A stretch of DNA of 35,899 nt from Pirellulaceae bacterium. GTDB taxonomy: Bacteria; Planctomycetota; Planctomycetia; Pirellulales; Pirellulaceae. The DNA is taken from positions 1 through 35,899 of the forward strand of contig JAALLA010000023.1 of assembly GCA_011087765.1 (NCBI GenBank), read 5' to 3'. Shown here piece after piece: positions 1-35,899 of this stretch. The notes under the pieces are model-generated. The model was not told where the DNA came from. It did no database searches and saw only the letters and a list, made by a program, of their open reading frames with translations. Within the stretch, counting starts at the first letter, position 1; every line of letters starts with the position of its first letter. Made by a program: the position numbers and the translations under genes.

Positions 1-278
1 CTAAGAAGAAGTTGCATGATTCGCTAATGCTTCGAGATCCCTCGACTACGCAGGACTCATTACCATCTAACTCAAATTCGTTTTATCGCCGAAACCTTTT
101 CCTCTGGGGCGTGGTTATTTTGGGAAAGGCTTGCCAGTGGGTTGTCAACAGTGCGGCTACAGCAATGAAAAACTATGCACTCGTTAGCAAGAGCGATTTT
201 CAGGACATAGGAACGGCTGGAAAATCTGACGCCAAATGCGCCGCTGAATCGGCAAGCATGGCCGAGCAAAAACCCCAT
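1..278. other. Gene-free stretch at the left window edge
   Basis: I see no convincing gene here. The open frames that cross it on both strands have no recognisable protein features, and the plus-strand one runs into the tRNA-Val gene. The segment follows the tRNA-Val terminator on the minus strand. A gene whose body lies outside the window could begin or end just beyond the edge. Confidence 0.5.
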
Positions 279-317
279 AAAAAAAGCACGATAGAGAATG
301 GAAGGTCTCTACCGTGC
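279..317 (-). terminator. Rho-independent terminator of tRNA-Val
   Basis: On the minus strand a 12-bp stem (arms 306-317 and 286-297, one G-U wobble) closes an 8-nt loop and is followed directly by a run of seven T (279-285). It begins 8 nt past the 3' end of the tRNA-Val gene, so it most likely ends that transcript. Confidence 0.85.
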
Positions 318-324
318 ATGACAG

Positions 325-398
325 TGGGCGTTGAGGGACTCGAACCCCCGACCCTCTCGGTGTAAACGAGATGCTCTAGCCAACTGAGCTAAACGCCC
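325..398 (-). tRNA. tRNA-Val (anticodon UAC)
   Basis: This is a 74-nt cloverleaf on the minus strand. The acceptor stem GGGCGTT pairs with AACGCCC and is followed by discriminator A. The D arm is GCTC/GAGC. The anticodon stem is TCTCG/CGAGA with loop TTTACAC, which gives anticodon TAC, read as valine. The T loop is TTCGAGT, with one G-T pair in the T stem. CCA is not encoded. The gene has its own promoter-like boxes just upstream and a strong terminator just downstream, so it appears to be a single-gene transcript. Confidence 0.95.
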
Positions 399-401
399 GA
401 G

Positions 402-418
402 GACAATACTTTATTGTC
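402..418. repeat. Perfect inverted repeat at the tRNA-Val promoter
   Basis: GACAATA (402-408), a 3-nt spacer, and TATTGTC (412-418) form perfect 7-bp arms. They cover the candidate -10 box of tRNA-Val. The repeat could be an operator or a transcript-start hairpin; the sequence does not decide. Confidence 0.55.
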
Positions 419-437
419 TCGCTGGGTTACTTGTCAA
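410..437 (-). promoter_or_regulatory. Candidate sigma-70 promoter of tRNA-Val
   Basis: A perfect -35 box TTGACA (432-437) is separated by 16 bp from a -10-like AATAAA (410-415; four of six matches), read on the minus strand. The tRNA starts only about 12 nt past the -10 box, so the leader would be very short. The -10 box lies inside the inverted repeat at 402-418. Confidence 0.5.
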
Positions 438-466
438 TCGCCTATCGACCTAATTTAGGTACCGAA

Positions 467-1219
467 TTAATTAGGCAGTAAGACCGAATCGATGACGTGA
501 ATCACACCATTTTTTACCATGATATCAGTTTCGGTAACCATCGCATCGTTAACCTTCACTTCGTCTTTAGGATTCCAACCTTTGTCTTCATGATTCTTTG
601 TAACTGAAATTTTCACAGAATTGCCACCCGCCGTCTCTGCTGATTTCAATTTCATCACATCAGCCGAACTAACTTTACTTGGAACCGCATGGTACATGAG
701 GATAGCGGCAAGCTTCTCTTTGTTTTCAGGCTTTAGGAGATCGTTAACCGTGCCTTCTGGTAGCTTCGCAAAGGCTGCTTCAGTCGGAACAAAGAGTGTG
801 ATTGGCTGATCGGTTTGGGACAACGGTGCAACCAAATCAGCGGCCTTTGCTGCCGCCAGCAGTGTTTTTAGCTCGGCTGCCTCAATCGCTTCAGCAAGCG
901 TCATCGCTTGAACCTTGTCAAACGCGCTCAAAAACTCGGGGATCATCACTTCATTCTCAAAGGCCTTTTTATCGGCACCTTTTTTTGACTTGAAATCCGC
1001 AGTTAACGACTTTGAATCAAATTGGCTCATCAAAAGACGCCCATACACGTTCCGGTCTTTCTTGCTCTTGCCGTGGCAAGTGTTGCAACTAATTGATCGA
1101 TCCGGATATTTCGCCTCTAGTTGCTTCTTGAATACGCTATGTGCCGACGCTGGGACGGTAAACACAAGGGTACAAACTACGACTAACACTGCACAAGAAA
1201 GACTTTTGCCTCGATTCAC
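467..1219 (-). CDS. Secreted haem-motif (CXXCH) protein with a fasciclin (FAS1) domain
   Basis: This 250-residue exported protein starts with a signal peptide (about residues 1-26, ending VPASA). A single haem c-binding motif CNTCH lies at residues 45-49. A FAS1 domain follows at about 108-248, with the usual landmarks: the TLFVPTEAAF block (141-150), a YH pair (176-177) and the C-terminal GVIHVIDSVLLP block (238-249). FAS1 domains mediate adhesion at the cell surface. A CXXCH before FAS1 suggests covalent haem or metal binding in the periplasm, but one motif alone does not prove cytochrome function. The start is GTG with an AGGAG seven bases upstream. No electron-transfer partner gene is adjacent. 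FAS1 is recognised with high confidence; the haem role is inference. Confidence 0.88.
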   Translation of the reverse strand: MNRGKSLSCAVLVVVCTLVFTVPASAHSVFKKQLEAKYPDRSISCNTCHGKSKKDRNVYGRLLMSQFDSKSLTADFKSKKGADKKAFENEVMIPEFLSAFDKVQAMTLAEAIEAAELKTLLAAAKAADLVAPLSQTDQPITLFVPTEAAFAKLPEGTVNDLLKPENKEKLAAILMYHAVPSKVSSADVMKLKSAETAGGNSVKISVTKNHEDKGWNPKDEVKVNDAMVTETDIMVKNGVIHVIDSVLLPN

Positions 1220-1226
1220 GTCGTTA

Positions 1227-1231
1227 CTCCT
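1227..1231 (-). promoter_or_regulatory. Shine-Dalgarno that fixes a GTG start
   Basis: AGGAG lies 7 nt before the GTG at 1217-1219 and directly precedes a clean signal peptide. This supports GTG as the start of the haem/fasciclin protein. Confidence 0.75.
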
Positions 1232-1509
1232 AAAATACTGTAGTTTTTCAGTCGGTTCGTTGGATCTGTGGTTACGCTCATATCATTTTTCGACGATTGA
1301 GCCCCGACAATCCTCTCTATTTTGCCACAAGTTTCGGATTAGGCAACCTTTATCCCACTGAAAAAAACCATCCGTAACGTCCTGTATCAAGCTTCACATC
1401 TTATAACCGTACCAGCAGGCATCCAAAGCTTGAGAGCAGCTAATTTGCGACTCAAACCGCGGCCTTTGTGCGTCTCAGCTTACGGCCAGTTTGGCCATCC
1501 GACTGCCAA

Positions 1510-1764
1510 TTACCGAGGCGTCCGCCCCAAATCACGCGATTGTTGCCACTCTGGTAGCGGTTCATCCTGAAAATCATGGTCGGTGAAGTTAATCCAGTAA
1601 TGAACAGGATCTTCCATGGCCGCCGAGTCGCTATCCGCCCCCTTAGCGATGAATTCTTTTCCGCACCTCAAACACTCCGTTGTACGACCCAAACAGTCAA
1701 TATTAAGCTGTTTTTTCATGCGACAACCTGGGCAAGACACGATAAAAACGGGAATGTTCGGCAT
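1510..1764 (-). CDS. Small zinc-ribbon-like protein, unknown function
   Basis: This 84-residue protein has two CxxC pairs, CPGC at residues 11-14 and CLRC at 31-34, spaced as in a small zinc ribbon that binds one zinc. Such ribbons occur in short planctomycete proteins that begin with a 'V.CP.C' segment. The C-terminal half (about 43-84) is acidic to neutral and shows no motif. The ATG has an AGGGAG four bases upstream, so it is probably a real gene rather than a chance frame. It sits alone between the fasciclin gene and the polysaccharide genes on the same strand. No specific function can be assigned. Confidence 0.6.
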   Translation of the reverse strand: MPNIPVFIVSCPGCRMKKQLNIDCLGRTTECLRCGKEFIAKGADSDSAAMEDPVHYWINFTDHDFQDEPLPEWQQSRDLGRTPR

Positions 1765-2021
1765 TTAGCTCCCTGTTCCTTCTTGAATAGACTCTGGAAT
1801 GCATTGCCGATTGTACTCATCTTGCCCGTCGCCCCAATATCGATTTCCCGTCCGTTTTGACAGTCCAACTCACCATCGGCCAAACAACGATCAAGATTTG
1901 CAAACGAACCGACGGCACCAGCACGGGAGATTTTCATTGGATCAACCCAAAAATAAACCAGATTGGAGACCTGAATCGTGGGAGGCTAAGCATTTTGCCT
2001 CATTGAATTTGCCAGCAATGG

Positions 2022-3647
2022 CTAACGCGGTTTTGTAGGGAGCGAATACTCTTCGGTGAGTTCCTGACCGTCTGCCCCAACCTTGACCGGTTGGAATCCA
2101 AAATCTCCCGATTCAGTAACCAGATCTTCATCACTTGCGAGAATGGTCTGTTCGATCAGCGCCGTCACGTCCATCAAATCGACCAGAAGTTGCTGATGAG
2201 AATACCCAGATTCATTCGGGCCATAAACTTCCACTCGGCCAAAAACACGACCTTCGGACACCAACGGGATCTGAGAATACCACTGCTGATTATCACTACG
2301 ATCAGCATCTGACCGGCGAAGCGTTGCATGAAATGACTCGTGCAGCCACGGAGCATTCAGGTCCAGTGTAATCTCGTTCAAACACTTGGTATCCGCGAAA
2401 ACACATAGCATTTTCCAAACATCTTGCCAATCTCGACTTCCCTGAACGTGAACCGAAGCTTGCTGATAATTTAACCCACTGGCCGACGGTACTTTCAAGA
2501 ACGACTTTGCAATCGTGGAAGCGCGTCGGGAAATTAATTGGTACTCTGCAACACCAAAGATCTTACTAGCGATCATGACGACGATCACAATCAAAATCGA
2601 TGCCAAAGCGTATGCAGGCTGTTGGTTCACGAGGCTCAAAACCGCTCCCGCCGCAGTGGTAGTGCAGAGTAAAGCAACCCAAAGCAAACTTACTCTCGGG
2701 CTATACCCACGCTTCATCAAAGAATGATGCAAGTGCCCACGATCAACCTCAAAGATACTCCTGCCCATCAAACGCCGTCGAATAACCGCCGCCGCCGAAT
2801 CAAGAAATGGAATCGCCAACAACGCAACTGGAGCAAAAAAAGCGATTGCAGAGTTTTGTTTGAAAGTGCACCGAATTGCTAAAGCGCTCAACACAAACCC
2901 AATCAACATACTACCGGCATCGCCAAGATAGACTTTTGCAGGCGGGAAATTGAATCGGAGAAACCCAAACAGTGCTCCAGCCATTGATGCCGAAATTAAA
3001 GCGGTTAACCATTGTTCCTGATAGATTGCCATCAAACTCAACGCGAGACTCATGACGATCCCCACGGTCCCGGCGATCCCATCGGCACCGTCGAGTAAAT
3101 TGACTGAATTGATGGCTGCCAACACCCAGGCATAAACGAAAAACACAGAGAAGATACCGAATTCAATCCGATAGCCGGCCACCGTAACTTCGCTGAAATG
3201 ATAGCCAAAAATGATTAACGCCGTCACGGCCACTGCCTGCCCGACAAGCTTCTGCCGGCCACGCAATTGAAATCGATCATCAAGCACACCAACGCCGACG
3301 AGAATTACGCTGCCGATTAAAAGCCCGGTTAGTCCTAAGTAATCACTTTCCCTAACCGTTAACTGAAAAGAATCCACCTCCAACGGCAGGCGAGCCATGA
3401 GATTTTCCATCCATTGCCCTAACAGCAATTGGCATTCATGACCTCCGTAGACTGAAACTGGAACCGCCACAATCATCGTGATTAATACAGCCACGCCGCC
3501 AACCATTGGGATAGCTGTGTGGTGAAGCTTCCGTTGCCGGTCTGGGCGGTCAACGAGATTTAATCGTCGCGCAACAACAGCCAGTCGAGGCACCAACAGC
3601 ATGGCTCCAACGACCGACACGATAAATGCGAAAATGACCGACAGCAT
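2022..3647 (-). CDS. WecA/MraY-family undecaprenyl-phosphate sugar-1-phosphate transferase with C-terminal extension
   Basis: This 541-residue polytopic membrane enzyme belongs to glycosyltransferase family 4 in the bacterial sense (MraY/WecA/TagO). It transfers a sugar-1-phosphate, most often GlcNAc-1-P or a related HexNAc-1-P, from a UDP-sugar to undecaprenyl phosphate and so starts surface-polysaccharide or O-antigen assembly. Family motifs are intact: DDR at 123-125, NLLDGADG at 183-190, VYLGDAGS at 239-246 and the histidine motif GHLHH at 304-308. The transmembrane core spans about 1-365. WecA-type enzymes are usually about 350 residues; here another 170 soluble residues follow (about 370-541) with no domain I recognise. 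The gene lies 52 bp downstream of the O-antigen ligase/polymerase gene on the same strand, so co-transcription is likely. The substrate sugar is not determined. Confidence 0.88.
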   Translation of the reverse strand: MLSVIFAFIVSVVGAMLLVPRLAVVARRLNLVDRPDRQRKLHHTAIPMVGGVAVLITMIVAVPVSVYGGHECQLLLGQWMENLMARLPLEVDSFQLTVRESDYLGLTGLLIGSVILVGVGVLDDRFQLRGRQKLVGQAVAVTALIIFGYHFSEVTVAGYRIEFGIFSVFFVYAWVLAAINSVNLLDGADGIAGTVGIVMSLALSLMAIYQEQWLTALISASMAGALFGFLRFNFPPAKVYLGDAGSMLIGFVLSALAIRCTFKQNSAIAFFAPVALLAIPFLDSAAAVIRRRLMGRSIFEVDRGHLHHSLMKRGYSPRVSLLWVALLCTTTAAGAVLSLVNQQPAYALASILIVIVVMIASKIFGVAEYQLISRRASTIAKSFLKVPSASGLNYQQASVHVQGSRDWQDVWKMLCVFADTKCLNEITLDLNAPWLHESFHATLRRSDADRSDNQQWYSQIPLVSEGRVFGRVEVYGPNESGYSHQQLLVDLMDVTALIEQTILASDEDLVTESGDFGFQPVKVGADGQELTEEYSLPTKPR

Positions 3648-3699
3648 CTAAAGGTTTATCCAAATAAAAAAAATAAAGTGACGTACATTTCTTGGCAAA

Positions 3700-6429
3700 C
3701 TAATTCGAATTTACACTTGCTGCGATTTCCAACTCAATCTCTTCCACCAGTCTATCATAACCAGCTTTTTTGGGGCCGCGTAATTTTAGAACTTTAGCAA
3801 GAGCCAGGGCTTCGTCCAGTCGCCCCAACCCCTTCAAAAGCAGGGTGATTTCATATTTGACAGCAAGGTCGTTTGGATCACGCCTGCCGGCAGTTTCATA
3901 CGCATCCAACGCCAACTCAAGCTCCCCCTGCTTGGATCGAATCTGACCCAGCAGAATATTATCCTCCCGTTTGGGATATTCAATATCTAAAACGACACTT
4001 GCCGCCCGCTTTAAAAATTCTTCTTTTTGAGCGGAATCTTCAGGCATGTATTGATTGACATAATCAAGAATCATCTGGCCATCATCCGGAAGGATCTCTA
4101 GCACTTTTTTCTCAGAGACTGGAACGATATTTCGACTGGTCCGTCCGCTGAGGATTTTCATTAAATTTTGATAACCCCTTGGATCCAATTTTAAATATTG
4201 TTTCAAATGGTCAATCGCCCCCTCCACTAAGCCGGACTGAAGATAATAAATCCCGGCAACTTTCTGAAACGAAGGGTTGCTCGGCGCTAAACTTAGCGCT
4301 CGCTCCATATCTACATCCCCCGAGCGGGCCTCTCCAATCACTCCTTTTATTTCTGCAATTCGAAGGTGGACCAGGGGTTGGATTGGTGAGGACTCACGAC
4401 TGTATTTAAAATAGGTAAGTGCCCATGGTAAATCTTCACTAATCGCAGGCTGGTTAAGAAATTTCACCAAATCGTAACGCGATTCAATACGTTGAAAATA
4501 ACAGGCCGTCTCCTGAACCCTCTGGATATGAGTCAGGTTCCAAAGGTTCTCAGAAAACTGAGCTTGCCGTTTTGCGTCCATCAACTCAAAAGCATCCTTG
4601 AATTCAGCAGAATCCGTCATGGAATCGTAAAGTTGCAGGCGGGAGCGGTGCATCCATAGATCGCCGAGATAGTTCATACACTCTGCAGTAGGCGTCCGCT
4701 GAATCAAACGGGTTAACGCCGCAATCCGATCGGTCGTCTTTTCAAAATCCATGTTCTCACGAGTTAAACGACTAATCCGTGGTCTCATGTACTGATCAAG
4801 CTGAGCTCTTCTATACAAGTCCAAGGCGACCATTGTCGAGGCAGCGAACAAAACCAACACGATGAACTGAACAATATAATTAGGGCATTGGAACTGCAAA
4901 AATGACGGTTTTTTAAGACGACCACTTAACGCATGAGCCTGGTAAGCTAAAAATCCCATCAGCACGGAGAGCAACAGCATGTTGGAAGCGATGTACAAAC
5001 CAAAATCAAAACAGGAAACAGTCGCTTGTGATAAAATCACAAACACACCCATCGTCCCCACACCAAGCGTGGTTGGAGATGCCCCTTCCCGAAGTGCGAA
5101 AAAGGCGTTTTGATACACAAGCAACCAGGCGATGAGAAACAAAATCAATCCGAACCAACCGGCTTCCACCAACGCTTGAAAATACTGATTTTCAGCGTAC
5201 ACAAAGATCCCTAATTCCCGGCCACTGCGGTAAAGACGATGGACATTGCGATAAGACCCCAGCCCCGAACCAGCCCATCCCATTTCGGCAACCGCGGGCC
5301 AGGTGTCTTTCCAGTTCTGAATGCGTGCGTCTGATTTTTCGATGGTGGTCGTGTCAATTGTGTCGAAACGATCCAATAGCTCATCACTAAAACCGATCCA
5401 GCCAAACAGCAGCGCTGAGATTAAAAACACAGGTGCCAGAACAATTCCAAAATTTTTGGGCTGACGCGTCACACCAAAAATAAGAACCGTACCTAGACCC
5501 GCGACAAGTAAACCAATGACCCCGCCACGGGAAAGTGTCGAAGGAATTGCAGCGGCAATCATCACCAACATAAAAAGAACCGCCAACTTCGTCGCAGTCA
5601 ATTCTCTAAGCACTTCCAACAATTGAAGCTTCCAACGACGCCAAACCGGCATGTCTCGCCCTAGAATTGGACGTGGCCCATCGGAAACACTTCGCGACAT
5701 CACGATCACAAATAGACCGACACAACACCCCAGACACATCAACAAATAACCAGCAGCGTTATTTCGATTGACGAACGGACCAAAAGGAGCTCCGCCAAAT
5801 ATTTCATGAAACCAAAACATTTTCCCGTTATCAGTCAACTTGTGAATGATGCCGAAAAAACTAATCGCGAAACCGTTAATTGAAACAGCCGACAGCAACA
5901 ACACAATGTCTCGCTTCGCCCTGAAATACCGAGCCCCCATTAGCAGCGCGGACAACGCGATCACGAGCAATCTCACTTGTCCCCAAGTCGCCTCGCGGTC
6001 AAGCGAAACAGAAACGCCCGGATCTATATCACCAGCATACTCCTGGTAAATCTCAACCTGCCTACCTAGCACTAACTCCGCCAGCGAATTGGGCAACGTC
6101 CAGATTTGGAATAGCCCGACACCAATTCCGAGAAAGACCAATATGGAAACATAAGGGAAAACCTGGGAATTCTTTCGGTTAAGCGCCGTTTCAAACCACC
6201 AGAATGCCATTCCGACCATCAATGCCAGTGTGATCGTGCACTGCGCCCAATTTTCAACACTTGCAAAAAACCAAGGTGAAAGGACAACGGCCAAAATTAA
6301 AGCCAACCGCCCCGGCCATTCGAACAATTCGGAGGTGGACAGACGTTTCTTATCATTTCCAAATCCAGAGCCCGATGACGCTGCCTTCTCAATCGTCTCT
6401 TGCAGACTTGGAATATTGGACTGATTCAT
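3700..6429 (-). CDS. O-antigen ligase/polymerase-like (Wzy_C/WaaL) membrane protein with TPR tail
   Basis: This 909-residue inner-membrane protein has about a dozen hydrophobic helices between residues 40 and 500. It shows Wzy_C/WaaL landmarks: FVNRNNAAGYL at 219-229, the STLSRGG motif at 297-303, and a large periplasmic-loop block DARIQNWKDTW at 367-377 followed by AENQYFQALVEAGW at 412-425. A further helix lies at about 517-536, and from about 560 to the end the protein is helical and TPR-like, with repeated 'A..Y...G' segments. Such proteins polymerise or ligate lipid-linked oligosaccharides at the outer face of the membrane; the TPR part may bind partners. It precedes the phosphoglycosyltransferase gene by 52 bp. 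Polymerase and ligase cannot be told apart from sequence alone. Confidence 0.85.
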   Translation of the reverse strand: MNQSNIPSLQETIEKAASSGSGFGNDKKRLSTSELFEWPGRLALILAVVLSPWFFASVENWAQCTITLALMVGMAFWWFETALNRKNSQVFPYVSILVFLGIGVGLFQIWTLPNSLAELVLGRQVEIYQEYAGDIDPGVSVSLDREATWGQVRLLVIALSALLMGARYFRAKRDIVLLLSAVSINGFAISFFGIIHKLTDNGKMFWFHEIFGGAPFGPFVNRNNAAGYLLMCLGCCVGLFVIVMSRSVSDGPRPILGRDMPVWRRWKLQLLEVLRELTATKLAVLFMLVMIAAAIPSTLSRGGVIGLLVAGLGTVLIFGVTRQPKNFGIVLAPVFLISALLFGWIGFSDELLDRFDTIDTTTIEKSDARIQNWKDTWPAVAEMGWAGSGLGSYRNVHRLYRSGRELGIFVYAENQYFQALVEAGWFGLILFLIAWLLVYQNAFFALREGASPTTLGVGTMGVFVILSQATVSCFDFGLYIASNMLLLSVLMGFLAYQAHALSGRLKKPSFLQFQCPNYIVQFIVLVLFAASTMVALDLYRRAQLDQYMRPRISRLTRENMDFEKTTDRIAALTRLIQRTPTAECMNYLGDLWMHRSRLQLYDSMTDSAEFKDAFELMDAKRQAQFSENLWNLTHIQRVQETACYFQRIESRYDLVKFLNQPAISEDLPWALTYFKYSRESSPIQPLVHLRIAEIKGVIGEARSGDVDMERALSLAPSNPSFQKVAGIYYLQSGLVEGAIDHLKQYLKLDPRGYQNLMKILSGRTSRNIVPVSEKKVLEILPDDGQMILDYVNQYMPEDSAQKEEFLKRAASVVLDIEYPKREDNILLGQIRSKQGELELALDAYETAGRRDPNDLAVKYEITLLLKGLGRLDEALALAKVLKLRGPKKAGYDRLVEEIELEIAASVNSN

Positions 6430-6867
6430 TGCAATGGAAGCGAGTTAGCTTGATGAGAAGTTCGAGTTCCAGACCAAACGAACATTGGCTGGATGGTGCG
6501 AGTTTCCCAGCCAACGGGCGTCGACGGGATAACCCTTTCGATTATAGATAGGCGGAGAAATCAATAACAGAAAGCAAATTTGAATAATCTGCAAAAACTG
6601 CCAAACCTGTGATAAGTATGCAGGATGAAAGAGACCTTACCCCCAATTAACCCTCGATCGACGGAGGGACTGGTGAAAAGTAATCCATCGCCGACGGATC
6701 GCACAAACCCTGAGCGAGCCTAATCACGGCAGTCTGATTACGGCAAAGAGTGAATTACCGCTACAACCCGCAAGGTAGCGTTAAGACGTTGACCGCAAAA
6801 GGGGAATCTCGAATTCGCTCCCCTGGATTCTTATTGTCTGATGGACCGGAGAACCAAACGCACCATC
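6430..6867. other. 438-bp gene-free stretch
   Basis: This lies between the O-antigen ligase gene and the unknown membrane-protein gene, both on the minus strand. It holds a weak hairpin at its distal end (6797-6824) and presumably the promoter of the polysaccharide genes, but I cannot point to clear -35/-10 boxes. I find no convincing coding frame. Confidence 0.5.
6797..6824 (-). terminator. Weak terminator-like hairpin after the unknown membrane protein
   Basis: On the minus strand AGGGGA (6819-6824) pairs with TCCCCT (6800-6805) and is followed by only four T. It lies about 45 bp past the stop codon of the gene ending at 6868. The short T run makes it a weak candidate. Confidence 0.35.
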
Positions 6868-7371
6868 TTACGCGCGAGGATCAAGGGAATTGGTGTAGAG
6901 GACAACCAGTGTTCCTGCCGCAAGCAGACTCCACGGCAACCAATCTTGAGGGCGGAAAACACCCGTCTTGTCAGGGCCGATTAGCGTCGTCTGATTTTGC
7001 CGCTTGACCTCAGGTTTGGCCATCGGTGCAATTTCATTCCGTCGTTGCCCAAAGCCGGCTAGACTAAAATCAGATCGTTGGTTTCCATTCTGCCGCCGAT
7101 AATTGCCTTCCGTCTGATAAGGGTCCCCAAAACTGGAGGAACCGAAACCAGAATTTCGAGCGGCTGGCCGAGGGGCTTGATAACGGTTCTGCGCTACTGG
7201 GAAGGATGCGCTGGGTGCAGGGGCTTTTGTTTCTGAAGGGCTATCAAACAGCATCGCTGCGACGAAAGTCGGGACTCGCGCACCATGAATAACAAACTGT
7301 TGTGTCACAAGACATTCAAGCCCTGTAATGATCAACATGATACCTACTGCGAAAAAGAAGGCCCGCCACAT
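6868..7371 (-). CDS. Unknown two-helix membrane protein
   Basis: I do not recognise this 167-residue protein. It has a hydrophobic N-terminal helix (about 5-23) and a second helix near the C-terminus (about 147-161). Between them lies a low-complexity, polar, Ser/Asn/Gln/Arg-rich linker of about 115 residues with repeated 'R...G.G' segments. The ends would sit in or near the membrane with the linker on one side. No catalytic motif is visible. It starts with ATG and has no strong Shine-Dalgarno. It is on the same strand as the polysaccharide genes but separated by 438 bp, so it is probably not in their operon. It could be a lineage-restricted envelope protein. Confidence 0.6.
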   Translation of the reverse strand: MWRAFFFAVGIMLIITGLECLVTQQFVIHGARVPTFVAAMLFDSPSETKAPAPSASFPVAQNRYQAPRPAARNSGFGSSSFGDPYQTEGNYRRQNGNQRSDFSLAGFGQRRNEIAPMAKPEVKRQNQTTLIGPDKTGVFRPQDWLPWSLLAAGTLVVLYTNSLDPRA

Positions 7372-7791
7372 GTCTTAATCCTCGAAATATCGAACTTACG
7401 GGGTCGCTAGAATCTTCCCCTAGGGATGGTATCGGATTCGATGATTCACTCACGTGACTTTATTGCCTGGCATAGTTACCAGCGCTACAGACCTAATACC
7501 ACTTACATTCCCTACTCAAGCCTGCCGTGACCTACGACTAACGACTGCGAGGCATTCCAGTCAGATCAAGAGAATTCCCCAGCAACGATTGCTTGAAATT
7601 CGTTCATAAATATCGGGATTTTTCCGATTAACGGGGACGCTCTTGTAGTAAGCCTTGACGGTGGCGAGTATCATAAACACCCACGGATGTTTGACGTTTC
7701 CCGCGTCCGCGCGGAACCGCAGTCCACCGACCCTCCTGTTCTCAAGAAGATTTTTTTTCTTGTATTTGCTTTGCCCAACCAACAAATTGAG
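7372..7791. other. 420-bp divergent intergenic region
   Basis: This is the control region between the unknown membrane protein (minus) and the response regulator (plus). An AT-rich inverted repeat, CAAGAA (7743-7748) with TTCTTG (7757-7762), lies 30 bp before the regulator's ATG. I see no confident -35/-10 pair. The open frames across it look like non-coding shadows. Confidence 0.45.
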
Positions 7792-8205
7792 ATGTCAAAC
7801 CAACCCAATCCAGAATCAGAAGAATCCGACTCTTCGCAAGGAAATCAGCATATCCTTATCATCGATGATGATGTCGAAGTCACGGAATCAATTCGACAGG
7901 CGTTGATCGCTGCTGGCTATTCAGTTTCCGTTGCTCTCGACGGAAATCAGGGCTTGGCGTATACGGAAGCAAAGTCTCCCGACTTATTGATTTTGGATAT
8001 CATGATGCCAAGACGAAGCGGTTTTTTGGTACTTGAAAGATTGAGGCAAAACGACAGTGTTCCGATTCCTGTCATTATGATCACGGGCAACGAAGGTGCT
8101 CGTCATCGAGAGTACGCAGAGATGTTGGGAGTTAATGACTACATCAACAAACCGTTTACGATGGATCGCCTGCTTAACAGCATTAGCGATTTACTGAACC
8201 AGTAA
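7792..8205 (+). CDS. Single-domain response regulator (CheY-like receiver)
   Basis: This 137-residue protein is a lone receiver domain without an output domain. The acidic pocket is DDD at 25-27, the phospho-acceptor is Asp69 in LILDIMMP, the switch threonine is Thr98 and the conserved lysine is Lys120 in INKPF. Such proteins relay phosphate from a histidine kinase to a partner by protein contact. The first 17 residues are a polar, acidic leader. An in-frame start lies upstream at 7687, but the 35 extra residues are not receiver-like, so I chose the ATG at 7792. No kinase gene is adjacent, so its partner is elsewhere in the genome. It lies next to csrA/fliW but points toward them. Confidence 0.88.
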   Translation: MSNQPNPESEESDSSQGNQHILIIDDDVEVTESIRQALIAAGYSVSVALDGNQGLAYTEAKSPDLLILDIMMPRRSGFLVLERLRQNDSVPIPVIMITGNEGARHREYAEMLGVNDYINKPFTMDRLLNSISDLLNQ

Positions 8206-8269
8206 ATCACTTTTAATCAATTTTTCCAACTTGGCGATCGAGGTCCGAGGGACCTAAGAATAGTTTGAA

Positions 8270-8357
8270 AATTCTGGTGTTTGGAATTCTGGCTTAGTTG
8301 CCAGGGGAACTGAGCAATTTAAATTCCCGGCTTAATTTCCGGTTTAATTCCCGATGT
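8270..8357. repeat. AATTCYYGG-type imperfect repeats at the csrA 3' end
   Basis: Five short copies of the theme AATTYYYGG start at 8270, 8285, 8322, 8334 and 8346. The last three are exactly 12 bp apart, and the last overlaps the csrA stop codon. On the csrA transcript strand each of these three presents a GGA trinucleotide. Confidence 0.6.
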
Positions 8358-8559
8358 CGCGTGTCTCCGACGGCCCTAAACGACTCGCTTTTTGATTCTC
8401 CAACTTAATGGCGTCGTAGACTTCCTGCCGGTGAACTGGAATCTCCTGAGGCGCATCGATACCCAAACGGACTTTATCTCCCCGAATATCTACAATGGTG
8501 ATCATGACGTTATCGCCGATCATGATGCTTTCGTCTCTGTGCCGCGACAAGACCAGCAT
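8344..8559 (-). CDS. csrA: Carbon storage regulator CsrA (RNA-binding translational regulator)
   Basis: This 71-residue protein matches CsrA/RsmA over residues 1-55. The first strand MLVLSRH carries Leu4 and Arg6, the core has GDKVRLGIDAP at 27-37, and VHRQEV carries the key Arg44. CsrA is a homodimer that binds GGA motifs in mRNA leaders and blocks or alters translation. The ATG at 8557-8559 is set by an AGGAG six bases upstream and by the invariant family N-terminus; a frame extending further upstream to 8604 is not part of the protein. The C-terminal tail (about 52-71) is polar and variable, as usual. It lies 363 bp downstream of fliW on the same strand, the classical pairing in which FliW antagonises CsrA. 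Confidence 0.95.
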   Translation of the reverse strand: MLVLSRHRDESIMIGDNVMITIVDIRGDKVRLGIDAPQEIPVHRQEVYDAIKLENQKASRLGPSETRDIGN

Positions 8560-8565
8560 GGCTGG

Positions 8566-8570
8566 CTCCT
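8566..8570 (-). promoter_or_regulatory. Shine-Dalgarno that fixes the csrA start
   Basis: AGGAG lies 6 nt before the csrA ATG at 8557-8559. It favours that start over the in-frame upstream one. Confidence 0.75.
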
Positions 8571-8922
8571 TAAATCTTAAATTGAATTCCAACAAAGTCG
8601 CCAAACGGAAACCTTCCCGTTACTTGCGAGCAAACAAATAAATATTCTTGCAATCCTTTGCTGTGGGATTCGCTCCTGACCAACTAATGGAAACGGGGCG
8701 AACAATACTCCCTGTGGTCATCGGCTAGACTTTACTCAACAAACCAGAAAAGCAATTGACTTGTCTTATGTTCCGTGAATGAGGAATATCACGCCGGTGT
8801 TATGCCAATCATAACGACTGAAACGCCAGATCTTTCCTAAACCGAATTATCCGGCAACACGCCGACAGTCGATAAGTCATTTCCCGAGAGAATGACTGAT
8901 AAAAGAAAACCAACCTTTTTAG
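8571..8922. other. fliW-csrA intergenic region
   Basis: There is no gene here. One perfect inverted repeat is visible, AGTCATT (8875-8881) with AATGACT (8891-8897), about 25 bp past the fliW stop. It lacks a T run on either strand, so it is a poor intrinsic terminator but could be an RNA hairpin. With a gap this long csrA may have its own promoter; I could not pick out confident boxes. Confidence 0.45.
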
Positions 8923-9363
8923 CTAAGCACTGCGCTTCAAGCTGATCGGTAACGTTGCCAATTCGTACTGCATCGGCTGTGCATCAACGGTGACGACCTG
9001 ACACCCAATTCGACGATCCAGATTGATCACCAGCGGTGCCCGCATGTTCAATGTCAGAGTTTCATCACTTCGACTTACGATCCCCAGAACATAAGCCTGT
9101 TCTACCGATGTTAGCTGCAATACATCTACATCTGACGGCTCTAGACGAACCTGATACTCCGGTACAAACCGACGGGGTGAGACAACGGGTAACGCGATAT
9201 CTGCATGTTGCATACTCTGCAACCATGCCACCGATGAATTGTCAGCATCGGCCAGGAGAACCCAGTGGCGACAATCTTCGAACCCCAAGAGTCCATTTCG
9301 AAAAAACAAGATATCATCCGGCTCGATTTCGATCGCGGCAAACCTTGTTGTGTGAATTTTCAT
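8923..9363 (-). CDS. fliW: Flagellar assembly factor FliW (CsrA antagonist)
   Basis: This 146-residue protein matches FliW along its whole length. It has the N-terminal 'F..GLLGFE' segment (FFRNGLLGFED, about 21-31), the WLQSMQ segment near 47-52, the 'Y.V.L....' strand, and the C-terminal 'APLVINLDRRIGCQV' block (about 109-123). In Bacillus subtilis FliW binds either flagellin or CsrA, which ties CsrA release to flagellin secretion. The start is ATG without a strong Shine-Dalgarno. csrA follows downstream on the same strand. No flagellin or other flagellar gene lies in this window. Confidence 0.93.
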   Translation of the reverse strand: MKIHTTRFAAIEIEPDDILFFRNGLLGFEDCRHWVLLADADNSSVAWLQSMQHADIALPVVSPRRFVPEYQVRLEPSDVDVLQLTSVEQAYVLGIVSRSDETLTLNMRAPLVINLDRRIGCQVVTVDAQPMQYELATLPISLKRSA

Positions 9364-9617
9364 CTCGATACCGTATTAATAACGTTTTCTTGGCAGCGAC
9401 GATCCCCATACGAATTGCGGGGCAAAATCACGCTGTCCTTCTTTTCATCGGCGACTCGTGGCGACTGCTTAAGTTAAAATAATCCGATTGTCCGCATTTT
9501 CCCAACAAACCAAAGTTGGTGGTTTCTCCGGGTTCATCTCGACACAGATTGTTCATTTCCCTACGATAATATTCGAACTCAACCGCCAATGTCCCTTGGC
9601 AGCCAAAGGTGCTAGCG

Positions 9618-11516
9618 ATGCCCGACAAGTTCTTATTGATACGTCAAACAGCCGCTCCAAGCGTTGAATATACGCTCGCGCTGTTACGGGACTGCTGTTC
9701 AGTAAAACCGCAAGCCAGTTTTTTTGTCGCCATCACAGCCTTTCTCCTTCTTCCTGGATTTGCGACTACGTCCGCTCAGAATCAACTTAGCGTCGCCGAC
9801 CGTTTTAACGATGCGGAACAAACGCTGGATAAGCGTTTACTGTCAAATCACTCGAAACCAGCCGATACAATTACGCTTGCTTTAAACGAACTTGATTCAC
9901 CCATTTTTAAAAACCGGGAAAAGGCAATCCAGCAACTGGTAAAACTTGGAGAACCGGCGATCGAGCCACTCGCTCTGAAATCTCTAGACTGCACGCCTGA
10001 AACGGCTTGGCGTATTAGAAAAATATTGGAAGAAATTAGTATCGGTGGAGATGAACCGGTCTTTTTGAAATCGATCGCAATTTTGCAAATTCGATTTAGG
10101 AGCGGGATGAAGAGTGCTGCGATGCAGGAGTCTTTCGCCAGACTGGAAGCCCGCTGGAAATCCAACCGAAAAAAAATGGCCATCCAAAACCTCAGAGAAC
10201 TCGGAGCAACTGTAGTTGATCCGTTGGAAGATATCGATGAAGACATGGCAAAAATTGCCGGTTTTCAAAAGGCAGAATTCCTTCTCAATGGACGAAACAT
10301 CGGTGAACCGGGGTTCGGTCTCCAAGTCCCTCCGGAAGTCGATCGACTTGGCAATCCAACACCGAATCAAACAACGAAACGGGAGTATCAAAAACTTCCA
10401 ACTAAGGCCGAACTGCGTAAACAGATCACCAAAATCGTAAATTCAGATATAGCGGCAAATCGTGAATTGGTGTTCAAAAAAACGAAAAAAGTAGCCAATC
10501 CTAATTCTTTGAAATCTGATGAAAAATTATTGGCAGAACAAAAACGAGAGGAAGACGATTTGAGGATGGAAATGTTCCTAATTCAACAAAGGAACATCCG
10601 GCTCAACGGAAATTTGCTGGGACAGCCCTTTGGTAACCGGAGCCTTGGATTGGATATTACGTTCGGAACAAACTGGACCGGCAGCCCTGGTGATTTCTCT
10701 GCTCTCGATGACGTTGGAAAGATCGACAACATCGCATTCATCGAAAGTAATGTATCGAATGATTTATTAAGTAAACTTGCTGAAGTTAAATCAATGTCAA
10801 CGCTTTCCTTCGAAAGCTGCGAAATCGACACAGACAGCATTTCAAACCAACAATGGGGAAACATTAAAGTATTAGAACTCAAAAACACAGCAGTAGAACT
10901 AAGGCTTATCCAGGCGTTCGCGTCAATTAAATCACTGATAACGCTTGAATTCGTAAACTGTAAAATCGCGGACGGAACCCTGCAATCCATCGGTGATTGC
11001 CAGAACATTCTTAGCCTAGTGTTTAAAGACACAGAGGTTGATTCAGCCGCGCTGAAGTCAATCGAACCTCTCGCGAATATAAAATATCTCAATTTATTAG
11101 CGTGCAAATTTTCAACTGAATCCTATCGAAGGTTAAAAAAGACCAGACCGGATATCAACATTGACTTTTCTGGCCAAGCTTTTTTCGGCGTTCGTGGAAC
11201 ACCGGTCGGGATGGGACGCCCAATGATCATTGGGCCCGATGGAAACTTCGCGCCACCCGACCACTCCCAAACTGGCGGGGCGTTAATTTCCGATGTTATT
11301 CCTCAGTCGGGCGCTGCCAAAGCTGGAATTGAAATCGGGGATATCATTGAATTTATCAACGGTGAATCCATTGTTCAGTTTGAAGACCTACGACTACAAA
11401 TTGCCCAGTACCGCGCTGGCGAAACGCTCAACGTCGGAATTATTCGCGACGGCGAAGCGATGGAAGTCGAAGTTCAACTGGGCGATGCCAATAGCGCTCC
11501 TAAAAACAAGCCTTGA
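9618..11516 (+). CDS. Exported PDZ-domain protein with HEAT-like and leucine-rich stretches
   Basis: This 632-residue protein (from the ATG at 9618) has a hydrophobic export or anchor segment at about residues 32-53, ending TSAQ. A HEAT-like helical part follows (about 80-150), then a charged central region (about 180-330), a leucine-rich-repeat-like region (about 355-505) and a C-terminal PDZ domain (about 545-628; key segment GAAKAGIEIGDIIEFINGE). PDZ domains bind C-termini or extended peptides; the whole suggests a periplasmic scaffold or adaptor rather than an enzyme, since no protease triad is visible. An AAGG eight bases upstream favours this ATG over a GTG nine bases earlier. The gene is AT-rich compared with its neighbours. 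It stands alone and no partner is indicated. Confidence 0.78.
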   Translation: MPDKFLLIRQTAAPSVEYTLALLRDCCSVKPQASFFVAITAFLLLPGFATTSAQNQLSVADRFNDAEQTLDKRLLSNHSKPADTITLALNELDSPIFKNREKAIQQLVKLGEPAIEPLALKSLDCTPETAWRIRKILEEISIGGDEPVFLKSIAILQIRFRSGMKSAAMQESFARLEARWKSNRKKMAIQNLRELGATVVDPLEDIDEDMAKIAGFQKAEFLLNGRNIGEPGFGLQVPPEVDRLGNPTPNQTTKREYQKLPTKAELRKQITKIVNSDIAANRELVFKKTKKVANPNSLKSDEKLLAEQKREEDDLRMEMFLIQQRNIRLNGNLLGQPFGNRSLGLDITFGTNWTGSPGDFSALDDVGKIDNIAFIESNVSNDLLSKLAEVKSMSTLSFESCEIDTDSISNQQWGNIKVLELKNTAVELRLIQAFASIKSLITLEFVNCKIADGTLQSIGDCQNILSLVFKDTEVDSAALKSIEPLANIKYLNLLACKFSTESYRRLKKTRPDINIDFSGQAFFGVRGTPVGMGRPMIIGPDGNFAPPDHSQTGGALISDVIPQSGAAKAGIEIGDIIEFINGESIVQFEDLRLQIAQYRAGETLNVGIIRDGEAMEVEVQLGDANSAPKNKP

Positions 11517-11843
11517 TTGAGCTTCTCCGTTTCAATCTTCCAATTTGGTAATCCGGCCGACTAATTCCATTCCAACTTAAGATCGAAAACACGTTTCGAC
11601 GGCTGAATTGGAAATGTATTCCCAACGGTTACGATTCCCAACGGTTACGATTCCCAGCGATTTAGAAAATAGCCGAGATTGGTTTTAAGAAAAATTTCAT
11701 TCCCGAAACACCACGTATAGCCTTCGGAGATTTTATTTGATAAACTCCGTCCCTAACATTTCCACCAGAAATGAGTCACTGGTTGAGGCTGTTTCAGCCT
11801 GACGAACTCCTCATTTTTAAGAATTTTGCCTTATCAACAAAAT
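11517..11843. other. Gene-free stretch with a short tandem repeat
   Basis: This lies between the PDZ gene and tRNA-Leu. It contains the 16-bp tandem repeat at 11619-11657 and a small hairpin AGGCT/AGCCT near 11785-11800. No coding frame stands out, and no confident tRNA promoter boxes were found. Confidence 0.45.
11619..11657. repeat. 16-bp tandem repeat, about 2.4 copies
   Basis: The unit TTCCCAACGGTTACGA occurs twice without change (11619-11634 and 11635-11650) and a partial third copy begins at 11651. It is non-coding and lies about 190 bp before tRNA-Leu. Confidence 0.9.
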
Positions 11844-11927
11844 GCCCGAGTGGCGGAATTGGCAGACGCTCAGGATTTAAAATCCTGTGTCCTTACGGAC
11901 GTGCGGGTTCAAGTCCCGCCTCGGGTA
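11844..11927 (+). tRNA. tRNA-Leu (anticodon UAA)
   Basis: This 84-nt class II tRNA has acceptor arms GCCCGAG and CTCGGGT, the D-loop GGAATTGGCAGACGC typical of leucine tRNAs, and anticodon stem CAGGA/TCCTG with loop TTTAAAA, which gives anticodon TAA. It has a long variable arm (TGTCCTTACGGACGT) and T loop TTCAAGT. The discriminator is A and CCA is not encoded. A strong terminator follows 10 nt downstream. Confidence 0.95.
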
Positions 11928-11937
11928 CTCAATCATT

Positions 11938-11973
11938 AGAGGCTTCCATTGAGCGATGGAAGCCTCTTTTTTT
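11938..11973 (+). terminator. Rho-independent terminator of tRNA-Leu
   Basis: A perfect 12-bp stem (11938-11949 with 11956-11967) encloses a 6-nt loop and runs into seven T (11967-11973). It is the end of the tRNA-Leu transcript and also stands between this tRNA and the convergent SDR gene. Confidence 0.93.
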
Positions 11974-12005
11974 ATCAACTTCGATGAACCGCAAAGACAC
12001 TGCTT

Positions 12006-12794
12006 TTACAAATTCGTTTTGTCCTTCTGAGGGTTTCGCCCAATAAACGGATATTGCTCGAGGTCGACGACTTGCCCGCTCACCGGACCACATTCATCTG
12101 AAAGCCAGTACATTGCAGCAGCGGCAATTTCACAGGGCTGAATAATTCTTCCCGAGGGCGCATAACTTTTTGGCAACCGATCAACCCAATTGTCGCCCAA
12201 CCCCTCAGCACGCTTTCTCTCATCCTCAGCTTCGGTTAACACCCAACCAGGATTGATTTGGTTCACCCGGACACCCTCTTCCCGCAGTAGCGTGTCACCC
12301 AGATTACGGGTCATCGTCATCAATGCTCCCTTAGAAATACTGTAAGGAAGTAAATTCGACTCACCGCAGTAAGCATTAACACTGTCGATATTCAAAACCG
12401 ATCCACGTCGCTTACTAAGTTCCGGCAAAGCCGCCCGTATTAAAAGATACGGTGCCAAGGTATTGATGCGAATGAAATCATTAAATCGCTCACCAGAAGT
12501 ATCCTGAATCGTTCCAGTGGCAATCATTGCCGCGTTGTTGACAATCGCATCCAATCTTCCAAACTTTTGAATCGCAAATTCGACAAGTCTTTCAGGGGCT
12601 CCAGCATTGGTTAAATCTTCGATCAGCAACGCGGCTCGATCAGCCCCCAACTCATCAACCAGCGATTCACCAAGCGAAGCTTGTAGGCCGTGAACAATCA
12701 CCGAGGCACCTTCGCTGACGCACCGGCGGACAATTGCTTTGCCAATCCCTGTGCAACTCCCCGTTACAACAACCACCTTATCTTTTAAACGCAA
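12006..12794 (-). CDS. Short-chain dehydrogenase/reductase (classical SDR)
   Basis: This 262-residue cytoplasmic NAD(P)-dependent oxidoreductase has all classical SDR motifs: cofactor loop TGSCTGIG (11-18), NNAA (86-89), Asn111, Ser138, and the catalytic pair Tyr151/Lys155 in YSISK. The length is normal for the family. The C-terminus GQVVDLEQY... fits the usual 'G....VDGG' closing strand but with DLE in place of DGG. The substrate cannot be read from sequence; sugar or polyol oxidation would fit the neighbours but is inference. The start is TTG, supported by an AGGAG six bases upstream. It lies 123 bp downstream of a DUF1080 gene on the same strand and may be co-transcribed. Confidence 0.9.
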   Translation of the reverse strand: MRLKDKVVVVTGSCTGIGKAIVRRCVSEGASVIVHGLQASLGESLVDELGADRAALLIEDLTNAGAPERLVEFAIQKFGRLDAIVNNAAMIATGTIQDTSGERFNDFIRINTLAPYLLIRAALPELSKRRGSVLNIDSVNAYCGESNLLPYSISKGALMTMTRNLGDTLLREEGVRVNQINPGWVLTEAEDERKRAEGLGDNWVDRLPKSYAPSGRIIQPCEIAAAAMYWLSDECGPVSGQVVDLEQYPFIGRNPQKDKTNL

Positions 12795-12800
12795 TGTGGA

Positions 12801-12805
12801 CTCCT
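12801..12805 (-). promoter_or_regulatory. Shine-Dalgarno that fixes a TTG start
   Basis: AGGAG lies 6 nt before the TTG at 12792-12794, immediately ahead of the first Rossmann strand of the SDR. This supports the rare start codon. Confidence 0.75.
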
Positions 12806-12917
12806 ACCGCAAAATGAATTCAAAACAGAACGGCTATGTGGTGAGCCACGACACTTAACCGCGAAAAAATTCCAAGCAAAAACAACCACAGATCGCGACA
12901 AGTTGAGACAGAGTACG

Positions 12918-14135
12918 TTACTTTTTAATTTCTCGAATTCGAATGGACCGGAAACGAAGATTATGAGGCTGTCCGTGGTCTTGCAAACCGATGTAACCCT
13001 CGAGAGGCCGGTCTTTCATTGCTCCCTCATCGAGCTGGATATCAGTAATTTGTTCACCGTTAAGATCGACCTGTAAGTGATTGCCAATGCAGGTAACAAC
13101 CATTCGGTTCCATTGATTCGGAGGACGAGACATGTTTTTTGTGGCACCCACGGTTCGAATAATTCCCCCGTGATCATGGTGCCCCAATGGCTCTCCTTTT
13201 TTCGATGAATCAAGAATTTGAGCCTCAATTCCAGTTTCGACCGGGTTGCCGCGATCTGCAACTCGAAAATAAACTCCACTGTTCCCGCCGGGGGGATACG
13301 CATACTCAACATCGAGAACGAAATCTTTGTATTTTTTCTCAGACCACAAATAATCACCGTATCGCTGCCACCCCTTTTCACCGTCACGTGGCTGAATCAA
13401 CAAGACTCCATCTTTCTCGACAATCCAATTGCCAGATGTCACCCACCCGGTCAGATCGTTACCGTTGTACAACGAAACAAATGAATCAAGGTTCCGCAAT
13501 TTCACATTGCGCCATCGAACTTCGTAGGGTCCCTGACCACGGCCAATTCCATGCACCTGCAAACCGATAAAACCACGCCCATGGGATTTAAATTTCCCTT
13601 CGTCCGTAAGGTCGGAGACCGGCTCTCCATTTAGCCAAGTCTCAATTTTATTGCCAAAGGCAACGACGTGATAACGGTTCCACTCCCCCTCTTTAAATAG
13701 AGTATGAGCTTTTCGGTCTTTTCCTGGAGTCATCCAACCGCCGGCGGCTTCGCCGTAAACATAGCCAGCCATACCATCGGTTGAAATCTCAACCTGCGGA
13801 CCATTGACGCGTTCTTTAGGGTCATCATTCTTAGTCTGAGAACGAATCTGAACTCCCGAATTCAATCTCGAATCGACTTTTACATCAAACATCAATTCAA
13901 AATTACCAAAAACCTCGTCTGTGCAAAGAAATGAATTGGGAGACCCTTCTGCAGTGGTTCCAACAATCATCCCATTTTCTACACGATAGTTTGCTGTCCC
14001 GTTCCGCTGCGTCCAGCCTTCAAGATTTCTACCGTTAAATAAATCGACGAATCCAACGTCATCCTGTGCATTGCAGAAAGGCGCCGCACAAAACATCAAA
14101 ACGAAAACAGGAGCAATGAATTTGAAACGAAGCAT
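12918..14135 (-). CDS. Secreted protein with two DUF1080 (3-keto-disaccharide hydrolase-like) domains
   Basis: This 405-residue exported protein has a signal peptide (about 1-23, ending CNAQ) and two tandem DUF1080 domains (about 27-212 and 216-405). Each opens with the hallmark 'LFNG.nL.GW' (FNGRNLEGW; YNGNDLTGW) and holds the 'NSGV..R' strand (SRLNSGVQIRS; GGNSGVYFRV) and a late 'R..RF/GFIGLQ.HG' block. DUF1080 has a concanavalin-like fold; characterised members hydrolyse 3-keto-glycosides. Many planctomycetes carry dozens of such genes. It is followed by the SDR gene and preceded by another DUF1080 gene, all on the minus strand. The actual substrate here is unknown. Confidence 0.92.
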   Translation of the reverse strand: MLRFKFIAPVFVLMFCAAPFCNAQDDVGFVDLFNGRNLEGWTQRNGTANYRVENGMIVGTTAEGSPNSFLCTDEVFGNFELMFDVKVDSRLNSGVQIRSQTKNDDPKERVNGPQVEISTDGMAGYVYGEAAGGWMTPGKDRKAHTLFKEGEWNRYHVVAFGNKIETWLNGEPVSDLTDEGKFKSHGRGFIGLQVHGIGRGQGPYEVRWRNVKLRNLDSFVSLYNGNDLTGWVTSGNWIVEKDGVLLIQPRDGEKGWQRYGDYLWSEKKYKDFVLDVEYAYPPGGNSGVYFRVADRGNPVETGIEAQILDSSKKGEPLGHHDHGGIIRTVGATKNMSRPPNQWNRMVVTCIGNHLQVDLNGEQITDIQLDEGAMKDRPLEGYIGLQDHGQPHNLRFRSIRIREIKK

Positions 14136-14431
14136 TTAAATGACCCGCAGTTAAGACTATTTTATCTGCCTATTCATCCAATGGGTTTTATAACCAGAGT
14201 CAATCAACACGTTAGACGACAGCAACCATCAATCTAGTGCACCCCTCAACAACCTGCAAATGAACAATTGCATTTCGACAAATTCGAGACATAGCTCGAA
14301 CGCCGATTGAAGTTACCGAGAGTCAGATAACGAAAGAGAATTCACCGCACCGAACGCCACCTGACGCGGCGGCACCAGATTTTTATCAATTACAAGTATT
14401 TCGCTCAGCAAAGAATCAGCCGATCGGGCGA

Positions 14432-15814
14432 TTAAGAGTCAGGCTTTTCACCTGTTTTTTTAACTTGCTGTTTTTGCACTGGCTTTGAATTCGCCTGGGG
14501 CGGCACTTTCTTGTCAGTTTTTTTCTCAGCCCCTGTTTTCTTCGGCTTCGACTTCTGACTTTGTGATTTGTTCGGTTGTTTCGCGGGTCCCTTCTGCTCC
14601 AATTCGCTGGAAGTCTTAGGCGTTTCGTCGACTTTAGATTTAGCCGAATCAAGTTTAGCTTTTAACTTTTCCGCTGCACGCTTTTTCTCCGCAGCCTGCT
14701 TCCTCGCCACCTTGGCTCGTTCTTTTCGTTTCAACTGCTCTGATTTAATCGCACTTTGAACCTGTTCTTTCGTGGGTGTTTGGGGAAATTCACCCGTTGC
14801 CAAACCTCGATCAACAACCCAGATGTTTCGAAATCTAACCGGGTCGCCATGGTTCTGAAAACGAGTCGGCAACAACAGAGGTTCTTCAATCTTGCCAGCC
14901 CCGGTTTTGTTGGGTAGCGAAACATTATCTTGAACTTTGACTCCGTTGACCCAGCTTGTAATCGTGGCATTTCTTGCCTTCGTGCCATCAGCATTCCAAC
15001 GAGGCGCCGTAAATTGAACATCATAAGTTTGCCAAACCAGCGGTGGGAAACACATGTTGATCGCCGGCGGACGAAAACGATACAGCGCCCCCAGTCCATC
15101 AATTTTTGGAATCAACGCAAACGAGTCGAGCACCTGGCACTCATAACGGCTTTGTAAATACAAACCGCTATTGCCACGCTGTTGACCGTCCGCGTACGGC
15201 ATGTACGGCAATCGAAATTCAACGTGCAAATTGAAATCCTGAAACATTGGCTTGACGTCAGCACCCTCCATCAGCAAGTGATCACCGGTCATCTCACCGG
15301 TGGTAAATTGATCTGTTCCAGATCCATCAAATAGGATCACGGCACCCTCCGGGGCCGGGGAGTACATCGTCGGGCTTCTGCGCTTAATTCGTTTTAACTG
15401 CCCTCTCGATTTGCCCTTCAAATCGACCAAACGGCATTGCCTATCCTCAACGAAAATCGCCCATGGCCCACCAGAAAGAACCACAAATTCACCAGATCGT
15501 TTACCAATCATATGGATTGGCTCTGAATTGAAATTTGGCTGTCCCGGCAAACCACCGTAATAAGCAATCGCATCGAATTGATCATTTCCAACCGAACGGA
15601 TTTGCAAACCAACGACTTGCTTTTTTCCGTCGTCAGCCGTAACCGATCCTAAGAATTCACCCATTAACGGGTAGCTCATATCTTTTGCAGGCGGACTCGT
15701 ATAGGCCGGCCCCTTTTCTTTATTCTGAGCATGCCCGGTAGAACCGAGCATCGGAATCGCAAGGAGTGCGAGCAGGGAGGGGCAAATCAACTTCAATAGC
15801 TTGGAGGATAACAT
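14432..15814 (-). CDS. Secreted DUF1080-domain protein with a long Lys/Gln-rich tail
   Basis: This 460-residue exported protein has a signal peptide (about 1-29, ending GHAQ) and a beta-rich N-terminal part (about 45-150) that I do not recognise. One DUF1080 domain follows (about 155-335; VILFDGSGTDQF, then QRGNSGLYLQSRYECQVLD). The last 110 residues (about 350-460) are dominated by Lys, Ala, Gln, Ser and Pro and are probably disordered and strongly basic. Such a tail might bind acidic polysaccharide or the cell wall; that is inference. The gene lies 296 bp upstream of the two-domain DUF1080 gene on the same strand. Confidence 0.88.
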   Translation of the reverse strand: MLSSKLLKLICPSLLALLAIPMLGSTGHAQNKEKGPAYTSPPAKDMSYPLMGEFLGSVTADDGKKQVVGLQIRSVGNDQFDAIAYYGGLPGQPNFNSEPIHMIGKRSGEFVVLSGGPWAIFVEDRQCRLVDLKGKSRGQLKRIKRRSPTMYSPAPEGAVILFDGSGTDQFTTGEMTGDHLLMEGADVKPMFQDFNLHVEFRLPYMPYADGQQRGNSGLYLQSRYECQVLDSFALIPKIDGLGALYRFRPPAINMCFPPLVWQTYDVQFTAPRWNADGTKARNATITSWVNGVKVQDNVSLPNKTGAGKIEEPLLLPTRFQNHGDPVRFRNIWVVDRGLATGEFPQTPTKEQVQSAIKSEQLKRKERAKVARKQAAEKKRAAEKLKAKLDSAKSKVDETPKTSSELEQKGPAKQPNKSQSQKSKPKKTGAEKKTDKKVPPQANSKPVQKQQVKKTGEKPDS

Positions 15815-16181
15815 GGTGCAGCCTAATTACGTTTCTCGACAATTACCTTGGGTAATGTAATTTCTCCTGTTGAAAAAACAAATCGGCAAACGCACAACAC
15901 GCCGGTAATTGCGCAATTCTCCCTATTTCTGACGGTAATAATGACAAATGGGCACCGCCTCGGGCATTCCAGGCAATCACACCCTTTTACTGAGAGGAGT
16001 CATACCGACCTAAATCCGCTAAAAATCGCCGCGATTCTGCCGCCGACAATGTCGCCACTGTCCAAACTGCTTTAACGGTTTCCTAATCCCGCATTTGGAT
16101 TCGGCGTTGCTCACACGGAATCACCTTCTGCACGCATTGGGTCGCTCAATGCTGAAACATCATGAACTGGGATGCCAGTAA
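15815..16181. other. 367-bp gene-free stretch
   Basis: This lies between the esterase gene and a DUF1080 gene, both on the minus strand. I see no strong hairpin, repeat or promoter boxes. The 75-codon plus-strand frame across it has no protein-like features. Confidence 0.45.
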
Positions 16182-17303
16182 TCATTGGCCGCGATTCAAA
16201 CCAAGGTGCTCGAAGAGAAATTCGATCATGGTAATTTCCGGCTTCGGTTCCAGACCAACACCGGGGGCAATCGCCACCGCTTCCATACCAACCTCAGCTG
16301 CCCGTTTCTTTATACGGGCAACGTGTTCTGGATGATGATTCCTATGATTTTGATCTTGCATCGCAACCGGGCCGCCACGCATATTATTCTTCATCCAGAT
16401 GGGCGGATCATCCGAGGACATCCATGCGAGCATGTCGTGTTCTTTCCGAATCGCCTTACCCTTTTCCGAATTCAGTTCGTCGATCGTTTGGACACCGTAT
16501 GCATTCAGCATATCCGGCTCACTCGCTTTTTCCATTTCGGGAGTCCACGGTTGCTGAAGGGGAAGGATGTCTTTCCATTGCAGCACGTCGTAAGTCGCTT
16601 GCGTGGCCAATAGCCCTCCGACAACCAAGCGTGAGGATTCACGCAGCACCGGGTCAGCACTATTAGGATCAGCCATGTCGTCGTGACAGGCCAGCCAGAG
16701 CGTTGTACCGGCACCGGCTGACCCGCCGTAGGCCGCGACCCGCTCCTTGTCGATATTCCATTCTTTCGCCTGGTGACGGATGAACTGAATCGCCCGCTTA
16801 CTGTCGTGCAGGCAGGCGAGAATTCCGCGTGGGTCCTCGTTGCGGAACCGGTAGTTGATCGAGGCGAATGAGACACCTTTTTCGAGGCACGCCTGGAGCT
16901 CCGCGCAGCCGTGATACTTCGACTTGTCGCCACCAATGAAACCACCACCGTGAATGGCGACAACGATCGGCGTCGGCTTAGTCGAGTCCGCCAACCAGAC
17001 ATCCATCACGGTATTTTTGTGATCGCCGTATTGTAAATCAGGATGGGTCGGGACCGGGCCTTTCTGTTTAACCACCTCCGACTTTGACTTTTGCTTTCTC
17101 TTTTCCTGGGCTTTCTTGAAACGCTCGCGTAACGGTGCGATCTCCTCGGAAGATAGCTTTCCATCGCCGTCGCGATCCGCCTGAGGAAAACGCTTCAGGA
17201 TGCGATTCTCTTGTTGGGGTGTCAGATCCTGAGCGGTCACAAACTGAGTAGAAGCGAGCAAGCCACATAAAACGGTGAGCGCCGTCCAAAATCGATGTCG
17301 CAT
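16182..17303 (-). CDS. Secreted EF-hand/alpha-beta hydrolase (esterase, BD-FAE/HSL-like)
   Basis: This 373-residue exported hydrolase has a signal peptide (1-24, ending VTAQ) and a single EF-hand calcium loop (DRDGDGKLSSEE, 43-54) in a helical segment. A basic linker follows (about 62-82), then an alpha/beta hydrolase domain (about 90-370). The oxyanion motif is HGGG (118-121) and the nucleophile is Ser195 in GGSAGAG (193-199). This arrangement fits carbohydrate or other small-ester hydrolases of the BD-FAE/hormone-sensitive-lipase type. I cannot place the catalytic Asp and His with certainty; HHPEH near residue 320 is a candidate. The start is the ATG with GAAGG five bases upstream, not the frame start at 17363. 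The gene is clearly GC-richer than its neighbours, which may reflect transfer. Confidence 0.87.
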   Translation of the reverse strand: MRHRFWTALTVLCGLLASTQFVTAQDLTPQQENRILKRFPQADRDGDGKLSSEEIAPLRERFKKAQEKRKQKSKSEVVKQKGPVPTHPDLQYGDHKNTVMDVWLADSTKPTPIVVAIHGGGFIGGDKSKYHGCAELQACLEKGVSFASINYRFRNEDPRGILACLHDSKRAIQFIRHQAKEWNIDKERVAAYGGSAGAGTTLWLACHDDMADPNSADPVLRESSRLVVGGLLATQATYDVLQWKDILPLQQPWTPEMEKASEPDMLNAYGVQTIDELNSEKGKAIRKEHDMLAWMSSDDPPIWMKNNMRGGPVAMQDQNHRNHHPEHVARIKKRAAEVGMEAVAIAPGVGLEPKPEITMIEFLFEHLGLNRGQ

Positions 17304-17496
17304 TATTACCTTCTCTTTCGTTTCGTGAATAAATTGGCTGAAAGCCAAATACGGATTCAGCAAGAGCCAAACCTGAATTTAACAAGAACCTGAAAAACTA
17401 TCTTTGACCTCAATGATGACTGCTATACCTCAAGAGCGAGGAATGCACCGAACATCTCACTCGGTACAGCTCCTAAAAAACTCTGCTTCTGATTCT

Positions 17497-20091
17497 TTAT
17501 TTCTTATTCGCTGCCCCAAACGTCGCAGGCTGGATTTCAAATCTCCCCCCCTCGGTTCGAGCGTAAGCCTGATCGTTGGTTTGTTTATCATACTTCACAG
17601 AGTCAACAATTTCATTTCCATCTTCATTACGACCAACTAACCAAACGGTTTCCCCCGATTGCGACAGTTTAAAGGATGCAAAATTCCCGGTGCCATTGTC
17701 TGAACCGTCAGCCCAGACAATTAAGAATTCTCCAGCAGCAATCGTTGAACCATCCGCAGGAAATGCCCATTTACGTAGATCTTTTTTATCGTCAGTAAGA
17801 TACATTCCATGCAAGTTAACCTCTTCGTCAGAAATATTCTTGATCTCAATCCAATCGGAATATTCTTCCTTGCTACTTTTTTTGAAACTTTGATTGGCAG
17901 CCATAATTTCGTTAATGACGACAATCGGATCGCTCTGCCGTTGCGGAATCAGCTTTAACTCACTTGGTTTGCCTTCGGCATATTGAGGATAAAAAGCAGT
18001 CGTGAGATATTTATCATCAGTCCGAGCTTCGCAATAATAATAAAAAGTTTCGCCAACTGGCAGCAGTTCTGTTTTCACCGCGTAAGTACCTGCTGCGGAC
18101 AACTTCATTTCCAAAGTCTTAAATTTAGCCAGACGATCAGTAGCGTAGTACAAAAAGACCTGCTTCGGTTTGACCGATCCCTGTGTCAGCGCCATCGAAA
18201 CGTTGACTGGAATCCCCGCATCGACAACCGATCCAGTGACCGCATTTACCGATTGGAACTCCGGATATTTCTGAGACAACTCAGGAACCGAATCAAGAAA
18301 AGCTTTACGACCTTTAAAAAATGCCTGAAGGCCGGGTGACTGACCACGTCCTTGGCTTGAACTCATTCCAATACCCGCCTCAAACGCATCCCAACTGGTC
18401 AATTTTCGCGTGTCCAGCTTTATCTCATCCGAAATCAATTCTCGGTAAGATTCAATCAACGGCGCGACGATCTTCCAGTCACACCAGTCTTGAGAGATCG
18501 TTCTAACGTGAGCAACGTAACGTGCCTTAAGCTCCGGTTTTTCAAGGAGCCGATTAATAAACGGAGCAAGCGGTTGATCGATCCCGGCGAATATATCCAA
18601 GTCAAACGGTTCCAGTTGCTCACCGCCCGTTCCGTTCGAGGGTGGAGGTCCACCTTGAGGGGGGCCACCCGGAGGAGGCCCACCGCCAAACAAACCGCCG
18701 AACAGACCTCCCGCACCAGGACCGGGCCTGCCAGGACCTCCACCGAATCCGGGACCATGGCCTCCTTGAGCACGAAACGTCTCATTATTGTCGTACGGTA
18801 AAATGTGAAATCGGTCGAATTTCGGTTCTTGATAGATCGAATAATCCGCACCCCGTTGATAGTAACCATCCATATCAAGCATCACATTGTCGATGGCTAA
18901 AAACCAGAGAATGCGATCGATGCAGATCGCTTGATCAAGTGTGGATTCAAAATCTTTTGAATCAGTCTCCGCCAAGACCTTGGTGGCCTCGATCAAAGCA
19001 TTCCACGACTCCGGTGTGTCCTTGGTTTTTAGCTCATAAGTCCGATAGTCGTCTGCCTCATCACCTTTGTAAACAAAGCTCGCTCCCTCTCGTCCAGGAG
19101 GTGCTTTCCACCGTCGTCCACCTTTAGAGTTGAAATGCTCTTTCGTAAAATCAGAATTGAACTGTTGCTCATTGACGTAAATCCCCCAACTCAGTCCATT
19201 GATCACCACGTGGACATAATTGGCTTTGGGAACCGGGATATAATCTTGAGCAATTCTGCTATAGAGAACTAACCTCAAAAATGAAGCATCGGCATGTGAA
19301 TTCAAGAGGTTCAATGTTCGGTAGCCGTACAAACTTTGTTTCTTGTCCGCCCAGTCAAACGTCAAATTCAATGATCGCTTCTGCCCGTCGCCCAAAGAAA
19401 AGAACGAGGAATTACCACGAAATCGCACACCCACATTTTCATATGTCTGCTGATCGACCGTGACTTTCGCCGAGAGATCCACCCCATAATCCTTTAGTGA
19501 CCCCATTTCCTTTTCCCATTGATCCGATTCAAGATCAATGAAAATTGTTCGCAGAATTGTCGCATCGTAGAGAGGTCGATCGGGGAAACTATCGACAGAG
19601 TCTTTAGATATTTCCCGCCCGGGTTCATTTGGATTCGAATTTTCTCGACCACGGCCTCTTCGCATCGGACCACGCCGTTGCGGTGGCTGGTTCGCAACGG
19701 ATTCAAGTGCGAGCTTTAATTCCTCACCTTCCAAACGGCCATTTTTGTCGGCGTCAAATTCCCCAATTAAATCCCTTGACGGAGCCGCGTCCGGCCCGCC
19801 TGGCCCCATCCCAGATCCAGAACCCCTACGATCCTGCCCCCTCCCCATCGGAGGAAATATCTCCTCCGCCGTCAGTTGACCGTCTCGATTTCGGTCCAAA
19901 GAGTTTAATACGGTCGGCGCGTCATTTATTTCCTTCGCCGTCAGTCGGGTATCTCCATTCCTATCAAGCCCCTGAGTGACTCGGTCGAGGGGCGGGCCTT
20001 CCTGAATACCTAACACCGCCTGGACAACCCCCAGCTTAGTAATAACCAGAGCAAATATTGCGATGCAAAATCCAATCCATATCTTTTTCAT
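17497..20091 (-). CDS. Secreted EF-hand / CotH-kinase-like / lamin-tail-domain protein
   Basis: This 864-residue exported protein has an N-terminal signal or anchor (about 4-26). Three EF-hand loops lie at 43-54, 66-77 and 113-124 (DRNGDTRLTAKE, DRNRDGQLTAEE, DADKNGRLEGEE). An Arg/Gly-rich linker leads to a CotH domain (about 175-600), containing RFRGNSSF and the ILPYDNNETF segment. A Gly/Pro-rich insert follows that segment (about 448-510). The C-terminus (about 745-864) is a lamin-tail domain, with VINEIMAANQ, DWIEIKN and WADGSD. CotH proteins are atypical protein kinases in spore coats; in planctomycetes related proteins are surface proteins of unknown target. It lies 193 bp upstream of the esterase gene on the same strand. 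Confidence 0.87.
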   Translation of the reverse strand: MKKIWIGFCIAIFALVITKLGVVQAVLGIQEGPPLDRVTQGLDRNGDTRLTAKEINDAPTVLNSLDRNRDGQLTAEEIFPPMGRGQDRRGSGSGMGPGGPDAAPSRDLIGEFDADKNGRLEGEELKLALESVANQPPQRRGPMRRGRGRENSNPNEPGREISKDSVDSFPDRPLYDATILRTIFIDLESDQWEKEMGSLKDYGVDLSAKVTVDQQTYENVGVRFRGNSSFFSLGDGQKRSLNLTFDWADKKQSLYGYRTLNLLNSHADASFLRLVLYSRIAQDYIPVPKANYVHVVINGLSWGIYVNEQQFNSDFTKEHFNSKGGRRWKAPPGREGASFVYKGDEADDYRTYELKTKDTPESWNALIEATKVLAETDSKDFESTLDQAICIDRILWFLAIDNVMLDMDGYYQRGADYSIYQEPKFDRFHILPYDNNETFRAQGGHGPGFGGGPGRPGPGAGGLFGGLFGGGPPPGGPPQGGPPPSNGTGGEQLEPFDLDIFAGIDQPLAPFINRLLEKPELKARYVAHVRTISQDWCDWKIVAPLIESYRELISDEIKLDTRKLTSWDAFEAGIGMSSSQGRGQSPGLQAFFKGRKAFLDSVPELSQKYPEFQSVNAVTGSVVDAGIPVNVSMALTQGSVKPKQVFLYYATDRLAKFKTLEMKLSAAGTYAVKTELLPVGETFYYYCEARTDDKYLTTAFYPQYAEGKPSELKLIPQRQSDPIVVINEIMAANQSFKKSSKEEYSDWIEIKNISDEEVNLHGMYLTDDKKDLRKWAFPADGSTIAAGEFLIVWADGSDNGTGNFASFKLSQSGETVWLVGRNEDGNEIVDSVKYDKQTNDQAYARTEGGRFEIQPATFGAANKK

Positions 20092-20291
20092 AACGCTCGC
20101 TCAGCACCTTAGGGAATTTCAGAACATTCTTTAGCAGATTAACATTCACGCGGTTAAACCTGCCGGCGGACTCAGTTTATGACATATTTCTTCAATTTAA
20201 ACCGCAAAAAACAGTCAAGAGAAAGACGGATCGCATTGGTTCTAACCACTGCTTCCATACCTGAAGGGTTTTCGGTAATGAATCCTGAAAA

Positions 20292-21806
20292 TTAAGTCCC
20301 AAGAATTTTTCGATACTGTGAATAAACCGATTCCTCCATCGTAATCGATGAATTCTCCGGAAGAAAAACTTCGGGTTCGAAAGAGCGCGACACAACCTCG
20401 CGGATTTGGAACCGATCGACTAAAGTGCCACAGCCCAACGCCTGAGTCAAAACGTTTCCAATTGCAGTGGCTTCCGTTGGGCCGGCGCTAACTGGTCGCT
20501 GCATAACCGTTGCCGTAATTTCGGTTAACAGGCGGTTGTTTGCACCACCGCCGACGATATATAAAACTTTTATGGGTTGACCGAGGATATCTTCCAGCAA
20601 ATCTACGGTCTCGCGGTAACACAACGCTAAACTATCGAGACAGCAACGAACCAATTCACCAAGCGTTACCGGGAGTGGTTGTCCAGTAGCTTCTGCAAAC
20701 TCCTTAATTTTCCCCGCCATGTTACCAGGTGCAGCAAACTGCGCCGCATTAGGATCGATTAAAGTTCGAAATGCCGCTGCCTCTGACGCCTGCTCGGCCA
20801 TCTCTGCGTAGCTAATTTCCCGCCCCGCTTCCATTTCTTCCCGCCGCAACTCCTGCACAAGCCAAAGCCCGGCGATATTTTTCAAAAACCGTGTCGTACC
20901 CGCCAGCCCTAGTTCATTTGTAAAAGGTGCATCACAAGATTTCGCAGACGCAAACGACTGGGGCAACTCCGCCCCTAGCAATGACCAGGTGCCACTCGAA
21001 AGGTAAGCCCATTGGGAATCACCGAAAGAAGGATCTACTGGAACAGCCGCAACCGCAGATGCCGTATCATGCGCTCCGGGCGCAATGACTTTAACATCAG
21101 TCCGGACCCCCGTGGCCTCGGCAATTTCCTCACGAACATTGCCAACAACATCTCCCGGATCAATAATTGATCCCAACATTCCAGTAGGAAGATTGAGTTG
21201 TTCCATCAACTCCAAGTCCCAATCGCCCGTCTCAAGCGCCAACATTCCACTGGTCGATGCGATGGTTCGCTCGGTGGTCATCTCGCCAGACAGCCAAAAA
21301 TGGAAAAGATCAGGTACGAACAGCAGGCGATGCGCTGCTGCCACCAATTCGGGTTCCCGGGTATTTCGAGCGACCACCTGAAATAACGAATTGATTTGCA
21401 TCAACTGAATTCCAGTTCTCGCATAAAGCGCCTCGCGGCCGCCCACAGCTTCCAGCACCTTTTCCATCGCTTCGTGATTTTGCGGGTCCCGGTAGCAATG
21501 AGGCAGCGCCAACAATTCACCAGACTTACCAACGAGAGCCCAGTCCACCCCCCAAGCGTCGACCCCAATACTACTCAACTCGACGTCGTTGTTGCGGCAC
21601 CACTCCGCAGCTTGGCGAATCCCCTCCAAAACATTTAGCCAGATTCCAGTCAAATCCCAAACGGGACCAGCGGGAGTCGGGCAGGGATGGTGCTCAAAAC
21701 GATGCACTTCCTCAAGTTCCACAACTGCAGGATTTCCTCGCAATAATCCAATAATTGCTCGCCCGGAACTTGCTCCTAAATCAATGGCTAAATGAGCGCT
21801 CGACAT
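20292..21806 (-). CDS. rhaB: Rhamnulokinase RhaB
   Basis: This 504-residue FGGY-family sugar kinase phosphorylates L-rhamnulose to L-rhamnulose-1-phosphate with ATP in the cytoplasm. The N-terminal AIDLGASSGR phosphate-binding motif is typical of RhaB, as are IGVDAWGVDWAL, the TGIQLMQINSLFQ block, the APGAHDTASAVAAVP segment and the C-terminal VGGGANNRLL and GPTEATAIGN motifs. The length is normal. AAGGA lies five bases before the ATG. It sits 185 bp downstream of rhaEW on the same strand, consistent with one operon. Fuculokinase is the main alternative, but the sequence blocks favour RhaB. No isomerase gene (rhaA) is in the window. Confidence 0.93.
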   Translation of the reverse strand: MSSAHLAIDLGASSGRAIIGLLRGNPAVVELEEVHRFEHHPCPTPAGPVWDLTGIWLNVLEGIRQAAEWCRNNDVELSSIGVDAWGVDWALVGKSGELLALPHCYRDPQNHEAMEKVLEAVGGREALYARTGIQLMQINSLFQVVARNTREPELVAAAHRLLFVPDLFHFWLSGEMTTERTIASTSGMLALETGDWDLELMEQLNLPTGMLGSIIDPGDVVGNVREEIAEATGVRTDVKVIAPGAHDTASAVAAVPVDPSFGDSQWAYLSSGTWSLLGAELPQSFASAKSCDAPFTNELGLAGTTRFLKNIAGLWLVQELRREEMEAGREISYAEMAEQASEAAAFRTLIDPNAAQFAAPGNMAGKIKEFAEATGQPLPVTLGELVRCCLDSLALCYRETVDLLEDILGQPIKVLYIVGGGANNRLLTEITATVMQRPVSAGPTEATAIGNVLTQALGCGTLVDRFQIREVVSRSFEPEVFLPENSSITMEESVYSQYRKILGT

Positions 21807-21925
21807 ACCAGTCCTTCATTTTTTAAAGCCGGCATTTGTAAAAAATTGAAATGTGAATCTGAAAATGAAAAGTTTCCGCAGTTCCAGATTCACTTGGATG
21901 CAACTTGAGACCATCGGTTTGCCGC

Positions 21926-21950
21926 CCCCTCCCGGGCACTGCCGGAGGGG
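21926..21950. repeat. GC-rich hairpin between rhaEW and rhaB
   Basis: CCCCTCC (21926-21932) pairs with GGAGGGG (21944-21950) in perfect 7-bp arms with an 11-nt loop. No T run follows. In the rhaEW-rhaB transcript this could stabilise or attenuate the message. Confidence 0.6.
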
Positions 21951-21991
21951 ACTCTCAACAGTTCAGTCGCAAATTAATCCACCGAACCCGT

Positions 21992-24202
21992 TTATCGAAG
22001 AAATGCTTCGTGCAATCCACCGTCAACATTAATAATTTGACCAGTCGTCTTACTGGACCGATTGGACGATAGAAAATAAATCGCCTCTGCCTGATCCGCG
22101 GGAGTAATCGGTTGCTTGGTCAATGTTCGCTGTGCATAAAATCCAGCTAAACTGTTTCGCAACGAATCATCAGAATCCGATTCGTCAAACGCAATGTCAT
22201 ACTTCGTTAGCGAAGCGATCACCCGGTCTCGCGGGAACATCGTACTGCCGGCCACCACAGTTGCCGGAGCGACAGCATTGACGCGAACTAGCGGTGACAT
22301 CTCGATTGCCAACTCCCGAACCAAATGGTTAGCAGCCGCCTTCGATGTATCGTAAGCAATGGAGCCTTTCTTACCGACCACGCCGTTAACGCTGGTCGTC
22401 AAAACGACCGATGCCGACAACCCCTGTTCTTTGAGTAGCCCACGCAACTCGTCGACCACGTTGTAACTTCCTCGTACATTGACGTCGAAAGTGAACTTCC
22501 ACTTGTCATCGGAAAGCGATCCATCACGTTCAGGTGCCACAAAAACTCCCGCCGTCACGATTATTCGATCGATCCCGCCGTAAGCGAGTAAGGTCTCGTG
22601 AATCATCGCCTGAATGGAATTCCGGTCAGTTATATCAACGCCAAGCCCAATGGTTGGCCCGCAGCCAGAAATCCCTGAACCTGCGACACCGATCCCAACA
22701 CCATAAATTTCGGTTAATTCCGCAGCCGTCGCTTGGGCTGCATCCTCGCTGAGATCACAACACACGACATGAGCGCCTTCTTTGGCAATACGATGAGCAA
22801 CTTCTTTACCAATGCCATTGCCCGCACCAATCACCAACGCAATGTCTCGTGACATTTCTTTTTCCGGTGGCTTACGCTTTAACTTAGCCTCTTCAAGCAA
22901 CCAGTACTCAATGTCGAAGGCTTCCTGTTTAGGCAAAGCAATGTACTCTCCCAGCGCTTCGGAGCCACGCATGACCTCAACCGCACAAGTGTAAAACTCA
23001 GCTGTGACTCTCGACTCACTCTTATCTTTACCCCAGGCAATCATCCCGACACCCGGCACCAAAATAACTGTCGGGTTGGGATCACGCATCGCTGGAGAAT
23101 TATCGTGCTTGTGTGCCTCGTAATAGGCAGCGTAATCTTTGCGATATTGCTCAAGCCCCGCAGTAAGCAGGTTCTTAAGATTTACCAAACCATGAGGATC
23201 TTTTTCTGTTGTCTCAGTTGGATCCCAATCAACATACAGTGGCTTGATCTTAGTTCTGAGGAAATGGTCGGGGCAACTCGTACCCAACTCAGCCAAACGA
23301 GCTGCGTCATTTGAGTTAACGAAACGCAGGATTGAATCACGTGTCTCAACCGTACCGACAAACTTGTTCATCTGAGAAACTTGACCGCGCAACCAAGGCA
23401 GCAGGTTAACCAATAAAGAATCCCGGGAATCATCGGGGAGAGTTTCGTACTTTTGCCCTCCAAACGTTTGATCCCCCTGATCTTTGGATTCGATATACTC
23501 GGCCGCCTTGTCAATCAAGCTCAAGGTCAACTCATAGCATTCCTTATCATCATCAGCCCAATTAATTAAGCCATGCTGCCCCATTACGAGCCCCTTCAGA
23601 GAGGGATTCGCTTCCACCTCTTTTTGCATCAATAGCCCAAGCTCAAACCCTGGACGCAACCACGGAACCCAGCCAATCTCATCACCAAAAATCTCCTGTG
23701 TCATTTCCCGACTGGCACTGCACGCCGCAATCGAAATCACACTATTGGGATGCATGTGGTCAACGTGCCGTGCTGGCAAAAACCCGTGCAGAGGCGTATC
23801 GATTGAACTGGCACGTGGATTTAAATTGAATGTGCAGTGAGGAAAATATCCAACCATCGCGTCTTCGGCTGGAGTTTTTGGCCCGTTGTCGGGAGCGTTT
23901 TTGTAACTGGGGATTAACGAAAGCAGTTTATTCATGTAAAGCGAAGCAAAATTTTGCAATTTGGCCGTTCGCAAATCGCCACCCGATCCCTTGACCCACA
24001 AAACATCCGTTTCGCCACCGGTCAGCGGATCGGTTTCCATGATTTTTGACGATGTGTTCCCCCCACCGGTATTCGTGATCCGTTGGTCAGCACCCAAGCA
24101 ATTCGAGCGGTAAATCAAGCGTTCCGCAGGTGAAAGAGCATCGGCAACAGAATCGTCCCAGTGACGATCCACGTGTTTTAAATCATTTGTAGCAGTAGAC
24201 AT
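21992..24202 (-). CDS. rhaEW: Bifunctional rhamnulose-1-phosphate aldolase / L-lactaldehyde dehydrogenase (RhaEW)
   Basis: This 736-residue fusion has a class II aldolase domain (about 20-430) and a short-chain dehydrogenase domain (about 450-736). The aldolase part has the metal-binding HVDHMH cluster at 146-151 and GQHGLINW further on. The SDR part has the cofactor motif GAGNGIG, VTAGVF in place of the usual NNAG, and an active site with SVNG and YDTSKAA. Known fusions of this type split L-rhamnulose-1-phosphate into DHAP and L-lactaldehyde and oxidise the latter to L-lactate. The C-terminal VDGG closing strand is present. It is the first gene of a minus-strand rha unit followed by rhaB, and it is divergent from lutABC. 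The start is ATG without a clear Shine-Dalgarno. A role on fucose-derived or other lactaldehyde-yielding phosphates is the alternative. Confidence 0.92.
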   Translation of the reverse strand: MSTATNDLKHVDRHWDDSVADALSPAERLIYRSNCLGADQRITNTGGGNTSSKIMETDPLTGGETDVLWVKGSGGDLRTAKLQNFASLYMNKLLSLIPSYKNAPDNGPKTPAEDAMVGYFPHCTFNLNPRASSIDTPLHGFLPARHVDHMHPNSVISIAACSASREMTQEIFGDEIGWVPWLRPGFELGLLMQKEVEANPSLKGLVMGQHGLINWADDDKECYELTLSLIDKAAEYIESKDQGDQTFGGQKYETLPDDSRDSLLVNLLPWLRGQVSQMNKFVGTVETRDSILRFVNSNDAARLAELGTSCPDHFLRTKIKPLYVDWDPTETTEKDPHGLVNLKNLLTAGLEQYRKDYAAYYEAHKHDNSPAMRDPNPTVILVPGVGMIAWGKDKSESRVTAEFYTCAVEVMRGSEALGEYIALPKQEAFDIEYWLLEEAKLKRKPPEKEMSRDIALVIGAGNGIGKEVAHRIAKEGAHVVCCDLSEDAAQATAAELTEIYGVGIGVAGSGISGCGPTIGLGVDITDRNSIQAMIHETLLAYGGIDRIIVTAGVFVAPERDGSLSDDKWKFTFDVNVRGSYNVVDELRGLLKEQGLSASVVLTTSVNGVVGKKGSIAYDTSKAAANHLVRELAIEMSPLVRVNAVAPATVVAGSTMFPRDRVIASLTKYDIAFDESDSDDSLRNSLAGFYAQRTLTKQPITPADQAEAIYFLSSNRSSKTTGQIINVDGGLHEAFLR

Positions 24203-24252
24203 ATTTTTGTTTTTTTTGAGGTGTAAAAAAGACTTGTGAAAAACCGATAGTT

Positions 24253-24283
24253 AGTATGGTCGCATACAACGGTTTGATGTCAA
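24253..24283 (-). promoter_or_regulatory. Candidate rhaEW promoter
   Basis: On the minus strand a perfect -35 box TTGACA (24278-24283) lies 19 bp before CATACT (24253-24258; four of six -10 matches), about 50 bp upstream of the rhaEW ATG. The long spacer suggests a promoter that needs help from a regulator. Confidence 0.45.
24254..24267. promoter_or_regulatory. Operator-like palindrome in the rha/lut divergent region
   Basis: GTATG (24254-24258), four bases, and CATAC (24263-24267) form a perfect inverted repeat between and overlapping the candidate -10 and -35 boxes of rhaEW. This position suits a repressor site. The regulator gene is not in the window. Confidence 0.45.
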
Positions 24284-24388
24284 CTCAGTCGTCTTAACTT
24301 AAAAACGGTACATCGACACAAATAGGTATCAAACCACCCCGAGATTGCGTTATATTGATAGTTCCAGAAATTTATTACGGAAACTGCA

Positions 24389-25105
24389 TTGAAAATTTCA
24401 CTTTTTATTCCCTGCTATGTCGATCAGCTGTCGCCACACGTCGGAATTGCGATGGTCAATGTTCTCGAGCGTCTCGGACACGAGGTTAATTACCCCGAAG
24501 AACAAACTTGTTGTGGCCAACCGGCCTTTAACTCAGGTTATTTCCCAGAAGCTAAACAAGTCGCAGATCATTTTTTAAATACATTCGCCGATGCCGACCT
24601 AATTGCGGTTCCCTCCGGTTCCTGTACGGCAATGATTAGAAAATTCTATCCAGACCTGTACCAGGACTCACCCCAATCCCAAGTCGTGTCGGAACTCAGC
24701 AGTCGCGTTTTTGAATTCACAGAATTATTAGTGAATAAGCTTGGCGTGACTGATGTCGGAGCAAAACTCGATGGAACAGCAACCTACCACGACGGCTGTC
24801 ATGGTCTCCGTGAACTCGGAATTCAGGACGCCCCACGAAAACTACTTGAAAACGTCGAGGGATTGTCGTTAGTAGAGATGGACGAGGCGCAATCGTGCTG
24901 CGGATTTGGCGGAACGTTTGCAATCAAATTCCCTCAAATATCGACTGCGATGACCCAAGTCAAACTCGGAAGCGCCTCGCAAACGGAAGCCGACTATCTT
25001 ATCTCGGGTGACCCAAGTTGCCTGATGCAAATAGGGGGCTATTTCAGCCGCCAAAAATCACCCATCCAATGCCTTCACATTGCAGAGGTACTTGACCAGC
25101 AATGA
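24389..25105 (+). CDS. lutA: L-lactate oxidation subunit LutA (CCG-domain iron-sulfur protein)
   Basis: This 238-residue protein is the LutA/YkgE type, with two cysteine-rich CCG domains. The motifs are TCCGQPAFNSGY (CCG at 41-43) and SCCGFGGTF (CCG at 170-172), with additional cysteines at 79 and 137. These domains bind iron-sulfur clusters and, in the LutABC complex, take part in oxidising L-lactate to pyruvate. The start is TTG; the family-typical first residues MKISLFIPCYVD follow at once. It overlaps lutB by four bases (ATGA), so the two are translationally coupled. It is divergent from rhaEW, 186 bp apart. Glycolate oxidase GlpC-like proteins share the domain but are longer. Confidence 0.92.
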   Translation: MKISLFIPCYVDQLSPHVGIAMVNVLERLGHEVNYPEEQTCCGQPAFNSGYFPEAKQVADHFLNTFADADLIAVPSGSCTAMIRKFYPDLYQDSPQSQVVSELSSRVFEFTELLVNKLGVTDVGAKLDGTATYHDGCHGLRELGIQDAPRKLLENVEGLSLVEMDEAQSCCGFGGTFAIKFPQISTAMTQVKLGSASQTEADYLISGDPSCLMQIGGYFSRQKSPIQCLHIAEVLDQQ

Positions 25106-26508
25106 GCCAATCCACCAACCCAACCACTCAATTTCAAACGGATGCGAATCGCGTTACTGCAGACGATGACCGCAGAAGTTTCCTTCGCAGTTCCTTGCGG
25201 GGCTACCAAACGACGCGGACCGCAACTCAGGAAAGATTCCTTAATTACGAATCCGCCAGAATTGCCGCCGGCGATGCGAAATGGGAAGCAATTGAAAATC
25301 TTGATATTTACCTCGCTCAGTTTGCCGACAAACTCGAAGCCCGTGGCGCAACCGTCCATTGGTGCAGTGACAGCAACGAAGCTCGAAGTGCGATTTTAAA
25401 TATTATAAAAGAGCATGATGCGAAGTCTGTCATCAAAAGTAAATGCATGACAACAGAGGAAATCCACCTCAACGACTTGCTCGAAAAAGAAGGGTTTGAA
25501 GTTGTCGAATCCGATCTAGGTGAATTCATTGTCCAACTCCGAGAAGAAGCTCCCTATCATTTCGTATTCCCGGCGATGCACCTGAAAAAGGAAGAAATAA
25601 ATTCACTTTTTCAAGAAAAACTCAAGTCAATTAATACCAATGATCCAGAAGAATTGACGATGGTCGCGAGAGAGGTCCTCCGGGAAAAATACCTCAGCGC
25701 CGACATTGGCATTAGCGGAGCTAATTTTGGGGTCGCCGAAACAGGAATGATTTCAATCACTGAAAATGAAGGAAATGCAAGGCTAACGACTTCTCTTCCC
25801 AAAGTTCATATTGCACTGATGGGGATTGAGAAAATTATCCCCAAACTGGAAGACCTGGCATTGATGCTCCCCATGCTGGCAACAGCCGGAACTGGCCAGC
25901 ACCTCACCTGCTACAATTCTCAACTGGGAGGTCCCCGACAGGACGACGAGAGTGATGGCCCGCTCGAAATGCACGTTGTGCTGCTCGACAATCACCGCAC
26001 CCGCCTGCTCGCCGACCCCGAACAGCGAGACGCCCTGCGGTGCATCCGCTGTGGCGCCTGCCTTAATGTTTGTCCAATATTCAAAAATGTCGGAGGGCAC
26101 ACTTATGGCACCACCTATCAAGGTCCCATCGGCAGTGTAATCACTCCGCACTTGCGTGGCCTCAAAGACTGGAAACACCTTTCCCACTCCTCCTCACTCT
26201 GCGGTGCCTGCTCGGAAACCTGCCCGGTAAAAATTGACCTCCATCATCACCTCTTGCGAAACCGCAGAGACGCTGCCGGCAAAGGGCAGGGGATGCTCGC
26301 TGAAAAAATCCTGATGTTCGGTTTCACGATCGTAATGCGGCGTCCGTGGCTTTATCGCCTCGCAGGCAGGCTTGGCAAGGTCGGTCACGTACTCACGAAA
26401 CCGATCCACGGAACCCGAATCGATCCGTTTTACGCTTGGAAAAAAACGCGTGACCTGGACGATCCAGCAAAACAAAGTTTCAAGCAGTATTGGAAGTCGA
26501 GAAAATGA
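25102..26508 (+). CDS. lutB: L-lactate oxidation iron-sulfur subunit LutB
   Basis: This 468-residue protein is the LutB/YkgF type. The N-terminal part (about 55-300) is the LUD domain, with KSKCMTTEE at 112-120 and the GANFGVAETG block at 206-215. Two ferredoxin-type 4Fe-4S clusters follow: C314, C317, C320, C324 in CIRCGACLNVCP and C367, C370, C374 in LCGACSETCP. The C-terminal about 80 residues are basic and close the protein. LutB is the central electron-transfer subunit of the cytoplasmic lactate-oxidising complex. It overlaps both lutA and lutC by ATGA, so three genes form one tightly coupled operon. Confidence 0.95.
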   Translation: MSQSTNPTTQFQTDANRVTADDDRRSFLRSSLRGYQTTRTATQERFLNYESARIAAGDAKWEAIENLDIYLAQFADKLEARGATVHWCSDSNEARSAILNIIKEHDAKSVIKSKCMTTEEIHLNDLLEKEGFEVVESDLGEFIVQLREEAPYHFVFPAMHLKKEEINSLFQEKLKSINTNDPEELTMVAREVLREKYLSADIGISGANFGVAETGMISITENEGNARLTTSLPKVHIALMGIEKIIPKLEDLALMLPMLATAGTGQHLTCYNSQLGGPRQDDESDGPLEMHVVLLDNHRTRLLADPEQRDALRCIRCGACLNVCPIFKNVGGHTYGTTYQGPIGSVITPHLRGLKDWKHLSHSSSLCGACSETCPVKIDLHHHLLRNRRDAAGKGQGMLAEKILMFGFTIVMRRPWLYRLAGRLGKVGHVLTKPIHGTRIDPFYAWKKTRDLDDPAKQSFKQYWKSRK

Positions 26509-27215
26509 GCCGAGATGCAATCCTAGGCCGAGTCCGCGAAGCTCTGAGTGTTAAAACAGATCCCCACGTTCGCGAAGTCGTTAAAAAATCATCCCACTCG
26601 CTGCCCGTCCTCGCTAACGGGCCCGATGGGAGGACGCAGGCAGTCAAAGAATTCCTGCCCTTTGTCGGTGATTCCCTTGAAGATCACGTTGCTGCGTTTA
26701 AAGTGCTTTCAGAGAAGCTTCAAACAGAATTCATCGTCGTCCCGACGGTTGACTCAGCCCGCCAAGCACTGGCACAACTTCGCCAAGCACATCAGTGGGA
26801 GCGAATTGGAATTCACGACAATGAGCTGGTTCAATCCTGCGTGGACCAACTTCAAGTTGAATTTTTGAATACCAGCTCAGACTATGATTCTCATGCGTTG
26901 GAAAAATGTGACGTCGGAATTTCGGGTTGCGATGCATTGATCGCTCAGACAGCGAGCGCTCTGGTAACCAATCACTCGGCGGGCGGCAGAGCTTTGTCGG
27001 TTTTGCCACCGCACCATGTGGTCGTTGCAGACGCATCGCAAATGGTGACAACCATGGCAGACGGATTCGCTCTGATTCGTGAAAAACACCATGACAACTG
27101 GCCGAGCTTCATTTCTTTTATTACCGGACCGAGCCGCACCGCGGATATTGAACGCGTGCTCGTTCTTGGAGCCCATGGCCCCAAAAAATTAACGATCATC
27201 ATGATCTCTGCGTAA
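26505..27215 (+). CDS. lutC: L-lactate oxidation subunit LutC (LUD domain)
   Basis: This 236-residue protein is a LutC/YkgG LUD-domain protein. It has the N-terminal helix SRDAILGRVREAL, the segment GISGCDALIAQTASALV (about residues 143-159), the HHVVVAD strand and the C-terminal TGPSRTADIERVLVLGAHGP block, which are characteristic. It is the third subunit needed for LutABC lactate oxidation. The ATG at 26505 overlaps the lutB stop as ATGA; an in-frame start 15 bases earlier lies inside lutB and is less likely. No clear terminator follows, so a downstream glycosyltransferase gene 90 bp away might be read through. Confidence 0.93.
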   Translation: MSRDAILGRVREALSVKTDPHVREVVKKSSHSLPVLANGPDGRTQAVKEFLPFVGDSLEDHVAAFKVLSEKLQTEFIVVPTVDSARQALAQLRQAHQWERIGIHDNELVQSCVDQLQVEFLNTSSDYDSHALEKCDVGISGCDALIAQTASALVTNHSAGGRALSVLPPHHVVVADASQMVTTMADGFALIREKHHDNWPSFISFITGPSRTADIERVLVLGAHGPKKLTIIMISA

Positions 27216-27305
27216 CTTGCGACCGAAACAACTTCTTTTGATTCGTGTAGACTATTTTTCATCATCGCTGAGAGCCCGTCCTAACTAGCACGATTGACGA
27301 ACGCT

Positions 27306-28571
27306 ATGGTATTGACATTTGGCTGGATCGCTCTGGGCGGAATTGCTTCATTGACATTAATGCAAGCCGTTGTCGTGAACTTACACCGCCGGTTTCTTCA
27401 ATCTTCGGTCGCTGCGAGTATCGACGGCGCTTTTCAACCGCAAGTTGCAGTCATCCTTTGTGTACGTGGAAGCGACCCGCGACTCGCCGATGCGTTAAGG
27501 GCAATAAGCAACCTAAATTATGATCAGTTTTTAGTCCACATCGTTGCGGACAACCCGAACGACGCAGCCATGGGATTAGTCCAACGAGAAATGGCAACAA
27601 ATCCGCGTTTCACCCCAAGTCTTCACTTCCTGTCCGCCCCCTCGAAAACATGCAGCCTGAAATGCTCAGCAATCATCGAAGCCCTCTCCAACCTCGAAGA
27701 GTCGATTGAGGTAATCGCGCTGATTGATGCCGATGTCATCCCTGATCCCAACTGGCTTACCGACCTTATCATGCCGCTTTCCGATCCTACGGTTGGGGCG
27801 ACGACCGGAAATCGCTGGTTCGCATCGGCCAACCCAAACTTCGCTTCATCCGTCAGGCAAATATGGAATGGGGCAGCCGTTGCCCAGATGACTTGCTATG
27901 AAATTCCCTGGGGCGGTTCTTTGGCAATTAAACGTTCGGTAGTCGAAGATTGCGACCTTATCCAGCACTGGTCAGATAAATTTTGCGAAGACACCACGCT
28001 TCCCGCGAAACTCAAGGCACGCCAACTTCGCATGGTGCGCGTGCCCAATCTGATTTTGAACAATGATGAATCCACGACACTAAAAGCAACGTTCCATTGG
28101 GTAAGTCGCCAACTATTGACGGTTCGCCTGTACCATTCCGCATGGCCGTTCGTTGTATTTCACAGTTTGTTTTCGGCCACCTGCCTTGTGCTCTGCTTAG
28201 CGCTAATCCCGATTTTATTCGGATCCGGCTATCCGATCGGCGGCTCTCTGTTAGCGATTGGATTCGCGTTTTTTCAAATCATCAACGCACTCTTGTTTTC
28301 ACAGATTCAGAAAAGTAATTTAGCCGTCATCAATAACAGACCAGTAGATTGCCAAGTGCGGCCATGCCATCCGGGGTTCGCGGCTTTTCTGGTAACCCAA
28401 ATACTCTATCCATGGGCAACATTGAAGACAATCTTCACGCGAGTCGTTTCGTGGCGAGGCATCTCCTATGCGATACGATCGAGAAACCAGATTGAAATGA
28501 TTCAGTACCACCCATACCCAGACACACTTGGTAGCCCCGCTAAAAATGGCGAGCGGAATTCGATCAATTAG
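27306..28571 (+). CDS. Membrane glycosyltransferase, family 2 (GT2/GT21-like)
   Basis: This 421-residue protein has an N-terminal membrane helix (about 3-24), a GT-A domain (about 43-270), and two or three helices at the end (about 280-340). The nucleotide-binding DAD lies in ALIDADVIPDP, a further acidic pair occurs in FCEDTTLP, and VSRQLLTVRLY resembles the QxxRW motif of processive and ceramide-type enzymes. It therefore probably moves a sugar from a nucleotide sugar to a lipid or growing chain on the cytoplasmic face. A TTG 12 bases upstream is an alternative start. It follows lutC by 90 bp on the same strand but is probably unrelated in function. The acceptor is unknown. Confidence 0.85.
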   Translation: MVLTFGWIALGGIASLTLMQAVVVNLHRRFLQSSVAASIDGAFQPQVAVILCVRGSDPRLADALRAISNLNYDQFLVHIVADNPNDAAMGLVQREMATNPRFTPSLHFLSAPSKTCSLKCSAIIEALSNLEESIEVIALIDADVIPDPNWLTDLIMPLSDPTVGATTGNRWFASANPNFASSVRQIWNGAAVAQMTCYEIPWGGSLAIKRSVVEDCDLIQHWSDKFCEDTTLPAKLKARQLRMVRVPNLILNNDESTTLKATFHWVSRQLLTVRLYHSAWPFVVFHSLFSATCLVLCLALIPILFGSGYPIGGSLLAIGFAFFQIINALLFSQIQKSNLAVINNRPVDCQVRPCHPGFAAFLVTQILYPWATLKTIFTRVVSWRGISYAIRSRNQIEMIQYHPYPDTLGSPAKNGERNSIN

Positions 28572-28614
28572 CTTCTAAAATGCGTTAAGAAAGCTAAATC
28601 CTCGCAACACAAAT

Positions 28615-30126
28615 CTACTGATTCGGCTGGGGATTCTCAGTGATCACCGTCTCTAACGGGCCAGTCCAATTGATGGCGTCCTTTGTATCCTCTGCTGGTG
28701 AGCGATCCATCTCTTCTGAATCATGTCGCATCAACAAGTCGTTGATTTGAATGTCATTCAGTTTCAGCACGGGACTGGAATCATCCGGCAAACCGGGGGT
28801 CACATCAAACCGCCCTTCGTTGGCGAGCAGTTGCCATTGACCGCCTCCAGGACCATGAATATCGAGCCCGAACTTGAAAATTCGATCTGTACCATTAATT
28901 CTCAGCGCGCCCATCATCTTCTGAGCGGCCAATGCAATTTCCGTAAGATGGGATTCTATCCACCGGACGACTTTGGGAGCCGCTTCCTTTTCCTTACCCC
29001 AACGATTCTGCTTGCCAAAATCAATCAATTTAAAAATCATCTCTTCGTCGATCGAAGGACAATCGAGGTGACCCGCAAACCGACTGACGTTACGTTTGTC
29101 AAAATGCGGATCGCTTGTTTCATACGATGCATAAATGCTTGTATTCTCAAACAACTTTTCAGCCAATTCACTGTCAGCGGTTCGCTCGGCATCAGCCCCA
29201 CAAAATTTGACTCCGTCGGAATGAAAATACTTATAGCAGTACTCAATTACCTCGCGAGCTGACGTGCAACGGTCGGGAACCAAGTGGTAAGTTCGGCCGT
29301 GCGCTTCAGGGGTCCGCACCAAATGACAAATTGTCTTCGCCACCCAATCTACGGGAACAACATTTCTCGGCTCATCACCTTCAATCGGAAGACTGATCGG
29401 TGTTTCGATCACACCGTCTGCATTTTTGGTTTGCTCGGGAACGAGCATTGCCATTAAACGAAGATAGAGCAACAGACCGTGGTAGGTCGATGTGTAACCG
29501 GTTTGTGAATCACCGGAAATGACTGCGGGCCGATAGATCGTCTTCGATTCAAAACAATCGAAATCTCGAACTAATTGCTCGGCTTCAAATTTACTGACTT
29601 CGTAATCGTTGCGGAAAGTCTGGTTTACAGCCAATTCATTTTCGTAAACCGTAGCTTCACGTTCTCCACAAACATAAGCGGTAGAGATGTAATGAAAATC
29701 GCGAATGTTGCACCGCTTGGAAAAATCAAGCACATGCTGAGTTCCACCAAGGTTCGTTTTCCATGGCTCAAGTTCGCGCGAAGCACTTTGAAATTTCAAA
29801 ACCGCCGCACCATGAATGATCTGGTCAAGGAACTTTTCCGACCAACTGAGTTGCTTGGGAGAGAGACCTAGGTTGGCTTGTGTGACATCACCAGAAAGCA
29901 AAACAGGACGAGGTAAGCGGTGCCCAAGGTTGCCTTCCCACATCTGAAGAATGCCTTCGATACGCTCGCGGACCATTTGCTGTTTGGTAGGGCGAACGAG
30001 AACCGCTAATTTGTGCCCTTTTAGCAACAGGTCCCGCATCAAGTAGCGTCCGACCAAGCCGGTCGCGCCCGTGAGCAACGTATATCTTTTGCTCGATCTA
30101 TGTCTCGAATCTACTTGGCTATTCAC
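28615..30126 (-). CDS. Thioester-reductase-like SDR with SCP2-like C-terminal domain
   Basis: This 503-residue protein opens with an extended-SDR/thioester-reductase Rossmann domain (about 14-300): cofactor loop TGATGLVG (19-26), YISTAYVCGE with Ser148, and Tyr175/Lys179 in YEVSK. This fold is shared by male-sterility/fatty-acyl-CoA reductases and NAD-dependent epimerases. From about 385 to 470 the pattern 'F.FGLDIHGPGGGQWQL...GRFDVTPGL' looks like an SCP2 sterol-carrier domain. Together they suggest NAD(P)H-dependent reduction of a thioester-bound or lipid substrate held by the SCP2-like part; this is inference. The start is GTG with AGGA seven bases upstream. It faces the glycosyltransferase gene tail to tail with a 43-bp gap. 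Confidence 0.8.
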   Translation of the reverse strand: MNSQVDSRHRSSKRYTLLTGATGLVGRYLMRDLLLKGHKLAVLVRPTKQQMVRERIEGILQMWEGNLGHRLPRPVLLSGDVTQANLGLSPKQLSWSEKFLDQIIHGAAVLKFQSASRELEPWKTNLGGTQHVLDFSKRCNIRDFHYISTAYVCGEREATVYENELAVNQTFRNDYEVSKFEAEQLVRDFDCFESKTIYRPAVISGDSQTGYTSTYHGLLLYLRLMAMLVPEQTKNADGVIETPISLPIEGDEPRNVVPVDWVAKTICHLVRTPEAHGRTYHLVPDRCTSAREVIEYCYKYFHSDGVKFCGADAERTADSELAEKLFENTSIYASYETSDPHFDKRNVSRFAGHLDCPSIDEEMIFKLIDFGKQNRWGKEKEAAPKVVRWIESHLTEIALAAQKMMGALRINGTDRIFKFGLDIHGPGGGQWQLLANEGRFDVTPGLPDDSSPVLKLNDIQINDLLMRHDSEEMDRSPAEDTKDAINWTGPLETVITENPQPNQ

Positions 30127-30390
30127 TAAAATTTCCTAAGCGTTTCGCACCTAATTCTAAATCGGACCGATTGGTACGAAAAACTGCTACAATTTACTTC
30201 TAACTAGCCGCAACAAACGCCGGAACAGTTGGGCGGCCTGCGGCAAATAAGAAGACTGGCAAAGCAAGGGAGCGAGTGGTGAGCGGTGATTTTCTGTTTA
30301 GGTACATCACAGTCCCCTTAACCCTTGTTTTTTACTATAGTCCCTTATTGGACGACTTAGGTAACGAAAAGTTTCGTTTGAAAGAAAAGC

Positions 30391-31641
30391 ATGCGACAAA
30401 ATCACAATAATAAGCGTTATTTTCGTAACCTAAGGCTTAGCACGCCTTTTCTATTCTTACTTTCATGGTTGCTTTTTATGCCATTTCAGGCATTCAGCGC
30501 CCTCCAAACTCCCGAAACCCCAATTTTTCCGAGCGAGCTAACCACCCCTCAAATTGAGGAAGGCTGGATCTCGCTTTTTGATCAAAAATCACTTTTTGGC
30601 TGGAAACCGACCTCTGACGCCCCTTGGAAAGCAGAAAACGGCGAGATCCGCATCCATTCGGGCCAACAGGGGCTATTGCGCACCACGAGCCAATTTGATG
30701 ACTTTGAATTAACGGTTGAATTCAAAGCCGAAAAAGGAACCAACAGTGGAATATTTTTTCGCACCAGCCCCAAACCCAATAATGTTGCGCGCGATTGCTA
30801 CGAATTAAATATCGCCCCCCCGGAAAATCCATTTCCAACAGGATCGCTGGTTGGTCGAAAAAAATGTGAGCCAACCGTAACTCCCAACCAATGGCATCGT
30901 TTTCACGTAACTGCCAATGGTGCCAACATAAAAATCAAACTGGACGATGAGCAAGTGCTCAACTATACCGACCCCAATCCAATCGGACGTGGCTACATTG
31001 GCCTTCAGTTAAACCAGGGGGCGATTGCGTTTCGAAACATTGCATTGAAACCCCTCAATACACGCTCACTTCTGGATGGCCCCGCGCTTGCCCAATGGGA
31101 TACAAGTCAGAAACTCAAGAGCACATTTGAACTTACGCAGCAGAATGAATTGCGCATCTTAAATGGAAAAGGGCAGATTGAATCTCGAGGTCTCTTTGGA
31201 GACTTTATCTTCTCGATGCAGTGTAAAACCAACGCAGTGGGTCTGAACTCCGGCGTATTTTTTAGGTGCATCCCCGGCGAGGTGATGAATGGCTATGAAA
31301 GCCAGATACAAAATCTATTTAAAAACAATGATCCGTCTCAACCGGTCGATTGCGGCACAGGAGGAATTTTTCGCCGCTCTGATGCGAGACGCGTGAACGC
31401 CGTCGACCAGGCTTGGTTTACCAAGACAATTATCGCTACCGGGCCTCACGTTAGCGTATGGGTAAACGGATATCAGGTCACCGACTGGAGCGATACTCGT
31501 AAGCCCGACCGCAATCCCCGCCGCGGTCTCCGACTGGAAAAAGGCACCATCATTTTCCAGGGGCATGACCCCACGACCGATATTCTTCTCAAAAACATTC
31601 GCGCAAAAGAAATCGCCCCGAGGCGACCCGCCAGAAAGTAA
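30391..31641 (+). CDS. Secreted protein with two DUF1080 domains
   Basis: This 416-residue exported protein has a signal segment (about 17-38) and two DUF1080 domains. The first (about 55-225) has the full landmarks: WISLFDQKSLFGWK, KGTNSGIFFRTS, WHRFHV and the GRGYIGLQLNQG block. The second (about 228-412) is more divergent, with SGVFFRC and VWVNGYQVTDW. The fold is that of 3-keto-glycoside hydrolases, in the envelope or outside the cell. It is 264 bp from the divergent thioester-reductase-like gene and ends 46 bp from the convergent ispH. The substrate is unknown. Confidence 0.9.
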   Translation: MRQNHNNKRYFRNLRLSTPFLFLLSWLLFMPFQAFSALQTPETPIFPSELTTPQIEEGWISLFDQKSLFGWKPTSDAPWKAENGEIRIHSGQQGLLRTTSQFDDFELTVEFKAEKGTNSGIFFRTSPKPNNVARDCYELNIAPPENPFPTGSLVGRKKCEPTVTPNQWHRFHVTANGANIKIKLDDEQVLNYTDPNPIGRGYIGLQLNQGAIAFRNIALKPLNTRSLLDGPALAQWDTSQKLKSTFELTQQNELRILNGKGQIESRGLFGDFIFSMQCKTNAVGLNSGVFFRCIPGEVMNGYESQIQNLFKNNDPSQPVDCGTGGIFRRSDARRVNAVDQAWFTKTIIATGPHVSVWVNGYQVTDWSDTRKPDRNPRRGLRLEKGTIIFQGHDPTTDILLKNIRAKEIAPRRPARK

Positions 31642-31687
31642 CGTGTGTCTGGCGGGAGAACTCAACGCCATCTCCACAAGCAGGCGG

Positions 31688-32623
31688 CTATTTTGTTTGG
31701 AGTTTCCGCAACTTCTTGGGCAAGGGAAAACTGACATGCTCTTCTCGGACGATCACCGGTTCCACAGATGCTCCGTACCTTTGAACCAACCAATCGATGC
31801 ATTCATTCACGACCGTTTCCGGCGCGCTTGCACCCGCCGTCATGAAAACCGTCTCGACATTGTCTAGCCACTCTACCTTTAAGTCAGCAGCACCGTCGAT
31901 CAAATAAGCGGCAACCCCTTCGTCTTCTGCCAATTCCCTTAGGCGTTGACTATTGGAACTGTTTTGGCTACCCAATACAAAACAGACATCCGCCTGAGTA
32001 GCGATTTTTTTGACAGCTTCCTGTCGGTTTTGGGTCGCGTAACAAATATCTTCTTTCGGTGGATTTACAAGGTTCACGAAACGTGATTTTAGTTTTTCAA
32101 TGATCCGATTAGCATCATCCACTGAGAGTGTCGTTTGTGTCAGATAAGCAACTTTCGCATCGTCTTCAATCTCGAGAGCGTCAACGCCTTCCACATCTTC
32201 TACTAAGATCATGGATTCCGGAGCCTCTCCCATGGTGCCAATCACTTCATCGTGCCCCTCGTGGCCAATCAAGAATATCGTGTACCCTTCGCGAGCATAC
32301 TTAACCGCTTCCAAATGAACTTTAGTCACGAGCGGACAGGTCGCATCGATTGCGTTTAGGTTTCGCTCTTGCGCAACTTTCCGTATTTCAGGCGAGACAC
32401 CGTGAGCTGAAAACAAGAGTACGGAACCTGGCGGAACCTCTTCAAGATGGTCAACGAAAATCGCGCCCTTTTTCTTAAATGACTCTACTACATATTTGTT
32501 GTGAACAATCTCATGGTAGACGTAGACCGGCTTCCCAAATTCGCTCAATGTGAGGTCGAGGCTCTCGATTGCCATATTGACCCCTGCGCAAAACCCTCTC
32601 GGGCTGGCAAGTAAAATTTTCAT
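31688..32623 (-). CDS. ispH: 4-hydroxy-3-methylbut-2-enyl diphosphate reductase IspH
   Basis: This 311-residue enzyme carries out the last step of the MEP isoprenoid pathway, reducing HMBPP to IPP and DMAPP. It has the three cluster-binding cysteines of a 4Fe-4S enzyme: Cys12 in PRGFCAGV, Cys96 in DATCPLVTK and Cys194 in DICYATQNRQ. Substrate residues His41, His74 and His124 (HEGHDE) and the SQNSSNS motif are also present. The length is normal. The ATG has GGAG seven bases upstream. It is divergent from a squalene/phytoene-synthase-like gene (126 bp apart), which uses products of the same pathway in canonical form. It is convergent with the DUF1080 gene. Confidence 0.97.
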   Translation of the reverse strand: MKILLASPRGFCAGVNMAIESLDLTLSEFGKPVYVYHEIVHNKYVVESFKKKGAIFVDHLEEVPPGSVLLFSAHGVSPEIRKVAQERNLNAIDATCPLVTKVHLEAVKYAREGYTIFLIGHEGHDEVIGTMGEAPESMILVEDVEGVDALEIEDDAKVAYLTQTTLSVDDANRIIEKLKSRFVNLVNPPKEDICYATQNRQEAVKKIATQADVCFVLGSQNSSNSQRLRELAEDEGVAAYLIDGAADLKVEWLDNVETVFMTAGASAPETVVNECIDWLVQRYGASVEPVIVREEHVSFPLPKKLRKLQTK

Positions 32624-32672
32624 TCATTCACTCCAAAGTTCAGTGATGGAAAACGAACAGCCGTCCGCCACA

Positions 32673-32697
32673 TCGTAATAACCGACCGCTATTACGA
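32673..32697. promoter_or_regulatory. Perfect 8-bp inverted repeat in the ispH divergent region
   Basis: TCGTAATA (32673-32680) and TATTACGA (32690-32697) are perfect arms with a 9-bp spacer, centred between the two divergent starts. This is the spacing of a dimeric regulator site, so one factor could control both genes. No regulator is encoded nearby. Confidence 0.5.
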
Positions 32698-32749
32698 ACC
32701 CACACAGTTTAACTGACCGCTTGCTTTTTCGGGAGGTAACCGGAACGGT

Positions 32750-33907
32750 ATGCCTCCATTTGTCTCAATTTCTGACCACACCGACACCAACGTTGGAACC
32801 AACGCAGTCCAAACAACGCAAAAAAACCTCAAAAACCAAGAATCGCCAACAAGCAGTTCACCCAATCCCGATGTCAAGGATGGAAAACACTACGCGCTTC
32901 CCACTCAATTCGCTAGGCTAGTTGGGGCAAGGATGGCTCCTCACCGACCACTGCCCCAACAATTCCCACAGAGATTGATGCTCACATCTCCCAACCATAT
33001 TGAACTTAACTCGCATGCCACCGAGCGTGGTTATCGCAGTTGCCGTGGTGCAGTCCGGCGCTATTTTAAGCCCCAGCTTTGGACTTCAGTAAATCTCCCA
33101 CGCGAACAGAGACGTGCTTTAGACGCGATTCTATTCAACCTCATGAGAACTCTCGATTTACTCGATCTCGAAAGCGCCGACGGACGGTCCCTCGATGTTT
33201 GGTTCGAGCTTCGAGACGACCTCAGTGATGCCTTTCGAGGAAAATGTACCTCGGTCGAACTTGCTGCGCTTGTTGACGCAAGCCGGCGTTTCAGCATTCC
33301 TAAACAGTTCATTTTCGACCCGCTTCGCGGTGCTGACTTATGGATACGAAACCAAAAATTTCAGACATTTGGCGAGCTTGAGTCTTTTTGCAGTTACGTC
33401 GGCGGTTCCTCGCTAGTTTCCGCCATGCCGATCTTAGGCGTGACTAAACCCAACTTTGAGGTATTCGCAGTTGAGTGCGGAAAAGCAATCATGCTGACGC
33501 AACTTTTGGCAAACTGTGTCAACGATATCAAGCGAAATAAAATCTACCTGGCGCAGGAGGACATGTTTCAATGTGAGCTCGATGTTCCACGGTTAAAACT
33601 TCGCCGCCCCAGTCCTTCCCTGATCCACTTTGTCCGTCTTTACGCGTCGCGGATTGAAAAAATGTTCTTCCGCGCCAAACGCCTTGCTGAACATTTAGAT
33701 TTCGACGGCAACCGAACTCTTAAATCACTTCTGGCTCTGCACTGGCAAATGCTTCTCAAGATGCAACTCACGCCGGAAACTATTCTGAGCGAGCAGGGAG
33801 TCCTCAATCGCCAAGAGAGATTGGCTTTGAAGTCAAGACATTTACTTGGTCTGGAACGAGATCTTCCGATCTTCACTGCCGCCACCAAGGCGAACCACTC
33901 GCATTGA
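32750..33907 (+). CDS. Divergent squalene/phytoene-synthase-like protein with degenerate catalytic motifs
   Basis: This 385-residue protein has a polar, unique N-terminal leader (about 1-88), then a trans-isoprenyl-diphosphate synthase head-to-head fold (about 92-345). The overall pattern is clear: 'ERGYRSCRGAVRRYFKPQ' then 'LPREQRRALDAILFNLMRTLDLLDLE', which aligns with 'LP...R.A..A.Y.F.R..DDIVDE'. The family needs two DXXXD motifs to bind magnesium diphosphate. Here the first reads DLLDLE (136-141), keeping only the first Asp, and the second reads VNDIKRNKIYL (257-267), shortened by about four residues and keeping one Asp. It may be inactive, regulatory or chemically altered. It starts 12 nt after a GGAGGT and is divergent from ispH. 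The family is fairly sure; loss of activity is inference. Confidence 0.75.
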   Translation: MPPFVSISDHTDTNVGTNAVQTTQKNLKNQESPTSSSPNPDVKDGKHYALPTQFARLVGARMAPHRPLPQQFPQRLMLTSPNHIELNSHATERGYRSCRGAVRRYFKPQLWTSVNLPREQRRALDAILFNLMRTLDLLDLESADGRSLDVWFELRDDLSDAFRGKCTSVELAALVDASRRFSIPKQFIFDPLRGADLWIRNQKFQTFGELESFCSYVGGSSLVSAMPILGVTKPNFEVFAVECGKAIMLTQLLANCVNDIKRNKIYLAQEDMFQCELDVPRLKLRRPSPSLIHFVRLYASRIEKMFFRAKRLAEHLDFDGNRTLKSLLALHWQMLLKMQLTPETILSEQGVLNRQERLALKSRHLLGLERDLPIFTAATKANHSH

Positions 33908-33932
33908 CTGAAATCATCTCGATCGACGCTTC

Positions 33933-35819
33933 CTAATCGTCATCTTCCTCACCGAGTCCAACCATTTCCAGCAACTTTAGCGCATTGGTTGTTTCGGCGA
34001 TTCCCTGCCTCATCTGGTAATCGAATGTCATCGTCCGAACACCATCGACATCTTCGAACTGTTCCGCAAAGTGGACTGTTTGGCAGGCAACCGCCAGGTC
34101 ATCCGTAGTTGCCAAGTCCAGGTCGTGAGTTGAAATTGCACCAATCGCGTTTCCATCAATTAACTTTCGAACGACTCGACTCACGGCAATTTGCCGCTCC
34201 CGCGAGTTCGTACCCTGAAGGATTTCGTCTAACAAAAACAACATTCGCTTGGGATTGTTGGCATCGTGCTTTTTCGCAGTGTCAACGATCGCCTTCAAGC
34301 GTTTCAGTTCGGCCATAAAAAACGAAACGCCATCTGCGAGTGAATCCGCGATTCGCATGCTTGTTTCAATATGCAACGGCGGCAAAGAGAAACTCTTTGC
34401 ACACACAACGCTACCCATTTGGGCCAGAACGATGTTTACACCCACACTTCGGAGCAGCGTACTCTTTCCTGACATATTGGATCCAGTGACCAATAAAACC
34501 GTTCCGGGCGGCCCTAACTGGACATCATTGGCAACCCGATCCTCGTTCAACAGAGGATGCCCAACGCTGGTTCCTTTAACGATGGCTGCCGTATTGTCAT
34601 CAACAGAATTAACTTTTGGAAAAACCCATTCCGGTTCATCCGCGGCCAGTTTGGCAAGAGAACATAGCGCCTCCCACTCACCTAAATCACTAAACCACCC
34701 CCGCGCCCTGTCACCCGTTCGACTTTTCCACTTCTCCATCATGAACAGCACATGAGCGTCCCAGAAAAACAAAAACTCTAAAATGATATAGAGAATAAAC
34801 CCCATTCCATTTCGCATATTTGCTAAGAAAACAAGGCCTCCCAACTTATGCATGTTGGGCTGAGCACCGTCGTCGGTACGCTGGATACGCTTTTGTAAAC
34901 TCTTTAGTTTTTCTGATTTCGCTGGAAACTGAGACGCCATATCAAATAAAGAAATATAATTTGCAGCCTGATCGCTTCGCGACGCAATGAGATTAAAGTC
35001 ATCGTGGATCCCTCCTGCAAACAAAATCGATAGTCCAAAATTGACCGCACAGGCGGCGAGCAACATCGAACCACCCACCATCGCGGGAGCAAATCCCAGC
35101 ACTAACAAAACGATCGCCAACAGGGAGACAATCGAAGTCATTCTTGAAACCAAGATCACCCAACCACGGTTCGCAAACCAGGAAGGGCTCTCGCACCACT
35201 CGACAAACCGACTCGGCCCGGAACGTGCGACTGATAATTGCTCACAGAGCAAACGAAATTGAAGTCTCCATTCAAATTCTGGTTTTAATTCAGCGACCGC
35301 CTGTTGTCGCAGGGCGATTTCATCGGAAAGGGCTCCATCGACAATCCATCGCTTCAACGTATCCGTACCAAGTGGCGTGCGCGTGATGCCCAGCAACTTG
35401 TACACCGAACTGTCTCCCAGCAAATCAAGGTCTTTCGAAATCGGAGCAAACCGAACTGGCGTATCAATCGGTTCTACTGAAATATCATTCCATTGGCGAT
35501 GACAACGGGCGAGCGACTCTTCGTGCATTTTTGAAAGAATCGTAGAGAGACGCAATTCTGTTTGCATTTTCTCGTGGATAAAAGCCACAACCAAAAACCC
35601 AATGAACAGTCCGCCGCTGAGACAATAAAACAACAACCCGAATCCCCAGGCGTCGGCTGCCCCCATCAACAAACTGGCGAAAAAGGATAAGAGCATTCCG
35701 CCCCGCAGGTACGCAACACTACTCCACCGACCAGCGCATCGTTTTACGGTTTCCTGCTCATGATTGAGCTTGCCCTGATAGTAATCCAGTACTTCTTTTC
35801 TAGACTGCGGACAATTCAT
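33933..35819 (-). CDS. Membrane-anchored MutS-like ATPase (MutS domain V, no mismatch-recognition domain)
   Basis: This 628-residue protein ends in a MutS-family ATPase domain (about 420-600): Walker A TGSNMSGKST (445-454), Walker B LFLLDEI (527-533), the TNSRER motif (537-542) and STHDLDL (563-569). Its N-terminal half has two hydrophobic helix pairs (about 42-82 and 222-270), another at about 330-355, and helical MutS core segments. There is no mismatch-recognition domain I and no MutS2 Smr domain, so it is unlikely to act in classical mismatch repair; membrane placement suggests another role. I chose the ATG at 35819. The frame stays open for 26 more codons toward the window edge, so a longer start cannot be excluded. 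It is convergent with the synthase-like gene, 25 bp apart. Confidence 0.85.
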   Translation of the reverse strand: MNCPQSRKEVLDYYQGKLNHEQETVKRCAGRWSSVAYLRGGMLLSFFASLLMGAADAWGFGLLFYCLSGGLFIGFLVVAFIHEKMQTELRLSTILSKMHEESLARCHRQWNDISVEPIDTPVRFAPISKDLDLLGDSSVYKLLGITRTPLGTDTLKRWIVDGALSDEIALRQQAVAELKPEFEWRLQFRLLCEQLSVARSGPSRFVEWCESPSWFANRGWVILVSRMTSIVSLLAIVLLVLGFAPAMVGGSMLLAACAVNFGLSILFAGGIHDDFNLIASRSDQAANYISLFDMASQFPAKSEKLKSLQKRIQRTDDGAQPNMHKLGGLVFLANMRNGMGFILYIILEFLFFWDAHVLFMMEKWKSRTGDRARGWFSDLGEWEALCSLAKLAADEPEWVFPKVNSVDDNTAAIVKGTSVGHPLLNEDRVANDVQLGPPGTVLLVTGSNMSGKSTLLRSVGVNIVLAQMGSVVCAKSFSLPPLHIETSMRIADSLADGVSFFMAELKRLKAIVDTAKKHDANNPKRMLFLLDEILQGTNSRERQIAVSRVVRKLIDGNAIGAISTHDLDLATTDDLAVACQTVHFAEQFEDVDGVRTMTFDYQMRQGIAETTNALKLLEMVGLGEEDDD

Positions 35820-35899
35820 TGTGCTTCTAATATCCCGTGTACCGTTGTTTAACACCAATGCTCCAACCGCCTGAACGATCGCTCCGGCATCTTTCAACT
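35820..35899. other. Upstream edge of the MutS-like gene
   Basis: This short segment holds the upstream part of the open frame of the MutS-like gene, or its promoter. The window ends here, so I cannot tell which. Confidence 0.4.

Follow-up and report, generated by a model that had tools for sequence, protein, structure and literature searches.

A squalene/phytoene synthase family protein encoded beside ispH in Pirellulaceae descends from HpnD and is probably a repurposed pseudoenzyme

Members of the squalene/phytoene synthase family (SQS_PSY, PF00494) such as HpnC, CrtM and CrtB keep both aspartate-rich DxxxD motifs intact, but the family also holds proteins that have neither and are nonetheless kept for another role: the eukaryotic protein NDUFAF6 and the fungal protein NDU1 serve the assembly of complex I (PMC8007014). 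A comparable case outside the family is the small subunit of geranyl diphosphate synthase (GPPS), a non-catalytic prenyltransferase relative that has no Asp motifs and regulates the catalytic partner of a heteromeric prenyltransferase (PMC7839719). Here we describe a protein that likewise lacks intact motifs, encoded on contig JAALLA010000023.1 of a Pirellulaceae bacterium, of which the 35,899 nucleotides analysed are called the window below. Its nearest subfamily by both profile and tree is HpnD of the Planctomycetota (TIGR03465), with which it shares a similar length and the same slot beside ispH, and from which it differs in having lost the first Asp of both motifs along with Arg, Asn, Gln and Tyr ligands, in standing without hpnC or hpnE, and in ending with a new histidine-bearing tail. 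NDUFAF6 and NDU1 are mitochondrial and of another lineage; any parallel with complex I would be one of analogy, and descent from a bacterial HpnD argues for an origin independent of NDUFAF6. A literature search of incomplete coverage returned no published account of this group of altered HpnD proteins.

The open frame at 32750-33907 (forward strand) comprises 385 codons, and the original prediction had read into it an 88-residue leader absent from other family members. The real start is the ATG at 32978, giving a coding sequence at 32978-33907 (+) and a 309-residue protein of ordinary size for the SQS_PSY family. Nearly all orthologues in the genus have an ATG 58-63 codons ahead of the DLLDL motif, equivalent to ATG 32978 here (~59 codons ahead); one orthologue, L019, has a possible start further upstream. 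Because close relatives (L032-L037, L009) carry in-frame stops within the stretch upstream of this conserved ATG, the supposed leader is an artefact of open reading frame calling, and the in-frame extension at 32750-32977 (+) is most likely an untranslated 5' region. An RNA element around the gene was considered and rejected, there being no Rfam match in the region 32500-34000.

As originally noted, the gene is divergent from ispH (31688-32623, reverse strand), the neighbour that anchors its positional orthology with the hpnC-hpnD genes of other genera. On the far side of ispH lies a DUF1080-type gene (30391-31641, +), a flank common to many loci with altered and with intact genes, which we give as context; it is one of three DUF1080-like genes in the 36-kb window (12918-15814 and 30391-31641; named by eye and by tblastn), and it is the one that recurs as an ispH neighbour across the family. 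Convergent with the gene is a MutS-like ATPase that appears to have membrane segments (33933-35897, named by eye), an adjacency kept in many relatives. Elsewhere in the window, at 20292-27215, look-alikes of rhamnulokinase, rhamnulose-phosphate aldolase/dehydrogenase and LutABC-type lactate utilisation proteins (also named by eye) form a block resembling an L-rhamnose-to-lactate route.

Family membership is supported by a profile search in which PF00494 matched at an E value of 1.9e-18 (67.6 bits, where the cut-off is 26), bearing out the predicted SQS_PSY scaffold and giving no pointer to an unrelated family. The nearest NCBIfam model is HpnD (TIGR03465), at 85.5 bits, far under its equivalog cut-off of 278.6. 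AlphaFold, given eight sequences, predicts an all-helical protein, but with a pLDDT of 47 and a pTM of 0.41; in a fold search with this low-confidence model the top ten PDB matches were CrtM, HpnC and their relatives, at a TM-score of ~0.35. The PDB entries 5iys, 8is6, 2zco and 4hd1 (HpnC, CrtM, CrtB) are also related to it by sequence profile.

Alignment of CrtM, 27 intact Pirellulaceae HpnDs and 19 orthologues from the genus shows how the two motifs were altered. The former first motif (residues 59-63, LDLLD; 33152-33166, +) reads L59-D60-L-L-D63 where all 27 HpnDs have D-D-x-x-D; among genus orthologues Asp is found at position 59 in none of 19, at position 60 in 16 and at position 63 in all 19. 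The former second motif (residues 179-183, NCVND; 33512-33526, +) had been described as shortened, but it aligns at full length as N179-x-x-x-D183, substituted in place against the D-x-x-x-D of HpnD, with Asn at 179 in 16/19 and Asp at 183 in 17/19 (HpnD has Asp at both in 27/27). The predicted loss of both metal motifs is thus real: no genus orthologue has an acidic residue at the first Asp position of either motif, and none has the motifs intact. Because these changes are common to all 19 they are not sequencing errors, and an explanation by sequencing or alignment error was rejected because the entire group shows the motif loss.

The changes extend well beyond the motifs. Fourteen active-site positions, chosen as those conserved in all or nearly all of the 27 HpnDs, were scored, and 11 of them are replaced in 18-19 of the 19 genus members, mostly from polar to hydrophobic. 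Nine that are uniform in HpnD (27/27) are replaced in every genus member, namely Y41, R45, D48, D114, Y129, G138, N168, R171 and D172 in CrtM numbering, and 18/19 have another residue at Q165 and at E175. Among them are R45, N168, R171 and D172, the residues that hold the diphosphate and Mg2+ in CrtM. Typical replacements are R to M, D to L, D to W, Y to F, G to L or M, Q to M and R to A, and the mean hydropathy of the 14 sites moves from -3.1 to -0.2. The Asp equivalent to CrtM D114, present in 27/27 HpnDs, is Trp in 19/19 genus members (W122; 33341-33343, +), and A178 is similarly uniform (19/19). Within the genus the remodelled positions are well conserved, scoring 0.76 against 0.71 over all columns, whereas in sister genera variation at the formerly invariant positions exceeds that of the average column (conservation 0.44 against 0.52), and the remaining motif aspartates are lost as well, D63 being kept in 4/9 and D183 in 2/9. 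These substitutions suggest that the former pocket has been filled in by hydrophobic residues. Because the residues that bound diphosphate and Mg2+ have been lost, and the old invariant positions are especially variable in the sister genera, prenyl-diphosphate chemistry is unlikely; canonical catalysis has probably been lost, and the original prediction of a catalytically dead family member is, on the pattern of lost ligands and motifs, probably right.

The gene was found in 21 of 28 genomes of the genus. In the other seven ispH is either without a match or cut at a contig edge, so that absence is not established in any of them; wherever the ispH flank is assembled the gene is present. The named relatives are Mariniblastus MAGs and other Pirellulaceae. 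Four sister genera (g51, g53, g71, g73) have orthologues in the same slot that are 26-35% identical and altered further still. The group stands apart within a set of 397 genomes from the order, with scores of at least 353 bits inside it and at most 189 bits outside, and the best-scoring outsiders, when checked, proved to be HpnDs with both motifs (the first slightly atypical in L196).

The ispH neighbourhood reveals where the altered gene came from. In 25 other Pirellulaceae genera, at 26 loci in all, hpnC-hpnD is divergent from ispH, usually followed by hpnE, and directly adjoins it in every case but L157, where it lies ~3 kb off. The altered genes occupy exactly this hpnC-hpnD slot, and in this genus and its four sister genera the altered gene is all that is found there. 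Some intact loci depart from the usual arrangement: in L150:8980-11966 (G111), a locus additional to the 26, hpnC and hpnD flank ispH on opposite sides rather than in tandem; in L153:2833-4740 (G112) both share a single 636-codon frame next to ispH and may be a natural HpnC-HpnD fusion; and in L123:3546-6449 (G090) and L156:3955-6699 (G060) HpnD and HpnE matches share one frame of 968 and 915 codons, respectively, again possibly by fusion.

In a protein tree that included HpnC, HpnD and CrtB, the 28 altered proteins form a single clade (100/100), placed on the side of HpnD and apart from HpnC and CrtB; the stem of this clade is long (1.5 changes per column), which leaves its nearest HpnD (g36) unsure. 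A quick single-gene tree of ispH likewise groups the 28 genomes together (98%). The altered proteins and HpnD are therefore related by common descent and are positional orthologues, and the simplest account is that hpnD was converted once, hpnC and hpnE being lost, and that descent was vertical thereafter. It follows that the ispH neighbourhood is inherited synteny from an ispH / hpnC-hpnD block, and the pairing with ispH, offered originally in support of an isoprenoid role, is no independent evidence for one.

The altered gene is under strong purifying selection. Measured against close relatives, its dN/dS lies at 0.02-0.08, some 2-4 times the value for ispH; several of the dS values are saturated, but in the unsaturated pairs the ratio is 0.057 (L036/L037) and 0.081 (L032/L034). 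Open frames are intact in all 28 altered members, retention spans at least five genera, and the group has acquired invariant residues of its own: W35, N39, G142, G143 and G291. The G142-G143 pair (33401-33406, +) is present in 28/28 where most HpnDs have A-S. From G291 onwards the C-terminal stretch (33848-33904, +) carries the signature G-x-E...P...His and here closes with NHSH; one of the last two residues is His in 28/28 altered proteins against 1/27 HpnDs. The conserved features now fall at the C-terminus and away from the former motifs, as would befit a scaffold, binding or assembly protein. A search for a hidden hpnD remnant beside ispH in family genomes that carry neither the altered gene nor hpnCD found none, and retention of the altered gene therefore looks other than passive.

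The rest of the pathway to which HpnD belongs was not found. Of 28 genomes tested that carry HpnCD, 27 have an HpnE over cut-off, against 0 of the 38 genomes of the altered group; squalene-hopene cyclase was over cut-off in 12 of 72 genomes overall and likewise in 0 of the 38. HpnC was not found in the genomes of the altered group that were searched, and no further SQS_PSY protein was found in the gene's own genome or in the single-contig genome G025. Most assemblies are incomplete, yet the pattern recurs over 38 genomes. A separate CrtB, together with a CrtI over cut-off, occurs in three genomes of the genus (G005, G017, G023) and one of a sister genus (G099), and G027 has a CrtB-like fragment; within the group CrtI-family proteins over cut-off occur only with CrtB, and the gene's own genome and G025 have none, on which ground an active carotenoid route through this protein was rejected. 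The suggestion that it partners or regulates true HpnC/HpnD enzymes is unsupported because no such partner was found: no HpnC, no HpnE or hopene cyclase over cut-off in the 38 genomes, and no second SQS_PSY protein in its own genome or in G025.

Pigmentation touches on the same question. Deletion of hpnD in other planctomycetes, Stieleria maiorica and Planctopirus limnophila, gives white colonies (PMC11958385), and published descriptions of Mariniblastus fucicola call its colonies white to light pink (PMC7716919) or simply light pink (PMC7717058). G025, which is probably M. fucicola, is without a second SQS_PSY protein, HpnE or CrtI over cut-off despite the reported tint, which is thus either non-carotenoid or derived from an unrecognised route.

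Taken together, we think it fairly likely that the product of the surviving altered hpnD is not a prenyl synthase but an alpha-helical protein that acts non-catalytically, as a scaffold or in binding or assembly. The main rival, which the original prediction had also allowed for, is an enzyme that still acts, with altered chemistry: its remodelled pocket would bind a prenyl or other hydrophobic substrate, and D60, D63 and D183, possibly aided by the C-terminal His, would catalyse another reaction. The genus does keep these aspartates and a conserved, remodelled pocket, which leaves room for a ligand or for new chemistry; SQS_PSY-like carbazole prenyltransferases in the PDB (CqsB4, LvqB4) do carry out other reactions, and the pink tint of M. 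fucicola, seen where carotenoid genes are not recognised, likewise counts on this side. We nevertheless regard such an enzyme as unlikely, given that the diphosphate and Mg2+ holders are gone from all 19 genus members, that the sister genera shed the remaining aspartates and diverge freely at these positions, and that the enzymes that would use the product (CrtI, HpnE, hopene cyclase) are not over cut-off in the gene's own genome or in G025.

The protein could instead regulate or stabilise another prenyltransferase as one of its subunits, in the way that the GPPS small subunit serves the large one, or it could regulate the MEP pathway in the vicinity of IspH; this role is in part a special case of the pseudoenzyme explanation. 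It can appeal to the existence of such non-catalytic subunits and to the divergent arrangement with ispH in all members seen, but the latter was inherited with the ancestral block; the GPPS subunit belongs to a different family and acts on a catalytic partner, while an SQS-family partner of the present protein is not found in most genomes, and we hold this role to be quite improbable. The loss of catalytic residues, deeper in the sister genera, and of the surrounding pathway might also be expected of a decaying hpnD relic without function. Low dN/dS, universally open frames, new invariant residues, retention across genera and the failure to detect a remnant beside ispH in family genomes with neither gene make decay very hard to credit.

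The fuller form of the pseudoenzyme explanation, which we favour by a modest balance, is that an HpnD-derived protein of SQS fold arose in one ancestor of at least five genera and has been kept universally for a new, non-catalytic function marked by the G-x-E...P...His signature. On this account the ancestral block would have been ispH / hpnC-hpnD-hpnE; the ancestor of this genus and the four sister genera would have lost the squalene pathway, and in that same ancestor hpnD would have lost its Mg2+- and diphosphate-binding residues. The altered HpnD would then have been held by strong purifying selection while gaining new conserved residues, its former pocket becoming a largely hydrophobic structure, and its new surface and His-ended tail may contact a partner or a metal. 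In this account the absence of catalysis, the scaffold role and the function of the tail are inferred.

Annotation of such genes as 'squalene/phytoene synthase' would wrongly imply squalene or carotenoid synthesis in the organisms that carry them. The locus offers a traceable bacterial conversion of an enzyme into a likely pseudoenzyme, with intact relatives in the same slot, a conversion that can be placed on the tree and a product under strong selection. If its function is found, the protein would provide a bacterial comparison for NDUFAF6, itself an SQS_PSY protein of unresolved molecular activity.
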